Source of the DNA: Oceanidesulfovibrio indonesiensis
GTDB taxonomy: Bacteria; Desulfobacterota; Desulfovibrionia; Desulfovibrionales; Desulfovibrionaceae
Length of the DNA stretch: 64,000 bases
NCBI RefSeq assembly: GCF_007625075.1
Contig: NZ_QMIE01000001.1
Coordinates: 186,001-250,000, forward strand
Reading direction: 5' to 3'
Part shown: positions 1 through 64,000 of the stretch, piece after piece
Layout of the letters: each line of letters opens with the position of its first letter
How positions within the stretch are numbered: the stretch's first letter is position 1
The notes under the pieces: generated by a model
Seen by the model: the letters and a program-made list of their open reading frames with translations, nothing else
The model's database searches: none
Told to the model about the DNA's origin: nothing
Translations under genes and position numbers: made by a program

Positions 1-37
1 AAAGTTCTCGCAGCGAAAGCAAAGAGATATTTTACGT

Positions 38-101
38 CGGTCTCGGTTTCAAAGGCGGCCGCGGCGCGCAGGGCGCGCCTGGTTCCTGACGTCCGAGACC
101 G
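38..101. repeat. Inverted repeat in the yebC leader
   Basis: CGGTCTCGG at 38-46 is the exact reverse complement of CCGAGACCG at 93-101, and the DNA between them contains a second GC-only inverted repeat (GGCGCGC / GCGCGCC around 73-89). It lies just before the ribosome binding site of yebC. It could be the terminator of a gene outside the window or a folded 5' leader. There is no T-run after it, so a simple intrinsic terminator is not clearly supported. Confidence 0.4.
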
Positions 102-117
102 TTTCAGGAGGATACGC

Positions 118-867
118 ATGGCAGGACACAGCAAGTGGAAGAACATCATGCATCGCAAGGGCCGCCAGGATGCCAAGAAAGGCAAGCAGTTCACCAAGGC
201 GGCCAAAGAGATCATCATTGCGGCCCGCGCCGGCGGGGGCGATCCGGACATGAACCCGCGGCTGCGGGCGGCCATCGCCGCGGCCAAGCAGGTGAACCTT
301 CCCAAAGACAAGATCGACAACGCCATCAAGAAAGGCACCGGCGAGATCGAGGGCGAGAACTACGAAGAGGTCACCTACGAGGGCTACGGCCCCGGCGGCG
401 TGGCCCTGCTCGTGGAGTGCGCCACGGACAACCGCAACCGCACTGTCTCCGAGGTGCGCCACGCTTTCACCAAACACGGTGGCAACCTCGGTGAGAACGG
501 CAGCGTGAGCTGGATGTTCGACCGCAAGGGCGTGTTCACCTTTCCCAAGGACCGGTTCGGCGAAGTTCAACTCATGGAAGTCGGTCTGGAAGCCGGCGCC
601 GAGGATGTTGTTGACGACGGCGACGCCTGGACCGTGCACAGCGCGCCTGAAGATTTCGAGACCCTGCGCGAGGCTTTCGAGGAAGCGGGGCTCATACCTG
701 AGAATGCCGAGACGTCCATGGTTCCGCAGACCACCGTGGATGTGGACGCGGATAACAGCCGCAAGCTCATGAAGCTCATCGACATGCTGGACGAACTGGA
801 CGACGTGCAGAACGTGCACGGCAACTTCGACATCTCCGACGAAGTCATGGCCGAGATGGAAGGGTAG
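118..867 (+). CDS. yebC: YebC/TACO1 family protein
   Basis: This 249-residue protein belongs to the YebC/TACO1 family, usually annotated as a transcriptional regulator; members have also been linked to translation of proline-rich stretches. The start [10 protein letters not shown] and the following [14 protein letters not shown] segment are the family signature, and the length is normal. The ATG has a good ribosome binding site (caggagg). It precedes ruvC by 107 bases in the common yebC-ruvC-ruvA-ruvB order, which suggests co-expression with Holliday junction processing. The family call is firm; the molecular role is inferred from relatives. Confidence 0.95.
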
Positions 868-974
868 GGTCGGTCCTGCTTCCATAATGCAGGGAATATT
901 GGTCCGGCCGAACGCGGCGCGCCTGTGGTGCTGGTGCGTGGTTATGCCGGAAAAAGACGAGGAACAAAGATGCC

Positions 975-1502
975 ATGGCGGAAGTCGTTGTCCTGGGCAT
1001 AGACCCCGGCACCAGGTGCACAGGCTACGGCGTGGTGCGCGAGGTCTCCGGCCAGGCCACGCTGGTGGCTGCCGGCGCCATACGCCCGCCTTCCAAAGCG
1101 GCCATGGCCGTGCGACTGGGCGAGATTTTCCAGGGCATAGCCCTCGTCATTCAGAAGTACGGGCCACACGAGGTGGCTATGGAAGAAGTCTTCACGCACA
1201 AGAACGTGTCCTCCGCGCTCAAGCTGGGGCAGGCGCGCGGCGCCGCCATGGCGGCCTGCGCGGTGCACGGGCTGGAGGTGCAGGGCTACAACCCCATGGC
1301 GGTGAAGAAGAGCATTGTGGGCACAGGCCGCGCGGACAAGCACCAGGTTGCCTACATGGTGGCCCAGGTGCTCGGCTCCAAGGCCCGGCAGGAATGCGAG
1401 TCCTGGCCTGCGGACGTGACTGACGCCCTGGCCATGGCCGTATGTCATCTGAACTCCCGGCGGCTGGCAAAGCTCGTCGGCGCGGTGGACGGCATGCCGT
1501 GA
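975..1502 (+). CDS. ruvC: Holliday junction endonuclease RuvC
   Basis: RuvC cuts Holliday junctions symmetrically during recombination repair, acting with RuvA and RuvB. The 175-residue protein has the expected length. It shows the RNase H-like acidic residues: GIDPGT near residue 9, MEEVF near 67, and DVTDALA near 147. The start MAEVVVLGIDPG follows a GAGGAA ribosome binding site. An ATG six bases upstream in the same frame (969) is possible but adds only two residues. It sits 74 bases before ruvA and is probably in the same transcript. Confidence 0.96.
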   Translation: MAEVVVLGIDPGTRCTGYGVVREVSGQATLVAAGAIRPPSKAAMAVRLGEIFQGIALVIQKYGPHEVAMEEVFTHKNVSSALKLGQARGAAMAACAVHGLEVQGYNPMAVKKSIVGTGRADKHQVAYMVAQVLGSKARQECESWPADVTDALAMAVCHLNSRRLAKLVGAVDGMP

Positions 1503-1576
1503 GCCCCGGACGCGGCCACGGCCGTTCGAGATTTTCCAAACAGCGGACCGCCACGGGCCGCCCGGACCCAATAGCC

Positions 1577-2173
1577 ATGATAGCCTATCTGGAAGGACGA
1601 CTTCTCGACACAAGCGAAAACTCCCTGGTCATCGTCACCGAGGGCGGGGTGGGGTACGAGCTGTACGCCCCGGTGCCGCTCCTTTCCCGTTTGCCCGCGC
1701 GGGGCGAACATCTCAACATGCACGTGCAGACCATCGTGCGCGAGGACGCCATCGAGCTGTACGGGTTCGAGGACCGGGAGTCGCGCAAGCTTTTCGCTCT
1801 GCTCATCTCCATCTCCAAGCTCGGCCCCAAGACCGGTCTCGCCATACTCTCCATGTTTTCGCCGGACGACCTGCGGCGCATTGTGGCGGATGAGGACGTG
1901 ACGGCGCTCACTCGCGTGCCGGGCATCGGCAAGAAGACCGGACAACACATCTTTCTGGAGCTCAAGTACAAGCTCAAGGACACGGTGGGCGACCTGCACC
2001 CGACAGGCCCGGTCGGCAGCGTGCTGCGCGATGCGGTGGCGGGATTGGTAAACCTGGGGTATTCCGAGGAGGAAGCTCGCTCGGCCGTGGAGGAATCCCT
2101 GGCCGAGGATGACGAACTGGACGTGGCAGAGGCCCTGCGCGCCGCCCTGAAACGGCTGGCCGCCAAACGATAA
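1577..2173 (+). CDS. ruvA: Holliday junction branch migration protein RuvA
   Basis: RuvA binds four-way junctions and loads the RuvB motor. The start chosen is the ATG giving MIAYLEGRLL, the normal family N-terminus; the open frame extends further upstream but that part resembles no RuvA. The 198-residue product shows the OB-fold N-terminus, the helix-hairpin-helix region (ISKLGPKTGLAIL and VPGIGKKTGQHIFLELK, residues about 75-130), and a C-terminal UBA-like domain (LVNLGYSEEEA) that contacts RuvB. ruvC lies just upstream and ruvB follows after 167 bases. Confidence 0.96.
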   Translation: MIAYLEGRLLDTSENSLVIVTEGGVGYELYAPVPLLSRLPARGEHLNMHVQTIVREDAIELYGFEDRESRKLFALLISISKLGPKTGLAILSMFSPDDLRRIVADEDVTALTRVPGIGKKTGQHIFLELKYKLKDTVGDLHPTGPVGSVLRDAVAGLVNLGYSEEEARSAVEESLAEDDELDVAEALRAALKRLAAKR

Positions 2174-2340
2174 CAGGCTGTTGGAACGCACACGCTGGCT
2201 GCGTAAATTCGAAAAGTTCAAGCCCTCGCGTGTTTCTGATGCGCGACCATGCACTTTTCAAGCGCCTGTCAGTATGTTTTTTTTGATGGCTGTCGGAAGA
2301 AGTCTTCTTCAGTAATCTGAGGGGACGCACCGGAATTTTC

Positions 2341-3327
2341 ATGACAGAGCGCATGCCTCCTGAGAACATGCCCGGCAAGGCGCCGGGGGACGAAAGCATC
2401 CGGCCGCAGCGCCTCGGGGAGTTCATCGGCCAGGATGACCTGCGCTCGAACCTGGCCGTCTATCTCCAGGCGGCCAAGGATCGCCGCCAGGCCATGGACC
2501 ATGTGCTGTTCTACGGCAATCCGGGCCTGGGAAAAACCACGCTGGCGCAGATCATGGCCTCGGAGCTGGGCGTGAACATCGTGCCCACCTCCGGCCCGGT
2601 GCTGGAGCGCGGCGGCGACCTCGCGGCCATCCTCTCCAATCTCGGGGCGCGGGACATCCTCTTTGTGGACGAGATCCACCGCATGCCGGCGGCCGTGGAG
2701 GAGATCCTCTATCCGGCCATGGAGGACTTCAAGCTCGACCTGGTCATCGGGCAGGGGCCTGCGGCCCGCACCGTGAAGATCGAGCTGGAGCCGTTCACCC
2801 TTGTCGGCGCCACCACCCGGCTGGGGCTGCTCACCTCGCCGCTGCGCGACCGCTTCGGCGTAATTCTGCGGCTGGAGTTCTATGCGCCGGAGGAACTGGC
2901 GCAGATCGTGCGGCGCGCAGCCGCTATCCTCTGCATCGAAATCACGGACGACGGTGCGCTGGAGATAGGCCGCCGGGCGCGGGGCACGCCGCGAATCGCT
3001 AACAGACTGCTGCGCCGGGTGCGGGACTTCGCCTGCGTGCACGGCAGCGGCCTGGTGGATGCCGAAGCGGCGTCCCAGGCTCTGGGCCGCATGGACGTGG
3101 ACGAATACGGGCTCGACCAGATGGACCGCAAGATACTCGAAGTCCTCATCCACCACTACGGCGGCGGCCCTGTGGGCGTGAAGACCATAGCCGTGGCCTG
3201 TTCCGAGGAAGTGCGCACGATCGAGGAAATCTACGAGCCATTCCTCATCCAGCGCGGATTCATCAAGCGCACGCCGCGAGGCCGGGTGGCAACGGCGCGC
3301 GCCTACAAGCACCTGAACATCTTCTAG
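2341..3327 (+). CDS. ruvB: Holliday junction branch migration ATPase RuvB
   Basis: RuvB is the AAA+ motor of the RuvABC resolvasome. The 328-residue protein has Walker A ([11 protein letters not shown], near residue 60), Walker B (LFVDEIHR, near 108), the sensor segment GATTRLGLL and the arginine-containing LRDRFG, then a winged-helix end ([14 protein letters not shown]). The start at 2341 has only a weak, distant purine-rich stretch (GAGGGG about 19 bases upstream). In-frame ATGs at 2353 and 2371 would remove only the poorly conserved N-terminus. thyX follows 9 bases after the stop. Confidence 0.96.
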
Positions 3328-3336
3328 GAGGCGTAC

Positions 3337-4065
3337 ATGCCCGCTGTCGAAAGCCGGGTGGAGCTTCTTGCCCATACACCGGACGCGCTCTCGCTGATCT
3401 ACGCCGCCTTCCGGCAGTGCTACCATAAGGGCTTTGTGGGCGACATGTGGCCCAAGCTGCTGGCCGGCGAGGTGGACAAGGCCAAGCAGGCCGAGTTCGT
3501 CTCCAGCGTGCTGGAATCAGGCCATACGAGCCCCATAGAACACGTCTCCTTCACCTTCGCCATCGAGGGCGTTTCCCGCGCCCTGACCCACCAGCTGGTG
3601 CGCCACAGGCTCGCCTCCTACTCCCAACAGAGCCAGCGCTACGTGGACGGCAGCGATTTCGACTACATCCTGCCGCCGCACATCGCCCGCATCCCGGAGG
3701 CCAAGGAACGGTTCGAGCGGTTCCTCGACGAGGTGGGCAGCGCCTACCGGGATCTGAAATCGATACTCGAAGAGAATGGCCGTAAGGGACCGAAGGCCAA
3801 CGAGGACGCGCGATTCGTGCTGCCGCAGGCCGCGGAGTCCAAGATCGTGGTGACCATGAACTGCCGGACGCTCATCAACTTCTTCGAGCAGCGCTGCTGC
3901 ATGCGCGCGCAGTGGGAAATTCGCGACATGGCCATGAAGATGCTCGCCCTGGTTCGCGAGGTGCTGCCCGCGATCTTCGATGTGGCCGGCGCCAAGTGCG
4001 AGCGTCTGGGCTACTGCCCTGAAGGCGAGAAGTTCAGCTGCGGGCGCTACCCAACGCGCGACTAG
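3337..4065 (+). CDS. thyX: FAD-dependent thymidylate synthase ThyX
   Basis: ThyX methylates dUMP to dTMP using methylene-tetrahydrofolate and reduced FAD, replacing ThyA in many anaerobes. The ThyX signature is visible as RHRLASYSQQSQRY (residues about 88-101), which contains the RHRx7S flavin/substrate motif. A second conserved block, RTLINFFEQRCC, lies near residue 180. The 242-residue length fits. A strong ribosome binding site (aggaggcgtac) precedes the ATG and the gene is 9 bases after ruvB, so it is probably transcribed with the ruv genes. Confidence 0.96.
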   Translation: MPAVESRVELLAHTPDALSLIYAAFRQCYHKGFVGDMWPKLLAGEVDKAKQAEFVSSVLESGHTSPIEHVSFTFAIEGVSRALTHQLVRHRLASYSQQSQRYVDGSDFDYILPPHIARIPEAKERFERFLDEVGSAYRDLKSILEENGRKGPKANEDARFVLPQAAESKIVVTMNCRTLINFFEQRCCMRAQWEIRDMAMKMLALVREVLPAIFDVAGAKCERLGYCPEGEKFSCGRYPTRD

Positions 4066-4089
4066 GGCCTGTCTCGCCAGGACGGGCCT
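4066..4089 (+). terminator. Possible hairpin terminator after thyX
   Basis: GGCCTGTC (4066-4073) can pair with GACGGGCC (4081-4088) across a 7-base loop, with one G-U pair, directly at the thyX stop codon. No T-run follows, so this may be a weak or factor-dependent terminator or an mRNA 3' stabiliser. Confidence 0.35.
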
Positions 4090-4932
4090 CCTGTGCCTGA
4101 AGCCTCATATGCCCTGGTACGTCGTCACGACTGCCGGGGGGCTTGTTGTGCGTTCTCCATGCGGGAGCGCCCTGTATTTCCACTGCGTACGGCGCTCATG
4201 GTTGAGGTCCATAGCTCCCGTGGCATTGTCCGGACGGCATGCTGCGGCATTGAATACAACCGCCCGTAATTGCGCATTGTAGCCGGTCCGACGTCATATC
4301 CCGCCACATTTCAGACACTGCCGATATGGTTTCCCTCAGGTGTTGAAGTCGGGAGATCAATGGGTTTCTGCTCTCCAGTGCTCCAAAAAGTACCCGGCTA
4401 CTCCTGTTGTTCTGCCGGGAGTTACCCAAAGCCCTGCATCGGTTTTGATCTTTAGTTTCAACTGTCTGGTTTTACTTGTTTTGTCACACTGTCTGAGTTG
4501 TGCCTCGTTTTTCCAGCGTGTGCCCGGAGTGTGCGAACTGGCTGGCGCCGTGAAACGCAGGCTCCGTGCGGTCACCTAACCTGTGCGGCAAAACCACTGT
4601 GCGTTGGCGCACTATCTCACAGCATAAAGGCATGCATTGGGTTGCGAGGGGTCGAGAAAAATAAAAGTATCGTGAGTAATATTGAGAAAAATGAATTTTA
4701 TATTGTGGAAAAAGAATTCCACAACTGTGGTCAAAATGGGTGCGAGGGTATGGAAATCCTTGTATCTTAAGAATTCGTAATACTCGAAGCGCGGCAAAGA
4801 CTGACAGTTTTCTTTTTTTATTGCAGTAGGTTGGTTGTATTTCAGCCTTGGGAAAAACCAGCACCGCTCTCTGACATAGGACTGCCATAATCCGCCTTGT
4901 CTGTCCCCGGCGAGAACTGTAGAACCCCTCGC
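4090..4932. other. Long non-coding stretch upstream of dnaA
   Basis: About 840 bases with no convincing gene; short open frames here lack ribosome binding sites and recognisable sequence. Composition drops from GC-rich to clearly AT-rich around 4660-4720 and again around 4805-4830. It contains the CCACA-core cluster listed separately and must hold the dnaA promoter. Its position before a dnaA gene makes an origin or a DnaA-controlled promoter the natural hypotheses. Confidence 0.6.
4655..4732. promoter_or_regulatory. dnaA: Candidate DnaA box cluster / origin-like element
   Basis: An AT-rich tract (4660-4704) runs into an inverted repeat TTGTGGAA (4703-4710) / TTCCACAA (4717-4724), followed by a third TGTGG core at 4726-4730. 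The reverse complement of 4704-4712 reads TTTTCCACA, which fits the relaxed DnaA box TTWTNCACA. The other two cores deviate at two positions. Three cores within 27 bases, next to AT-rich DNA and about 200 bases before the dnaA start, suggest DnaA binding for initiation or autoregulation. Confidence 0.45.
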
Positions 4933-6327
4933 ATGGATACGCGTTGGCAAGAAATCTCCGATATTCTCCAGAATTCGATCAATCCGGGGCTCTTTACCGT
5001 TTGGATCAAGCCCCTGAAGGCTGAGGTCTCCGACAAGGAGTTGACCCTTATCGCACCCAACGAGTTCGTGGCTGTCTGGGTTCGCGACAGGCTCAAGAAC
5101 GAGATAAAGGAAGCAGCGCAGACGGTGCTCGGCGTGGTGCCTTCCATAACAGTTCTGGCAGACCGCAGCAGGGTCTCCGACAATGGTTCTGGCAAACCCA
5201 AACCGTCTCCCATCGTCGGTCGGCCCGTGCGGGCGCGGCAGGTTCCGCTGCCTATCGAGTCGCCGCCTGCGGGGCAGTTTTCCTACAAGTGGAAGTTCTC
5301 CTTTTCCGATTTTGTGGTCGGTCCGTCCAACGAGCTGGCGTACGCCGCGGCCAAGGGGCTGTGTGAAAAGACCATAGGCGCGGATCAGCTTTTTTTGAGC
5401 TCCACCCCCGGCCTTGGCAAGACGCATCTGCTGCAGGCGCTGGGCCAGACCCTGAGCACGGTATGCAACAAGAAGCATCCGCGCATCGAGTACCTGAGCG
5501 GCGAGGAGTTCGCCAGGCGCTGGCTCGGCGCCATGCAGGCCAAGCAGCTGGAAAGCTTCAAGAACCGATACCGCGACAATGTGGACATTCTGTTGCTTGA
5601 GGACATCCACTTCTTCCAGGGCAAGCAGAAGATGCAGGATGAACTGCTCTGCACCATCCGCTCGCTGCAGGATCGCGGCGCCAAGGTGGTGTTCTCCAGC
5701 TCGTTCCTGCCGCGCGAGCTCAAGGACGTGGACAGCCAGCTGGCCTCGCGCTTCTGCTCCGGGTTCCTCGCCGTCATCGACAAACCGGACTTCGAGACCA
5801 GAAGGCGCATCCTTTTGAAGAAGTCTGAAATATTTGAGTATCCGATTTCGGACAATGTGGCGTCGCTTCTTGCGGACAGGCTTGTCGCGGATGTGCGCCA
5901 GCTCGAAAGCTGTCTGCAGAATCTCATCCTCAAGGCGAAACTTCTCAACCAGACCATCACCTCGGAGCTGGCCGAGCAAGTCCTGGGTAATTACGCCCCG
6001 CAGGACATGCAGCTCAACCTGGAAGCGATCGTCGAGTTCATCTGCAGAAGTTACGACCTTTCCGAATCGGATCTCAATTCCCGCAGCCGGCAGCGCCGTA
6101 CCGTCCAGGCCCGCAACACGGCCTTCTTCCTGGCCAGGAAGTACACGGAACTTTCCCTGAAGGACATCGGCAACCGGTTCAACCGCAGGCATTCCACCGT
6201 GCTCAAGGGCATTTCCAACGTGGAGCGGGAGATGCAGCTGCAAACCCCGCTCGGTCGGCAGCTCAAGCACACTGTGGATCTTGCGAGCCGTTACGGCGCG
6301 CAGGTTTCTGCGACTCCACCAGAGTAG
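4933..6327 (+). CDS. dnaA: DnaA family replication initiator, divergent
   Basis: The 464-residue protein has the DnaA architecture: N-terminal domain I (WQEISDILQNSINPGLFTVW), a variable linker, an AAA+ domain with Walker A (TPGLGKTHLLQALG) and box VII arginine (LASRFCSGF), and a C-terminal domain IV. Walker B reads LLLEDIHFF where the family usually has DD. The DNA-recognition segment reads RRHSTVLKGI where E. coli has RDHTTVLHA. dnaN and gyrB do not follow; the next gene is convergent 2 bases away. These points fit either a relocated primary initiator or a second DnaA paralogue. Some Desulfovibrio genomes carry two dnaA genes, as I recall. The start MDTRWQ was chosen over an upstream ATG at 4897 that adds an unconserved 12 residues. 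Confidence 0.88.
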   Translation: MDTRWQEISDILQNSINPGLFTVWIKPLKAEVSDKELTLIAPNEFVAVWVRDRLKNEIKEAAQTVLGVVPSITVLADRSRVSDNGSGKPKPSPIVGRPVRARQVPLPIESPPAGQFSYKWKFSFSDFVVGPSNELAYAAAKGLCEKTIGADQLFLSSTPGLGKTHLLQALGQTLSTVCNKKHPRIEYLSGEEFARRWLGAMQAKQLESFKNRYRDNVDILLLEDIHFFQGKQKMQDELLCTIRSLQDRGAKVVFSSSFLPRELKDVDSQLASRFCSGFLAVIDKPDFETRRRILLKKSEIFEYPISDNVASLLADRLVADVRQLESCLQNLILKAKLLNQTITSELAEQVLGNYAPQDMQLNLEAIVEFICRSYDLSESDLNSRSRQRRTVQARNTAFFLARKYTELSLKDIGNRFNRRHSTVLKGISNVEREMQLQTPLGRQLKHTVDLASRYGAQVSATPPE

Positions 6328-6329
6328 AC

Positions 6330-7085
6330 TCAGAGCAGGGCGAGCTCCATCTTGCCCCAGGCTCCCATCTTCTGCCCGCACTGGACGAAAACACCCTCCA
6401 GGCGCGGTCCCTCCCCCCTGGCCAGCCCTTGGGCGGCCTCCAGAACCTTTTCCACGTCGGCCTCCGCCTTGAGCTCGTTGCACAGGGCGGTGGCCGCTGC
6501 ATCGGCAAAGACGCCGCTGCGGGATCGGGCGACCACGAGATCGCCGCGTCCCAGGCTCAGGGAATGGCCGTACGTCGCCGAGGAGGCGCACAGGGAGACG
6601 GGAAACTCCCCGGCAGAGATGCGGACCCCCAGGGATGCTTCACGCGCAGGATCTGCCAGCAGGGCGATGGTGCGGTCCTTGGTGGATATGAGGTAGGTGT
6701 CGCCGCCGTTTTCCACGAGGACTTCGGAAGATAGCGGCGCCAGGGCGCGGGCCACATGCTCGGCCATTCCGCCGGCCACCGCAGCCATGGGGCCCACGTT
6801 GCAGCACCGGGCGGCCTCGGCCATGGCGCGTATCACGGGGTGGCTCGCTTTCGGCACGTCCACGGGTTCGAGGCTGCGGCCGAAATCCGGGCGGCAGAGG
6901 ATGAAGGCTTTGAGCCGGCTGCGGAGCCCGCGGACTGCAGCCAGGGCTTCATCCGGCAGCGGGCGCGAGGCTACGATGTGGAGGTCGGTTTCCTCCACGA
7001 CCACCTGGAACGCGCACTCGCCGGTTCTGGGGCGGGTGCCTGTACGGTAGGAACGGGCTGGTGCGATGGAATGGGGAAAAGGCAC
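6330..7085 (-). CDS. UPF0280 family protein (ApbE-like superfamily)
   Basis: This 251-residue protein matches the UPF0280 family, distantly related to the ApbE flavin transferase. Visible marks are GPMAAVAGGMAEHVA (about residues 97-111), VENGGDTYL (about 123-131) and the late CGQKMGAWG. The molecular function is not established. It starts with GTG, 35 bases downstream of the LPP20-like gene, and is the last gene of a three-gene minus-strand unit. It ends 2 bases from the convergent dnaA stop codon. It appears cytoplasmic, with no signal peptide. Confidence 0.8.
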   Translation of the reverse strand: MPFPHSIAPARSYRTGTRPRTGECAFQVVVEETDLHIVASRPLPDEALAAVRGLRSRLKAFILCRPDFGRSLEPVDVPKASHPVIRAMAEAARCCNVGPMAAVAGGMAEHVARALAPLSSEVLVENGGDTYLISTKDRTIALLADPAREASLGVRISAGEFPVSLCASSATYGHSLSLGRGDLVVARSRSGVFADAAATALCNELKAEADVEKVLEAAQGLARGEGPRLEGVFVQCGQKMGAWGKMELALL

Positions 7086-7120
7086 TCTCGGGTCCGGGCG
7101 GCCGGTTGCAGGTCGAAAAA

Positions 7121-7639
7121 TTACCGGGGCCGATTCATCATGGGCATTCGAATTTCGGTGGAAGGCTCCAGGGGAGTAATGGCCAGGGGCAGCTGTTTCC
7201 GAAGCTCGCTCGGAAGTTCCGCGCTGATCGTGACCCGGCAGGTCCGCGGCTCCACCATGACCTCTTCATCCACGGTTACGGGGCCGAGCGCTCCTGCAGA
7301 GTTGACGCGGGACATGTCCGTTTCCACGGCATAGTTCTGAACCACGGTCGAGGAATCGAGGTTGAGCCCGTGTGCGAGTTCAACCAGTTTGCGACGGGCA
7401 TCGAGTTCGGCAGCCAGGCACGCCGACCGGCGGATGGTTTCCGGCTCGGTGAACCGTTCGGCTGCTACGCCAGTGCCCAGTGCGGCAAGGCGTCCACGCA
7501 GGGTATCCACATGGGCGTAGTGAGGCAATGCCTCGGAACCATTGCCGGCCGATTGATGTTCGACGTTCTGCGCCGGAAGCGATGCTGCGGAAAAAAGGCT
7601 CAGAAAAAGCACGGAGGACAGGATGAGGAAGAATTTCAT
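7121..7639 (-). CDS. Secreted LPP20-like domain protein
   Basis: The start MKFFLILSSVLF gives a clean signal peptide with probable cleavage near SLPA-Q. A farther upstream start would place basic residues unusually far ahead of it. The mature part (about 145 residues) contains ACLAAELDARRKLVELAHG and LDSSTVVQNY followed by a VTISAELP strand. That pattern is typical of LPP20-like envelope proteins. No lipobox cysteine is present, so it should be periplasmic rather than a lipoprotein. It lies 32 bases downstream of the signalling gene and 35 bases upstream of the UPF0280 gene, so the three are probably co-transcribed. Confidence 0.65.
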   Translation of the reverse strand: MKFFLILSSVLFLSLFSAASLPAQNVEHQSAGNGSEALPHYAHVDTLRGRLAALGTGVAAERFTEPETIRRSACLAAELDARRKLVELAHGLNLDSSTVVQNYAVETDMSRVNSAGALGPVTVDEEVMVEPRTCRVTISAELPSELRKQLPLAITPLEPSTEIRMPMMNRPR

Positions 7640-7671
7640 GGCTGTTCGGCCGATGTGCATCCGAGCGGTGT

Positions 7672-9714
7672 CTAGCCCACGGCGCGTACAGTGTTGCGAC
7701 CGCGTTCCCTGGCAGCAAGCAGAGCCTGGCGGGCCTGGACGATGAATTCGTTCGGATTGGTGGAGGGAGTGGGGGTGAACGCCGTGATGCCGACGCTCAG
7801 TGTAAGCAGCCGGCTTCTGTCGCCCGCGTCGTGAGTGATGCCGAGATTCGCCACGGCGCTGCGCAGGGACTCGCCCAGGCCGACGGCTTCGTCCAGCAGG
7901 GTGTCCGGCAGTATGGCTATGTACTCATGGTCGCCGAACCGGGCCAGCAGATTGCAGGGCAGTCCCCGCAGTTGCGCGGACAGGGCTTCGGCAATGCGGC
8001 CCAGAGCCACCTCGACCTCGGCTTTTCCGTGGCGCGCGGCGTAGGCCTCGAGGTCGTTCACTTCGAGCAGAACCACGCCCAGGGACTGTCCGGCTTTGGT
8101 GGATGCGCGGACGGTGCGGGCGAATACGTCGTCGAACAATCGTCGTGTGAGCACGCCGTCCTGCGGGCCGAAGCAGTAGCGGGCCTCGCCGTTCTCCGTG
8201 TACTTGTCTGAGACCACGTTGCCCTTCACGTTCGGTATCTTGCTGGGGATGTATGTGACGTCGTCGGCTTTAGGCATGGTCATGGTGAACGTGGCGATGT
8301 TGCGCTTGCCGTTGGTCTGGTGGAAGTCCAGCACGCCGTCCATGTTCTTGACCATGCGTGAGCACAAAGGCAGGCCGTGGACGTCCGTGTCCTCCTCGAA
8401 GGGCAGGAACAGCTTTTCCGGGTCCAGCACAGGGGCCATCTGCGGATAGGAAATCTTGACAAGCACGTTATGGTCGCTGGATGCGCTCTGTATGGCGATG
8501 TCTCCGCCTTCCGCCAGATTGCCCAAGGCGTGGCGCACGAGATCGATGACCACCTGGGTCAAAGCGTCGGGGTCGGCCAGGGCCAGCGGCAGCTCGTGGT
8601 CCAGCTCGAACCGCCAGGCAATGGACTTGGAGTCCATCTCCGGAGCGAGCAGGGCGGCGGCGTTGGACAGCAGGTTGTTCACGGAGCAGCCCTGGCGCGA
8701 GATGTTCACGGGCTTGAGATAGTCGCGGATGCGGTTGAGGAGCTCTTCCAGACGGGCGGACTCGCGCAGGATGATGTCCAGTTCCGGGGCCGGCATTCTT
8801 TTGCCCAGGCGACGGGCGAACCCGGCGATGGACATGAGCGGGTTGCGTATCTCGTGGGCCACCTCGGCGGAGATGGAGCCCAGCGTCTTCAGCTTGGCGC
8901 TCTGCACCAGCGCGTTTTCCAGGAACACGCGGTCCGTGATGTCCATGAAGATGCCCTCAACCCGGCGGTCTTCGCCGTGGGCGCGCTTCTCCGGATCGCA
9001 CGGCAGCTGGGTGATGGAACGGGCGATGCCGTGCACGATGTTGCCTTTGCGGTGGATGAGCCGGCATTCCACGGAAAAGGGGCTGCCGTCGTCGAATGCC
9101 TTGCGCAGCGCCATGCGTACGTTGCGTCGGTCGTCCGGGTGGATGAGGTAGCCCAGCCAGTTGCGCCGGGACATGGCCTCCTCCGGCGTGTAGCCGAGGA
9201 AATTGTTGACGGACTGGTTGATGAACTCGAGGGAGAGGTCCGAACGAATGGAATAGATGATGAGCGGTATGTTCTGGAGCAGCAGTGAGTTACGCTGCTC
9301 TGCGCGGTAGATGCGCTCTTTGAGCCGGCGGCGCTCTTTGAGTCGCTCCAGAAGCATGGTCAGCTCCTGGGGACGAAAGGGTTTCCGCAGGAAATCGCAC
9401 GCGCCGATCTGCATGGCGCGGACCAGGGAGTCCGAGCATTCCGAGTTGCCCATGAAGACGATATCCTCGACATTGCGGTTGTCGAGGAGTCGGTAGCCGA
9501 GATCCAGACCGCTCATCTGCGGGAGCTCAAAATTGATGAAGGCCAGCGAGTACCGCTGGCCGTTCATTGATTCGAGCAGGCCGGCCGGTTGGGCGCACGT
9601 GTCCGTGGGAAAGCCGGAGCTCTCCAGGATATGCGCCAGCGAGCGGCAGGAGCCGCGATCCTCGTCGATGACGAGGGCGCGCGAAAGGTCGGGGTCAAAG
9701 GAACACGGCTGCAT
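7672..9714 (-). CDS. Receiver-PAS-histidine kinase-GGDEF protein with degraded active sites
   Basis: A 680-residue cytoplasmic signalling protein. Domains in order: receiver (about 10-120), PAS (about 145-265), HisKA/HATPase (about 275-475), GGDEF (about 505-675). In the receiver the phospho-acceptor is Asn61 (FINFELPQMSG). The kinase keeps His287 (AEVAHEIRNP), but the N-box reads DLVRHALG, the DxGxG motif is YPQMA, and the G2 box is VHGLPL. The GGDEF signature is GDHEY (594-598). All three catalytic modules therefore look inactive while the PAS domain seems normal. A binding or scaffold role is inferred. No clear ribosome binding site precedes the ATG; a short hairpin (9728-9745) lies just upstream. 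Confidence 0.85.
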   Translation of the reverse strand: MQPCSFDPDLSRALVIDEDRGSCRSLAHILESSGFPTDTCAQPAGLLESMNGQRYSLAFINFELPQMSGLDLGYRLLDNRNVEDIVFMGNSECSDSLVRAMQIGACDFLRKPFRPQELTMLLERLKERRRLKERIYRAEQRNSLLLQNIPLIIYSIRSDLSLEFINQSVNNFLGYTPEEAMSRRNWLGYLIHPDDRRNVRMALRKAFDDGSPFSVECRLIHRKGNIVHGIARSITQLPCDPEKRAHGEDRRVEGIFMDITDRVFLENALVQSAKLKTLGSISAEVAHEIRNPLMSIAGFARRLGKRMPAPELDIILRESARLEELLNRIRDYLKPVNISRQGCSVNNLLSNAAALLAPEMDSKSIAWRFELDHELPLALADPDALTQVVIDLVRHALGNLAEGGDIAIQSASSDHNVLVKISYPQMAPVLDPEKLFLPFEEDTDVHGLPLCSRMVKNMDGVLDFHQTNGKRNIATFTMTMPKADDVTYIPSKIPNVKGNVVSDKYTENGEARYCFGPQDGVLTRRLFDDVFARTVRASTKAGQSLGVVLLEVNDLEAYAARHGKAEVEVALGRIAEALSAQLRGLPCNLLARFGDHEYIAILPDTLLDEAVGLGESLRSAVANLGITHDAGDRSRLLTLSVGITAFTPTPSTNPNEFIVQARQALLAARERGRNTVRAVG

Positions 9715-9941
9715 GGATGGGTATCAAAACGGGAAAAAACCCGTTCCAGAGATACATTTTTTTGTGTCGTAAACTTTTTGTCTCATTGTTGCAATATGTA
9801 TAACAGCTCAAAATTGCGAGGAAAAATATGAAGCCACCTGAGAGCGAGGATCGATGGGGCGTGTCCTGACCTTGGGGGGCGAAATGTTGTATGGTATTCA
9901 TGAACTTTGACCTGTCTCACGCAACCTAAGGAGCGGTGCTC

Positions 9942-11243
9942 ATGGACTTCACAGGACTGGAAACCCTGGCCCTGCACGCGGGCCATACGCCGGACAGCGA
10001 TACGCACTCGCGCGCCGTCCCCATTTATCAGACCACAAGCTTTCTCTTCCGCGACACCGAGCATGCGGCCAAGCTGTTCTCGCTGGAGGAGCCGGGCTTC
10101 ATCTATACGCGGATCATGAATCCGACTACGGATGTGCTGGAAAAGCGCCTGGCTGCGCTCCATGGCGCATCGGCCGCCGTGGGCACGGCCTCCGGCATGT
10201 CCGCCATATTCTACGCCGTCGCCACCATCACCCAGCACGGGCAGAACATCGTCTCCGGCTCCAACCTGTACGGCGGCACAAACACTCTGTTCAAGCACAC
10301 GCTTTCGCGGTTCGGGATCGAAGTTCGCATCGTGGACACCTCCGATCCTGCCAACGTTGAGGCGGCCATCGACGAAAATACGCGGCTCGTCTACACCGAG
10401 TCCATCGGCAATCCGCGCTGCAACGTGGATGATCTGGAGGCCATGGGCCGCATCGCCCATGACCACAAAATTCCGTTCATCGTGGACAACACGGTGGCGC
10501 CGCCGCCCATATTCAATCCCAAGGATGTGGGAGCGGACATTGTGGTCTACTCGTTGACCAAGATCATCGGGGGCCACGGGCTGTGCATCGGCGGGGCCGT
10601 GGTGGAAATGGGAGGCTTCGACTGGGCGGACTCCGGCAAATTTCCGGAGATAACCGAGCCGGACCCGACCTACCACGGCATCAATTTCTGGGATGCATTA
10701 TGCGAGCTGGAAGGAACGCCGTGCACCGCGTTCTGCACCAAGCTGCGCACGAGTCTGCTGCGGGACATCGGCGCAGCCCCGGCGCCCATCAACAGCTTCC
10801 TCATCCTCCAGGGCATCGAAACGCTCCCGCTGAGGGCGCGACAGCATTGCGAAAACGCGCAGAAGGTGGCCGAGTTTCTGGAGGGCCATCCGGCCGTGCG
10901 CTGGGTGAACTACGCCGGCCTGCCGTCGCACTCGGACCATGAACGGGCGAAGAAGTATTTCGGCATGGGACCGGGCGCCGTGTTCGGTTTCGGACTGGAA
11001 GGCGGCCGCGAAGCAGGCCGCAAATTCATCGAGTCGGTTCGTCTGTGCTCGCACCTGGCGAACATTCTGGATGCGAAGACGCTGGTCATCCATCCGGCGA
11101 GCACCACCCATTCCCAGCTTACGCCGGAGGAACTGGACAAGGCCGGCGTGCCGCAGGATATGGTGCGCATCTCCGTAGGCATCGAGACGGCGGAGGACAT
11201 AATCGCCGATCTGGATCAGGCCCTGAGCAAGTCGCAGGAGTAA
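9942..11243 (+). CDS. metY: O-acetylhomoserine sulfhydrylase, PLP-dependent
   Basis: A 433-residue enzyme of the Cys/Met metabolism PLP family, most like O-acetylhomoserine aminocarboxypropyltransferase (MetY), which makes homocysteine from O-acetylhomoserine and sulfide. Supporting motifs are [10 protein letters not shown] near the N-terminus, the PLP aspartate in VDNTVAPPP, and the PLP lysine in [10 protein letters not shown] (about residue 207). Length also favours MetY over shorter cystathionine enzymes. The ATG at 9942 sits 8 bases after AAGGAG; a GTG two codons earlier is too close to it. Direct sulfide assimilation suits a sulfate reducer. Confidence 0.88.
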
Positions 11244-11425
11244 GAGCGCCTAACAAAACCTCGTCTTCATTCGCGCGGCTTGCTTGGCAACTGGCATAGT
11301 CAAACTGCACAGACGCAGGCTTGGCTACGCCTGTTTCGTTTTCCTTGCCAGATGCCAAGGCGCTCGCGCTCGTAGGGACAACCGGTTTTATAAGCCGCGG
11401 GCGCAAAACGAGAGCATGACGCAAC

Positions 11426-11460
11426 AAGAGCCGGGCGGCGCGAAGCGGCCCGGCTCTTTT
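11426..11460 (+). terminator. Intrinsic terminator between metY and csp
   Basis: AAGAGCCGGGC (11426-11436) pairs perfectly with GCCCGGCTCTT (11448-11458) and is followed by more T residues on the + strand. It can end the metY transcript. It also lies just after the convergent cold-shock gene, but the T-run is on the + side. Confidence 0.7.
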
Positions 11461-11490
11461 CGTGTGGTGGGTAAATGCGTTGACTGCGGT

Positions 11491-11697
11491 CTAGACGGTT
11501 TTGACCACGTTGGCCGCGCGTGCGCCCTTGTCGCCGTGTTCGATGTCAAAGGAAACGCGATCGCCCTCGTTCAGGGTTTTGAAGCCCTGGGACTGGATGG
11601 CGGAGTAGTGCACGAACACGTCGTCACCCTCTTCGCGCTGAATGAAACCGAACCCTTTTTTTTCGTTGAACCATTTCACAGTGCCTTCGTACGCCAT
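11491..11697 (-). CDS. Cold-shock domain protein (CspA family)
   Basis: A 68-residue single-domain nucleic acid chaperone. The RNA-binding motifs RNP1 (KGFGFI) and RNP2 (DVFVHYSAI) are intact, and the start [13 protein letters not shown] is typical. The longer open frame upstream is not needed. It is one of two adjacent csp genes on this strand; the other starts 288 bases upstream and shares most positions. Likely cytoplasmic, binding single-stranded RNA or DNA during cold shock or growth change. Confidence 0.93.
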
Positions 11698-11781
11698 GGG
11701 AACCTCCACATTGCAGCAAGGAAAACAAGCCGGTCCAACCCAGTAGGACCAGCAGACAGATGCGTTCAAACGAATCGGCTT

Positions 11782-11985
11782 CTAACAGCAGCGCACGACA
11801 TTGGAAGCCCGGGGGCCCTTGTCGTTCTCTTCGAGTTCGAAGGTGACAGCGTCGCCTTCCTGCAGGGTTTTGAAGCCATCGGACTGGATAGCCGAATAGT
11901 GGACAAAAATGTCCTCGCCGTCATCGATACTGATGAAACCGAACCCTTTCTTCTCGTTGAACCACTTGACCACGCCTTGGGCCAT
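11782..11985 (-). CDS. Cold-shock domain protein (CspA family), second copy
   Basis: A 67-residue paralogue of the neighbouring csp, with KGFGFI and DIFVHYSAI. The ATG giving [12 protein letters not shown] is preceded by AGGAGG at a normal distance; a GTG two codons earlier would be too close to it. The C-terminus ends in RCC, two cysteines that the other copy lacks. About 230 bases of upstream non-coding DNA leave room for a long cold-shock leader, though no cold box was identified with confidence. Confidence 0.92.
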
Positions 11986-12150
11986 GAGCACGCTCCTCCT
12001 TCGAAAATTGAACCAAATCGCAAAGACTGTATGGACCGGCCCTACTGCGAATGTAATAAAAATTCAAGGGGGAATATGAAATTTTTTTCATACGCGGCGT
12101 AATTTTCCATATCTGTATACCGATACCCAGGGAGAGTGACGAGAATGCAC

Positions 12151-12186
12151 AAAAAAAAGAGGGCCGCGACTGATGTCGCGGCCCTC
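12151..12186 (-). terminator. Strong intrinsic terminator after the amphi-Trp gene
   Basis: GAGGGCCGCGAC (12159-12170) pairs perfectly with GTCGCGGCCCTC (12175-12186) around a 4-base loop. On the minus strand it is followed by eight T residues (complement of 12151-12158). It ends transcription of the amphi-Trp gene and possibly of read-through from the ech operon. Confidence 0.9.
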
Positions 12187-12216
12187 TCGTGTTCTTTGCG
12201 TCGGATGCGTTCCGGG

Positions 12217-12498
12217 TCAGGCGATCTCGATTTTCGGACCGGCCGTGGATATCCTGACCACGTCCGTGCCGCTTTCGTCCTTTTTCCAGGAGAGTTCCAA
12301 GGTCATTTTCTCCTTGTCCTTCTTCTGTGAGACTTCGATCTCGCAGTCCACGATATTGCCCGGAGAGAGCATGACGGACTCTTGCCCAAGCTGGACATGC
12401 ACCGTGCCGGCCTTGAGGCCGCCGATGATATCTTCCAGGTAGGCAATCACCTGGGCCAGGTCCATTGTGCCGTCGATCTTCACTTTATTCTTGCCCAT
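12217..12498 (-). CDS. Amphi-Trp domain protein
   Basis: A 93-residue acidic protein matching the small amphi-Trp domain family (function unknown), with an ISLE-like beta pattern and a single tryptophan in LELSWKKDE. It starts MGKNKVKIDGTMDLAQ. The gene lies 127 bases downstream of echF on the same strand and ends at a strong terminator, so it may be partly co-transcribed with the Ech hydrogenase. It has no signal peptide or metal motif. Family assignment is by overall appearance only. Confidence 0.6.
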   Translation of the reverse strand: MGKNKVKIDGTMDLAQVIAYLEDIIGGLKAGTVHVQLGQESVMLSPGNIVDCEIEVSQKKDKEKMTLELSWKKDESGTDVVRISTAGPKIEIA

Positions 12499-12625
12499 CG
12501 GATTTCAGCTCCTGCAGCGGTTGAGAAAAGGATGGACAATACATATCGCGACCGACGAATTCCGACAAGCGCATGCTCCATTTGTTGCAATACGTTTACT
12601 TCCGACTGTCCGGAACGATCGGCGT

Positions 12626-13048
12626 CTACTTCTTGGCGTCGTTCTTTTTGGCAGCGGCTTTCTTGTCGTTGCCTTCGCCAGCGTCCTCTTTCTTCTTCTT
12701 CGGCTTGGGCGGCGTGCCCTGCTGCACGATCATCTCACGCTCGGGGGTGACGTGCCGCCATGTTTCCTTGTGGTGCAGGCAGTGGACGGGACAAACGTCC
12801 ATGCAGGTTCCACAGTAGACGCATGCGAACGGGTCGCAGGTCCACAGGCCTTTTTCCTTATCCACGGTAATGCATTGCGACGGGCACTTGCGCGAGCACG
12901 AGCCGCAGAAGATGCATTTCTCGATCTCGTTGTAGAGCTCGCCGCGGGCATCCGGAAACGGATCGCGGACCACGAACGGATAGGGCCGCGTGGACTTCGT
13001 ATTGAAGAGGTTCTTCAGTACGTTGACGGTCATGGGAGTGAATTTCAT
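12626..13048 (-). CDS. echF: Ech hydrogenase 2[4Fe-4S] ferredoxin-like subunit EchF
   Basis: EchF passes electrons between ferredoxin and the hydrogenase core of the membrane-bound Ech complex. Two cluster motifs are visible: CIFCGSCSRKCPSQC (about residues 42-56) and CVYCGTCMDVCPVHC (about 73-87). The start MKFTPMTVNVL lies 11 bases after echE; a longer frame upstream would overlap echE. The C-terminal 30 residues are lysine- and alanine-rich (PKPKKKKEDAGE), probably a soluble tail. It is the last gene of the echABCDEF order. Confidence 0.92.
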   Translation of the reverse strand: MKFTPMTVNVLKNLFNTKSTRPYPFVVRDPFPDARGELYNEIEKCIFCGSCSRKCPSQCITVDKEKGLWTCDPFACVYCGTCMDVCPVHCLHHKETWRHVTPEREMIVQQGTPPKPKKKKEDAGEGNDKKAAAKKNDAKK

Positions 13049-13059
13049 GGGCCGTCCTC

Positions 13060-14136
13060 CTAGCGCTCGGTGCAGCTGATGCACGGGTCGATGGACAGGA
13101 CGACAACCGGGACGTCCGCGAGTTCGATGCCCGGCAGCATGGCTGCCAGGGGCGGAATGTTCGCGAACGTAGGCGTGCGGATGCGCAGCCGGTCCAGATG
13201 CTTGGTGCCGTCAGCCTTGAAGTAGTAGAAGAGCTCGCCGCGGGGTTGCTCCACGCGGGATGTATGCTCGCCTTCCGGGAAGCCCTTGACCTTCGTGGCG
13301 ATCTCGCCCTCGGGCAGCTTGCGCAGAGCCTGGCGCACCAGGTTGATGGATTGGAGCGTCTCGCGGAAGCGGACTCTGTTTCGGGCGTAGGAATCGCCGT
13401 CCTGTTCCACGATGGGCTCGAAGTCGAGGTCCTTGAAGGCCGCGTAGCCCAGCTGGCGGGCGTCTTCCTTCACGCCGCTGCCGCGCAGGGTGGGACCCAC
13501 GGCGCCGAGCGCCAGGGCTTGATCCCTGGTGAGCATGCCCTTGCCTACGGTGCGCTTGCGCACTGTGTAGTCGTCCAGGATTGTGGACTCCAGCTCGCGG
13601 GTCTCGCGCTCCACGATGTCCAGTTCGGAGAGGATCCAGCGGATCTGGTCCGGGGTGAGGTCGCGCCGCACGCCGCCGATGACGTTGACGGAGACGATGA
13701 CGCGGTTTCCGGTGGTGGCCTCGTTGATGTCCATGACGCGCTCGCGGATGCGCCAGAACTGGTAGAAGAGGCTCTCGAAGCCGAATGCGTCCGCGAACAG
13801 GCCGAGCCAGAGCAGGTGGGAGTGCACGCGGTGCAGTTCCGACCAGATGACCCGGAGGTACTGGGCGCGATCAGGTACCTCGACGCCCATCATTTCCTCG
13901 ATGCCCTGGCAGTAGCACATGGCGTGGATCTTGGAGCAGATGCCGCAGACACGCTCCACGATCTGGATCATGTGATGGATATCGCGAATATCGCAGAGCT
14001 TCTCCAGACCGCGGTGCACATAGCCCAGCGCGGGTATGGCCTCGGTCACGATCTCGTCCTCCACGGTGAGGGAGAGATGGATCGGCTCGGGAAGGACCGG
14101 GTGTTGCGGTCCAAAGGGGATTACGGTCTTAGCCAT
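13060..14136 (-). CDS. echE: Ech hydrogenase large [NiFe] subunit EchE
   Basis: The catalytic large subunit of a group 4 energy-converting [NiFe] hydrogenase (358 residues), related to NuoD. Nickel ligands are in ERVCGICSKIH (about residues 62-72) and in the terminal DPCISCTER. The protein stops right after this second motif, so no C-terminal peptide has to be removed by a maturation protease, unlike HydA in this window. It couples proton reduction with reduced ferredoxin to ion transport, or the reverse. Confidence 0.95.
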   Translation of the reverse strand: MAKTVIPFGPQHPVLPEPIHLSLTVEDEIVTEAIPALGYVHRGLEKLCDIRDIHHMIQIVERVCGICSKIHAMCYCQGIEEMMGVEVPDRAQYLRVIWSELHRVHSHLLWLGLFADAFGFESLFYQFWRIRERVMDINEATTGNRVIVSVNVIGGVRRDLTPDQIRWILSELDIVERETRELESTILDDYTVRKRTVGKGMLTRDQALALGAVGPTLRGSGVKEDARQLGYAAFKDLDFEPIVEQDGDSYARNRVRFRETLQSINLVRQALRKLPEGEIATKVKGFPEGEHTSRVEQPRGELFYYFKADGTKHLDRLRIRTPTFANIPPLAAMLPGIELADVPVVVLSIDPCISCTER

Positions 14137-14169
14137 GGTAACTCCTGATATGCCGTTGGTGCGGCTCGG

Positions 14170-14544
14170 CTAGGATTCCTTTCTGGTGATGCCGTACTTG
14201 CAGAACGGCGTCGTAGCCACCTCTTCTTCGAGGTAGAGGAAATTCGAGAAGTTGAGGACAAGTCCTTCGAAGCAGAGTCCGAACTGGTCCTGAATCTCGT
14301 TTTCCACGAGGAACGCTGCGAATACGACATCCGAAATGGACGGGGCGTTCTCGGCTTTGGGCTGTTTCATACGCAAGTGAACAAGCTGCAGATCCTTGGT
14401 GAAGTGGTACAGCAGGTCGACATTGTTCTCGTCGAGGTCCACGCAGGTCATCGTTTCCAGGCGGTAGCCCGCATCGATGAGGCGATGGATCTCTTCCTTG
14501 AGAGTATCTTGCGTTATTTCGGTCGTTTCGAGAAAGGCTGCCAT
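14170..14544 (-). CDS. echD: Ech hydrogenase subunit EchD (NuoC-like)
   Basis: A 124-residue soluble subunit related to the 30-kDa NuoC subunit. Conserved features are DAGYRLETMTCVDLDEN, a LLYHFTKD segment, and VFAAFLVENEIQDQFGL, the interface region that contacts the large subunit. It lies between echC (2-base gap) and echE (33-base gap). It carries no cofactor motif; its role is structural in the hydrophilic arm. Confidence 0.88.
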   Translation of the reverse strand: MAAFLETTEITQDTLKEEIHRLIDAGYRLETMTCVDLDENNVDLLYHFTKDLQLVHLRMKQPKAENAPSISDVVFAAFLVENEIQDQFGLCFEGLVLNFSNFLYLEEEVATTPFCKYGITRKES

Positions 14545-14546
14545 GG

Positions 14547-14990
14547 TTATTGCTCCTGTTTGGCGGCAAAGAGCTCGAGGGCCTTCACGACGCCGTCGAT
14601 GATGGCTTCGGGCTTGGGAGGACAGCCGGGAACGTAGACGTCCACGGGAATGACCTTGTCCACGCCGCCAACCACGTTGGGCGCCTCGCGGAAGACGCCG
14701 CCGGAGAGGCCGCAGGCGCCGATGGCGATGACGGCCTTGGGTTCGGGCATTTGGTCATAGAGGTTCTTGAGAACCTTCTTGTTGCGATGGTTCACCGTGC
14801 CGGTGACGAGGAAGACGTCGGCGTGCTTGGGGTTTCCCACGTTGATGATGCCGAAGCGTTCGACGTCGTACACCGGGGTGAGCACGGCGAGGGTCTCGAT
14901 GTCGCAGCCGTTGCAGCTGCCGCAGTCGAAGTGCAGCACCCACGGCGACTTGATTCGCGATGTCTTGATGAATTGAGATATCGGATTCAT
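14547..14990 (-). CDS. echC: Ech hydrogenase small subunit EchC (NuoB-like)
   Basis: The 147-residue small subunit holds the proximal [4Fe-4S] cluster. Its four ligands are visible in CGSCNGC (first and last Cys, about residues 23-29), IGACGLSG and PGCPPKP. This NuoB-like pattern is complete, in contrast to the altered HydD motif elsewhere in the window. The start MNPISQFIKT lies 6 bases after echB. Confidence 0.94.
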   Translation of the reverse strand: MNPISQFIKTSRIKSPWVLHFDCGSCNGCDIETLAVLTPVYDVERFGIINVGNPKHADVFLVTGTVNHRNKKVLKNLYDQMPEPKAVIAIGACGLSGGVFREAPNVVGGVDKVIPVDVYVPGCPPKPEAIIDGVVKALELFAAKQEQ

Positions 14991-14996
14991 GAGCGC

Positions 14997-15854
14997 CTAC
15001 CTGTAATGGAGCCAGACGAGATTGATGATGGAGAAGGCGATGCCCGTGGCCCATGCAGAACCGAGCATCCACTTCCAGGTCATGCGCGAGGTGGAGTTGT
15101 CCACCAGTATTTCCACGAAGTACGTGATCAGCAGCAGGAGCAGCAGACCGACGACGCTCGTGGACCAGAACAGCGAGACCAGGCCGAGGACCAATGCGAT
15201 CTCGAACCAGTGCGCGACCTCGATGATAGCGAGGTAGGGGCCGGTGTACTCGGTGTACACGCCGCGAACGATCTCCTGGTGCGCATGGTGCGACGCGGAG
15301 ATGTCGAAGGGCGATTTGCGCAGCTTGATGGTCAGGGCGTAGCCCAGCACCAGGAACAAGAGCGGCAGTTGCAGCAGCAGCGGCGTTTCGTGCGCATACA
15401 CGGCGCTGATCTTGAAGCTGCCCGTCACCATGTAGATGCCCACGATGACCAGCACCAGCAGGGGCTCGTAGGTGAGAATCTGCAGCAGTTCGCGATGCGC
15501 GCCGACCTGGCTGTACGGAGAAGGCACGGTAAGCGCGCCGATCACCAGGAAGACCGAGCCCACCGCCTGCACGAAGAAGATGAGCAGCAGGTCCGACTGG
15601 AGGAAGAACAGCACCGTGGCCGTGGCCGCGCCCACCAGGTAGACGAAGGCGCAGAAAGCCAGCCAGTAGTTTGCCAGGAGGCGTTCCTTACCGAACAGTT
15701 TGAAGACATCGTAGAAGGGCTGAAGAATGGGCGGTCCAAGGCGCGACTGCAGGCGCGCGGTGACCCGCCGGTCCACGCCGGAGATCAGGCCGGCCGCCAC
15801 CGGGGCGACCACGAGTCCGACGATGAGAGCAGCGAAGATGTTGACAGAACTCAT
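14997..15854 (-). CDS. echB: Ech hydrogenase membrane subunit EchB (NuoH-like)
   Basis: A 285-residue integral membrane protein with about eight hydrophobic segments, related to NuoH and HycD. Family features include DRRVTARLQSRLGPPILQP near the N-terminus and the acidic loop RKSPFDIS..HAHQE. It anchors the hydrophilic arm and contributes to the ion path. It starts 1 base after the echA stop and ends 6 bases before echC, so translation is probably coupled. Confidence 0.93.
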   Translation of the reverse strand: MSSVNIFAALIVGLVVAPVAAGLISGVDRRVTARLQSRLGPPILQPFYDVFKLFGKERLLANYWLAFCAFVYLVGAATATVLFFLQSDLLLIFFVQAVGSVFLVIGALTVPSPYSQVGAHRELLQILTYEPLLVLVIVGIYMVTGSFKISAVYAHETPLLLQLPLLFLVLGYALTIKLRKSPFDISASHHAHQEIVRGVYTEYTGPYLAIIEVAHWFEIALVLGLVSLFWSTSVVGLLLLLLITYFVEILVDNSTSRMTWKWMLGSAWATGIAFSIINLVWLHYR

Positions 15855-15855
15855 A

Positions 15856-17790
15856 TTACAGTCCCCCGCCGATCATGAGTAGAATGAGCATGATAGCCGC
15901 ACCGTTGACCCATCCGGTGAGCCGCGATTCGCCGAACAGGCTCTCCAGGTAATAGTTCGCAGCGCTCGGCGTAATGGCGTTGCGCAGGGGGCCGCGGTAG
16001 GCGTTGACGTCGTCGGGCATCTGGGCGCCTGAGAGGTAGGGACCGGTGGTCCGTTCCTTGCCCGCGCGCTTGAACGACATGATGGCGAGCAGGCCGCCGC
16101 CGACAGCAATGACGAAGAGCGGCACCACAGGGAATATGCCCTTGGCGTTCGACAGAATGCCGCCTGTGGTCTCGAACGGCGTCGCGTACGTCGCCATGGG
16201 GAAGACCGAGGTCAGCTGGTTGATCGAGGGGAGGATGAGATCGGAGTATATCCACGGTGCGAAGAATGAAAGGATGAACGCGCCGCAGACCAGACCCAGA
16301 AGCGGTGCGCGCGTGAGCAACGGCTGCTTCTCGATTTCGATCTTGTCGCCCAGAGGGTAGCTCATGAAGATGCCGGCCCAGCGCGCCCAGTAGAGCACGG
16401 TGAGTGCGCTGCCCACGGCGAGCATGATGACGATGAGCATGCTGTTGGCGGCGGCCTCGATGGCCATCCACTTGCCCAGCAGCACACCGAAAGGCGGCAG
16501 GATCATGGTCAGCGAGCCGAGCACAGCGAAGATCGCCGTCAGCGGCATCTTGGCGTACAGACCGCGCATGTCCTCAATATCCCGGCTTTCGATGCGTTGC
16601 TCGATGGTGCCCACGCAAAGGAACATGAGCGCCTTGGAGATGGCATGGAAGAGGATGAGGAACATGGCTGCGGCCATGGCGTCCGGCGTGTTCACGCCCG
16701 CACAGGCAATGATCAGGCCGAGGTTGCTCACAGTGGAGTAAGCGAGAATCTTCTTGCCGTTGGATTGGCCGATGGCCAGGGCTCCCGCGGCGAGGAAGGT
16801 GAACGCCCCTGCAATGGCCACCGCGTCGGAGAAGAACGTCCCCATGAACGCCGGCGAGAAGCGCAGAATGAGATATACGCCGGCCTTGACCATGGTGGAG
16901 GAGTGGAGCAGGGCCGAGGTGGGCGTGGGAGCAACCATGGCGCCCAGCAGCCAGCTCTGGAAGGGCAGTTGCGCCGCCTTGGTGAAGCCGGCGAGGCACA
17001 AGAGGCCGAAAGGAACGAGGAAGAATGCTGTTTGCGGAGCCTCGCGAATGACCTCCTGCATGTCCAGGGTGCCCAGACCGAGGTAGATCCACACGATGGC
17101 CGCCAGCAGGGCCACGCCGCCCAGGCTGTTCATCCACAACGCCCGAATCGCGTTGGACTTGGCGATGTCGGTGAGGTCGTGGCGGATGAGCAGGAACGAA
17201 CACAGGGTGGTGACCTCGAAGAAGAAGTAGAAATGCGCGAAGCTGTTTGTGAGAACCAGGCCGTTCATCGCACCCAGGAAAAGCAGGAGCACGGCGAAGA
17301 ACTGGGGCTGCCGCGACTCGTGCAAATGTTGGTGCTCTTCGTGGTTCTTCATGTACGGCAGCGCATGGATCACGATAACCGAGCCGACGATGGACACCAC
17401 CGCGACCATGAGCATCGACAGGGAGTCGCCAACGAACAGGGGCGCCTGATGCCCGTGGTCCACGAGGAAGAGTTCGAGGACCGTGAGCAATAGCAGCTGC
17501 ACGATGGCGAATATCGTGATGAGCGTGTGCCGAGTCCTGAGACCGATGCCCAGGAACACGAACAGCAAGACGAAGTCCAGGATAGTGATGAGCGGACTGA
17601 AGTCCATGCCCAGTAATCCTGGGGCCACAGCGAATGGCGCATGCGAGAAAAGGGCAAGCGATGCGCCGGCGAGGAGGGCTCCTGCGACCAGCACGATGAG
17701 CACCCGAATCGCGTTCGCTCTGAGGAAATACAGACCCAGAGCAGCGATGAAGGGAGCCACCACGAGGACGAAGAGGAGGGTATCGAGCAT
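15856..17790 (-). CDS. echA: Ech hydrogenase antiporter-like subunit EchA (NuoL-like)
   Basis: The largest membrane subunit (644 residues, about 14-17 predicted membrane segments), related to NuoL and Mrp antiporter subunits. The core carries TKAAQLPFQSWLLGAM and LHSSTMVKAGVYL, with the transmembrane lysine and conserved histidine of the ion-translocating channel. It is the first gene of the echABCDEF operon. Upstream lies 424 bases of AT-richer non-coding DNA that must hold the promoter. Confidence 0.94.
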   Translation of the reverse strand: MLDTLLFVLVVAPFIAALGLYFLRANAIRVLIVLVAGALLAGASLALFSHAPFAVAPGLLGMDFSPLITILDFVLLFVFLGIGLRTRHTLITIFAIVQLLLLTVLELFLVDHGHQAPLFVGDSLSMLMVAVVSIVGSVIVIHALPYMKNHEEHQHLHESRQPQFFAVLLLFLGAMNGLVLTNSFAHFYFFFEVTTLCSFLLIRHDLTDIAKSNAIRALWMNSLGGVALLAAIVWIYLGLGTLDMQEVIREAPQTAFFLVPFGLLCLAGFTKAAQLPFQSWLLGAMVAPTPTSALLHSSTMVKAGVYLILRFSPAFMGTFFSDAVAIAGAFTFLAAGALAIGQSNGKKILAYSTVSNLGLIIACAGVNTPDAMAAAMFLILFHAISKALMFLCVGTIEQRIESRDIEDMRGLYAKMPLTAIFAVLGSLTMILPPFGVLLGKWMAIEAAANSMLIVIMLAVGSALTVLYWARWAGIFMSYPLGDKIEIEKQPLLTRAPLLGLVCGAFILSFFAPWIYSDLILPSINQLTSVFPMATYATPFETTGGILSNAKGIFPVVPLFVIAVGGGLLAIMSFKRAGKERTTGPYLSGAQMPDDVNAYRGPLRNAITPSAANYYLESLFGESRLTGWVNGAAIMLILLMIGGGL

Positions 17791-18214
17791 ACCGTCTCCG
17801 TAACGCTAGAGGGTGGTGGTAAAACGAACCCCGGCGAAACGGGTCAAACGGCACCCGATAAGCCGGGTAGGCCAATTCAGAACATCCGGCTGTGGACAAT
17901 GCCCTGAGAAGGCCGATCTGTCAATATTTCACGGCAGGGGCATATATCCCTTCTATATTTACAATAACACTAGGAATTGGCGCTAATTAGGCGTATGCGA
18001 TATTTTTCACAAAGTCCAGTTTTTTAGACGGGATAGTGCGTTTCTGGATATCGGAGAATGTCTTCCTGCAGGAAATGCAGGCAGGAAAAGCAAACCTTAA
18101 TGGCATGCTCTCGGCAAAATCCGTTCGGAAGCGGGTAAGCCGAAAAATGAAAGACGATATAATGGGTGGTGTCTGTCTATAAATAAGGTAAATCAGCTAT
18201 AGGCGCAATGCGTG
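17791..18214. other. Intergenic region upstream of echA
   Basis: No gene is seen here. It is AT-richer than its surroundings between about 17935 and 18030. On the minus strand a TTGACA-like box (complement of 17919-17924) and CATTGT (complement of 17896-17901), 17 bases apart, could form a sigma70-type promoter for ech; the -10 match is poor. No terminator was identified for the gene to the right (18215-18886). Confidence 0.4.
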
Positions 18215-18886
18215 TCAGGGCTCCAGCACAAAGCTTCCGGAAAACCGGGGGCCCTCGCGATACGAAGGGCGGTGGCCGCTTGGCGGCGGATAGCCAGGAT
18301 ACGGGGCCGTCGGCCTGACCGGCCGTGAAAATTCGGGGGAGCTGAAGTGGCGCTGGTAGCGTTCTCCAAAATAGGGCGCTGAATTGGGCGGAGGTGGAGT
18401 GCGTTTCCAGTCACTTGCGTGACGGTCGGCAGGGTACCCGCCATAGCCGCGCGAAGTACGGCCCCGGGAGGTGTCCTGCGAGTAGTGCCCGGGCGGATAC
18501 CCGCGGCTATCGATGCTTCCGGAGCGCCCGTACCCGTAGGATCCGGGCGGGGGAGGCGGCGGAGCGCCGCGATAGGCCCGGGGAGCGGGACGCGGGGTTT
18601 TGCGCAGTTTACCCGCGGAACCGGCCGGCAGAACAATCACCGGGCGCGAGGGGGAGCGCCGGACGTAGCGTGGGCCGTGCACGTAGCCGAAATGTACGGC
18701 GCTGCTCGATGACGTGTACACACGCTCGAACATGGAGAGCGGCGCGTAGGTGGAGAAGCCGACGCCAACATTGCCTGTGGAGAATCCCACGCCGACGGAC
18801 ATGGAGGCACGCGCAGGCAGCGCAGCGAGGCACAAGCCCACGGCGATCAGGACGCCGAGAATGCAGGGAGTGCAGAAGCGGGCCAT
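18215..18886 (-). CDS. Secreted Pro/Gly/Tyr-rich protein of unknown function
   Basis: A 223-residue protein starting MARFCTPCILGVLI after a good ribosome binding site (aaggag). A signal peptide ends near ALPARA-SM. A short repeat VGVGFSTGN/VGVGFSTYA follows (about residues 30-46). The rest is low complexity, rich in Arg, Pro, Gly, Ser and Tyr, with PPPPPPGSYGYG in the middle. No family is recognised. It lies between the two hydrogenase operons, transcribed in the same direction as both, but has its own spacing on each side. It is probably periplasmic or cell-surface and unstructured. Confidence 0.6.
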   Translation of the reverse strand: MARFCTPCILGVLIAVGLCLAALPARASMSVGVGFSTGNVGVGFSTYAPLSMFERVYTSSSSAVHFGYVHGPRYVRRSPSRPVIVLPAGSAGKLRKTPRPAPRAYRGAPPPPPPGSYGYGRSGSIDSRGYPPGHYSQDTSRGRTSRGYGGYPADRHASDWKRTPPPPNSAPYFGERYQRHFSSPEFSRPVRPTAPYPGYPPPSGHRPSYREGPRFSGSFVLEP

Positions 18887-19172
18887 GGGCAACTCCTTTT
18901 TCCGCTGCGGCGAGGCCGGACGGAACGACGCAAAGGTCGCGCAGTCTGGAGCGGGCGCACGCTTCAACCCGCATACTGGTTCAGACAGCCGCGCGTCTGA
19001 TTCGTGTTGTTCCGGTGTTGCCGCAAATTGGCGAGACCGGTTTAGCAATTCCATGGCAGGAGCCGGTCGTCTGCTCCGGCCATGCGACTGGTGTTGTCGG
19101 ATGTTCTTCTTGGCAACCCGTCATCTTCATGCATAAGAACGGCGGGCGGAACTGTCAAACGAACAGCACGCG

Positions 19173-19649
19173 CTATGGATACGGCTCGTACGTGTCCTGG
19201 GGGATACGCTGGAGTTCGCCGTCCTTCAGATACGGAACATGCGTGCGGCGGCGGATAACGTCACTGTCATTGCCAGGGAACTGCTGGCGGTAGTAGCCGC
19301 CGGAGCGGTCCCAGGTGCCGTTGGTCTCCATTTCCTGACGACGCCTCTTGATGCGCTCCACTTCCTCGGGGTCGGGGGTGGCGTTGCGTTCCCAGATGGC
19401 TTCCCACTCGGAGTCTTCTTGGTCGGATTCGGTCTCAGGGGAGGCAGCGCGTCCCGGCCGTTCAATGTGGTCGATGGGCGGAACCTCCCGGACAATCGGT
19501 CCTTCCGGCATGTCGAAACGACGCGCCGGCTGGGCTTCGTTCTCCTGCGCACGAACTGAGTAGGCGCCGGCGAACAGCGCAAAGAGGGCGGCCAGCAGAA
19601 GCATGCCGAGGCCGGTCGGCCTCCAGGGTCCACGGGGATTTCGCAGCAT
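19173..19649 (-). CDS. Secreted or anchored protein of unknown function
   Basis: A 158-residue protein starting MLRNPRGPWRPTGL, with one hydrophobic segment (MLLLAALFALFAGAYSV) that could be a signal peptide cleaved near VRAQ or a membrane anchor. The remaining part is highly charged, with many Glu and Arg residues (PDPEEVERIKRRRQEME) and a tyrosine-rich end. No family is recognised. It lies after the hydrogenase terminator, so it probably has a separate promoter. The frame upstream of the chosen ATG runs into that terminator. Confidence 0.55.
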   Translation of the reverse strand: MLRNPRGPWRPTGLGMLLLAALFALFAGAYSVRAQENEAQPARRFDMPEGPIVREVPPIDHIERPGRAASPETESDQEDSEWEAIWERNATPDPEEVERIKRRRQEMETNGTWDRSGGYYRQQFPGNDSDVIRRRTHVPYLKDGELQRIPQDTYEPYP

Positions 19650-19680
19650 GTTATGAACATACGCCCGGGGCGCGGCAAGG

Positions 19681-19718
19681 TCAAAAGAAAGAAGCCGCCT
19701 CCTGAAGAAGGAAGCGGC
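19681..19718 (-). terminator. Intrinsic terminator of the hydBGDA operon
   Basis: On the minus strand GCCGCTTCC and GGAGGCGGC (19710-19718 and 19694-19702) form a 9-base-pair stem with one G-U pair, followed by the T-rich TTCTTTCTTTT. It begins about 65 bases after the hydA stop codon. Confidence 0.85.
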
Positions 19719-19782
19719 CCCCCGATGGAGTGCGCAGCAGCCATTTTTGTCCACATTTGTGGACGAGTGGCGGCGTGTGTGG

Positions 19783-21231
19783 TTATGCTTTCCGGGACTC
19801 CCCGGCCTTGGGCTCCCGCACGAAGCGCACGCCGCGGCCACCCTCCTGACCGCTCATGTCGATGAGGTGGGTGGAGCAGGAAATGCATGGGTCGTAGGCC
19901 CGCACGAGCATGGAGAGGGTCAGCTCGATTTCGGCCTCGCTCTTGCCGGAGATGGTCGGCGTGAGCTCATCCAGGTCATGCTGGATGTTCGCGTGGTTCT
20001 GGTTGGTGGGGATCACGCAATCCGCGCGCACGATGCGGCCGTCATCGTCATACTCATAGGCATGGAAGAGCAGGCCGCGGGGAACCTCCACGGCGCCCAC
20101 GCCCTTGCCGGCGCGGGGTTCCACCTTGGGGTAGGGTTCGCGCTTGAGGCCCTTGGTCAGTAACCTGTCGATGTGCCGGATGGAGTCTTCCACCGAGTGT
20201 ACGACCTCAACGAGCTGGGCCAGATTGTTGAAGTACGGGTTGGTGGACATGGGGGTGAGGCCCACCTGGTCCGCCACCTTTCTGGCCAGGGGGTGGAGCA
20301 TGGCGTGGTTCAGGTTGTACCGCGCCAGAGCGCCCACCATGTACGACTGCTTCACGTTGCGCGCCCACTTGGCCGTGGAGTGGGGCACCATGTACTCCTT
20401 GGCCGTGTCCATATAGAAACGCGCGGGCTTGCGCTTGTCGTGGCTGGAGCCGATATCGCCCCAGTACAGCGGATACTCGGCTTCGGACACGAGGGCCACG
20501 TACTCCGTGGGCCGCTCGAAGTCCGGAAACTTCTCGCGCAGGGCGGCGAAGAGCTCGGCCGCGGCCTTGAGCTTGGGCACGGAGTCCTCAAGCTGTTTGC
20601 GGATGTCCTTGAGCTCCTCCGCGGTGGGCAGTTTGCCCATGCCGCCCGGGATGAGCCGCTGCGGATGGGTGGTGCGTCCGGATATGACGCGGCTGAACTC
20701 GTTGGCCAGCCTGTGCAGCGCGATGAGATTCTTGAGCTCCTTGGGATGGCTCTGGGCCAGGGGGATAACCGAGTCCACGTTCAGCAGGTCCGGCAGCACG
20801 AGGTAGCCCAGGTGCAGCAGGTGGCTTTGCATATTCTCGCCGTGCAGAGCCAGTTTGCGCAGCACGTGGGTCTGCTCCGAAGGCCGTATGGCCAGGGCTT
20901 CTTCAGTAGCTTGCAGGGAGGCGAGCTGGTGGCCGATGGAGCAGATGCCGCAGATGCGCGAGGTGATGTGGTGGATGTCGCGCCAGCTGCGGCCCAGCAC
21001 CATGGCTTCGAAGAAGCGTGGCGCTTCCGGCACCTCCCAGCGGCAGGTCTCGATCTTGTCGTTGTGGTCTATGGAAACCACGATATTGCCGTGTCCCTCC
21101 ACCCGGGTGAGGTGGTGGACGAATATCTGCTTGCCCTGCTTGTCCACGGATGCTTCCGAGGTGGGCGGCGGCGTCTCTTTGGGCGCGGTCGCCTTCTTGC
21201 CGGGCCTGGCGTTCTTGGGTGCGTCGTTCAT
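19783..21231 (-). CDS. hydA: Cytosolic [NiFe] hydrogenase large subunit (alpha)
   Basis: The 482-residue catalytic subunit of a group 3 (probably 3b) cytosolic [NiFe] hydrogenase. Nickel ligands are in RICGICSIGH (about residues 91-100) and DPCISCSTH near the end. About 27 residues follow the second motif, the usual cleavable tail, so a maturation protease encoded elsewhere is expected. The first 35 residues are a low-complexity Lys/Pro/Ala extension. The order hydB-hydG-hydD-hydA matches the archaeal sulfhydrogenase operon. Confidence 0.92.
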   Translation of the reverse strand: MNDAPKNARPGKKATAPKETPPPTSEASVDKQGKQIFVHHLTRVEGHGNIVVSIDHNDKIETCRWEVPEAPRFFEAMVLGRSWRDIHHITSRICGICSIGHQLASLQATEEALAIRPSEQTHVLRKLALHGENMQSHLLHLGYLVLPDLLNVDSVIPLAQSHPKELKNLIALHRLANEFSRVISGRTTHPQRLIPGGMGKLPTAEELKDIRKQLEDSVPKLKAAAELFAALREKFPDFERPTEYVALVSEAEYPLYWGDIGSSHDKRKPARFYMDTAKEYMVPHSTAKWARNVKQSYMVGALARYNLNHAMLHPLARKVADQVGLTPMSTNPYFNNLAQLVEVVHSVEDSIRHIDRLLTKGLKREPYPKVEPRAGKGVGAVEVPRGLLFHAYEYDDDGRIVRADCVIPTNQNHANIQHDLDELTPTISGKSEAEIELTLSMLVRAYDPCISCSTHLIDMSGQEGGRGVRFVREPKAGESRKA

Positions 21232-21255
21232 CTCGATACCTCTTTGGTTGCGCTT

Positions 21256-22005
21256 CTAGAGGGGGGCCTGGGTCCAGCCCAGATAGAGCCGCATGAGGTC
21301 CTGGGCTTCCTCGCGGCTGAAGCCGCCGATGTCTTCCATGACGTAGCGCGCGGCGTCCAGGTTGGCGTGGGGGGCGAGTCCGCGGCAGCCCCAGCAGGTG
21401 GCGCCTTCGGTCACGCAGCAGGCTTTGCAGCCGGCGCGGGACACGATGCCCAGGCACGGCCGGCCCAGGTCGTAGCGGCAGATGTTCCCCACTTCCTTGC
21501 ACTCCACGCACACGGGGTAGTCGGGTATCCAGGGCCGCTTGCCCAGGAGCAATTCCTTGGTCACGCGCAGGAACTCGCTGCGGTCGATGGGGCAGCCGTG
21601 CAGCTCGGCGTCCACCTTGACCACGGCGCCCACGGGACGGGCCGGGTAAGTGTCGTACCAGCGTGCGCGGTCGCCGTAGACCTGTGTGCGGTATATGGCC
21701 TCACTGTGGAAGTTCTTCAAGCAGTTGATGCCGCCGATGGTGGCGCATGCGCCGAGGGCCACGAGAAACGTGGATTGCTTGCGGATTTCCTTGACGCGGG
21801 CTTCGTCCTGCGGCCGGGTGATGGATCCTTCGATGAAGGCTATGTCGTAGGGCGGCTCATCGCCGGTCTTGACCTCGCGGAACGCGACGACCTCGATGTG
21901 TTCGAGCAGGTCGAGGAGCGTTTCTTCGAGGTTGGCTATCTGGAGCTGGTCGCCTTCGCATCCTGCGAAGTCGAAGAAGGCGACGCGGGGTTTGGCTTTT
22001 GCCAT
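21256..22005 (-). CDS. hydD: Cytosolic [NiFe] hydrogenase small subunit (delta)
   Basis: A 249-residue small subunit that carries electrons from the NiFe site through iron-sulfur clusters. Cluster ligands include GACATIGG, HGCPI, CVECKEVGNIC and the late GCKACC and CWGC groups. The first proximal motif, normally CxxC, reads C16-E-G-D19 (codon GAC at 21949-21951), so the usual second cysteine is Asp. This could be an Asp-coordinated cluster or reflect use of a different residue. It lies 36 bases after hydG and 24 before hydA. Confidence 0.9.
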   Translation of the reverse strand: MAKAKPRVAFFDFAGCEGDQLQIANLEETLLDLLEHIEVVAFREVKTGDEPPYDIAFIEGSITRPQDEARVKEIRKQSTFLVALGACATIGGINCLKNFHSEAIYRTQVYGDRARWYDTYPARPVGAVVKVDAELHGCPIDRSEFLRVTKELLLGKRPWIPDYPVCVECKEVGNICRYDLGRPCLGIVSRAGCKACCVTEGATCWGCRGLAPHANLDAARYVMEDIGGFSREEAQDLMRLYLGWTQAPL

Positions 22006-22041
22006 GAGGCTCCTCCTTGTCTTGGGCGCGGGCGCGCCCGG

Positions 22042-22878
22042 CTACAGCGCTTCCTTGAGCGGGGCGATCCTGTCGTAACGGAAGACCGGCCCTTCGATGC
22101 AGGAATTGAGACCGTTGATCTGGCAATGGCCGCATTTGCCGACGCCGCATTTCATGCGCCGTTCCAGGGAGACGTAGATGCGGTCCTGGGGGATGCATTT
22201 GTCTTCGCAGCCGGAGAGCACGAAGCGGTACATGACAGGCGGCCCCACCATGGCCACGTAGGTATTCTCGGGGTTGATGTCCACTTTGGGCAGCAGGGTG
22301 GTGATGACGCCGCAGTGGCCTTCCCAGCATTGGTCCGGCTGGTCCACGGTCTCCAGTATCTCCACGTCAGGGCGCTTGCCGAGCTCCATGATCTGATCGG
22401 TGAAGATGCGCTCGCGCGGGTTGCGGGTGCCCACCAGCACGATGATGCGGCCGAACTCGTCGCGGTGGCGCAGCTGATAGTGCAGCAGCGAGCGCAGGGG
22501 GATGTAGCCCAGGCCGCCGGCGATGAAGAGGGTGTCCTTGCCCATGAACTCCTGCACCGGGAAGAACGTCCCGTAGGGGCCGCGAATGCCGATGCGGTCG
22601 CCGGGCTCCAGTTCGTGGATGGCGTTGGTGACCGTGCCGGTCCGGCGTATGGCGAGCTCGAACTGCTTGGAGTCCGGCACCGGGGCCGAGGAGACGGAAA
22701 ATGGCGCCTCGCCCACGCCGTAGACAGAGACCATGATGAACTGGCCGGGTTTGTGGCCGAGCAGCGTGCCGTTGTCCGGCTCGAACACGAACAGGGAGAC
22801 GTGTTCCGACAGCTTTTCTTTGCGCTTCAGCGTAGCCGGGGTGGGCAGGTAGCTCGAGCGTTTCGGATCAAGCTTCAT
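22042..22878 (-). CDS. hydG: Hydrogenase FAD/NAD(P)-binding subunit (gamma)
   Basis: A 278-residue ferredoxin-reductase-type flavoprotein that connects the hydrogenase with NAD(P)H. FAD binding is marked by HKPGQF and IRGPYGTFFP, nucleotide binding by FIAGGLGYIPLRS, and a C-terminal [2Fe-2S] site by CGVGKCGHCQ plus a later Cys. The fold is like the PyrK/HydG electron-transfer subunit. The ATG giving MKLDPKRSS overlaps the end of hydB by 11 bases, so translation is coupled. Confidence 0.92.
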   Translation of the reverse strand: MKLDPKRSSYLPTPATLKRKEKLSEHVSLFVFEPDNGTLLGHKPGQFIMVSVYGVGEAPFSVSSAPVPDSKQFELAIRRTGTVTNAIHELEPGDRIGIRGPYGTFFPVQEFMGKDTLFIAGGLGYIPLRSLLHYQLRHRDEFGRIIVLVGTRNPRERIFTDQIMELGKRPDVEILETVDQPDQCWEGHCGVITTLLPKVDINPENTYVAMVGPPVMYRFVLSGCEDKCIPQDRIYVSLERRMKCGVGKCGHCQINGLNSCIEGPVFRYDRIAPLKEAL

Positions 22879-23917
22879 CGTAAGTCGCCTCCCACAATTC
22901 ATTGTACACGGCCTTAGGGTTGGCGATGCGCGAGGTGCACGCCCGCACGCAGCGTCCGCAGCCCACGCAGCCGAGTTCGCCAATCTTGTCGTAGATGTAT
23001 TTGCCTTTGCGGAAATAGCGGTGGCGGTACCGCTCCATGGCGTGCTCGCGGAAGTTGTGGTCGCCGGCCACCAGCGCGAACGAGGGCAGCATGCAGCCGT
23101 CCCATTCGCGGAAGCGTTTGCCCTTCTTGAGGTCCACGTCCACTTCCTCGCGCACGTCAAAGCAGTAGCAGGTGGGGCACACCGTGACGCAGGAGCCGCA
23201 GGAAAGGCAGTATTTGGAGTTGTTGCGCCAGATGGGCGATTCCCAGCTTTTGTCCAGCAGCCGCGGGGTTTCCTGCCAGGGGTATTTGAGCCCGCCCTGT
23301 TTGATGGAGCGCGCGCGCACGCGCAGGCGTTCGCGTTTGGCCGCCTCGCGCTCCATGCCCGTGGCCTGAGGCAGCGCGCCGGCCGCCAGAAGCAGCTCCT
23401 CGCCCGCGGTGGAGCCTACTTCCACATAAAAGGAACTCGGACTGATGCGAGTCCAGTAAAGGTCATAGCCCAGATCCACACGGTCGTACCCCATGGACGC
23501 CCAGAAGGACGTGGGCGCCACGCGCGAAGGCTCCAGCGCGAAGATCACCGTGTTCTGCCGGCGCGCAAGGTAGTTCACGTCCGGCTCTCCCATCTCCAGG
23601 AGCTGATCGAGCTGGTTGATGGCGCGCAGGTCGTAGGGATGCACGCCGAAGAGCAGCTGTTTCGGCGCATCCACAACGGGCTCGGCGCGCATGGTTTCCA
23701 TATCGAAGGATAGAGTGTCTTCCTTGGGAGGCAGGAAGAATCGTTTGAGTGAGTTGTAGGCGAGATCGTAATCCCAGGCGATCTCGGTCTCCGGCGTCCA
23801 CGCTATGAAATTGTAGAACCCGTCAGGGTCCTGCTCAGGCACATGGACGTCCAGTTCCCCGGCCCATTTCTCCAGGAGGCCAGGGATGTGTTCCATGGAC
23901 ACGGTGTAGGCAGTCAT
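22868..23917 (-). CDS. hydB: Hydrogenase iron-sulfur subunit (beta)
   Basis: A 349-residue subunit like the beta subunit of sulfhydrogenase and subunit A of anaerobic sulfite reductase. Two [4Fe-4S] motifs are visible: CLSCGSCVTVCPTC (about residues 236-249) and CVGCGRCVRAC (about 313-323). It is the first gene of the operon, with a good GGAGG site before MTAYTVSMEH. The complex probably exchanges electrons between H2 and NADP(H), and relatives can reduce polysulfide in vitro. The physiological direction cannot be read from sequence. Confidence 0.9.
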   Translation of the reverse strand: MTAYTVSMEHIPGLLEKWAGELDVHVPEQDPDGFYNFIAWTPETEIAWDYDLAYNSLKRFFLPPKEDTLSFDMETMRAEPVVDAPKQLLFGVHPYDLRAINQLDQLLEMGEPDVNYLARRQNTVIFALEPSRVAPTSFWASMGYDRVDLGYDLYWTRISPSSFYVEVGSTAGEELLLAAGALPQATGMEREAAKRERLRVRARSIKQGGLKYPWQETPRLLDKSWESPIWRNNSKYCLSCGSCVTVCPTCYCFDVREEVDVDLKKGKRFREWDGCMLPSFALVAGDHNFREHAMERYRHRYFRKGKYIYDKIGELGCVGCGRCVRACTSRIANPKAVYNELWEATYDEA

Positions 23918-23975
23918 GCCTTCCTCCAGGTGGTTGGACGTCGTAGTCGGTTACGATGATCTGGTGTTGTATCAT

Positions 23976-23995
23976 GTGGTAAAGTAAATGTAACC
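23976..23995. promoter_or_regulatory. Palindrome between hydB and the cation exchanger
   Basis: TGGTAA (23976-23981) and TAACCA (23990-23995) form an imperfect inverted repeat about 60 bases upstream of the hydB start, in an AT-rich patch of a 156-base divergent intergenic region. It could be an operator for either gene. No regulator family is assigned. Confidence 0.3.
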
Positions 23996-24073
23996 ATTGT
24001 GAATCTTTGAACGAGGTAGAATCCGCGCGGTCTCGCGGCCGTTCTGCCGAATTCCCTTCCAATCGCCGGACCC

Positions 24074-25045
24074 ATGCAGTATGACCGTCACGCCATGTTC
24101 GCAGACATCGTATTTCTTGTGCTGGGAGCCGCGTTGCTGTGGTTCGGGGCCGGCTGGGTCGTGGAATCGGCGGCGGCGATCGCCCGGCGGTTCAACGTCT
24201 CCGAGCTGGTCATCGGCCTCACCGTTGTGGCCATGGGCACCTCGGCCCCGGAGTTCTTCGTCACGGCGCAAGCTGCGTTCAAGGGGTTGCCGGCCATCAG
24301 CCTGGCAAACGTGGTGGGCTCGGACATCTTCAATCTGGGCGTCATCCTCGGCGTCATGGCCATCCTGAAGCCCATTCCCACCCATCGCACCATGCTCTAT
24401 CGCGACGGCGTCCTGCTCTGGGCGATCACCGGATTGCTCTTTCTCATGGCCGTGCAGGGCGAACTCACCCGTCCCATGGGGCTGTGTCTGCTCGCCATTT
24501 TCGGCGGGTACGTTTCGTTCATCGTGTACAAGGGCATCCGAGATCCCGGGCCGATGGACATCGCCATGGCCCAGGAACTGCTGGAGGAGGCGGGCGACCG
24601 CGTGGCCACGTGGCTCGATGCGCCCAAGCTGCTTGTCGGTTTTCTGGCAATCACCCTGGGCAGCGACTGGCTGGTGGACGGCGCGCGGGCCATCGCCATG
24701 GCCGTGGGCGTTTCCGACTGGGCCATCGGCCTGACCATCGTGGCCGCGGGCACTTCCCTGCCCGAACTCGTCACGTGCCTGGCGGCGAGCCTGCGCGGCA
24801 AAAATGACATGCTCCTGGGCAACCTCATTGGCAGCGACTTCTTCAACCTGGCCGGGGTGCTGGGCCTCACCGCCATTATGCGGCCCATCGCCGTGGACAC
24901 GGCATCCCTGCCGTCCATGGGGCTGATGATGGGGGCGGTGGCCGTGGTGCTGTTGTTCATGCGCACGGGCTGGCGCATCTCGCGGGTGGAAGGGGTGGTG
25001 CTCGTGCTGGTGGGCCTGAGCCGCTGGTCGCTGGAGTTCGTGTAG
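24074..25045 (+). CDS. CaCA family calcium/sodium:cation exchanger
   Basis: A 323-residue membrane antiporter of the YrbG-like CaCA family, with about ten hydrophobic segments. The two inverted alpha repeats are plain: GTSAPEFFVTAQAA with NVVGSDIFNLGVILG (about residues 56-100), and AGTSLPELVTCLAA with NLIGSDFFNLAGVLG (about 230-270). An acidic loop separates the halves. The start at 24074 lacks a clear ribosome binding site; an ATG at 24095 is the alternative. About 650 bases of its 3' part are covered antisense by the long cation-diffusion-facilitator frame. Confidence 0.92.
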   Translation: MQYDRHAMFADIVFLVLGAALLWFGAGWVVESAAAIARRFNVSELVIGLTVVAMGTSAPEFFVTAQAAFKGLPAISLANVVGSDIFNLGVILGVMAILKPIPTHRTMLYRDGVLLWAITGLLFLMAVQGELTRPMGLCLLAIFGGYVSFIVYKGIRDPGPMDIAMAQELLEEAGDRVATWLDAPKLLVGFLAITLGSDWLVDGARAIAMAVGVSDWAIGLTIVAAGTSLPELVTCLAASLRGKNDMLLGNLIGSDFFNLAGVLGLTAIMRPIAVDTASLPSMGLMMGAVAVVLLFMRTGWRISRVEGVVLVLVGLSRWSLEFV

Positions 25046-26103
25046 AAGGCTGGAACAGCTGCCGCGCAAGTGGCGCGGACGGCGGCGGTGTCGGATGGGG
25101 GCATCGTCCGAGAATACGCCACGCGCATGCAGCGCCGCGTCTCGGCAGGGCGGGGCCGCCTTGTTCCTTCCTGCCTATTTTTCAGATCTTCCTTGAACAC
25201 ACACGCGCCGTGCAGGGTGCAGCTCGACTGGTCCGTTTCCAGCTGGATGGTGGCGTGGTCGATGCCGAAGCGGTCGTGGAGTTCATCGCCAATCCGATGC
25301 AGGAACTCGGCGTCCACCGGGTCGCCTTCGGCGCGCACCAGGTGCACCGTGAGCGCTGTGGACGTGGTGGAGAGCGGCCAGACGTGCAGGTCGTGGTACG
25401 CCGTGACGCCGGGCAGCTCCAGCAGGTAACGCTCCACGGCCTCCAGGTTCACGCCCTTGGGCACGGCGTCCATGGCCAGGTCCAGCGATTCCCGGAGCAG
25501 CCCCCATGTGCCCACGGCGATGACCGCCACGATGACCAGACTCATGAAGGGGTCGATCCACAGCGCGCCGGTGGCGGCAATGATTATGGCCGCGACGACA
25601 ACGCCGAGAGAGACGCCGGCATCCGCCGCCATATGCAGGAAGGCGCCGCGGATATTGATGTCCTTCTTGCTGCCGGAAATGAAGAGCAGGGCCGTCGCCG
25701 TGTTGATGACCGTGCCGATGGCGGCAACCCAGATGACGACGGAGGCAGAGACCGCCACCGGATTCCGGAAGCGATCGACGGCCTCCACGGTGATGGCGCC
25801 GATGGCGATGAACAGCAGGGCGGCGTTGGCCAGAGACGCGTATATGGTGGAACGGCCCATGCCATAGGTGAGCTTGCGCGAGGGCTGCTTACGCGCGAGC
25901 ACCGAGGCCGCCCAGGCCAGAACGAGGCTCAGAACGTCGCTCAGGTTGTGGCCGGCGTCGGCCAGCAGGGCCATGGAATCTGCTGCGAAGCCGTACACCG
26001 CCTCCACAATGACGAAGACGATGTTGAGCGCAATGCCGATGGCGAACCGCGTATCGTAATTGGCGGGGCCGTGATGGTGCCCGTGAGCGTGGCTGTTTCC
26101 CAT
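24397..26103 (-). CDS. Cation diffusion facilitator with anomalous C-terminal read-through
   Basis: The first about 305 residues (about 25190-26103) form a complete CDF metal exporter of the ZitB/CzcD type: a His-rich start (GNSHAHGHHHGP), DAGHNLSDVLSL and HMAADAGVS metal sites, six membrane segments and a cytoplasmic domain ending IDHATIQLETDQSSC. The frame then continues about 260 more residues with no stop, antisense to the exchanger gene, into low-complexity Ser/Pro/Arg sequence. A one-base shift near 25175 would reach a TGA. The ancestral stop was therefore probably lost, or a sequencing error is present. The ATG at 26103 was preferred to a TTG at 26124. Confidence 0.75.
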   Translation of the reverse strand: MGNSHAHGHHHGPANYDTRFAIGIALNIVFVIVEAVYGFAADSMALLADAGHNLSDVLSLVLAWAASVLARKQPSRKLTYGMGRSTIYASLANAALLFIAIGAITVEAVDRFRNPVAVSASVVIWVAAIGTVINTATALLFISGSKKDINIRGAFLHMAADAGVSLGVVVAAIIIAATGALWIDPFMSLVIVAVIAVGTWGLLRESLDLAMDAVPKGVNLEAVERYLLELPGVTAYHDLHVWPLSTTSTALTVHLVRAEGDPVDAEFLHRIGDELHDRFGIDHATIQLETDQSSCTLHGACVFKEDLKNRQEGTRRPRPAETRRCMRVAYSRTMPPSDTAAVRATCAAAVPAFYTNSSDQRLRPTSTSTTPSTREMRQPVRMNNSTTATAPIISPMDGRDAVSTAMGRIMAVRPSTPARLKKSLPMRLPRSMSFLPRRLAARHVTSSGREVPAATMVRPMAQSETPTAMAMARAPSTSQSLPRVIARKPTSSLGASSHVATRSPASSSSSWAMAMSIGPGSRMPLYTMNETYPPKMASRHSPMGRVSSPCTAMRKSNPVIAQSRTPSR

Positions 26104-26328
26104 TCTCGAAAAATTAGGGAACAACCGCAGCCGGTGTCAAAGGAAAACACGGAAGGAAATGAACAAGCGATCTGCCTTCGCGCGGCAGGGAGCGGTGCCC
26201 GCAGGAAGAGGACACAAGCACGGGCGCTTGTCCGAACGCACTTTGGCCGGCACCTGAGAGACTGTTTGACTGTGTTGAGTTTTTGCAACATTGTGTTCGT
26301 AAAAATAAACGTTGCTGGCAGGTATTTC

Positions 26329-26742
26329 ATGAAACAAGACGCACCTCATGCAGCCCCTTGCGGGTTGCCGCTGTATTCTGCTCCGGTGTCAGCGGGGTTC
26401 CCCTCGCCTGCCGAGGATTTCGTGGAGGCGACCCTCGACCTCAACAACTACCTCGTCCGCCATCCCGCCGCCACTTTCTTCGTGCGCGTGGTGGGCGATT
26501 CCATGCGTGACGCCGGCATCCACTCCGGCGACCTCCTCGTGGTGGACCGCGCCGTGGACCCGGCCCCGGGCCGCATCGTGGTTGCGGCTGTGGACGGCGA
26601 GCTCACGGTGAAGCGCCTCATGGAACGCTCGGGCTGCCTGCTGCTCATGCCGGCGAATCCGGATTTTGATCCCCTGGACGTGACCGAGGACGAGAGCTTT
26701 GCGGTCTGGGGCGTAGTCACCGCTGTGGTCCGCACCCTGTAG
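26329..26742 (+). CDS. umuD: UmuD-like self-cleaving Pol V subunit
   Basis: A 137-residue S24-family protein that, after RecA-stimulated self-cleavage, joins UmuC in translesion synthesis. The catalytic Ser is in [10 protein letters not shown] (about residue 57) and the Lys in DGELTVKRL (about 94). The cleavage site aligned with E. coli Cys24-Gly25 reads Ala-Gly ([11 protein letters not shown]), the pair used by LexA. The ATG was chosen because the frame upstream is antisense to the CDF gene. umuC follows 8 bases after. No SOS box was recognised. Confidence 0.93.
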
Positions 26743-26750
26743 GGCGTCCC

Positions 26751-28040
26751 ATGACGCCGCTGCTGCCCCGACGTTCACCGCCGCTTTTCGCCATGGTGGA
26801 CTGCAACAACTTCTATGTCTCCTGCGAGCGCGTGTTCGATCCCTCGCTGTGGGGCGCGCCCGTGGTGGTGCTTTCCAACAATGACGGCTGCGTCATCGCG
26901 CGGTCCAACGAGGCCAAGACCCTGGGCATCGCCATGGGCGAGCCGGCCTTCAAACGCGAAAGATTCTTCCGCGCCAATGGCGTGCGCGTGTTTTCCTCCA
27001 ACTATGCGCTCTATGGCGATCTCTCCCGCCGGGTAATGGAGATTCTCGCGACCTTTTCCCCGGATCTGGAGATATACTCCATCGACGAGGCTTTCCTGCG
27101 CATCGACGGCCTGCCGTTCCGCGATGCGCTGGCGTTTGCCCGTACCATTCGGGAGACCGTGACCCGCTGGTCCGGCATACCCGTGTCCGTGGGCGTGGCG
27201 GAAACCAAGACCCTGGCCAAGATCGCCAACCGCAAGGCCAAGAAGGACACGGATTGCGAAGGCGCGTATGTGCTGCCGGCGCCTGGCGTGGAGCGGGATG
27301 TACTCCTGGAGGCCCTGGATACGCGGGACATCTGGGGCGTGGGCCGGCGCTACGCTACCATGCTCGCGAAAAACGGCATCCACACCGCCCGCGCCCTGCG
27401 CGATGCCCCGGACCCCTTCGTGCGCCGGACCATGACCCTCACGGGGCTGTCCACGGTGCTCGAGTTGCGGGGGAAATCCGTCCTGGCGTTGGAAGACGCG
27501 CCGCCGGCAAAGAAGGCCATTTGCTCCTCGCGCTCTTTCGGACGGCCCGTGACGAGCCTCGCGGAGTTGCAGGAGTCGGTTTCCGCGTATGTGTCCCGGG
27601 CGGCGGAGAAGCTGCGCGCGCAACGCTCGGTCGCGGGCCGGCTCACGGTGTTCGTGCAGACCAATCCGCACAAGGACGAGCCCCAGTACTCCAATGGCCG
27701 GGACATGGTCCTGCCGCACCCCACCGCGCACACGCCTACCTTGGTGCGGGCGGCGCGCGAGTTGGCGCAGGGCATTTACAGACTGGGCTATCGCTACAAG
27801 AAGGCAGGCGTGCTGCTCACCGCGCTGGAACCAGCCGAGGGGCGGCAGTTGCCCCTCCTGGCAGCCGGCGGCGACGGTTCGACCGCGCTCATGGACGTTC
27901 TGGATCGCGCCAATGCCAAGTGGGGGCGTGGGGCTCTCCAGGTCGCTGCAGCCGGGTTGGGCCGGCCATGGCAAATGCGCCAGGCGCACAAATCGCCGCG
28001 CTACACCACACGCTGGGACGAGTTGCCCGAGGTGTGGTGA
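26751..28040 (+). CDS. umuC: UmuC-like Y-family DNA polymerase
   Basis: A 429-residue Y-family polymerase catalytic subunit. Active-site acids are in [17 protein letters not shown] (about residues 13-29) and [10 protein letters not shown] (about 105-114). The little-finger domain follows, with RSFGRPVTS and [15 protein letters not shown]. Length and order match UmuC. Together with UmuD it would make an error-prone polymerase V for bypass of damaged bases. Confidence 0.95.
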
Positions 28041-28135
28041 CTGTACAACAGGAAAATCGCCAGACCGTTGCAGTCGAATGCAGCAGACGGAACGGCAGGC
28101 TCACTGCAAAGTGTTGAATATATGAAAGATATTGA

Positions 28136-28993
28136 CTAACCGAATCGGCCGGTAAGATACTCTTCGGTGAGTTTGTGACGGGGTTTTGTGAAAATTTTCT
28201 CAGTCTGTCCTACTTCAATCATTTTACCCAGATGGAAGAAGGCGGTGCGGTCGGAGATGCGCGCGGCCTGTTGCAGCGAGTGTGTGACCACCACGATGGA
28301 GTAAAGCTCTGTGAGTTCGCGGATGAGTTCCTCGATGATGCCCGTGGCGATGGGGTCCAGGGCGGAGCAGGGTTCGTCCATGAGCACCACCTCCGGGTTC
28401 ACGGAAATGGCCCGGGCGATGCACAGCCGCTGCTGCTGGCCGCCGGAAAGGCTGGTGCCGGACATGTCCAGCCGGTCCTTCACCTCGTCCCACAGGCCCA
28501 CGCGGCGCAGGCTCATTTCCACGGTTTCCTCCACCTCGTGCCTGGTGGAGGCCAGGCCGTGGATGCGCAGGCCGTAAGCGATGTTGTCATAGATGGATTT
28601 GGGAAAGGGGTTGGGCTTCTGGAAGACCATGCCCACGCGCCGGCGCACGCTGACCACGTCTATTTTGGGATCGTAGATGTCCTCGCCGTGCAGGGTGATG
28701 TCCCCGGTGACGCGGCAGATGTCGATGGTGTCGTTCATGCGGTTGAGGCAGCGCAGGAACGTGGACTTGCCGCAGCCGGAGGGGCCGATGAACGCGACGA
28801 CCTGGTTCTTTGCAATGTCCAGGTTCAGGCTGTGGATCGCGTGGAAATCCGCATAGTAGACGTTGACGTCGCGGCACTTCATGCACGGGTCGTCGACCAG
28901 GGCGGCCTCCAGCGCCTTGGAGTCGACCCCGCCGACTTCTGCGATGGAGGGGTCTGGTGTGTTTCCTGGTACGAATTCCGTCATGGGCATCAT
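28136..28993 (-). CDS. pstB: Phosphate ABC transporter ATPase PstB
   Basis: A 285-residue ATP-binding subunit of the PstSCAB phosphate importer. Walker A is GPSGCGKST (about residue 91), the ABC signature is LSGGQQQRL, Walker B is [13 protein letters not shown] and the H-loop is VVTHSL. An N-terminal extension of about 35 residues precedes the family start. In-frame ATGs at 28990 and 28984 are alternatives. It lies 128 bases after pstS, beyond a hairpin terminator, so its expression may be lower than that of the genes before it. No phoU follows in the window. Confidence 0.95.
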
Positions 28994-29071
28994 GAAATCT
29001 CGTTGTGCATCCGGGTTTGTTGTCGAGTTGAGCAGTATAGCGGCTCAAAACAGTGTATTACAAGGGAAAGA

Positions 29072-29097
29072 ACCGGGCCGGCATGCACCGGCCCGGT
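29072..29097 (-). terminator. Hairpin between pstS and pstB
   Basis: ACCGGGCCGG (29072-29081) pairs with CCGGCCCGGT (29088-29097) around a 6-base loop. On the minus strand it is followed by TTCTTTCCCTTG, moderately T-rich. It could partly stop transcription between pstS and pstB or protect the 3' end of the pstS message. Confidence 0.7.
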
Positions 29098-29121
29098 CGA
29101 TCACGAAGCGTACCGGTTCGT

Positions 29122-30168
29122 CTAGAAGTCGGAAGCGGTCATGGGGGTGAGCTCTTTGGCGTTCTCGGCAAACTTCGAGCGCTCGTTTTCAGGCATGGGG
29201 ATCATGCCCTTCTCGGACAGGTAGCCGTCCGGGCCCCAGGCCTGCTCGTTGGTGAACTCGCCGAGGTATTCCTGGATGCCGGGGATGGTGCCTACGTGGG
29301 CCTTCTTCACGTAGAACTGGAGCGAACGGGACACGGGGTAGGAACCGTCGGCAATGGCGTCGAAGGTGGGGGCCACACCGCCGATCTTGGAACCCTGGAT
29401 CTTGTCCATGTTCTGGTCGAGGAAGCTGAAGCCGAAGATACCGAAAGCAGCAGGGTTGGACTGGAGCTTCTGCACGATCAGGTTGTCGTTCTCGCCGGCT
29501 TCCACGTAAGCGCCGTCCTCACGGACAGTATGGGCCACGGACTTGAATTCCTTGGAATCCATGTTTTTGATGAACTCGAAGGACTCGGCGCCGGTTTCCA
29601 TCACGAGTTCCACAAAAGCATCCCGGGTGCCGGAGGTGGGGGGCGGACCGAGAACCTCGATCTTGGTATTGGGCAGGGAGGAGTCGATTTCGCTCCAGGT
29701 CTGGTAGGGGTTGTCCACGAGCGTTTCGGAGCCGTCCTTGGCGGGCACTTTCTTGGCCAGGGCCAGGAATATCTGCTGCGTGGTGAGATCAAGCTGGCCG
29801 GCCTGCTTGGAGTTGGCGAAGACGATGCCGTCATAGCCGATCTTCACTTCCACTACGTCCTGCACGCCGTTGGCTTGGCACTGCTCGAACTCGGACTTCT
29901 TCATGCGGCGGGACGCATTGGTGATGTCCGGATGCTCGACGCCGACGCCGGCGCAGAACAGCTTGAAGCCGCCGCCGGAGCCGGTGGATTCGATCTTCGG
30001 AGTGGGGAAGTCGGTGGTTTTGCCGAACTGTTCGGCCACCACCGTGGCGAAAGGATAAACCGTGGAGGAGCCCACAATGGAGATGTGGTTCCTGGCCTGG
30101 GCGTTGGCGATTCCTGAGAAGCTCAGGAGAACCGCCAGAGCGGCGAGTACGAAAATAACGTTACGCAT
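29122..30168 (-). CDS. pstS: Phosphate-binding periplasmic protein PstS
   Basis: A 348-residue periplasmic phosphate receptor. The start MRNVIFVLAALAVLL gives a signal peptide cleaved near ANAQA, with GGAGG before the ATG; a farther upstream start would bury it. Phosphate-binding motifs are visible: GSSTVYPF, STGSGGGFK, and SGTRDAFVELV. It is encoded third, after pstC and pstA, rather than first as is common. The following hairpin would favour high PstS levels relative to PstB. Confidence 0.95.
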   Translation of the reverse strand: MRNVIFVLAALAVLLSFSGIANAQARNHISIVGSSTVYPFATVVAEQFGKTTDFPTPKIESTGSGGGFKLFCAGVGVEHPDITNASRRMKKSEFEQCQANGVQDVVEVKIGYDGIVFANSKQAGQLDLTTQQIFLALAKKVPAKDGSETLVDNPYQTWSEIDSSLPNTKIEVLGPPPTSGTRDAFVELVMETGAESFEFIKNMDSKEFKSVAHTVREDGAYVEAGENDNLIVQKLQSNPAAFGIFGFSFLDQNMDKIQGSKIGGVAPTFDAIADGSYPVSRSLQFYVKKAHVGTIPGIQEYLGEFTNEQAWGPDGYLSEKGMIPMPENERSKFAENAKELTPMTASDF

Positions 30169-30249
30169 GATGATTGCCTCCAAAAGGTTCACGGGTTGTG
30201 TATCAGGTGCATGCCGGGGGCATGTTGACCTTGGGATCTGTTCCGGCGG

Positions 30250-31578
30250 TTACCATTGCCGCTCGAAACGTTTGCGGAGCATGATTGCGACGGCGTTCAT
30301 GGCGATGAGGAAAGCCAGGAGAATCATGATCGCTGCCGAGGTGCGCTCCAGGAAGGCCCGTTCCGGGCTGTCCGCCCACAGGAATATCTGCACGGGAAGC
30401 ACCGTGGACGGGTCGGTGAAGCCGGACGGAATGTCCACGATGAACGCCACCATGCCGATCATCAGCAGCGGCGCCGTTTCGCCCAGGGCCTGGGCCATGC
30501 CGATGATGGTGCCGGTGAGAATGCCGGGCAGGGCCAGGGGCAGCACGTGGTTGAGCACGGTCTGCATTTTGGACGAGCCGATGCCCAGCGCGGCCTCCCG
30601 GATGGACGGCGGCACGGCCTTGATGGCCGCGCGGCTCGAAATGATGATGGTGGGCAGAGTCATGAGCGTGAGCACAAGGCCGCCCACCAGCGGCGCAGAG
30701 CGCGGCAGGCCGAAGAAGTTGAGAAATACGGCCAGGCCCAGCAGGCCGAAGACGATGGACGGCACGGCCGCGAGGTTGTTGATGTTGACCTCGATGAAAT
30801 CGGTCAGCTTGTTCGTGGGGGCGAATTCTTCCAGATAGATGGCGGCCGCTACTCCGATGGGGAACGACAGCAGCAGGGTGACTACCAGGGTATAGAAGGA
30901 GCCCACGGTGGCGCCCCAGATGCCGGCAAGCTCGGGTTCGCGGGAGTCGCCCGCCCTGAACAGCGTGGTGTTGAAACGCTTTTCGATGCGCCCTTCGGCG
31001 CGCAGCATCTCGATCCATTCCAGTTGCTGCGTGCTCAGGCGGCGTTGGCCTTCAGGCGCGTTCGGGTCGATGTGGCCTTTCATGAGCATGTCCACGTCAT
31101 CGTCGGCCGGCACCCACATGGAGAATGTCTGACCCACGAGGCCGGGGTCCGCCAGAACCTTGTCACGCAGCTGGAACGTGGCGCCGCTGGAGACGAGGGC
31201 GTCGAGTTGGCGCGTCTCGCTGCGGCCTTCGACACTGGGGAACATGGCCCGCAGAGAGCTTTTGACTACGCCCAGGTAGTTGCCGCGCTTCAGGTCGTCG
31301 ACCGACACCTTGTCGGGGTCCACGGTGATGTCCAGCTTGACGTAAGTCTGCTGGAAGGCCGAGTAGCCATTGAACCCTACGGAGAGAAGCAATGTGGCCA
31401 GAAGCATGATGCTGATGCACACGGCCGCGATCCCGTAAAGCTTGAAGCGGAACTCGGCGGCGTGGCGCTTCCTGAGGATGCGCTTGAGCTCGTCCGGAGG
31501 CAGCAGGCCATGGTAGCCCTCGCCGTTCGGGTTACTCTGTTCAATGTCCGCATCGCTTTGCGTGGTCTGGTTATTCAT
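30250..31578 (-). CDS. pstA: Phosphate ABC transporter permease PstA
   Basis: A 442-residue permease. The C-terminal half is the ABC transporter membrane domain, with the EAA-type loop SIREAALGIGSSKMQTVLNH that contacts PstB. The N-terminal half (about 60-215) is a large non-cytoplasmic domain after the first membrane segment, as in PstA proteins with a DUF3333 domain. Its start overlaps the pstC stop by 8 bases. Confidence 0.93.
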   Translation of the reverse strand: MNNQTTQSDADIEQSNPNGEGYHGLLPPDELKRILRKRHAAEFRFKLYGIAAVCISIMLLATLLLSVGFNGYSAFQQTYVKLDITVDPDKVSVDDLKRGNYLGVVKSSLRAMFPSVEGRSETRQLDALVSSGATFQLRDKVLADPGLVGQTFSMWVPADDDVDMLMKGHIDPNAPEGQRRLSTQQLEWIEMLRAEGRIEKRFNTTLFRAGDSREPELAGIWGATVGSFYTLVVTLLLSFPIGVAAAIYLEEFAPTNKLTDFIEVNINNLAAVPSIVFGLLGLAVFLNFFGLPRSAPLVGGLVLTLMTLPTIIISSRAAIKAVPPSIREAALGIGSSKMQTVLNHVLPLALPGILTGTIIGMAQALGETAPLLMIGMVAFIVDIPSGFTDPSTVLPVQIFLWADSPERAFLERTSAAIMILLAFLIAMNAVAIMLRKRFERQW

Positions 31579-32959
31579 ACTGTTCTCTGTACTTGCGCAC
31601 CACGATCAGCGCGATGACGTTGAGGACGAGCGTGATGAGGAAGAGCACGAGACCCAAGGCGAATGCGGCGAGCGTCTTGGGGCTGTCGAACTCCTGGTCG
31701 CCCACGAGAAGGGTGACGATCTGCACGGTGACGGTGGTGACGGCCTGGAACGGGTTGGCCGTGAGGTTCGCGGCCAGGCCGGCGGCCATGACCACGATCA
31801 TGGTCTCGCCGATGGCCCGGGACACGGCCAGCAGAATGCCGCCCACGATGCCTGGCAAAGCCGCGGGCAGCACCACCTTGCGCACGGTTTCGGACTTGGT
31901 TGCGCCCAGGCCGTAGGAGCCCTCGCGCAACGATTGCGGCACGGCGTTGATGGCGTCATCCGACAGCGAGGAGACGAACGGAATGATCATGATGCCCATG
32001 ACGGAACCGGCCGCAATGGCGCTCTCCGAGGCGATGTTCATGCCCAGCGATTCGCCCAGGCCGCGGAAAAGCGGCGCGACCATGAGCGCGGCGAAGAAGC
32101 CGTAAACTACTGTGGGCACGCCGGCGAGTATCTCCATGACCGGCTTGACCACGGCGCGGACTTTCCTGTCCGCGTACTCCGAAAGGTAAATGGCGGACAT
32201 CAGCCCGATGGGCACGGCCACCAGCATGGCAATGGCCGAGATGAGCATGGTGCCGGCGAACACCGGTACGGCGCCGAACGCGCCGGACGAACCAACCTGG
32301 TCGGCGCGTATGGCCATCTGCGGGCTCCACTCCAGGCCGAACAGGAACTCAGTGATCGGCACCATGCGGAAGAAGCGAATGGCCTCGAACAGCACCGAAA
32401 GGACGATGCCGATGGTGGTGAAGATAGCCAGGGTGGAGCAGATGATGAGCAGGATCTTGAGGACCTGCTCCACGTCGTTGCGGGCGCGGTACTCGGGCAC
32501 GATCTTGCGGAAGCCGATGATCAGCCCGCTGGAGGCCACGCCCAGCACGGCTACGGCCAGGGCGATGTTGCCCAGGGTTTGCAACTGCTTGTAGCGCTCG
32601 GCCGCGGCCATGACAGCCGGATCCTTGTCGCCGAAGGCGGTGCCGGCGACCACGTTGCGGATGTCATTGATGAGCAACTGGAGCCGCGTGTCCGGCAACT
32701 CCTGCATTGATTGCGGCAGTTCGTTGACCACCATGCTGGTGATGATGGTGTCGTCGAAAAGGCTCCAGGCGAAAAACACGAGAAACGCCGGAATGAAGCA
32801 CCACAACGCGAGCAGCCACCCATAATATGTGGGTCGGGAGTGGAGTTCCTGCGCTCGTCTGGTGCCCCCCACGATGGCCAGCGATCGCCGGCGGCCGTAA
32901 AAAAAGGACACTCCCGTGAGGAGAAGCAGGATGAAGAGAATGTTCGGCAAAGAAATCAT
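31571..32959 (-). CDS. pstC: Phosphate ABC transporter permease PstC
   Basis: A 462-residue permease, first gene of the pst cluster. The permease core is in the second half with the EAA loop SLREGSYGLGATKSETVRKV and PVMEILAGVPTVVYGFFA. The first 200 residues add two membrane segments and a periplasmic stretch beyond the short E. coli form, a common enlarged architecture. No convincing Pho box was found upstream, though TGACA/TGTCA half-sites flank 33221-33236. Confidence 0.93.
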   Translation of the reverse strand: MISLPNILFILLLLTGVSFFYGRRRSLAIVGGTRRAQELHSRPTYYGWLLALWCFIPAFLVFFAWSLFDDTIITSMVVNELPQSMQELPDTRLQLLINDIRNVVAGTAFGDKDPAVMAAAERYKQLQTLGNIALAVAVLGVASSGLIIGFRKIVPEYRARNDVEQVLKILLIICSTLAIFTTIGIVLSVLFEAIRFFRMVPITEFLFGLEWSPQMAIRADQVGSSGAFGAVPVFAGTMLISAIAMLVAVPIGLMSAIYLSEYADRKVRAVVKPVMEILAGVPTVVYGFFAALMVAPLFRGLGESLGMNIASESAIAAGSVMGIMIIPFVSSLSDDAINAVPQSLREGSYGLGATKSETVRKVVLPAALPGIVGGILLAVSRAIGETMIVVMAAGLAANLTANPFQAVTTVTVQIVTLLVGDQEFDSPKTLAAFALGLVLFLITLVLNVIALIVVRKYREQYE

Positions 32960-33270
32960 GGACTATCCGAGAACCAGATACGTTTGCGGGAATCCGCGGC
33001 AAGCGGCCCATGCCGCTGCAACATTCCCGGCGTTGCGATCGAACAAGCACTAGCATGTCGCATGTGACGAGTTTGCGTCGTACGGAATGCAGGCGTTCTT
33101 CGTTTGGGAACATGGGCCCGGACAGTCGTGGAAGGCCCGCGAACCCAGTAATTTCAATGCGTCCCTCGATACAGCATGCGAAACCTACACAGGCTGTATT
33201 GGGAATGAGTGGCGAGAATGTGACAATTGTATGTCATTCACCGGTGTCGTTTTCGTAACCTGGTGAATTT
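32960..33270. other. Intergenic region upstream of pstC
   Basis: No gene is seen. It should hold the pst promoter. A palindrome TGACA-ATTGTA-TGTCA at 33221-33236 contains half-sites resembling pieces of a Pho box but lacks the tandem 11-base spacing, so PhoB control is not shown. Confidence 0.4.
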
Positions 33271-33396
33271 TTTATTGCTGGGAGCAAGAAATATTAAACT
33301 TCTTGCTCCCGCGGCGTTCGCCGCGTGGCCCGCCTGGAGCGTGGCCGTCATTATAAATGGGGCGCGAAAATGTAAGAATTTTCTGCTCCCAGTAAT
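33271..33396. repeat. REPIN-like palindromic repeat, copy 1
   Basis: About 125 bases nearly identical to the element at 45000-45126. It has mirrored ends (GCTGGGAGCA at the left, TGCTCCCAG at the right). Inside, a left hairpin (GGGAGCAAGAA / TTCTTGCTCCC), a GC-rich middle with GCGGC-GTTC-GCCGC, and a right imperfect hairpin follow in order. It lies between pstC and the BI-1 gene, followed by about 240 bases of further non-coding DNA before that gene. Confidence 0.85.
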
Positions 33397-33633
33397 ATGA
33401 CGTTGCATGTCGGGAGCATGGAGAAAATATCACTGTTTCAACAACGGGATCGGGGAGCAAGGGGGCAGTATCGGGGATGGCGGAGGAGCCCGAGTCTTTC
33501 GTGCACGCGTGCAGCGGCCGGTGTCGTCCGGTTCTTCTTGCCAACCGGCATTGCCGCTGTTATTTAATGAACTCTCTCAAGCCAAGAAGCCACCACGCGT
33601 AGAAATTTTCATACCCTCGGAGGAGAAAAACCA

Positions 33634-34356
33634 ATGCCTTACAACGACTCTGTCGCTTCGCGTACCGGAGCGAGGGCCGAAGTGGTCAACGCGTTCATGC
33701 GCGGCGTGTACATGTGGATGTCACTCGGACTGCTCGTCACAGGCGGCGTCGCCTGGTACGTCGCCAATACCGAGGCTGTGCTGCGGCTGTTCTTCACCCC
33801 GGAAGGCGGCGTCTCCATGCTGTTCTGGGGCCTTGTCATCGGCCAGCTGCTCATGGTCGTGGGCCTGTCCGCGGCCATCTCGCGCATGTCCGGCACCATG
33901 GCTACGGGCCTGTTCATGGCGTATTCCGCGCTCAACGGCATAACCATTTCGTTCATATTCCTGGCTTACACCCAGGCGTCCATCGTCTCCACGTTCCTCA
34001 TCTGCGCCGGCATGTTCGGGGCCATGAGCCTGTACGGACTGACCACCAAGAAGGACCTCACCAGCTGGGGCAGCTTCCTGTTCATGGGCCTCATCGGCGT
34101 TATCATCGCCTCGGTGGTGAACATCTTCCTCATGAGCTCCATGATGCACTTCATCATCAGCGTCATGGGCGTCATCGTGTTCACCGGCCTCACTGCCTAT
34201 GACACACAGCAATTGCGGGTGATGGGCGAAACCATGCCCGAAGACGACGCCACGGCGGTTCGCCGGGGCACCATCCTCGGCGCGCTCAGGCTCTATCTGG
34301 ACTTCATCAACCTCTTCCTTATGCTGCTCAGGCTGTTCGGAACAGGTCGCGAGTAA
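33634..34356 (+). CDS. Bax inhibitor-1 family membrane protein
   Basis: A 240-residue protein with seven hydrophobic segments, of the YccA/YbhL BI-1 family. These proteins act as pH-sensitive cation (Ca2+) leak channels or bind the FtsH protease. The conserved C-terminal acidic pattern is visible as FTGLTAYDTQQLR followed by GALRLYLDFINLF. The ATG follows a good ribosome binding site (cggaggag). A terminator follows, so it is probably transcribed alone. Confidence 0.92.
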   Translation: MPYNDSVASRTGARAEVVNAFMRGVYMWMSLGLLVTGGVAWYVANTEAVLRLFFTPEGGVSMLFWGLVIGQLLMVVGLSAAISRMSGTMATGLFMAYSALNGITISFIFLAYTQASIVSTFLICAGMFGAMSLYGLTTKKDLTSWGSFLFMGLIGVIIASVVNIFLMSSMMHFIISVMGVIVFTGLTAYDTQQLRVMGETMPEDDATAVRRGTILGALRLYLDFINLFLMLLRLFGTGRE

Positions 34357-34373
34357 AATCGAAGCACAACGAA

Positions 34374-34396
34374 GGGGGCCGGACGGCCCCCTTTTT
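34374..34396 (+). terminator. Intrinsic terminator after the BI-1 gene
   Basis: GGGGGCC (34374-34380) pairs with GGCCCCC (34385-34391) around GGAC, followed by five T residues. It lies 17 bases after the stop codon. Confidence 0.92.
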
Positions 34397-34470
34397 CTTG
34401 CATGCAGGGCGAGATTCCTCATACCGTCCCCGCCATTACGGCGCAGAACGCGTCATTCAACAGAGAATCC

Positions 34471-36642
34471 ATGACACGAAAGAAGAAGAGCAAGAAGAAG
34501 GGCAAGGACGCCTGGGGGCTCGACCCCAGGAAAGTCGTCAACACCTTGCGTGAGGCGGGCAAGCCGCTCTCCAGCCAGGAGATCATCCAGTCCCTGGGCG
34601 CGTCCAAGAAGGACAAGCACCGGCTCAAGTCCGTGCTGCACGAGCTCATGGACAAGGGCAAGGTGTACCGTCTCAAGCGGGGAGCCTACGGCCTGCCAGA
34701 GAATCTGCACATCGTCACCGGCACGCTGGAGGTCCAGCGCTCCGGCGTGGGATTCGTGCTGCCGGACGACAAGCGCCGCGGAGACATCTTCGTGCATCCC
34801 GGCAACATGGACGACGCCTGGCACGACGACCGCGTGGCCGTGGCGCTGCTGCCCGGCCGCAAGGGCAAGCGCGCCGAAGGCCGCATCACCAAAGTCCTGG
34901 AGCGCGGCCACAAGACCCTGGCCGTTCGGCTTCTGCGGCGATTGGGCGAGTATTTTCTGCTGGAACCCACCGAGCCGCGCATCAAGGCGCGATTCATGCT
35001 CGACGATCGCGATGTCGGCGCCGAGCCCGAGCCGCACGACATCTATATGATCGAGGTGGGCGACCAGCTGGATCAAGGCATATGGGAAGCCAAATTCCTG
35101 GCCAAGCTCGGCCAGGAGGCCGATCCCTCCGTTCAGGAGGAGCTGGTCAAGGAAAATCACTCCGTACCACGGTCCTTCGGGCAGCATGTGCTTGCAGAGG
35201 CCAACGCCCTGCCGGAGCATCCCTCGCCCCAGGATCTGGAAGGACGCGAGGATCTGCGCGACATGCCCTTCGTCACCATAGACGGCGCCAAGGCCCGTGA
35301 CTTCGACGACGCCGTCCTCGTGAAGCGGGAGGGCAAGGGCTGGAGACTCTGGGTGGCCATTGCGGACGTGAGCCATTACGTGAAGGCAGGCACCGCACTG
35401 GATCGGGAGGCGCGTGAGCGCGGCAACTCCTATTACTTCCCCCAGTCCGTGGAGCCCATGTTCCCGGAGCGGCTCTCCAACGGTCTGTGCAGCCTGAACC
35501 CGGACGTGGAGCGGCTGGTGATGGTCGCGGAAGTGCCGTTCTCTCCGGACGGCCAGCCCGGCGAGGCCAAGGCGTACAACGCCGTGATCAGGAGCCATGC
35601 CCGGCTGACCTACGCCCAGGTGAAGCGCGTCATTCTGGACAGGAACGATGATGAGCGCGGCAAGGTAGAGCACGTGCTGCCCATGCTGGAGGAGGCCGAA
35701 CGCCTTGCCCGCATGCTGCACGCCGTGCGCCGCGACCGCGGCACCCTGGATTTCGATCTGCCCGAGCCGGAGATTCGTTTCAATCTCTATGGCGAGACCG
35801 TGGACATCACACCCAAGGTCCGGCACTTCGGCCATCAGATTATCGAGGAGTTCATGATCGCTGCCAACGAGGCTGTGGCGCGGATGCTCACCGAGGCCGA
35901 ACGGCTCTGCATGTACCGCATCCACCCTCCGCCGGACCCGGACAAGCTCAGCAGCCTCTTCGACATGCTCAGCGTGACCGAACTGGCCGAAAAGCTGCCC
36001 AAGGTCCGCGGGGGCGAGTCCGTTTCTCCAAGCGAGCTGCAGCAGCTCCTGGCTGCGGCCGAGGACACGGACTTCGAGTTTCTGGTCAACCGGCTCACCC
36101 TGCGCACCATGATGCAGGCCAAGTACTCGCCGCAGAACGAGGGCCATTACGGCCTTGCATCGGATTGCTACTGCCATTTCACCTCGCCCATCCGGCGCTA
36201 TGCGGACCTCGTTGTCCACCGCTCGCTCAAGAACTACATAGCGGGCCGGGATGTGGAGTCTCTGCCTGGCCCCACGGGTATGAAGAGCCTCGGCGGCGCG
36301 CTTTCGGACACCGAACGCCAGGCCATGGACGCCGAGCGCGAGATCCTCAAACGGCTCACCATCCTGTTCCTGCAGGACAAAGTGGGCGAGGAATTCACCG
36401 GCGTCATCAACGGCTTGGCCGACTTCGGCTTCTGGGTGGAGATGGAGCAGGTGATGGCCGAAGGACTCGTCCGACTCTCCAGCCTGGACGACGACTACTA
36501 CGGCTACTTCCCGGAACGGCAGATGCTCGTTGGCGAGCGCACGGGCAAGCAGCTCAGGCTGGGGCAGCGAGTGCGCGTGAAGCTGACGGACGTAAACCTC
36601 TCCCGGCTGGAAGTGAATCTGGAACTGATCGAAGCGCTGTGA
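34471..36642 (+). CDS. rnr: Exoribonuclease RNase R
   Basis: A 723-residue 3'-5' exoribonuclease. Domains in order: Lys-rich start with a winged helix (VNTLREAGKPLSSQEII), two cold-shock domains (SGVGFVLPDD..GDIFVHPGN), the RNB catalytic domain with IDGAKARDFDDAV (metal-binding acids, about residue 275), and a C-terminal S1 domain (EFTGVINGLADFGFWVEM). The ATG at 34471 (MTRKKKSKKK) was chosen; the ATG at 34402 lies immediately after the preceding terminator. The ribosome binding site is weak. Confidence 0.94.
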   Translation: MTRKKKSKKKGKDAWGLDPRKVVNTLREAGKPLSSQEIIQSLGASKKDKHRLKSVLHELMDKGKVYRLKRGAYGLPENLHIVTGTLEVQRSGVGFVLPDDKRRGDIFVHPGNMDDAWHDDRVAVALLPGRKGKRAEGRITKVLERGHKTLAVRLLRRLGEYFLLEPTEPRIKARFMLDDRDVGAEPEPHDIYMIEVGDQLDQGIWEAKFLAKLGQEADPSVQEELVKENHSVPRSFGQHVLAEANALPEHPSPQDLEGREDLRDMPFVTIDGAKARDFDDAVLVKREGKGWRLWVAIADVSHYVKAGTALDREARERGNSYYFPQSVEPMFPERLSNGLCSLNPDVERLVMVAEVPFSPDGQPGEAKAYNAVIRSHARLTYAQVKRVILDRNDDERGKVEHVLPMLEEAERLARMLHAVRRDRGTLDFDLPEPEIRFNLYGETVDITPKVRHFGHQIIEEFMIAANEAVARMLTEAERLCMYRIHPPPDPDKLSSLFDMLSVTELAEKLPKVRGGESVSPSELQQLLAAAEDTDFEFLVNRLTLRTMMQAKYSPQNEGHYGLASDCYCHFTSPIRRYADLVVHRSLKNYIAGRDVESLPGPTGMKSLGGALSDTERQAMDAEREILKRLTILFLQDKVGEEFTGVINGLADFGFWVEMEQVMAEGLVRLSSLDDDYYGYFPERQMLVGERTGKQLRLGQRVRVKLTDVNLSRLEVNLELIEAL

Positions 36643-36727
36643 CCGGCTGGGCCTGAGAAGCCTTGGCAAAGGCTGTGCTTTGCGATAGTGGAACTCGCTC
36701 GCACCGATTTTGCAGTTGAAGTGATTT

Positions 36728-38038
36728 TTGGTTCACCTTTTCAGTAAAGCGTCGACTTTCGTGAATTTCCCAAAAACTGCCCTTATCTCATTGTGGCTTC
36801 CAAAACCCTCGGAAACATTTGTTTTCCGCGAGGCGGTCTGTCTGGGACAGATGGGTCTGCCGCTGGTTGTCTGGGCCAATTACGGCAAGTATCCCAAGGA
36901 CCTTTCCCCTGAGATGCAGAGCTACGCGCAGGAGCGCGTGACCCACCATGGCGTGCGCCACGCAAAGCGCCATGTGCGCGACATGCTGTACTGGCGAAAG
37001 CGCAGGCCGAAAACCTTCGCGCTGCTGATGCGCGGCACGTTGGGCCAGTGGTACGGCAAGTTCGAGCGCCAGGGCGAGAACTGGTGGGGGCTCTACATGG
37101 GCTTCACGTATGCGCGCTATGCAGTGGAGCAGGGCATAGAGCACATCCACTCCTGCTGGGCCACCGGGCCGGCGACATCCGCCCTGGTGGCGAGCGAGCT
37201 GACCGGCGTTCCCTTCAGCTTCGCCGCACGCGCCGGCGACATCCATCCGCCCGAGCCGGGCCTGGCGAAGAAGCTGGAGAAGGCGAGTTTCGTTCGCGTG
37301 AACAATGCCTATAACATCGAGTACATCCAGAGTTTTGCAGACAGCCTGGACGATCCGGAACGCCACAGGTCCAAGGTCAAGCTGGCCTACAACGCCCTGA
37401 CCCTGGGCCGGGGCAGTGAGGCGCCGGTGGCCATGAAGCCGCCGTACTCCCTGCTCGCCGTGGGGCGGTTCGTGCCCACCAAAGGGTACGATTACCTGCT
37501 CAAGGCATGCAGGCTGCTCAAGGACCGCGGCGTCGAGTTCCACCTGACGCTTGCCGGCGACGGCAAGGAGGGGCCGGCGCTCAGGAAACTCGCCGGCGAG
37601 CTCGGCATTGCGGAGCAGGTCTCTTTCCCGGGATTTGTCACACACGAGCGAATTTCCGAACTCATGGGCAAGGCGGACGTTTTCGTGATGCCGTCCATGG
37701 TCTGCAAGACCGGCGGCCGCGACGGCATTCCCAACGTGATCATGGAGGCCATGTCGCACACCGTTCCCGTGGTGGCTTCGGATGTGGCCGGGATCAAGGA
37801 AGTGGTCCGCGACGGCGAGACCGGTCGACTCGTGCCGGAGAAGGATGAGCATCAACTGGCCAACGCCATCGCCGACACAGTATCCAGCCGCGAGCGAGCC
37901 AGGGAGTGGGCCGTCAACGGCCGCGAACTGGTATACGAGCTCTTCGACCAGGAACGCAACTGCCAACGGCTCATCGATCTGTTCACGGAGCACAGCGGCA
38001 AGCCGACCATTTCCGGGCGAGAGCAGGAAGCCGCGTAG
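36728..38038 (+). CDS. Glycosyltransferase, GT4 family
   Basis: A GT-B-fold transferase that moves a sugar from a nucleotide sugar to an unknown acceptor. The C-terminal donor domain is typical of family 4: LLAVGRFVPTKGYDYLLKA, LAGDGKEGP, and the EX7E-like DGIPNVIMEAMSHTVPVVAS. The N-terminal half is unusual and rich in aromatic and basic residues. The start is uncertain: the frame opens with TTG at 36728 and a GTG at 36761 is possible, neither with a strong ribosome binding site. It is probably independent of rnr 85 bases upstream. Confidence 0.8.
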   Translation: MVHLFSKASTFVNFPKTALISLWLPKPSETFVFREAVCLGQMGLPLVVWANYGKYPKDLSPEMQSYAQERVTHHGVRHAKRHVRDMLYWRKRRPKTFALLMRGTLGQWYGKFERQGENWWGLYMGFTYARYAVEQGIEHIHSCWATGPATSALVASELTGVPFSFAARAGDIHPPEPGLAKKLEKASFVRVNNAYNIEYIQSFADSLDDPERHRSKVKLAYNALTLGRGSEAPVAMKPPYSLLAVGRFVPTKGYDYLLKACRLLKDRGVEFHLTLAGDGKEGPALRKLAGELGIAEQVSFPGFVTHERISELMGKADVFVMPSMVCKTGGRDGIPNVIMEAMSHTVPVVASDVAGIKEVVRDGETGRLVPEKDEHQLANAIADTVSSRERAREWAVNGRELVYELFDQERNCQRLIDLFTEHSGKPTISGREQEAA

Positions 38039-38225
38039 CCTGAACCGCTTCAGTCCGTGACAGCGCCGGTCTCGTTCAACATGAGCGTGCTGATATTTCG
38101 GACGTCGGCCGTTCGTGCCCGGCAGCCTGGAGTTTCGGAGGCTGGCTTCCGCAACTAGCCGGAACGGCCCGCGCAGCCGCTCAACGGGTGCTGCAACATC
38201 GCCACGTCGCTGGCCTGCGCAGCCC

Positions 38226-39623
38226 TCACGATTCGTCCGGGTCCAGCCGTCTGTACAGCGTCCGCCGGCTGATCCCCAGAATCTCCGCCGCCTTTCGCTT
38301 GTTGCCGCCGACCTGATCCAGCACGTGCAGGATGTAACGCTGCTCGACCTCGGCCAGTGGAGCGAGCGAGTCCGTGAGTGTTGCGGGAAGGGCTGGCTGG
38401 CCATGGGGAGAACGCGGCAGGGACGCGGGGTGTTCCCGCATCCGACCCGGCAGGTCTTCGTATCGGACGGTAGCGCCGTCGCAGAACGTCACGGCGCGCT
38501 CGATGGCGTTCTCCAATTCCCGCACGTTTCCAGGAAACTGATAGTCTTGGAGGAAGCGCAAAGCTTTCTCGGAAAACCTGAGACCCTTTTTGTTCATGCG
38601 GATGCTGTGCTTATTGAGGAAGAATGCGGCCAGAAGCGCGGTGTCCTCCCCTCGCTCGCGCAGCGGAGGCACGCGCAGCGTGAACGCCTCAAGCCTGTAG
38701 AAAAGATCCTCGCGGAATCGGCCCTCGCGCACCTCCTCTTCCAGGTCGCGATTCGTGGCGGCGACGATGCGCGTGTCCACCGGCTGTTCCGTGTTTCCTC
38801 CCACCGGCCGGATGGTTCCTTCCTGCAACGTCCGCAAGAGCTTCGGCTGCATGTAAAGCGGCATTTCGGCGATCTCGTCCAGAAGCAGGGTGCCGTGCTC
38901 TGCAGCCTGGAACAGCCCCTGGCGTTGCTTCTGCGCTCCGGTGAAGGCGCCCGGCGTGTGGCCGAAGAACTCGCTTTCCATGAGATTCTCGGGAATGCCG
39001 GCGCAGTTGACGGCGATGAAGGCTTCCTTGCGACGCTCGCTTTCCTGGTGGATGGCGCGGGCCACGAGCTCCTTGCCCACTCCGCTTTCGCCCACGATGA
39101 GCACCGGGCCGCTTGCCGAGGCCACCTGGCGTATCTGGTCGAACAGGCTCAGCATGGGCCGGCTCTGGCCGTGCATGCCATGGAAACCTTCCATTCCGAG
39201 CAGCTCGCGAAACCGCGCGACCTCCTCGCGGAGCCGTCTCGTCTCCAGAAGGCGCTGGATGCGCAGCATGAACCGTTCGAGGTCAAGCGGTTTGGTCAGG
39301 AAGTCCTCGGCCCCGGCCTTGAGCGCTTCCACGGCCTTTGGGATGGTGCCAAAGGCCGTAATGATGAGAAAGCCAGGTTCGATGTTTTCGGCCCGTGATT
39401 TCACGGACTCCATGAGCTGCAGGCCGTCCATGCCGGGGAGCCACAGGTCGCAGACCACCACATCGGCATGAAAAGTGGACAGCACGGCGAGCGCTTCCTC
39501 GCCACTTGCGGCCCATCGGACCTGGAGCCCGGCGTCCTCCAGCTCTTCCACGAGAAGGCTGCCCAGTCCCTTGTCGTCCTCCACGATGAGGATGCGCGCG
39601 TTCCTCAGATCATCCGGCAGCAT
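38226..39623 (-). CDS. Sigma54-dependent response regulator (NtrC/ZraR type)
   Basis: A 465-residue activator. The receiver has its phospho-acceptor in VVCDLWLPGMDG (about residue 56). The AAA+ domain has Walker A GESGVGKE, the sigma54-contact loop GAFTGA, and Walker B-like GTLLLDEIAE. The Fis-type helix-turn-helix reads GGNKRKAAEILGISRRTLYRRL. All key residues are present. The ATG (MLPDDLRNA) follows GAGG and overlaps the end of the kinase gene by 14 bases; an ATG five codons earlier is possible. It probably controls the sigma54 promoter at 41265. Confidence 0.93.
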   Translation of the reverse strand: MLPDDLRNARILIVEDDKGLGSLLVEELEDAGLQVRWAASGEEALAVLSTFHADVVVCDLWLPGMDGLQLMESVKSRAENIEPGFLIITAFGTIPKAVEALKAGAEDFLTKPLDLERFMLRIQRLLETRRLREEVARFRELLGMEGFHGMHGQSRPMLSLFDQIRQVASASGPVLIVGESGVGKELVARAIHQESERRKEAFIAVNCAGIPENLMESEFFGHTPGAFTGAQKQRQGLFQAAEHGTLLLDEIAEMPLYMQPKLLRTLQEGTIRPVGGNTEQPVDTRIVAATNRDLEEEVREGRFREDLFYRLEAFTLRVPPLRERGEDTALLAAFFLNKHSIRMNKKGLRFSEKALRFLQDYQFPGNVRELENAIERAVTFCDGATVRYEDLPGRMREHPASLPRSPHGQPALPATLTDSLAPLAEVEQRYILHVLDQVGGNKRKAAEILGISRRTLYRRLDPDES

Positions 39624-41100
39624 GGTTCTGGTCCTCATTTGCCTGGATTTGCGGCGGCCGGGCAGGAAGCGTGACAACGAACCGTGCGCCGCCGAGGTCG
39701 CTTCGCTCCGTAGCGAGGTGTCCGCCATGTTCTTCGACGATGCTCTGAGCCAGGGCCAGCCCCAGGCCGGTGCCTTCGCCTGGCGACTTGGTGGTGAAGA
39801 AGGGCTCGAAAAGTCGCCTGGCCGAGTCAGGATCGATGCCGTCGCCGTCGTCGTCCACCGTGAACACGGCGCCACCATCCGTGCCGCATCGCCAGGACAG
39901 ACGCACGCGGCGTGCATTCGGCGCCTGGAGCGCATTGCGGAGGAGGTTTGCGAGCACCTGCTCGATGCGTATGGGATCGGCTTCGAACCCTTCGCAATCG
40001 CTTTGTCCCTCAAGTAGCAGCTGGATATTCCTCTGGTCGGCCTCGTGCTCCAGAGCGCCGGCGGCGGAACGCGCTACGTCCTCCGGATTCAGTTTTCTGT
40101 ATCGCAAAGCGCCGCGGTGGCTGAAGTTGAGGAGTTGGCGGATGATCAACTCCATGCGTCTGGCTTCCTCGCGAATCTGCAGCATCGTCCGGGCTTCGTA
40201 AGAGTCCGGGGGAATCTTGCGGCAGGCCCGCTGGGCCTTGGCGTCGATGACGCTCAGCGGGGTGCCGAGCTCGTGCGCCACGCCGGCCGCCACCTGGCCG
40301 ATGGCCGCGAGTTTTTCGGATTGGCGCAGCCGTTGCTCAAGCTCCCGCTGCATGGCCCTGCGCTGTTCGATTTCCTGCTCGGCCCGGTCCATGCTGTCCA
40401 GCATGGAGTTCAGACCCCGGCCAAGCTGGGTCGTTTCGCGGGGGCCGCTCGGCTGCACGCGGCAGCTTCTGTCTCCTGCGGCGACGCGCCTCATGGTCGC
40501 ATACAGCCGGCCCACGTGCCCACCCAGAATCTTGTTGTGGCCGAAAACCACAAGCAGCGAGATGACCAGCACACTGGCAAGCAGCCAGAAGACGCCCTGG
40601 ATTCGGATGCGCATGAGGTCCTGCCGGAAGTCGTTGCCTTTGCGGGTCAACTGGAGCAGGCCGTTGATCTGGCCGCCGGTTCCGGTGAGCGGGACGAAGT
40701 AGGAGTAGACCTCCTGGCCGGCAACCTTGCCATACTCGCCGTGTTCCTTTCCCTCGGCAGCCACTTTGGTCAATCTGCCGGCCTCCGGGTTCGGGTCGTT
40801 CAGGCCGGCGACAGCAATTGTTTTACCAGCGTTGTCGTATACATAGGCACTGTAGACGCGGCCTATGGAAAAAGCGGACTCCAGGGCCTGGACCACGCTG
40901 CCCATCCTGTCCCGCTCCAGGGCATAGCTCAGCGGCAGCTGAATGGCCCGCGCGACCAGTTCCAGATCTTTCTGCATTCGCTTTTCCACATGCCCTTCAA
41001 GCACATGGAGTCCGCTGTATCCGAATATGAAAAGGGCGATGGCCTGCGGAGCCACGACGAAAATGATGAGAGCCAATCGCAGACTTACTTTGTGAAACAT
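39610..41100 (-). CDS. Membrane sensor histidine kinase (ZraS/NtrB type)
   Basis: A 496-residue kinase with a first membrane segment (about 8-30), a periplasmic sensor domain (about 30-185), a second membrane segment, HAMP, HisKA with the phospho-His in AAGVAHELGTPLS, and an intact HATPase (LANLLRNALQA, DDDGDGIDP, EGTGLGLALA). The ATG giving MFHKVSLRLAL is preceded by GAGG; the longer upstream frame would put charged residues ahead of the membrane segment. It is transcribed first, with the response regulator overlapping its 3' end. Confidence 0.92.
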   Translation of the reverse strand: MFHKVSLRLALIIFVVAPQAIALFIFGYSGLHVLEGHVEKRMQKDLELVARAIQLPLSYALERDRMGSVVQALESAFSIGRVYSAYVYDNAGKTIAVAGLNDPNPEAGRLTKVAAEGKEHGEYGKVAGQEVYSYFVPLTGTGGQINGLLQLTRKGNDFRQDLMRIRIQGVFWLLASVLVISLLVVFGHNKILGGHVGRLYATMRRVAAGDRSCRVQPSGPRETTQLGRGLNSMLDSMDRAEQEIEQRRAMQRELEQRLRQSEKLAAIGQVAAGVAHELGTPLSVIDAKAQRACRKIPPDSYEARTMLQIREEARRMELIIRQLLNFSHRGALRYRKLNPEDVARSAAGALEHEADQRNIQLLLEGQSDCEGFEADPIRIEQVLANLLRNALQAPNARRVRLSWRCGTDGGAVFTVDDDGDGIDPDSARRLFEPFFTTKSPGEGTGLGLALAQSIVEEHGGHLATERSDLGGARFVVTLPARPPQIQANEDQNHAAG

Positions 41101-41202
41101 GGAAGACCTCGGCGCATGTTGGACGCAAGAATGGCGCATGTGCCATTCTGCTACAACACGATAGACACACACGCAAATCCACGGGCTTGATTGTAGATTG
41201 TG

Positions 41203-41229
41203 TGTATTAAGTAAACACTTGTAAATACA
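41203..41229. promoter_or_regulatory. Candidate activator-binding palindrome
   Basis: TGTATT (41203-41208) and AATACA (41224-41229) form a perfect inverted repeat in AT-rich DNA 37 bases upstream of the -24 element. That is the right side and roughly the right distance for an enhancer site of the divergent sigma54 activator. There is no direct evidence of binding. Confidence 0.35.
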
Positions 41230-41264
41230 TGATTAATTTTTCGTAACCCTGATGTTGCCGGTGG

Positions 41265-41281
41265 CTGGCACGGTGCCTGCT
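41265..41281 (+). promoter_or_regulatory. Sigma54 (-24/-12) promoter
   Basis: CTGGCACGGTGCCTGCT contains TGGCAC (41266-41271), five bases, then CTGCT (41277-41281). This matches the consensus TGGCAC-N5-TTGCW with one change. It lies about 77 bases before the DUF4168 start codon, on its strand, and is divergent from a sigma54 activator gene. This is the clearest sigma54 site noticed in the window. Confidence 0.75.
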
Positions 41282-41357
41282 CGATTCGTTCCATGCGCAG
41301 GGCGGCGCAGGGCCGTTCCCGCACCAAACGTGTACCAAAAAACACAGGAGATTATGT

Positions 41358-41792
41358 ATGTCCTACGCGAAAAAGACCCTGACGATGCTTCTTGCCTGCG
41401 GCCTTCTTGCCGGTTCCGTCGCCATTGCCGGCGCCCAGGGAACGCAGGGCCAGGGGTATGGTCAGCAGCAGGGCCAGCAGCAAGGACAGTCCTACACGCA
41501 GACGCAGCCTGCCCCGCAGCAGGAAACGACCCTCACCGAGCAGGAGTTGGACAAGGTCGTGGATGCATACGTGGATATCCGGGAGATACAGAGAGATGTG
41601 GAGGAGAAGCTCGCGAACGTGGAAAGCTCCGACAAAGCCAAGGACATTCAGTCCAAAGGCTACGAGCAGATGATTTCCACGGTGGAGAAGCACGGCCTGG
41701 ACGTGCCGGCTTACAACAGCGCGCTGCAGGAAATTCAGGCTGATCCGCAGCTGCAGGTGGTGTTTCAGGAAAAGGTCGACGCAGCACGGTAA
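41358..41792 (+). CDS. Secreted DUF4168-like protein
   Basis: A 144-residue exported protein. The signal peptide (MSYAKKTLTMLLACGLL) ends near AGAQG. A Gln/Gly-rich linker follows (about residues 28-54), then a helical domain (TLTEQELDKVVDAYVDIREIQ to the end) resembling DUF4168. The function of that domain is unknown. AGGAG precedes the ATG, and a sigma54 promoter and strong terminator flank the gene, so it is a single-gene unit. The layout is that of zraP beside zraSR, which suggests an envelope-stress effector or chaperone. Confidence 0.75.
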   Translation: MSYAKKTLTMLLACGLLAGSVAIAGAQGTQGQGYGQQQGQQQGQSYTQTQPAPQQETTLTEQELDKVVDAYVDIREIQRDVEEKLANVESSDKAKDIQSKGYEQMISTVEKHGLDVPAYNSALQEIQADPQLQVVFQEKVDAAR

Positions 41793-41826
41793 CTTGATGC
41801 GTTAGCCGCACACGATAATGTATCGC

Positions 41827-41868
41827 CAGTATCCCCGGGACCGTATCGGTTTCCGGGGATACTGTTTT
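41827..41868 (+). terminator. Strong intrinsic terminator after the DUF4168 gene
   Basis: CAGTATCCCCGG (41827-41838) pairs perfectly over 12 bases with CCGGGGATACTG (41853-41864) and is followed by TTTT. The stop codon is 35 bases upstream. Confidence 0.92.
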
Positions 41869-41932
41869 ACGTAACCTTAATGAAAGCAACGGGCGCGGAA
41901 GTTCGCCGGCGCCACGCAGGTGGGACGCCGCC

Positions 41933-42814
41933 TCAGGCGATTTCGCCCAGATCCTTGAACACGTATTCCCGCAGAGCCTGGACCCATGGCCGGGGCGTGG
42001 TGCCTGTCTTGTTCACGAAGGCCTCCGTGCTGAGCACGGAATAGGGCGGCCGCGTGGCTTTCTGCGGATACTCGGACGACGGTATGGCGCGGATGGCGCA
42101 GGAAAGCCCGGCCAGGTGCACGGCTTCGGCCGCGAGTTCGCACCAGCTGGCCTGGCCCGAGTTGACCAGGTGATAGATGCCCTCGCCGCCGGCGTTCACA
42201 AGCTCCACTGAGTAGCGGGCGAGGTCCGGCGTGTAGGTGGGCGAGCCGATCTGGTCGTGCACCACGTTCAGTTGGTCGCGTTCCCTGGCCAGATTGAGAA
42301 TGGTCTGTACGAAATTCTTGCGACCCGGACCGAACAGCCACGCTGTGCGCAGGATGAGGGCGCCGGGAGCTTCCGTAGCGAGCAGCGCCTTTTCGCCGTC
42401 GATCTTGCTCTTGCCGTACACGCACAGGGGGTGCGTCTCGTCCGTTTCCACGTAGGGCTTCTGTTTGCGTCCGTCGAAGGCGAAGTCCGTGGAATAGTGG
42501 ATGAGCTTGAAGCCCTGTTTTTTTGAACTGCGGCCCAGTGCGGCCGGGAGCTGCTTGTTCAGTTCGTACGCGGCTGCTGTCTCGTCCTCGGCCAGATCCA
42601 CGGCCGTGTAGGCGATGGCGTTATACACCACGTCCGGCTTGTGGTCGGCGATGTACTCGTCGAGCGCCGAATGCTTGGTGACGTCCACATCGTGGCGGCT
42701 CTGGGCCACGACATCCCACCCGGCCTTTTCAAGCACCGTCACCAGCGACTGGCCCAGCATGCCGGTGACGCCGCCCAGAACGAGTGCCCGTGTGCCGTTG
42801 ACGGCTTCGCTCAT
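41933..42814 (-). CDS. rfbD: dTDP-4-dehydrorhamnose reductase
   Basis: A 293-residue NADPH-dependent SDR enzyme for the last step of dTDP-L-rhamnose synthesis. The Rossmann motif is GGVTGMLGQSL (about residues 16-26) and the catalytic YxxxK lies in VYGKSKIDGEKAL (about 130-142). The conserved STDFAFDG segment is present. It overlaps the rfbB stop by 4 bases (ATGA), so translation is coupled. rfbA and rfbC are not in the window, so the pathway is completed elsewhere. The product would feed O-antigen or exopolysaccharide. Confidence 0.93.
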   Translation of the reverse strand: MSEAVNGTRALVLGGVTGMLGQSLVTVLEKAGWDVVAQSRHDVDVTKHSALDEYIADHKPDVVYNAIAYTAVDLAEDETAAAYELNKQLPAALGRSSKKQGFKLIHYSTDFAFDGRKQKPYVETDETHPLCVYGKSKIDGEKALLATEAPGALILRTAWLFGPGRKNFVQTILNLARERDQLNVVHDQIGSPTYTPDLARYSVELVNAGGEGIYHLVNSGQASWCELAAEAVHLAGLSCAIRAIPSSEYPQKATRPPYSVLSTEAFVNKTGTTPRPWVQALREYVFKDLGEIA

Positions 42815-43833
42815 GCCCGCTCTCCATACCATTGTTTCATGAATTCAAGGTATTGTCCGCTCTGCACGTTTTCCAGCCAGTCCCGGTTGTTGCGGTACCA
42901 GTCTATGGTTTCCTTCAGTCCGCGCTCGAAGGTGTATTCCGGCTCGAAGCCGAGTTCCATCTGCGCGTAGCTGAAGTCCATGGCGTAGCGCAGGTCGTGG
43001 CCGGGGCGGTCCTTCACATAGGTGATGAGGGACTCCGGCTTGCCGAGGAGGGAGAGCATGGTGCGCACCACCTCGATGTTCTGCTTTTCGGCGTCGCCGC
43101 CGAAGTTGTAGATCCTGCCGGGCTTGCCCTTGCGCAGGGTCAGGTCCACGCCGCGGCAGTGGTCGCGCACGTAGATCCAGTCGCGCACGTTCCTGCCGTC
43201 GCCGTACACGGGCAGGGGTTCGTTGTTCTCGGCCTTGAAGAACATGAGGGGGATGAGTTTTTCCGGGAACTGGTAAGGCCCGTAGTTGTTGGAGCAGCGG
43301 GTGATTGCAACGGGGAAGCCGTAAGTCTCGAAATAGGCGCGGCAGAACAGGTCGGCCGAGGCCTTGGAAGCGGAGTACGGGCTGTTGGGAGCCAGCGGAG
43401 TCTGCTCGGTGAACTTTCCCTCCGGCCCCAGGGTGCCATACACCTCGTCCGTGGATACGTGCACGAACTGTTCGAGCCCGGCGCGGCGGGCGCACTCCAG
43501 AAGATTCTGCGTGCCCTGCACGTTCGTCACTACGAATGGCGAAGGATCGTTGATGGAGCGATCCACATGGCTCTCCGCCGCGAAATTCACCACGGCCTCT
43601 ATCCTGTGTTCCTCGATGATCCGGCCGACCACCTCGGGATCCTTGATGTCGCCGTGCTCGAAAAAATACCGCGAGCCGCCGTATTCGTCCTCCAGGGGCT
43701 TCACGCTCAGGGGGTTGCCCGCGTACGTGAGCTTGTCGAGGTTGACGACGTATACGTCGGGGTCGGTCTCGAACAGGTAGTAGAGGAAGTTGGCGCCGAT
43801 GAAGCCGCACGCGCCGGTGACAAGGAGTCGCAT
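42811..43833 (-). CDS. rfbB: dTDP-glucose 4,6-dehydratase
   Basis: A 340-residue extended SDR enzyme converting dTDP-glucose to the 4-keto-6-deoxy sugar. NAD binding is shown by GACGFIGANFLYYL at the N-terminus. The active site is visible as HVSTDEVYGTLG (Thr-Asp-Glu) and YSASKASAD (YxxxK). AESHVDRSI and RCSNNYGPYQFPEK are further family hallmarks. It is the first gene of the rfbB-rfbD pair, about 145 bases from the divergent tRNA gene. Confidence 0.96.
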   Translation of the reverse strand: MRLLVTGACGFIGANFLYYLFETDPDVYVVNLDKLTYAGNPLSVKPLEDEYGGSRYFFEHGDIKDPEVVGRIIEEHRIEAVVNFAAESHVDRSINDPSPFVVTNVQGTQNLLECARRAGLEQFVHVSTDEVYGTLGPEGKFTEQTPLAPNSPYSASKASADLFCRAYFETYGFPVAITRCSNNYGPYQFPEKLIPLMFFKAENNEPLPVYGDGRNVRDWIYVRDHCRGVDLTLRKGKPGRIYNFGGDAEKQNIEVVRTMLSLLGKPESLITYVKDRPGHDLRYAMDFSYAQMELGFEPEYTFERGLKETIDWYRNNRDWLENVQSGQYLEFMKQWYGERA

Positions 43834-43941
43834 AAAAAATACCTCGCGAGAGATGGATTGATTCTGGTTGTGGCAGGCGGCTCTGCTCTTATCCTTTCAG
43901 CGTGGCATGGTCAACGTGACGACTAAATGTCAAAAAAGCAC

Positions 43942-43970
43942 TTGCATCCCGGTGGCGAAATCCTTATGTA
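43942..43970 (+). promoter_or_regulatory. Probable tRNA-Val promoter
   Basis: TTGCAT (43942-43947) and TATGTA (43965-43970) are separated by 17 bases, and the -10 element ends 7 bases before the tRNA. Each box matches the sigma70 consensus at only half its positions, but spacing and location are right. Confidence 0.45.
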
Positions 43971-43977
43971 CTCCCTC

Positions 43978-44053
<76 letters not shown>

Positions 44054-44066
44054 CAATTTCTCCAAT

Positions 44067-44097
44067 AAGGCCGGCCATTTGGCTGGCCTTTTCTTTT
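44067..44097 (+). terminator. Intrinsic terminator after tRNA-Val
   Basis: AAGGCCGGCC (44067-44076) pairs with GGCTGGCCTT (44081-44090) around ATTT, with one G-U pair, followed by TTCTTTT. It lies 13 bases after the tRNA end. Confidence 0.9.
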
Positions 44098-44200
44098 GGA
44101 CTCGGACTTTTTCGGGGCGCTTTGCTCCCGGGCCCCTGTTTCCGGGGAGCCAGTTCTCCCCGGCCGCCGGGTGCATTGCCTTTCTCTTACACCAAATAGA

Positions 44201-44234
44201 ACGCGCCCCAGCGGACCATCCGACCGGGGCGCGT
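44201..44234 (-). terminator. dsr: Terminator after desulforedoxin
   Basis: ACGCGCCCC (44201-44209) pairs with GGGGCGCGT (44226-44234) across a 16-base loop. On the minus strand TCTATTT follows. The desulforedoxin stop codon is about 24 bases upstream of it. Confidence 0.75.
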
Positions 44235-44257
44235 CTCGCAGTGGGCAGTGCGGGGGG

Positions 44258-44377
44258 TTACTCGTTGGTCTCCTGCATGGGTTCGCCGCAGCAGACGAGT
44301 TCGCCGCCGCCGTCGACGATGAGTTGGACAACGTTGCCGCAGATCTCGCACTTGTACTTTTTACCTTCGTTGCTCAT
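44258..44377 (-). CDS. dsr: Desulforedoxin
   Basis: A 39-residue iron protein, beginning MSNEGKKYKCEICGN. The four rubredoxin-like iron ligands are in YKCEICG (Cys10, Cys13) and LVCCGEPM (adjacent Cys29, Cys30). The adjacent pair is diagnostic of desulforedoxin and of the N-terminal domain of desulfoferrodoxin. The known D. gigas protein is close in length. AAGGAG precedes the ATG and a terminator follows the stop. It is a small cytoplasmic electron carrier of unclear partner and is characteristic of Desulfovibrio relatives. Confidence 0.92.
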   Translation of the reverse strand: MSNEGKKYKCEICGNVVQLIVDGGGELVCCGEPMQETNE

Positions 44378-44534
44378 GGAATTCTCCTTTGCATGAATAC
44401 GGTTGGTAGCGCAGGCAGCGTGCCGCCAGCGCTACGGACACTCCAGACAATAGCCGAATCATAGCTTTCCCAAGACGTTCTTTCAAGATACTTTCCATAT
44501 TTCCTGGGGAAATTCATATGGATGGGTATTTCCC

Positions 44535-44636
44535 GGGAAAAGGTTCCGCCAGGAGAAGGGTGTTGAGTGTTGCGGCTCCGGAGGCCACGACGCCGGCGGC
44601 GGGAAAAGGTCCCGCCAGGAGAAGGGAATTGAGTGT
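44535..44636. repeat. Two direct repeats of about 36 bases
   Basis: 44535-44570 and 44601-44636 match at about 33 of 36 positions (both begin GGGAAAAGGT and end TTGAGTGT). The second lies within a GGCGGG/CCCGCC hairpin. They sit in the 368-base intergenic region between desulforedoxin and the DUF3096 gene, which otherwise holds only a GTAGCGC/GCGCTAC inverted repeat near 44406. No gene is seen there. Confidence 0.7.
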
Positions 44637-44745
44637 CCACCTGTCCGGCGGCGTGTCGCGCAGCAGTGAAATTTTGTGCTATGGTGTCCGCTGGTGCGGC
44701 GCCGGGCCGCATGATTCGAACGAGATACAGCAGGAGGTTTTCCCA

Positions 44746-44883
44746 ATGAACATGAACATTGCGTTGCAGCCGTTGCTGGCCCTTATCGCCGGCATTCTCA
44801 TTCTGATCATGCCGCGTTTGCTGAATTATGTAGTCGCGATTTACCTTATAGTCGTAGGTGTTATGGGGCTCTTGAAACTGTAG
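44746..44883 (+). CDS. Small membrane protein, DUF3096-like
   Basis: A 45-residue peptide (MNMNIALQPLLALIAGILIL...) made almost wholly of two hydrophobic helices joined by MPRLLNYVVA. Length and sequence match the DUF3096 family of tiny inner-membrane proteins with unknown function. AGGAGG lies 10 bases before the ATG, which supports real translation. It stands alone; the next gene is about 360 bases away beyond a palindromic repeat. Confidence 0.75.
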   Translation: MNMNIALQPLLALIAGILILIMPRLLNYVVAIYLIVVGVMGLLKL

Positions 44884-44999
44884 GGGATTGATTCGAGGCC
44901 GTCACGAAAGGCGGCGATGCCGGGCGAGAGGAGCGGAGCTGGGTAGAGCAGCCGTCTTCGCCCGGCGTTGTCATGCGGCGTGGATGGCGGGGGAGGATA

Positions 45000-45126
45000 A
45001 TATTACTGGGAGCAAGAAATTTTAAACTTCTTGCCCCCGCGGCGTTCGCCGCGTGGCCCCGCCTGGAGCGTGGCCGCCCTTATAACTGGGGCGCGAAAAT
45101 GTAAGAATCTTCTGCTCCCAGTGATA
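45000..45126. repeat. REPIN-like palindromic repeat, copy 2
   Basis: About 126 bases, over 90% identical by eye to 33271-33396. Ends are ATTACTGGGAGCA (left) and TGCTCCCAGTGAT (right). The left arm folds (GGGAGCAAGAA with TTCTTGCCCCC), then GCGGC-GTTC-GCCGC, then GGCC pairs, then the right arm, which matches the single element at 61572-61617 in reverse. Differences between copies include T/C changes within stems. It lies directly upstream of the TrkA/Usp gene. Confidence 0.88.
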
Positions 45127-45242
45127 TTGTCCGTGCATCCGAAACGTCGGACTAGCCTAGCTCCCCCGGGATGGTTTATCCTGCCCGAATGGAAATACCC
45201 GATTTCAGAAAAGCTCCGGGCAAAGGGACGGATGCAGTCGGC

Positions 45243-46661
45243 ATGCGCATTCTGATGTGCGGAGCCGGCCGGATAACGCGCGAGCTGCTCAAGGCCCTGG
45301 GCAGCGGTTGGAAAGTGACGATCATCGACAAGCAGGAGAAGGCGACCAAGGCGGCGGGCTCCATCTACCCCGACGTGGTGAAGACGTTCACCGAGGACGC
45401 CACCAGCCCTGTGGTGCTGGACCATGCAGGCATGAAGCAACAGGACTACGTGCTCGCGCTCATGTCCGACGATGAATCGAACCTCGTTGTTGCGCGGCAG
45501 GCCGTGGACGCCGGGATCAAGCATGTGCTTTCGATCGTGCGCGATCCGGAGAATCTGGAGAAATTCAGAAGTCTGGATATCCGGCTGGTGCCCACGGAGT
45601 CCATGCCCGCGAACTCCATACTGCATTATCTGCAGGACCCGGGAATCCACGTGACGCCATTGGTGACCGGCGACGTCAGCGTATTCGAACTGGACGCGGC
45701 TGACCATTTCCGCATCGTGGGTCGTCCGGTCTCCGCCTTCAACGGCGAGACTCACCGGCTGGTGGGCATCATGCGCGGCAACGAACTCGTTTTTCCGGAT
45801 GACTCCATGGTCATCTCGTCCGACGACAGGCTCATGGTCATCGGCAAGCCCGAAACCTTCAAGACATTTTGTGCGCTCATCGAGTGCGGAAATCCGCATT
45901 TTCCGCTGGCTTTCGGGCAGGGGCTTCTTCTGGCGTTGCCCGCCGGCACATATTCCGAACTCTCCCGCCTGCTGAACAAGGGACTGTATCTGGCGCAGAA
46001 CACCCAGGTGAAGCGCGCCACAGTGCTGTGTCCCGGCGAGGAGTGCGGGATGGACGCCCTGGCCAGGGACTGGCCCCTGGGCATTTCCCTGAGCGTGAAG
46101 CGCGTGGAAGAGGGCAATATTCTGGATGCCGTGCGCGACGTGTACGAAAAAGGCACGTACGGCCTGGTTGTAGTGCCGCCGCTGGAGAGCGGATTCCTGA
46201 GGCAATTCGGCAAGCCGCGCCTCATCAGTTTGTCGCACGAGCTGGGTTGTCCGGTGCTGGTGGCGCGATTCTCCATGCCGTACGAGCGCATCCTTGTGCC
46301 CTTCAGCGGCACGACGAGGGCCGAGCAGGCCCTTGGCATCGCCGTGGATATAGCCAAGCAGCTGGACTGCACCATTACCGTGGCCGTGGTGGAGGAACCG
46401 GAGATCATCAGCGGCGAGGAAGAGGGCAAGGGTACAGAGCAGATTCTGACCCGCATCCGCGAGCTTTCGCGCATCCATAAGATGACGTTTGAAGAGGTGG
46501 TGCGCCGGGGCAACCCGGTGAAGGAATTGGTGAAACTCTCAGGCTTTCACGATCTGCTCGTTGTGGGGGCCACCAGTCTGGAGCCGGGCATTTTTTCCGC
46601 AAACGTAGGCGAGCATCTGGCCGAGAAGGCGAGTTGCTCCGTGCTCATCGTGGCCGGCTGA
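45243..46661 (+). CDS. TrkA-type NAD-binding regulator fused to universal stress domain
   Basis: A protein of about 472 residues with a TrkA-N Rossmann domain (MRILMCGAGRITRELL), a TrkA-C domain (about 130-205), and a C-terminal universal-stress-like part (YERILVPFSGTTRAEQALGIA..VGATSLEPG..CSVLIVAG). It probably binds nucleotides and gates the antiporter encoded 10 bases downstream. The start is uncertain: ATG at 45243 opens the Rossmann fold directly, while in-frame ATGs at 45171 and 45189 add 24 or 18 residues. No strong ribosome binding site decides. Confidence 0.85.
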   Translation: MRILMCGAGRITRELLKALGSGWKVTIIDKQEKATKAAGSIYPDVVKTFTEDATSPVVLDHAGMKQQDYVLALMSDDESNLVVARQAVDAGIKHVLSIVRDPENLEKFRSLDIRLVPTESMPANSILHYLQDPGIHVTPLVTGDVSVFELDAADHFRIVGRPVSAFNGETHRLVGIMRGNELVFPDDSMVISSDDRLMVIGKPETFKTFCALIECGNPHFPLAFGQGLLLALPAGTYSELSRLLNKGLYLAQNTQVKRATVLCPGEECGMDALARDWPLGISLSVKRVEEGNILDAVRDVYEKGTYGLVVVPPLESGFLRQFGKPRLISLSHELGCPVLVARFSMPYERILVPFSGTTRAEQALGIAVDIAKQLDCTITVAVVEEPEIISGEEEGKGTEQILTRIRELSRIHKMTFEEVVRRGNPVKELVKLSGFHDLLVVGATSLEPGIFSANVGEHLAEKASCSVLIVAG

Positions 46662-46671
46662 AGGGTGTCGC

Positions 46672-47835
46672 ATGGAACTGCATGACGCCCTTCCGCTTTT
46701 GCTCGTCACCGTAGCGGTGGCAATTCTGCCCAGTGTTTCCAGACGCTTGCGCGTCCCTTCACCCGTTACAGAGATCATGTTCGGCGTGCTGCTGGGCAAG
46801 AGCTTTCTCTCGCTGGAGATGGGCGGGGAATGGTTGCCGTTCCTTGCGCATCTCGGATTTCTGCTGCTCATGTTCCAGGCCGGCATGGAGATCAACTTCA
46901 CCATGCTCACCCGGCAACTCAAACGGGAAGGGCCGTTCCAGCTCAGCTTCTTTGCGGCCACGGTCCTCATCGCTTTGGTGGGGGCGTACATGTTGGGGCA
47001 GGGCATGTTCACTGCTCTCATCCTCATCACCACCTTTCCGGGGCTGGTCATGCCGGTGCTCAAGGAACTGGGGCTCGGCAGGAGCGACTACGGCCAGTCA
47101 CTGCTCATGTCCGCAGCCCTGGCGGACTTCCTGGCGCTGCTCGGCATCACCTTCGTCATCATGTATCATAACCACGGCCTGTCCTGGCATATGGTTCAGC
47201 CGCTGCCGTTGTTCCTGGGTTTTGCCGCGCTGCTCTGGCTGCTGCGTTTGTGGGCGTGGTGGAACCCGGAGCGGGCCGAGCGGATCATGAAGCCGGACGG
47301 CGACATCGACCCGCAGGAGCAGTCCGTGCGCTATGCCCTGGCGCTGCTGTTCGTCTTCGTGGGCATGTCGCTGCTCGTGGGTCTGGAGCCCGTGCTCGGC
47401 GCGTTCATGGGCGGAGCGATCATTTCCTTCGTGTTCCGGGAGAAGGAGCGTCTCGAATCCAAGATTTCAGCGCTGGGCTTCGGCTTTCTGGTGCCGCTCT
47501 TCTTTATCCACGTGGGCATGGAGTTCGACGTGTCCAACGTGCTCACGGCGGAGCGGCTCAAGTTCACCGCCGTGCTCGTTGTTCTGGCGTTCCTGGTCAA
47601 ATGCCTGCCCGGATTCCTGTATCCGCTGTGGGGCAAGTCGCTCAGACGGGGGCTCACCGGCGGTCTTCTGCTGTCCTCGCGACTGTCGCTCGTGGTGGCC
47701 GCCGCATCCGTAGGGCTTGCCGAAGGCCTGATCACGGAAGCGTTCAAGGACAGCGTCGTGCTGCTGGCGCTGATCTCCTGCCTGGCCGGCCCCACGCTCT
47801 TCAAGCTTACGTACAAAGCCCCGCCCAAGGTGTAG
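46672..47835 (+). CDS. CPA2 family cation:proton antiporter (Kef-like)
   Basis: A 387-residue membrane protein with about twelve hydrophobic segments and no attached TrkA domain. CPA2 features include MFGVLLGKSFLSLEM, LLMFQAGMEINF, the ion-binding region LMSAALADFLALLG, and VPLFFIHVGMEFD. GAAGGGTG precedes the ATG. With the TrkA/Usp gene just upstream it forms a two-gene version of a Kef system, exchanging K+ or Na+ for protons. Ion specificity cannot be read from sequence. Confidence 0.9.
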   Translation: MELHDALPLLLVTVAVAILPSVSRRLRVPSPVTEIMFGVLLGKSFLSLEMGGEWLPFLAHLGFLLLMFQAGMEINFTMLTRQLKREGPFQLSFFAATVLIALVGAYMLGQGMFTALILITTFPGLVMPVLKELGLGRSDYGQSLLMSAALADFLALLGITFVIMYHNHGLSWHMVQPLPLFLGFAALLWLLRLWAWWNPERAERIMKPDGDIDPQEQSVRYALALLFVFVGMSLLVGLEPVLGAFMGGAIISFVFREKERLESKISALGFGFLVPLFFIHVGMEFDVSNVLTAERLKFTAVLVVLAFLVKCLPGFLYPLWGKSLRRGLTGGLLLSSRLSLVVAAASVGLAEGLITEAFKDSVVLLALISCLAGPTLFKLTYKAPPKV

Positions 47836-48139
47836 GGTTGTTGGAATCCGTCCGGCGGGAGTTGGCAGGCCGTTGAAAACCGGCCAATTGTAGTGCTGCC
47901 TCAAAAGGATCCCCCCTCACGTATTATAGTTGGTGCACTCGGCTGAAGGCTTTGTGCCCCAGTAATAGCGGTGTATGTATCCATAGTCCCCTCAGTGTTG
48001 ATCGTATGCTTGATTGTAAAGTGGCGTGGTTTTCCATATCAGCCTGCATCTATTTTACTTATCTCAATCAATGGTATAAAGCCTACGCGTAGGTGGCTTA
48101 TAGCGTATGCGAGAATTCATCGGGTGGAGGGTTGAAATT
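47836..48139. other. Intergenic region before the membrane paralogues
   Basis: No gene is seen. The part from about 48000 is AT-rich compared with sequence to the left and matches the composition of the gene that follows. A degenerate palindromic repeat lies at 47922-47967. Confidence 0.5.
47922..47967. repeat. Degenerate palindromic repeat, single unit
   Basis: TATTATAGTTGG at the left and GTGCCCCAGTAATA at the right mirror each other imperfectly and match the ends of the single element at 61572-61617 (ATTACTGGG ... CCCCAGTAAT). The middle is unrelated. It is probably a decayed member of the same family. Confidence 0.45.
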
Positions 48140-49033
48140 GTGCAATACTGCATTGGCAACATGAATCTAGGGGAATTGCTCGACGTCGCGTTCCAGGTCT
48201 TTCGAGACCATTTTAAGGCATTGCTGACCGTAGCGTTGGTGGCAATGTCGCCTTACATATGTTTATATTTTGCGGCGATTCTCAGCGGTGTATGGCCTGT
48301 TTTGGAGTTGATGGTAATGCCAACCAGCGTCGACTGGGAGCAAGTCCATCCATATATTGTAAGATATTATTATGGGTATGTATGCATAGTAATAATGTGG
48401 TATATCATAGGGACCTTTGCCGGTGGTGCGTTGACGTTCTTGATCGCGAATAATTATCTGGAACGTCCTGTTTCAGAAAAGAGAGCTCTCAGGGTTGCTG
48501 TTTCAAAATGGTGGCCACTAACCAAAACAATGGTTTGTTATGGACCGTTGTTCTTGGTCTTGGCTTATATCCAAAAAGTAGTGGACTTTGGAATACGAAG
48601 TTTAATTTTCTCCTTTGGAAACAACACGATTTCTTATGCTGTGGTTAGCGGTGTTGGCATTCTGCTGATGGTTTTGTTTGGATTTTTCGCGGTCCGTTAC
48701 TTTTTGATTTTCGAGTTGGTAATTCTCGAAGACTTGTCTGGTAGAAAAGCATTCAAGCGCAGTGCGATGCTTATGAAGGGTGCCTACGGAAAGGGATTTT
48801 TTCTGTTGTTTTTTCATACTGCATTGAGTTTTGTTGCAGAGTCCGCTTGTAAATTCGTATCGATTCCGCTACTGCAATTGGTGATCAATTTTGCAGCATC
48901 AATTCTGATGATCATTTATTTTGTGGTCGCGGGCAACATTCTTTATTTCGCCAATCGCTCTAGGCACGAGAATTTCGACATCGAGATTCTGACCCAAAGG
49001 ACAACGGATGAGCCGTCCATGGCGGCGGGATAG
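48140..49033 (+). CDS. Membrane protein of unknown function, RHEN-motif paralogue 1
   Basis: A 297-residue protein with about six hydrophobic segments. It shares three blocks with the genes at 49330 and 50349: an N-terminal QYCIGNMNLGELLDVAF, a central KAFKRSAMLMKGAYGKGF, and a C-terminal LYFANRSRHENFDIEI. The GTG at 48140 was chosen because GGAGGG lies 8 bases upstream and it aligns with the start of the third copy; an ATG at 48107 is the alternative. Codons are much AT-richer than in the third copy. The family is unrecognised. Confidence 0.75.
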   Translation: MQYCIGNMNLGELLDVAFQVFRDHFKALLTVALVAMSPYICLYFAAILSGVWPVLELMVMPTSVDWEQVHPYIVRYYYGYVCIVIMWYIIGTFAGGALTFLIANNYLERPVSEKRALRVAVSKWWPLTKTMVCYGPLFLVLAYIQKVVDFGIRSLIFSFGNNTISYAVVSGVGILLMVLFGFFAVRYFLIFELVILEDLSGRKAFKRSAMLMKGAYGKGFFLLFFHTALSFVAESACKFVSIPLLQLVINFAASILMIIYFVVAGNILYFANRSRHENFDIEILTQRTTDEPSMAAG

Positions 49034-49329
49034 CAGGCGACAGAAAACGTCTGGTGCTGTGTTGCTTTATATGGACTATCCCTCACACATAGCCTGGATT
49101 GCAAAGTTGTTGTTCTCTTGTTTTATTAGTATAGCCGATGCTGCCAATATAATTGGAAAGCAAAAGGACAAGAACTTTGCTCCCATAGTAATGTTAATTC
49201 GCTTTGGGCGTGTTCATTCTTACATTTGGCTTCCTAACGTCTATTGCGGACTGCGCATGACTTTTTGCGCCGGTCAGTTGAAGAAATTCTGCTCCTGCGT
49301 CTGAAGGTACAAGACATGAGGAAGCCATA
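49034..49329. other. AT-rich gap between paralogues 1 and 2
   Basis: No supported gene. A 98-codon open frame (49008-49304) overlaps paralogue 1, has no ribosome binding site and resembles nothing known. The composition matches the flanking AT-rich genes. Confidence 0.5.
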
Positions 49330-50175
49330 ATGCGAGAGGATGCAATGAAAATTGGTGTACAGACGATGTTCAGCGTTTCATACACGATTTTTCGAGAAAA
49401 TATGAAGTTGCTTGTGTCTGTTGTCGTTTGGATGAGCGTTCCATATTATATCTGGATTGCGTTGGGTTGCTTGCAGGATTCAGGATGGTTCATAAGCAAT
49501 GCAGTCTTGAATGGCAATGGGCATATTTTGATAGATATTTTGCACGTAATTGCATGTGCAATCACTGTTGTATCGTTGATGTTTTTACCTCCTGCTGTTG
49601 TCTTCAGTGTTGCTGGAATATATTCTGAAAGGTCGATTGGAATTCGAGATGTACTGATGTTCTGTGTGAAGCGGTGGAAGATCCTGACAAAAACCATATT
49701 GCTGGCTTTTCCGATATATCTGGTTGCGACAGCATTGTTGTTCGTGTTTATAATGTCAACATATGATATAATATGGAATATGAATATTGGATGGAGAATC
49801 CTGGCCATACTCGCAGCTAGCGGGGTGTTGCTGGCAGGATCTGTGTGGTTGGTCCTTCGTATCCTTCTTGTCCTTCAGGTGGTCGTTGTTGAGAGAGTTG
49901 GCGGATTTCAGGCGTTCAGTCGCAGTTTTGTCATTATGAAGGACAACACAAAAACAGGGCTCATTATCTTTGGCGTGTATGCTGTTATGGTAACGCTGTC
50001 TGCATTTGCAACAGACATCATTCCGTTCTTCCGAGTTGGTGTGGTAGTCGGCGAGGTCCTGGCTATTATCGCGACAGCATTTTTAAGCATCGCCGGCACG
50101 GTCCTGTATTTCTCCAGCCGCCGCAGGCACGAGAACTCCGACCTGGAGCTTCCGGCCGAGGAGGCCGGGCCGTAG
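49330..50175 (+). CDS. Membrane protein of unknown function, RHEN-motif paralogue 2
   Basis: A 281-residue protein with about six hydrophobic segments, the most diverged of the three copies. Shared marks are QAFSRSFVIMKDNTK in the centre and LYFSSRRRHENSDLEL at the end. The ATG at 49330 follows GAGGAAG; an ATG at 49345 after GAGAGG is equally possible. It is AT-rich in codon use until the last about 100 bases, which become GC-rich. It is probably in line with the MoxR operon downstream. Confidence 0.72.
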   Translation: MREDAMKIGVQTMFSVSYTIFRENMKLLVSVVVWMSVPYYIWIALGCLQDSGWFISNAVLNGNGHILIDILHVIACAITVVSLMFLPPAVVFSVAGIYSERSIGIRDVLMFCVKRWKILTKTILLAFPIYLVATALLFVFIMSTYDIIWNMNIGWRILAILAASGVLLAGSVWLVLRILLVLQVVVVERVGGFQAFSRSFVIMKDNTKTGLIIFGVYAVMVTLSAFATDIIPFFRVGVVVGEVLAIIATAFLSIAGTVLYFSSRRRHENSDLELPAEEAGP

Positions 50176-50348
50176 TTTCGGCCCTCCATCCTCCCCGCGA
50201 GCGCATTTCATACCGCCGACGATCCCGCCACGCAGTCGCGAACACGTCGCCTCATCGTTTTACATCCACCATGTTTTGGCCTACATAGCCATGCGACAGG
50301 CGAGAATCAATCGCATCGCATGCACCGTATGGACAAGGGCGAGGGACC

Positions 50349-51233
50349 ATGCAGTACCGGATCGGCGAGATGGGGATGGGGCAGCTGCTCGACGTGGCCT
50401 TCAGCGTGGTCAGGGACCATTACAAGCCGTTGATAATCGTGGCCGTGCTGGCGTTCCTGCCGGTGGCGGTCATCACCCTGGCCGTGGTGCTCGGCGGCAT
50501 GTGGCCCCTGTTCGATCAGCTTATGGCGTTTGATGCCACAGGCCAGATTCCGGATCCGGACGCCACGCTGCGGACCATGACCCCGCTGTTCGTGGGCGCA
50601 GGCGTGCTGGGCGTCCTCTGGTACCTCACCACCATTGTTTCCGAAGCCGCCATCTCCTTCGTTGGCGCGAGCCATTATCTGGACAACCCGGTCTCCCCGC
50701 GGGAGGCTCTGCGCTATTGTTTTTCTCGCTGGTGGTCGCTGCTCAAGACCGCGCTGCTCATCGCGCTCATCGTGCTGGGCGTGATGATCGGCGGCGGCGT
50801 CGCCGTCACCCTGGCCATAGTCGGGCTGGGGATGGTGGGCGGCGGCCTGTTGGCCGGGCTGACGGGATTCGTGCTCGTCACGGCGCTGCTCGTGGGCATC
50901 ATGCTCCTGTTCCTGCGTTACCTGCTGGCGCTCAAAATTGTTGTCCTGGAAGGCATGGACGGCCGCGAGGCCCTGGCCCGCAGCGCATTCCTCATGAAAG
51001 GCACGTACGGCCGGGCTTTCATCCTGCTCTTTCTTCTGGGCGTGGCCGGAAACATCATCGGCAGCGCGGCCCAGTTCATTCCGTTCCTGCCCGTGGCCAT
51101 GGTGGTGTCCATCGCGGTGCAGGTCACCATCTACGTGTACTCCACCACGGTCTGGACCATGTATTACTTCTCCAACCGCTGCAGACACGAGAACTTCGAT
51201 CTTCTGCTCCTGGCCGAGGAAGCCGCCAGGTAG
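50349..51233 (+). CDS. Membrane protein of unknown function, RHEN-motif paralogue 3
   Basis: A 294-residue, GC-rich copy starting MQYRIGEMGMGQLLDVAF after a GAGGGACC-type site. It has about six hydrophobic segments, EALARSAFLMKGTYGRAF in the centre, and YYFSNRCRHENFDLLL near the end. It stands 6 bases before the DUF4129 gene, so it is probably the first gene of the MoxR operon proper. It resembles polytopic membrane proteins found beside DUF4129 and MoxR genes, but no named family is claimed. Confidence 0.78.
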   Translation: MQYRIGEMGMGQLLDVAFSVVRDHYKPLIIVAVLAFLPVAVITLAVVLGGMWPLFDQLMAFDATGQIPDPDATLRTMTPLFVGAGVLGVLWYLTTIVSEAAISFVGASHYLDNPVSPREALRYCFSRWWSLLKTALLIALIVLGVMIGGGVAVTLAIVGLGMVGGGLLAGLTGFVLVTALLVGIMLLFLRYLLALKIVVLEGMDGREALARSAFLMKGTYGRAFILLFLLGVAGNIIGSAAQFIPFLPVAMVVSIAVQVTIYVYSTTVWTMYYFSNRCRHENFDLLLLAEEAAR

Positions 51234-51239
51234 GGGTTT

Positions 51240-51902
51240 ATGGCCGCCGGGAGCGACATCACGCCGGAGTCCGCGCGGCAGCTGGCCGAGGAGGTCCTTG
51301 CGCGTGAACACTACGAGCTGGAAAGGCACGTAGTGGAAAACGCCCTGCTCGAATGGCTGGGAGACATGCTCGACCCGGTGGCCAGATTCCTGAGCAAAGC
51401 CATCGGCGGACTCATCAGGTTTTTCGGCAACATCCACGATGCGAACCCGGTCCTGTACTGGCTTATCCTCGTCAGTCTCTCTCTGCTGCTCGTCGCGCTT
51501 TTGGCGCACATCGTGCTGACATTTCGCCAGGCTCTGCGGGAGCGACAGCGCACCGGCGCGCTCACCTGGGCAGAGGCGGCGGAAGAGGGGCCGGACCTTC
51601 TGGAGAAACGCGCGCGAGGTGCGGCGCAATCCGAAGATTACTTCCTTGCGCTCAGCCTGCTGTTCCAGGCAGGCGTGCTGCGGCTTGAGATGCGCGAGGA
51701 CCGGCCGTTCCAGCCGGCGTACACAAATCGCGAGTACCTGCGGCGCTACGAGACGGACCCGGCCCATGCGCCGCTCGCACGTCTGGCGGCGTTGCTCGAA
51801 CACTGGTACGCCGGCGAGCCCATCGGCAGGAAGGAGTACGAGGACGGCGCCGACGTCTACACGAGCCTGCGTACGCTGGCCGCATCCGGAGGCAGGGGGT
51901 AG
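51240..51902 (+). CDS. DUF4129-like membrane protein
   Basis: A 220-residue protein with one strong membrane helix (VLYWLILVSLSLLLVALLA, about residues 72-90) and a C-terminal cytoplasmic domain. That domain contains SEDYFLALSLLFQAGVLRL, YTNREYLRRY and ALLEHWYAGEPIGRKEYE, the DUF4129 pattern. The domain often accompanies transglutaminase-like proteins and MoxR/DUF58 operons. It follows paralogue 3 by 6 bases and precedes the DUF4350 gene by 8 bases. Confidence 0.82.
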   Translation: MAAGSDITPESARQLAEEVLAREHYELERHVVENALLEWLGDMLDPVARFLSKAIGGLIRFFGNIHDANPVLYWLILVSLSLLLVALLAHIVLTFRQALRERQRTGALTWAEAAEEGPDLLEKRARGAAQSEDYFLALSLLFQAGVLRLEMREDRPFQPAYTNREYLRRYETDPAHAPLARLAALLEHWYAGEPIGRKEYEDGADVYTSLRTLAASGGRG

Positions 51903-51910
51903 GGCGGGCC

Positions 51911-53617
51911 ATGTTCAAGCCAAAGCGCGTGATTATCGCAGCCGTGGTCCTGGCCGTCCTCAGCATGGCGGGCATGCTCGTTTCCATGCTCCAGCCGGAA
52001 ACGCACGGCGGACTCGCCGCCGATACGTTCGGGGTTCGCCCTCACGGCATCCGCGCATTCTACGAGACGGTGGAAGCGGCCGGGTTCGAGGTGCGCCGGG
52101 GGTTCGCGCCGCCCCACGCCGCCATGGCCGACGAAAATGGCGCAGGCTGGCTGATTCTGTGGCGGCCGGAGCCGGGCTTCGTATACCGGGACGAACGCTA
52201 TCTCGAAGAGTTGGGCGCGTGGGTGAATTCCGGCGGCGCCGTGCTTTTCACGCCGGCCTTCGATGCCGGCGCGTACTTCGACACATCGAGCCGATGCGAT
52301 GAGAAAGACAACGAAGCGATTGTCTCCGAGCAGAACGGTACGGATGGAAAAACAGTCCAGCAGAACAAGACCTCGGAAGAGCATGAAAGGGACGAACAGC
52401 AACGCCGGTGGACCGATGCCCAGAGGGGCTGGCGGGCTGAGCGCTTCCACGTGCTGGAGCCGCTGCAGCGCATGGGCGTCGGGGTCAAGGCGTTGGCCCT
52501 CACGGATTTTGCCGGCCGCATAGCCGAGGAACAGGACAAGCTCGATGCGTTTCTCGAACGCCAGCGCGACGAACGCGAGCGGAGAAGGCGCGAACGCGGA
52601 GCCTGCACGGACGAGGACGGTCCTGCGCAGGACAGACCGACGCACGAGGGGCCGGGCCAGGACGGATCGGGCACCTATGCACCGCCACATACAATTCCCG
52701 CAGACCCGAACACCACGGCCCTGAACGCCCCTGCCGTGCGCGTCTCGGCGCGCGCCGAGACGCCGCAGCGGGAGTACGGGTGGTACGACTATCAAAAATT
52801 CCTGCGCGCCATGGAACTGGACAAGCGTGCGGAACGAGCAACCGGCCGCAGCGTGAGCACGCGCGGCGAGCTGGGTTCCTTCTGGCAGGGGCTGGACACG
52901 GTGACCATGGCGGATGAGACGCAGTATCTGCCCGCGCCTGACGAGGGCGAGCCTGAGCCGGACGGAGCGCTCGCATTCGAAACCCACAACGGCGCCACCG
53001 GGTATTTGGCCGCGGCGTACAGCAAGGGCAAGGGGCTCATTGTAGTGGTGGCCGATCCGCTCATCCTGGCCAACGCCATGCTGGACAAGCCGGGCAACGC
53101 CTACACGGCCCTGGGACCGTTGCGCCATGCGGGACGAAGCGGCGCCGTGGTGTTCGACGAATTTTTCCACGGCCTGTCCGTGCGGGGCAATCCTGCGTGG
53201 CTGCTCACGCGCCGGCCATATGGCCTGGTGGTGCTGGCATTGACTCTCGCCGCCGCCGTGTGGTGCTGGCGCAGCGGCTTCCGGCTGGGTCCGCCCTTGC
53301 CGCCCGTGGAGCCGAGCCGCCGCACCGTGGAGGAGTATCTGGAGGCCATGTCGGGCCTGTTTCTGCGCGGTGAGAAACAGGCGTTCCTGGCGCGGGAACT
53401 CACGGCCGGCGTGCTCTGGCAGCTGGCCCGGCGGTACCGCCTTGGCGTGGGGCAGGACAATCTGGAGGCGGTGTCCAGGGCCATGGCCCGCCGCGACCCG
53501 GACGGCGCCAGGCGGTTGCGCGATGCCGTCCACGAACTGGAAACATTGGCCGCCCAGCGCAAGCCTCCGGTCAGGAGGCTCGTGGCAGCGGCCAGGGAGC
53601 TGACCCGATGTCTGTGA
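51911..53617 (+). CDS. DUF4350-like membrane protein with a charged insert
   Basis: A 568-residue protein anchored by an N-terminal helix (VIIAAVVLAVLSMAGML) and a later one (YGLVVLALTLAAAVWCW). DUF4350 marks are FGVRPHGIRAFYETVEAAGF, GGAVLFTPAFD and VFDEFFHGLSV. Residues about 120-290 are a highly charged, low-complexity insert (ERQRDERERRRRERG and others) that makes it longer than typical relatives. The C-terminal part after the second helix is helical. Its end overlaps moxR by 10 bases. Confidence 0.8.
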   Translation: MFKPKRVIIAAVVLAVLSMAGMLVSMLQPETHGGLAADTFGVRPHGIRAFYETVEAAGFEVRRGFAPPHAAMADENGAGWLILWRPEPGFVYRDERYLEELGAWVNSGGAVLFTPAFDAGAYFDTSSRCDEKDNEAIVSEQNGTDGKTVQQNKTSEEHERDEQQRRWTDAQRGWRAERFHVLEPLQRMGVGVKALALTDFAGRIAEEQDKLDAFLERQRDERERRRRERGACTDEDGPAQDRPTHEGPGQDGSGTYAPPHTIPADPNTTALNAPAVRVSARAETPQREYGWYDYQKFLRAMELDKRAERATGRSVSTRGELGSFWQGLDTVTMADETQYLPAPDEGEPEPDGALAFETHNGATGYLAAAYSKGKGLIVVVADPLILANAMLDKPGNAYTALGPLRHAGRSGAVVFDEFFHGLSVRGNPAWLLTRRPYGLVVLALTLAAAVWCWRSGFRLGPPLPPVEPSRRTVEEYLEAMSGLFLRGEKQAFLARELTAGVLWQLARRYRLGVGQDNLEAVSRAMARRDPDGARRLRDAVHELETLAAQRKPPVRRLVAAARELTRCL

Positions 53618-54555
53618 AGCAGTTAAGAGACCGCATCCAGCAGGAAGTGGGCAAAGTGGTCTTCGGCCAGGAAGAGGCAGTCGATTATTCGCTCGCGGCG
53701 TTGCTTTCCGGCGGGCATGTCCTGCTGGAAGGAGTGCCCGGCACGGCCAAGACGCTGTTGGTCAAGGCGCTGGCCGCCACGCTGCAGCTCTCGTTCGGCC
53801 GCATCCAGATGACGCCGGACAAGCTGCCAGGCGACATCACCGGCACGTCCATTTTCCGCGAGGACACCCGGGAGTTCGAGTTCAAGTGCGGCCCGGTGTT
53901 CACGAACTTTCTGCTGGCGGACGAGATCAACCGCGCCTCGGCCAAGACCCAGGCCGCACTGCTGGAAGCGATGCAGGAGTACGGCGTGACCCACGACGGC
54001 GTGACGCACCCGCTGCCCGTGCCGTTCCTGCTCTTCGCCACGCAGAACCCTGTCGACCAGGAGGGCACGTATCCATTGCCCCTGGCGCAGCAGGACCGAT
54101 TCATGTTCAAGGTCATCGTGGGATACCCGGACCCCGGAGCCGAGGAGCGGATGCTGGCCGAGCATCACGTGGGCAGCCCGCACCAGCGCCTGCAGGATCT
54201 GGGCATCACTCCCGTGGCTGGCGGAAAGCACGTGCTCCAGGCCAAGGAGATCATCCGCAAGACGTTCGTGCGCGATGAGCTGTTGAGCTACGTGCAAAAG
54301 CTGGCCGCCGCCACCCGGCAGGACGAGAGTCTGCTCGTGGGCGCATCGCCCCGCGCCGCGCTCATGTGTCTGATGGGCGCTAAGGCCGTGGCGCGGTTCT
54401 CGGACCGCGAGTACGTGACGCCCGACGACGTGAAATACGTGTTCCGCGCCGGACTGCGCCATCGCGTGGTGCTCAGCCCGTCCGCCGAATTGGAAGGCGC
54501 GGACCCCGATACGGTGCTTGGCGCGATCCTGGACCAAGTGGAGGTCCCGCGTTGA
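53608..54555 (+). CDS. MoxR-type AAA+ ATPase
   Basis: A 315-residue AAA+ protein of the MoxR family, thought to act as a chaperone that remodels or activates partner proteins. Walker A is EGVPGTAKTLLVKALA (about residue 43), Walker B is FLLADEINRAS, and sensor segments ATQNPVDQEGTYPLP and QQDRFMF follow. The DUF58 gene begins inside its stop codon. No von Willebrand domain gene is present, so the DUF58 protein is the likely direct partner. Confidence 0.93.
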   Translation: MSVKQLRDRIQQEVGKVVFGQEEAVDYSLAALLSGGHVLLEGVPGTAKTLLVKALAATLQLSFGRIQMTPDKLPGDITGTSIFREDTREFEFKCGPVFTNFLLADEINRASAKTQAALLEAMQEYGVTHDGVTHPLPVPFLLFATQNPVDQEGTYPLPLAQQDRFMFKVIVGYPDPGAEERMLAEHHVGSPHQRLQDLGITPVAGGKHVLQAKEIIRKTFVRDELLSYVQKLAAATRQDESLLVGASPRAALMCLMGAKAVARFSDREYVTPDDVKYVFRAGLRHRVVLSPSAELEGADPDTVLGAILDQVEVPR

Positions 54556-55910
54556 AGTTGTTTCGGGGCGTACGTCCCACCATGCGAGCCGTGGCTGCTC
54601 TGCTGGCGCTCGCCATTGCTGCCGGGGCCGGGTTCCTGGCGCCGTGGCTGGACCTCGCAGTCCTGGCGGGGATCGCGCTCGTTGCGGTGCTCATCATGCT
54701 GGACGCGCGCCTGGCACGCAGCCGCGTGGAAAGCGTCTTTGCTGCGCTGGAGTCGCCGGTCGTGGCCGGCCGCGGCCGTGTGTTCCCCGTCTGCCTCGTA
54801 CTCACAAACGAAGGCGGCGGGCTGGTCTCCGGCGCAGTGCGGGTGGAAGCGCCCCGGGAATTTTCGTTGTACAGGGATGGGCAAGCCGTCCGCGCCGGGC
54901 TGTGGACCGGAAAATTCGCGATTCCCGCGGGCGAGCAGCGCCGCATGGGTGAGACGGCCATTGCGCCGGAACGCGGCAAGATCGTGCTCGGGCCGGTCTG
55001 GTTGCAGGTTGGCGGACCGCTGGGCTTTGCCGAGCGGAGGCGGACAGTCGAGGCCACGGCCGAGGTGCGGGTTTTTCCGGAGACGCTGGCCGACCGCGAG
55101 GGATTTCTGGACATGCGTGGTCTGCTCGCCGCGCCCGAAGCCAAGACGCCAACCCGCTGGCGCGGCGAGGGGCTGGAGTTCGAGTCCATATCCCCTTACG
55201 TGCGCGGGGGCGAGGAGCGGCACATCGACTGGCGCGCTACGGCACGCACCGGCAAGCTCATGGTGCGGCGGTATCAGCTGGAGCTCAACCGCGAGGTCTT
55301 CGTGGTGCTGGACGCCGGGCGGCTGATGGGCGCGGACGCCGGGGACGGCACCAAGATGGACCGCGCCGTGGACGCAGGGCTGGTGCTCTGCCGCACGGCC
55401 ATCGACCACGGGGACAAGTGCGGGGTGGCGGTCTACGACAGCGAGGTGCGGGGATTCCTGCCGCCGCAGGTCGGGCCGGCTGGCTTCCGGGCCATCGTGG
55501 AGAACGTCTATGACACGCAGTGCCTGTTCCGGGAGAGCGATTTCGCTTCGGTCTTCGCGCAGTTCCAGGCCAGGCAGCGCAAGCGGGCGCTCGTGGTGGT
55601 GCTCTCGGATATCGTGGATGAGGCGGGAAGCCGTTCGCTTCGCGAGGCCCTGCATCGGCTTGCCAAGCGACATCTCGTGGTTTTCGCAGCGCTGCGCACG
55701 CCGCTCATCGAATCGGCATTCCGCAAGACCACGGATTCCTACCGCGAGCTTTCCAGACAGGCCGTGGCCGGACGACTGCTGCGGGACCGCGAGCGCGGCC
55801 TGCACATGCTGCGCCGCCTGGGCGTGCACGTGCTGGACGTGGAGCCCTCGCAGCTCACTGTGGATCTGGTGAACCGCTACGTGCAGCTCAGGGAATCGGG
55901 GCGGCTGTAG
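54552..55910 (+). CDS. DUF58 domain protein
   Basis: A 452-residue protein with two N-terminal hydrophobic helices (about 10-55), a beta-rich middle, and the DUF58 core: ISPYVRGGEERHIDWRATART, then a vWA-like segment REVFVVLDAGRLMG and DKCGVAVYDSEVRGF. The start is TTG, overlapping the moxR stop (TTGA), with GGAGGT 6 bases before it. The first ATG is 10 codons later. DUF58 proteins are the usual partners of MoxR ATPases. The last 23 bases overlap the convergent SpoIIM-like gene. Confidence 0.9.
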   Translation: MKLFRGVRPTMRAVAALLALAIAAGAGFLAPWLDLAVLAGIALVAVLIMLDARLARSRVESVFAALESPVVAGRGRVFPVCLVLTNEGGGLVSGAVRVEAPREFSLYRDGQAVRAGLWTGKFAIPAGEQRRMGETAIAPERGKIVLGPVWLQVGGPLGFAERRRTVEATAEVRVFPETLADREGFLDMRGLLAAPEAKTPTRWRGEGLEFESISPYVRGGEERHIDWRATARTGKLMVRRYQLELNREVFVVLDAGRLMGADAGDGTKMDRAVDAGLVLCRTAIDHGDKCGVAVYDSEVRGFLPPQVGPAGFRAIVENVYDTQCLFRESDFASVFAQFQARQRKRALVVVLSDIVDEAGSRSLREALHRLAKRHLVVFAALRTPLIESAFRKTTDSYRELSRQAVAGRLLRDRERGLHMLRRLGVHVLDVEPSQLTVDLVNRYVQLRESGRL

Positions 55911-56988
55911 CCGGGGAGAGCAGCATCTTTTCCCGCATCCGCCGAACTTTCATTTCCCGCCGCTCCAGAACGAACCCCATAGCGAACCAACCCGCCATGA
56001 GCACGGCGGCCGATCCGGCAAAAGCAAGGCGGGCCCACGTCTCCATGTTGCTCTGCCGCAGGAAGCTCTCGATGATCGCGGCCAGGAACAGCAGCAGGCC
56101 GACGCCCAGCAGGATGTTAGCCGCTTCCTTCCCGGCGGCCGTTATCCGGGCCATGCGCGACTCGTTGCCCGGATTGACGACTGCCGCGCCCAGGGCGAGG
56201 CCGGCCCCCCCGCACAGCACGATGGCCGTGAGCTCCGGCACGCCGTGTGGCAGTATCCACGCCCAGTACTCCATGCGTATCCCCTGGCTGATGTGCACGT
56301 AGCTGAACGCGCCGATGATCATGCCGTTGTAAAGGATCAGCAGGATGGTGGGGATGCCGGCCAGAATGCCCACGGCGAAGGACAGCATGCCGACGGTGAG
56401 GTTGTGGCGGAAGAGGAACGAGGCGAAGAAGACCTTCTGCTCGCCGCCAACATCGCGTCCGGAACGCAGGGCGTCTATGAGCTCCTGGCGCGGCGTGCCT
56501 GGCAGGCGGGTTTCCTGGGCCGGCAGAATGGCGTAGGCGGCCATGGTGTCCGCTCGGGAGGCGTGGTAGCCGAACACGCCGCCGGCGATAAGCAGGGCGG
56601 CGGAAACGAGGTGGAAAACCCAGCTGCGAGCCACGGCTCTGGGAAAACCCGTGGCGATGAAGAACAGAACGCCGGCGAGGGGGCGGCGTCTGGGCGGAGC
56701 GTAGATGACGCCGTGGGCAGCGGCCGCGAGGTCGTTCAGATATGCGACCAGGGCCGGGTCCTCGGTGCGGGTGGAGACCCGGGCGAGCAGGGTGGTGGTG
56801 CGTCGGTAGAGCACGTCGAGCCGGGAGAGCTCATCCGCGTTCATGCGCGCCGGCCCTTTTTTCTGGGCCTTTTTCACCAAAGTTTCGAGGGCTTGCCACT
56901 CGGCCTTGTTTCGGAGTAGTGATTCGGCGGCAGGATCGTGCGGATACGCGCCGCCTGAAGGCGCGGTCTCGCTCTCGGTAGCGTCCAC
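55888..56988 (-). CDS. SpoIIM-like (stage II sporulation protein M family) membrane protein
   Basis: A 366-residue protein with about five hydrophobic segments in its second half. Family marks are FLFRHNLTVGMLSFAVGI, LYNGMIIGAFSYV and WILPHGVPELTAIVLCGGAGL. The N-terminal third is helical and charged. In non-sporulating bacteria such proteins accompany RDD and MoxR/DUF58 genes. The start is GTG with GGAGA 7 bases before it. It is transcribed toward the DUF58 gene, away from the RDD gene. Confidence 0.88.
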   Translation of the reverse strand: MDATESETAPSGGAYPHDPAAESLLRNKAEWQALETLVKKAQKKGPARMNADELSRLDVLYRRTTTLLARVSTRTEDPALVAYLNDLAAAAHGVIYAPPRRRPLAGVLFFIATGFPRAVARSWVFHLVSAALLIAGGVFGYHASRADTMAAYAILPAQETRLPGTPRQELIDALRSGRDVGGEQKVFFASFLFRHNLTVGMLSFAVGILAGIPTILLILYNGMIIGAFSYVHISQGIRMEYWAWILPHGVPELTAIVLCGGAGLALGAAVVNPGNESRMARITAAGKEAANILLGVGLLLFLAAIIESFLRQSNMETWARLAFAGSAAVLMAGWFAMGFVLERREMKVRRMREKMLLSPATAAPIP

Positions 56989-57084
56989 GTGCGAATCTCC
57001 TCGTTCTTGTCCTGATGCATTCGGGCCATGGCACGCCTTGCCCGCGTCAGTCCCGTATCATTCACCAATTCCCTGGCGACCCAA

Positions 57085-57936
57085 ATGGCCGGACCAACCA
57101 TCACATTCGAAACCCCGGAGAACGTCCAGGTCAGCTACGAGCCGGCAGGGCTGGGCACGCGTTTCATCGCCTGGTTTGTCGATTCCACCATACTCTCCAT
57201 TCTTGTTTTTGTCATTTTTATCGCGGTGATCGCCGCCGGAATTCTCACCGAGGAGGTGCGCGGGTTTCTCGGCGGCATCCTGGGTGACATTTTCGAAGCG
57301 GCGCTGGAAACCGAGGGCGAGGCCGACCCGAGCCGGGCCGGTCCCATCCTCCAGATGGTCGTGTGGGGCCTCTTCTCCATCATCATGGGTTTCAGTTCGT
57401 TCCTCTACTTTGGGCTGTTCGAGTACATGATGGACGGCCGCACGCCCGGAAAGAAATGGCTGCGCATCCGGGTGGTCAAGGACCGGGGCTTCAACCTGGA
57501 CGCTGGCAGCATCTTCCTGCGCAACATTTTCCGCATCGTGGACCAGATAACCCTGCTGTGGATCGTGCCGGTGATCTCGCCCAAGTCCCAACGGCTGGGG
57601 GACATGGTGGGCGGCACCCTGGTGGTGCGGGACAAGCCGCGCCGGCTGTCACGGGTGCGCGAGGAACTCCTGGCCAGGCCGCAGCACGCCATCCGTTTTC
57701 CTCTGGACGGCGCGCGGCTCGCGAAGCTCGACGACAATATCCTGCACGCTGCGGAACAGTTTCTGGACCGGTATGACGATCTGGGCGAGGAGCAACAGGA
57801 TGAGCTCGCCGTGCGACTTTCCGGCGCCATGGCCGGGCGCATGAACGTGGAGCCGCCGGAACGGTCCATGGCGTTGGTCTTTCTGGTGGATGCGCTGGCG
57901 CAGGTGTTCAAACGCCGGGCCCGTCGGCTGGCGTGA
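57085..57936 (+). CDS. RDD family membrane protein
   Basis: A 283-residue protein with the RDD domain: GLGTRFIAWFVDSTIL (Arg and Asp), two to three membrane helices, GRTPGKKWLRIRV, and LRNIFRIVDQ. The C-terminal 90 residues are a soluble helical tail. Function is unknown; some RDD proteins act in ion transport. The ATG giving MAGPTITFETPENVQV was chosen from similarity of this start to relatives; an upstream ATG at 57028 is possible. It is divergent from the SpoIIM-like gene. Confidence 0.85.
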   Translation: MAGPTITFETPENVQVSYEPAGLGTRFIAWFVDSTILSILVFVIFIAVIAAGILTEEVRGFLGGILGDIFEAALETEGEADPSRAGPILQMVVWGLFSIIMGFSSFLYFGLFEYMMDGRTPGKKWLRIRVVKDRGFNLDAGSIFLRNIFRIVDQITLLWIVPVISPKSQRLGDMVGGTLVVRDKPRRLSRVREELLARPQHAIRFPLDGARLAKLDDNILHAAEQFLDRYDDLGEEQQDELAVRLSGAMAGRMNVEPPERSMALVFLVDALAQVFKRRARRLA

Positions 57937-58069
57937 GGCCTGCGGGAGCATGGGCTTTTCCCCGCGCGCCGAATAGGATATCTTTCCTGCCAGCCAGTGC
58001 CGGACCGCCCAAAGGCCCGGGCGCGGAACCGGCAGCCGTTGATCACGCGGGCCGCTTTCGGAGCGGAAC

Positions 58070-58480
58070 ATGCCTATCGTCCAATGGAGCCCACGGCTGC
58101 ACATCGGCATCGGCCAGGTGGATCAGCAGCACGAGCACCTCACCGGACTCATCAACAAGCTCTACGAGGCCCACCAGGCCGGCGAGGATCGCAAAGCCCT
58201 CGAACCCATCGTCAACGAGATCAACGACTATGCGCAGTACCACTTCTCCGAAGAGCAGAAGCTCATGGAGCAGTACGGCTACCCCAGCCTGGAGGACCAC
58301 AAGGCCCTGCACGACGATTTCATCGTGAAATCCGTGGAATACCTGTTCGACTACCTGAACGGCAAGGAGGAAGAACTCTCCTTGGAGATGCTCGACTATC
58401 TGACCGACTGGTGGGTGAACCACATCAGTAAAGTCGATCAGGAAATGGGCGAATACCTGAAGACCAAAGGCGCGAGCTAA
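58070..58480 (+). CDS. Bacteriohemerythrin
   Basis: A 136-residue single-domain O2-binding di-iron protein. Ligands are visible in order: His in QQHEHL (about 21), His and Glu in YHFSEEQ, His and His in EDHKALHDDF, and His and Asp in VNHISKVDQEM. Length is typical. In a sulfate reducer it probably binds or delivers oxygen to a detoxifying enzyme. It stands alone between the RDD gene and the PilB-like gene. Confidence 0.95.
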   Translation: MPIVQWSPRLHIGIGQVDQQHEHLTGLINKLYEAHQAGEDRKALEPIVNEINDYAQYHFSEEQKLMEQYGYPSLEDHKALHDDFIVKSVEYLFDYLNGKEEELSLEMLDYLTDWWVNHISKVDQEMGEYLKTKGAS

Positions 58481-58492
58481 GAAAAGCTTTTT

Positions 58493-58620
58493 ATTTTCGG
58501 GTCCCAGGGGCGCCGCCCTCGGGCGCCTCGTAAGGGAGTGGTGCTCCCTGGCCCCAAGCTTGGTGCCCAGTGGAACATAGTTCCCTTGGCAGGGGGGGGA
58601 GCGTCCCCCGGGAACCTCGT
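58493..58620. repeat. GC-rich hairpin-forming intergenic element
   Basis: Between two convergent genes lies a chain of short inverted repeats: GGGGCGCC with GGCGCC near 58508-58528, GGGAG/CTCCC near 58534-58550, and GGGGGGAGCGTCCCCC near 58596-58612, preceded by CTTTTTATTTT. It may serve as a bidirectional terminator, or be an extragenic element repeated elsewhere in this genome. No other copy was seen in the window. Confidence 0.4.
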
Positions 58621-58628
58621 GAGGCCCC

Positions 58629-60398
58629 TTACAGTTCGAAGGCGATGGTCATGTATTCTTCGAGGGAGGTCTGTCCTTCGAGAACCTTGATCGCGGCGTT
58701 CTGTTTGAGCGTGACCAGCGTGCCGGCCCGAACGGCGGCTGCGCGGATCTGGTGCGCTGAGGCGCGTTTGATGACCATGTCCTGGATGTTCTCGTCGATC
58801 TCCAGGATTTCGAACACGCCGATTCGGCCCTTGTAGCCGGAGCGGCCGCATTTCTGGCAGCCCACGGCCTTGCGGATGGTCAATCCCTCGGACGGCTTGA
58901 CCCCCAGGATCTTGAGCTGCTTGGACGTGGCCGGCTCTTCCACGGCGCAGTCGTCGCACAGCCGGCGCACCAGCCGCTGCGCCACCGAGACGAGCAGGGT
59001 GGAGGCCACGAGGAAGGGCTCGATGCCCATTTCCACCATGCGGGTGATGGTGTCCGCGGCATTGTTCGTGTGCAGGGTGGAGAGGACCTTGTGGCCGGTG
59101 AGGGCGGATTTAATGGCGATATCCGCTGTTTCCAGGTCGCGGATTTCGCCGACCATGATGATGTCCGGGTCCTGGCGCAGCACGGAGCGCAGGCCGGAGG
59201 CGAAGGTCATGCCCGCCTTGCGGTTGAGCTGGATCTGGCAGATGTTTTCCACTCGGTACTCCACCGGGTCTTCCAGGGTCACGATGTTCACGTCGATCTT
59301 GTTGAGCTTGTCGAGCACCGAGTAAAGCAGGGTGGTCTTACCGCTGCCTGTGGGGCCTGTGGCCAGGATCAGGCCATAGGGCCGGCGGGTGGCGGTCCGC
59401 AGTATCTTGGCCTCGCGCTCGCTCATGCCCAGTTCGGTGAAGTCCATGACCTCGTTGGACTGGTTGAGCATACGCATGACGACCTTCTCGCCGTAGATGG
59501 TGGGCGTGGTGGAGGTACGCACGCTGATCTCCTTGTCCCGCGTGCGGTAGGTGAACCGGCCGTCCTGCGGAACGCGCGAGATGGAAATGTCCATGTTGGA
59601 AAGCAGCTTGATGCGGCTGATGAAGGGCAGGTAGAACGCCTTGGGCGGCGCCGGGGCTTCCTCCAGCTTGCCGTCCACGCGGAAGCGCAGCAGCACATCC
59701 TTGTGCTTGGGTTGGATGTGGATGTCGCTGGCGCCGCGGTCCAGCGCCTGGACGAGCACCGAGTTCACCAGCTTCACCACCGGGGCGTCCTCGGCCATGT
59801 ATTGCAGCGAGCTGATGGTCACGGTGGAATCCTCCACCGTAATGCTCTGCTCCTGCTCCACCTCCACGTCGGCTATGCCTTCGAGCATGCGGCCATACAC
59901 GCCGTAGAAATGGCTGACGTACTCCTGCTCGGTGCAGATGACGGGCTCCACGTCGTACCCGGAGGTTTTCATCACCAGGTCGATGGCGTCCAGGTCCGTA
60001 GGGTCCATCATGGCCAGCCAGAGCAGGGAGCCCTGGCGTTGCAGGGGCACGAGCAGGTGACGGTGGGCCAGGGACTCGGGCACGACCTCGGCCAGCTCGG
60101 TGGACGGCGGAAAGCGTTCCTTGTCGTAGCGGCCCACGCGCAGTTGCCTGGCGAGCAGCCGCACCACATGGCTCTCGTCCACCATGTTCTTCTGGATGAG
60201 GTACTGGCCGAGCTTGATGCCGAGCTCTTTTTGTCCAGCGAGGGCCTGCTGGAGCTGTTCATTGGTAAGGAGCCCCTCCTCCATGAGCATCTCGCCGATC
60301 CGCTTGCGACCGGGAGCGGGCGAGGGTTCGCGGAAGGTTTTCTTCGGCTCGGCCAGGGCGTCTTCGTTCAGGAGGGGGTTGGTGGGCTCGTGCTGCAT
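58629..60398 (-). CDS. GspE/PilB family secretion or pilus ATPase
   Basis: A 589-residue motor ATPase of the type II secretion/type IV pilus family. The N-terminal MshEN-like domain (IGEMLMEEGLLTNEQL) is followed by the core with Walker A ATGPTGSGKTTLLYSVL (about residue 345), the Asp box EDPVEYRVE, Walker B IIMVGEIRDLETAD and the His box LHTNNA. A zinc-binding pair, CDDC and CQKC, lies near 475 and 510. No pilin or secretin genes are adjacent, so the partner machine is encoded elsewhere. AAGGGAA precedes the ATG. Confidence 0.92.
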   Translation of the reverse strand: MQHEPTNPLLNEDALAEPKKTFREPSPAPGRKRIGEMLMEEGLLTNEQLQQALAGQKELGIKLGQYLIQKNMVDESHVVRLLARQLRVGRYDKERFPPSTELAEVVPESLAHRHLLVPLQRQGSLLWLAMMDPTDLDAIDLVMKTSGYDVEPVICTEQEYVSHFYGVYGRMLEGIADVEVEQEQSITVEDSTVTISSLQYMAEDAPVVKLVNSVLVQALDRGASDIHIQPKHKDVLLRFRVDGKLEEAPAPPKAFYLPFISRIKLLSNMDISISRVPQDGRFTYRTRDKEISVRTSTTPTIYGEKVVMRMLNQSNEVMDFTELGMSEREAKILRTATRRPYGLILATGPTGSGKTTLLYSVLDKLNKIDVNIVTLEDPVEYRVENICQIQLNRKAGMTFASGLRSVLRQDPDIIMVGEIRDLETADIAIKSALTGHKVLSTLHTNNAADTITRMVEMGIEPFLVASTLLVSVAQRLVRRLCDDCAVEEPATSKQLKILGVKPSEGLTIRKAVGCQKCGRSGYKGRIGVFEILEIDENIQDMVIKRASAHQIRAAAVRAGTLVTLKQNAAIKVLEGQTSLEEYMTIAFEL

Positions 60399-60628
60399 GG
60401 TGTTCCCTTACCACAAGGCCCTGTCGAGAAAAAGAGGTATTCGGCGAAAAATACTCGTTGTTTCGGGATGATGTATAATCAGGAGGGCGAAATCAGGAAG
60501 CAACGGATCGAACAAACCAGTCGTACGACCCGTGCGCCGTGGGCAGGGATGCAGAAAAGTGCGCCGGAACGGGTGTCGGCGCAATCGGTGTTGCGCAACT
60601 CTTTGGAATGAATCAAAGAGGCTGTGTG

Positions 60629-61009
60629 TCAGTTGCCGGCGTGTTGCTCGATGCGCATAGCCAGCCGCCTGCCCAGGGCGGGGCTGGCCTCTCGCTGTAC
60701 TGCAAAGGCGGCCAGAGCCTCGCGCAGATCGGATACCTCGCGCGTCTCCTCGCCGCGGATGGTCAGGAGAATGCGGCCGCCGTGCAGGAATTCCACGGCG
60801 CCGGCGTCCACCCATCCCCAGATGGGGTGGTCGTACTCCACATGCACGAGAGTGCCGGTGTCGTGCGATTCGGTTTTCAGGGCAAAGTCATCGAGATTCG
60901 ACTCGTCGGAAGCTTTGGCGCCGGTAATGAATATGCACAGGGCGAGAACGGCGCACAGGGTGAAAACGGCAATGTAGCGATTGGTGCAAAGAACAGCTTG
61001 ATGCAGCAT
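60629..61009 (-). CDS. Small exported protein of unknown function
   Basis: A 126-residue protein starting MLHQAVLCTNRYIAVFTLCAVLAL after AGGAG. A signal peptide or anchor ends near TGAKA-SD. The mature part has a strand-rich segment (GTLVHVEYDHPIWGWVDAGAVEF, shown here only as a description) and a helical C-terminus (ALGRRLAMRIEQ). No family is recognised. It is upstream of, and on the same strand as, the PilB-like gene, with 230 bases between them. Confidence 0.55.
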   Translation of the reverse strand: MLHQAVLCTNRYIAVFTLCAVLALCIFITGAKASDESNLDDFALKTESHDTGTLVHVEYDHPIWGWVDAGAVEFLHGGRILLTIRGEETREVSDLREALAAFAVQREASPALGRRLAMRIEQHAGN

Positions 61010-61571
61010 ACAAGACGACTCCTTGTGCCGGGTTGCGGGCTGTGTCCGACATCCAACCATTGTAAACCATGCGGGCTGGTATGCAACCCCCTGCTTGCTG
61101 AATTATCCTTCATGTGAACCGTAGCGTTTCCGAAGGAATGGACAGGCTGGAAGTTCGGCAAAATACTGTACGCAACATGAATAGGAGAATGTGACAGCGT
61201 GTGCAGAACGTGCGCTTTGCTGCTTCGATCGCTCTCGATGGAGTCTGGCGTTGCGGCGCAGATGCTGGGACATGGGCCGCGTGGTCGAAGAAGCGAATTG
61301 CAGGCAGAATTTTTAAAAAAAGTTTAGAAAAAGTCTTGACAAAAAAGCATTAATGGTGGTTACGTTTTCCTAAGCCTGGGGCACTCGTGACGGCGGACAG
61401 AGGAAGAGAATAAACGTACAGAGCTCCTGCTCCCACAAATCTCCACTCGCCATCGCACGGTGCGCTCGGGTTTTTTTCTCGCCGTTTCGTTCTTGCTTTA
61501 TTTATCCTTTTTCGTCTGCTGCACCGTCCTCTCTCCCGAGTCGCTTTTCCTCGAGACCCCCTGTGGTTTCA
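61010..61571. other. Long non-coding region with possible transcript
   Basis: No gene is seen in about 560 bases. It contains a near-perfect -35 element (see 61336-61364) followed by about 100 bases with no start codon in a usable context and then seven T residues at 61471-61477 after GC-rich DNA. A short untranslated RNA is possible, but the hairpin before the T-run is poor. Confidence 0.35.
61336..61364 (+). promoter_or_regulatory. Candidate sigma70 promoter of an orphan transcript
   Basis: TTGACA at 61336-61341 is a perfect -35 box in an A-rich context; about 17-18 bases later lies GTTACGT, a poor -10. The next coding gene starts 350 bases downstream. Confidence 0.35.
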
Positions 61572-61617
61572 TATTACTGGGAGCAGAAAATTTTTACATT
61601 TTCGCGCCCCAGTAATA
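61572..61617. repeat. Palindromic repeat, single unit (copy 3)
   Basis: ATTACTGGG at the left and CCCCAGTAAT at the right are mirror images. Between them GCAGAAAATTTTTACATTTTCGCG matches the right arm of the elements at 33271 and 45000 read on the other strand. This shows the family exists as single units and as inverted doublets. It lies about 100 bases before the YbhB-family gene. Confidence 0.85.
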
Positions 61618-61712
61618 GGCGCTCGTCCTTTCATCGCGCCGCTGAGGTGTGCTATGCTCGGGCGTGTTTCTGCTTATGAACCGAGAACGCAAACGACGCG
61701 GAGGTTATCCCC

Positions 61713-62171
61713 ATGGCGATGAATCTCACGAGCCCTGCCTTTGAACACGGCAAGCCCATACCCACCCGCCACTCCTGCGACGGCGAGAACGTCTCCCCGG
61801 AAATGACCTGGTCCGACGTGCCTGATGCGGCGACTTCCCTTGTACTGATCTGCGACGACCCGGACGCGCCTGGCGGCACTTTCGACCATTGGGTGGTCTA
61901 CAACCTGTCACGGGACCTGGAAGGCCTGGATGAGGATATCCCCCCCATTGATGCGCTTGAAGACGGCGGCAATCAGGGCGTCAACGATTTCGGCAAGATC
62001 GGCTACGGCGGCCCATGTCCGCCGTCCGACACGCACCGGTACTACTTCACGCTATACGCTGTGGAAGACACGCTGCACTTTGCCGAACCGCCCACCAAAC
62101 AGGATGTGCTCGACGCCATCGAGGGCAAGGTGGTGGACAAGGCCCAACTCATGGGCACGTATACACGCTGA
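61713..62171 (+). CDS. YbhB/YbcL family protein (Raf kinase inhibitor-like)
   Basis: A 152-residue PEBP-fold protein of the YbhB/YbcL group. The ligand-pocket motifs are complete: SCDGENVSPEMTW near residue 21, CDDPDAPGGTFDHWVVYNL near 47, and GYGGPCPPSDTHRYYF near 97. A good GGAGG site precedes MAMNLTSPAF, and a second ATG two codons later is possible. The cytoplasmic role is unknown. Confidence 0.93.
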   Translation: MAMNLTSPAFEHGKPIPTRHSCDGENVSPEMTWSDVPDAATSLVLICDDPDAPGGTFDHWVVYNLSRDLEGLDEDIPPIDALEDGGNQGVNDFGKIGYGGPCPPSDTHRYYFTLYAVEDTLHFAEPPTKQDVLDAIEGKVVDKAQLMGTYTR

Positions 62172-62289
62172 CTAATGATGTGAACAGGGCAGTCCCTCTG
62201 CTCAACACTGGGGGGCGCTGCGCCCTGTGTCCCGGAAGGGGGGCGAGGATCAATGATCCCCGTTATGCAGAGGCATGAGCGGAAGATTC
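62172..62289. terminator. Convergent gap with possible bidirectional hairpins
   Basis: Between two convergent stop codons lie GGGGGGCGC-TGC-GCCC-type and GGATCAATGATCC inverted repeats, and an outer CCTCTGC (about 62196) / GCAGAGG (about 62267) pair. No clear T-run is present, so function as a terminator is inferred from position only. Confidence 0.35.
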
Positions 62290-63081
62290 TCAGGCATCGA
62301 GTTCGGTCACGGCCGATTCGAGGTGTTCGATCCAGATGTCGGCGAGGCCTTCGTTCTCCACGGCCCCGCGCATGATCGGGATGCAGGAGAAGCCTGCGGC
62401 TTCGATGCGGGATTTCCATGAATCGGGGCCGGCGCCTGCCATGTCTCGCTGCACGTGGGCGCCCACCACGGCCAGCAGGGGGACGAGCCAGATTGTGGCG
62501 ACATGTTCCTTGCGCAGGTCCGCCAGCAGCGGTTCCAGGGACTGAATACCCTCCAGGGTGCCGAGTCGCACAAGCGGGTCGCGGGTGGTCAGGGCGGCGG
62601 CGAGGCGGTCGTAGGCCGCGTCGCCATGGTGCCAGGTGCCGTGCCCCATGATGAGCACAGCCTCGCCCTCGCTGCGTTCCGTCGGCAGATGCCGGATGAT
62701 GGCGTCGGCTGTATTGTCTACATCCGTCTCGCAGGCCAGGAGCGGCGCGCCGAGTGTTGCGCGGCGGATGACGCCGTCCTCCACGGCAGTCATGACGGCG
62801 CGCTCCATGTCCTCGAATTCCTTGCCGGGGATCACATGCAAAGACTGCACTGCCACGGTCTCGAACCGCTCAAAGCCGATGCGGGCGATGGCCTTGCTCA
62901 CGGAATCGGTTTTTTTGCCTTCGCCGGCAAGTCGTTCGCGGATGAGGCCGGATGTAAAGGCCCAGCGCACGGGGCGTCCCGGGAATGCCTGGCGGACCTT
63001 GGTCTCGAACACGGCGAGGATGCGGTGCGCCTGGGGTTCGCTGGAGCCGAAGGCGGCCAGGAGGATTGCCGAGTTGCTCAT
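62290..63081 (-). CDS. cbiK: Sirohydrochlorin cobaltochelatase, CbiK type
   Basis: A 263-residue anaerobic chelatase that inserts Co2+ (or Fe2+ for siroheme) into sirohydrochlorin. Visible marks are LLAAFGSSEPQA at the start, QSLHVIPGKEFEDM with the first metal-binding His (about residue 95), and MGHGTWHHGD with the second (about 154). There is no signal peptide at the chosen ATG (MSNSAILLA), so it is the cytoplasmic form. The frame upstream is not conserved. Corrinoid and siroheme needs are high in sulfate reducers. Confidence 0.92.
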   Translation of the reverse strand: MSNSAILLAAFGSSEPQAHRILAVFETKVRQAFPGRPVRWAFTSGLIRERLAGEGKKTDSVSKAIARIGFERFETVAVQSLHVIPGKEFEDMERAVMTAVEDGVIRRATLGAPLLACETDVDNTADAIIRHLPTERSEGEAVLIMGHGTWHHGDAAYDRLAAALTTRDPLVRLGTLEGIQSLEPLLADLRKEHVATIWLVPLLAVVGAHVQRDMAGAGPDSWKSRIEAAGFSCIPIMRGAVENEGLADIWIEHLESAVTELDA

Positions 63082-63264
63082 GATGCTCGATCGTAGGCCA
63101 AAGAGGCGATGCCGGCAATACGAATACGGTTGCGGCGGCGGAGTGTGCGAATGGTTCTTGTTTTTCTCTACAAAAATTCGTAGATGATTGTAGAATGGGA
63201 AATAGCCCGAAAAATACTCGGTCGTTGCCGCGCATGCGCACACAAATCAAGCAAGGAAGCTGAC

Positions 63265-64000
63265 ATGGCCCCACAGGATACGGACAACAAGTCGAACACG
63301 TCGCCGTCCTCAGACAGTCGGCCGGCGGCGGCAAGGCCAGACACGGCAAAGCCGTTCTACATCGTAGGCATCGGCGCGTCGGCCGGCGGGTTGGAGGCGT
63401 TGGAGTCCTTTTTCGACAACATGCCGCTCGGTACGGACTGCGCGTTCGTAATCGTCCAGCACCTCTCGCCGGACTACAAAAGCCTGATGCCCGAGCTCCT
63501 GAACCGGCATACGCAGTTCAAGATACAGCAGGCCGAGGAAGGCATGCGGGTGGAGCCGGGCCACATCTACCTGAATCATCCAAAAAAGAACCTGATCATC
63601 TTCAATGGCACGCTGTTTTTCGCGCCCAAAGAGGACGGACTCAACCTGCCCATCGACATCTTCCTGCGCTCGCTGGCGGATGATCAGGGGGAGAAGGCTA
63701 TCGGCATCATCCTTTCCGGCACAGGCACGGACGGCACCCGCGGCATCCGCGCCATCAAGGAGGCCGGGGGCATGGTGATGGTGCAGGACGAAGAGAGCGC
63801 CCAATTCGACGGCATGCCGCGATCGGCAGTGAGCACGGGCATCGTGGACTACGTGCTTCCGCCGGGGCGCATGCCCGACGAATTGAAGAGCTTCATCGCC
63901 GGCCGGTACTCCCTGGCCAGCAGAGGCGGTCAGCAGGCTCTTGGCTCTGAGGATTCCGTGGCCAAGATACTCGGGATGATCCGGACCAGGACAGGCATCG
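63265..64000 (+). CDS. CheB-type methylesterase domain protein, 5' part only
   Basis: The gene runs off the right edge; 245 codons are visible. After a 30-residue Ser/Pro/Asp-rich lead, a CheB methylesterase domain follows with catalytic Ser in GIGASAGGLEAL, His in VIVQHLSPDY and Asp in SGTGTDGTRG. There is no receiver domain before it. Such proteins usually continue into CheR methyltransferase and PAS/kinase domains, which is the likely full form here. AAGGAAG precedes the ATG. It is divergent from cbiK. Confidence 0.9.
   Translation, partial: MAPQDTDNKSNTSPSSDSRPAAARPDTAKPFYIVGIGASAGGLEALESFFDNMPLGTDCAFVIVQHLSPDYKSLMPELLNRHTQFKIQQAEEGMRVEPGHIYLNHPKKNLIIFNGTLFFAPKEDGLNLPIDIFLRSLADDQGEKAIGIILSGTGTDGTRGIRAIKEAGGMVMVQDEESAQFDGMPRSAVSTGIVDYVLPPGRMPDELKSFIAGRYSLASRGGQQALGSEDSVAKILGMIRTRTGI

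Follow-up and report, generated by a model that had tools for sequence, protein, structure and literature searches.

A 126-nt intergenic repeat with sharp TA ends and four covarying hairpins, probably a miniature mobile element of Desulfovibrionaceae

The element and its neighbors in the window

The window analyzed here is a 64,000-nt stretch of the Oceanidesulfovibrio indonesiensis genome, in which a short repeat lies between the gene for a DUF3096 small protein and a gene encoding a TrkA_N/TrkA_C/Usp protein. The first-pass annotation had placed a REPIN-like repeat at 45000 to 45126; the repeat is real, and this copy, a full-length 126-nt member of what we term subfamily A, runs from 45001 to 45126. 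Its ends are sharp (TATTAC...GTAATA) and form a 14-bp terminal inverted repeat, with TATTACTGGGAGCA on the left and TGCTCCCAGTGATA on the right, and the element contains four local hairpins. The features in the window are as follows.

44746 to 44883, plus strand: DUF3096 small protein gene, upstream neighbor of the element
45001 to 45126, plus strand: full-length element, subfamily A, 126 nt
45001 to 45014, plus strand: left terminal inverted repeat, TATTACTGGGAGCA
45008 to 45038, plus strand: hairpin 1, which covaries across genera and across host subfamilies
45039 to 45052, plus strand: hairpin 2 (GCGGC..GCCGC), nearly invariant
45055 to 45075, plus strand: hairpin 3 (GGCCCCGC..GCGTGGCC)
45085 to 45122, plus strand: hairpin 4, with an asymmetric internal loop, which covaries across genera
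45113 to 45126, minus strand: right terminal inverted repeat, TGCTCCCAGTGATA in this copy and TGCTCCCAGTAATA in the family consensus
45171 to 46661, plus strand: TrkA_N/TrkA_C/Usp protein downstream of the element, longest ORF, start uncertain
33273 to 33397, plus strand: second full-length copy, 125 nt
33634 to 34356, plus strand: Bax1-I family gene downstream of the second copy
61572 to 61617, minus strand: 46-nt solo copy, consistent with deletion from a full element, junction ACTGGG

The two full-length copies differ by eight substitutions and one single-base length difference, the latter as first annotated. The accompanying claim that the differences lie outside the main stems is wrong, as four of the nine fall in stems (45035 in hairpin 1, the indel at 45057 in hairpin 3, and 45086 and 45109 in hairpin 4) and none of these is compensated. 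The third copy in the window corresponds to a full element without its middle, joined at a 6-nt direct repeat, ACTGGG, with 45 of 46 positions matching. One further solo form (L076) has the same structure, lacking the middle between two ACTGGG repeats (45/46 matches), and for another (L104) the deletion would run from one TGCTCCC repeat to a second (45/45); the fit is poorer for L105 (43/45), which has no shared junction. We take these solo forms as products of the long form, probably arising by deletion, and not as its building blocks.

Three other repeats were noted in the window. An inverted repeat, GCCGGGCGA...TCGCCCGGC, occupies 44919 to 44966 directly 5′ of the element, a stretch that is absent in G001, a genome of the same genus. 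A 37-nt direct repeat, 92% identical, lies 5′ of the DUF3096 gene (44534 to 44570 and 44600 to 44636), and a 184-nt direct repeat of 73% identity is found at 11504 to 11687 and 11795 to 11978.

Copies, boundaries and distribution

Searched at the DNA level, the host genome yielded 40 long matches with E values from 5e-66 to 8e-40 (40 scored of 102 candidates), which places the element far beyond chance, and 18 short matches besides. With a covariance model we obtained 119 matches in the same genome (150 scored of 2939 candidates), and merging of overlapping hits gave 108 distinct places for the element or its relatives, a number that includes weak matches (down to 26 bits), short forms and fragments. 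The model scores extend from 144 to 26 bits and thus indicate copies of several ages: the host harbors the young subfamily A, a subfamily with other hairpin sequences and TATTACTCAGAGCA ends, and older copies that resemble those of G001. We read this as the outcome of several rounds of spread.

The boundaries were defined in an alignment of subfamily A that holds 43 rows from 44 copies (two L069 copies had the same name); four truncated or deleted rows were taken out for the boundary counts, leaving 39, and were kept in the first mismatch count given below. All 39 rows carry TA on the right and all but one carry it on the left as well, so that 38 of 39 have it on both sides; beyond these dinucleotides the sequences are no longer conserved. 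Outside the ends, these 39 rows share no common flank sequence; a direct repeat of 2 to 3 nt occurs in one row, and none carries a direct repeat of at least 4 nt, such that any target duplication, if there is one, would be of the TA itself. The family is short, non-coding, bounded by terminal inverted repeats and dispersed in many copies, all traits of miniature inverted-repeat elements (MITEs).

For 48 of the 108 places the surrounding genes were examined, and no copy overlaps a predicted gene by more than 15 nt, with genes predicted by a codon-usage script that misses some small ones, for example the DUF3096 gene beside the element at 45001 to 45126. These copies lie between tandem genes (27), divergent genes (9) and convergent genes (6), or at edges (6), both flanking genes being visible for 42 of them. 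The first-pass annotation described both window copies as ending shortly before a coding gene, and the longest TrkA/Usp ORF does begin 44 nt downstream; the copy at 33.3 kb is 236 nt from the Bax1-I ORF at 33634, and among the 48 copies the spacing to the start or end of a gene differs greatly from one copy to the next.

Both full-length window copies are missing from the corresponding syntenic gaps of G001, where gene order is the same around both sites, the empty sites having diverged too far to reveal the precise position of an insertion or whether TA was duplicated. Loss in G001 instead of gain in the host is possible for these sites. None of the eight full G001 copies with flanks occupies the same site as any of the host loci compared. 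One candidate for a common insertion (L073/L089) was set aside because the two copies occupy one intergenic gap at different positions, which points to independent insertions. Three further candidate pairs from blastn past the element (L099/L008, L207/L008 and L103/L025) proved on recheck to have non-homologous flanks, the single flank match being 29 nt in opposite orientation.

Across the family, the covariance model gave matches in 12 of 288 genomes. Three of these are built differently, leaving nine carrier genomes in seven genera, among which G031 and G210 have one place each and G100 has decayed copies. The weak model matches set aside, in G198, G055 and G024, differ in their ends or layout. 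Those in G024 (L145 and L152) are related hairpin elements of greater length (≈153 nt) that end on one side in TATTAGTGGGAGCA and hint at a wider superfamily; in G055 and G198 (L147, L151 and L153), another repeat family with successive hairpins and GATAAGATCGCAAAGC at one end gives a weak model match. A class-wide sample of 348 genomes added a weaker match in one genome of another family (G060). One pattern scan of genome contigs found no match, and a second returned 30 stretches, 22 of them in a single Desulfovibrionaceae bin (JADFXV01); of the other eight, seven resemble lone hairpins and one, in a Deltaproteobacteria bin (L173), has the same layout and end, with the copy located around 208 to 237 and carrying a CAGTAATA end. 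Plasmids, phages and, with a single pattern, viral contigs gave no match, in sets that may omit records near the host.

Considering copy number, boundaries and placement, we read the family with good confidence as a MITE, non-autonomous and comparable in kind to ERIC, RUP and Correia elements. Its copies have probably been dispersed through the intergenic DNA of Desulfovibrio-like bacteria by mobility of the element.

Fold, covariation and the case for an RNA

The copy at 45001 to 45126 folds more stably than its shuffles, with z = −5.96 as DNA and −7.77 as RNA. To evaluate which pairings are maintained, we used a cross-genus set of 27 sequences from six genomes and five genera (A1), made up of 18 of 22 copies from relatives (four near-duplicates dropped, three trimmed by 2 to 4 nt at the left end) and nine host sequences, one of which is a typed consensus. 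In this set, the four local hairpins are paired in 88.3% of cells versus 83.3% in shuffles. Double-changed cells number 62 versus 21.7, and none of 500 shuffles matches the covariation score of the hairpins, although 35 of 500 match the number of further pair types; all of these shuffles ignore the relatedness of the sequences. Sliding the hairpin partners drops pairing to 45 to 50%. Hairpins 2 and 3 are nearly constant and contribute little evidence alone, and little covariation is countable in hairpin 2 in particular because it is nearly invariant.

A second alignment, of host subfamilies (A2), comprises 23 of 35 older host copies and 13 others; the 12 short or decayed host copies dropped from it bias the test toward finding structure. 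Hairpin 4 was left uncounted because the rows are misregistered in that segment. Hairpins 1 to 3 show 57 double-changed cells versus 25.4 in shuffles and a covariation score reached by 0 of 500, whereas two of the five measures are no better than shuffles (220/500 and 237/500); these shuffles, too, ignore relatedness.

End-to-end pairing of the element shows no such excess, as 138 of 500 shuffles attain its covariation score. This pairing is nevertheless the lowest in consensus energy by a small margin (−59.4 kcal/mol versus −56.8 kcal/mol for the local hairpins). Covariation analysis, suggested in the first-pass annotation as a check, therefore bears out the four local hairpins and not the long pairing.

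Within the young subfamily A, of the 68 base pairs that changed, just one did so on both sides with pairing kept. Stems there mutate less than loops, at 72 of 2958 positions (2.4%) versus 122 of 1944 (6.3%). We interpret this as constraint acting on those lineages that replicate, though it could include selection on individual copies. Hairpins 1 and 4 are weaker in many older copies than in young ones, with exceptions in both directions, and the middle segment of most copies is indistinguishable from its own shuffles, whatever their age.

A strong RNA fold, covarying hairpins, fewer mutations in stems than in loops and a location near genes are also features of a regulatory RNA, that is, a terminator, attenuator, mRNA stabilizer or leader retained for its function at each site. 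To these may be added two promoter-like sites that overlap each other (minus strand, 44997 to 45026) and read leftward out of the left end, versus 0.3 expected in the scan of this copy; an outward promoter at the left end is conceivable, here and in other copies. Other observations argue against an RNA. Among copies between tandem genes, 11 are oriented with the genes and 16 against them, so that no orientation rule is apparent, and a consensus scan of 44700 to 45300 found no terminator-like site inside the element. An RNA would tolerate G·T mismatches on one strand, yet these are not in excess over A·C mismatches in any count (20 versus 36 and 15 versus 31 in subfamily A; 29 versus 38 and 45 versus 48 in further counts), giving no sign of an RNA preference. 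The imbalance of 15 versus 31 has p = 0.026 when shared ancestry is ignored and, if real, would favor G·U on the opposite strand. Further evidence against retention at each site comes from the weaker hairpins 1 and 4 of many older copies and from the finding of no common sites within the genus. Rfam gave no match above the gathering score and only three subthreshold microRNA matches. We consequently judge a regulatory RNA very unlikely, and the role in transcription termination or mRNA leaders entertained in the first-pass annotation finds no support in orientation, distances to genes, mismatches or the terminator scan.

The search for a mobilizer and comparison with known systems

The transposase families searched were Y1, the RAYT type, and DDE_3, the IS630 type. 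Y1_Tnp has no match in the host or in the carriers G001, G023, G027 and G043; among the seven carriers covered, only G006 and G031 have Y1 matches, compared with 50 of the 99 genomes covered in all, so no association with the element is seen. DDE_3 likewise has no match in the host, and just one of eight carriers, host included, has any. Pairs of element ends at the spacing of an insertion sequence were sought by eye in the host, a 330-contig draft; none was seen in 100 of 109 places nor in the 19 places of a second set, and an autonomous insertion sequence with the element's ends was thus not encountered. Pfam identified no transposase among 18 of the 19 gene segments between neighboring host copies, five of these 18 being without any match. 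Recurrent neighbors, considered as candidate mobilizer genes, are of common kinds in the first 25 clusters inspected by eye, none transposase-like; they include an ABC ATPase family (loci of four genomes), a sensory PAS protein (three) and a third family (three). The draft assembly could hide a transposase gene.

Under the preferred reading of a MITE, the ≈126-bp unit is bounded by TA on each side and combines a terminal motif resembling TATTACYNNGAGC with the four local hairpins. A transposase acting in trans would recognize the ends together with the adjoining DNA hairpins and would insert copies at TA in intergenic DNA. Inserted copies would then decay, largely without compensation, while those lineages still replicating would retain the ends and hairpins. 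A related possibility is that the element moves as single-stranded DNA guided by its hairpins, through an enzyme that belongs to neither the Y1 nor the IS630 type. Covariation that favors local hairpins beside each end over end-to-end pairing points this way, as does mismatch use without a G·T preference; the terminal inverted repeats and TA ends, however, fit a double-strand, TA-specific transposase equally well, and no enzyme was found for either, so that we consider this possibility unlikely. A further proposal, also unlikely, is a miniature mobile DNA long resident in Desulfovibrionaceae, selected for its string of four hairpins and not for end pairing, and moved by a hairpin-recognizing, non-Y1 HUH/non-IS630 enzyme.

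Our searches of the literature on repeats and MITEs in Desulfovibrio and Desulfovibrionaceae, and for the end sequences as text, found no description of the element, subscription papers aside. The family therefore appears to be an undescribed intergenic mobile repeat of Desulfovibrionaceae whose fold is kept by compensation across genera, and, since neither tested mobilizer is detected in the host, the family is a tractable system in which to look for what moves bacterial miniature elements.

Four known systems invite comparison. REPINs are intergenic, inverted pairs of hairpins with singlets as remnants (PMC3116915), and the 126-nt element shares this organization: it is palindromic, its copies are dispersed between genes, its related hairpins are arranged as an inverted pair, and its shorter singlets could derive from the full unit by deletion; to this extent the name REPIN-like was apt. 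It does not extend to mechanism. A true REPIN, two inverted REP hairpins moved as single-stranded DNA by a RAYT (Y1 HUH) transposase, could draw on the Y1 matches in G006 and G031, but the host and most carriers covered lack such a match, the long central hairpin is without covariation despite being the minimum-energy fold, with four local hairpins in its place, and no GTAG tag is seen at the ends in the alignment by eye. We regard it as highly improbable. REPs tagged with CGTC are palindromes without a dedicated transposase (PMC3733652), as appears to be the case here; in subfamily A, however, CGTC sits between hairpins 3 and 4 and is not an end tag, and copies from other genera mostly have CGTT or CGTA in its place.

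RUP of Streptococcus pneumoniae, a 107-bp intergenic element with 108 copies and a TA target (PMC2229807), is similar as a short intergenic repeat with many copies and TA at its ends. RUP ends match those of IS630-Spn1 (PMC2229807), whereas seven of the eight carriers of the 126-nt element, host included, are without an IS630 DDE_3 match; an IS630-driven, RUP-like element was accordingly rejected for the host. Finally, the enterobacterial ERIC (IRU, RU-1), compared by its published features alone, is a highly base-paired 127-bp intergenic repeat with TA at both ends and a terminal inverted repeat (PMC2229807, PMC2267715). The element described here resembles it in length, intergenic location, TA ends, terminal inverted repeat and strong base pairing; ERIC is described as one long stem-loop, whereas here it is the four local hairpins that covary and not the pairing of the ends.
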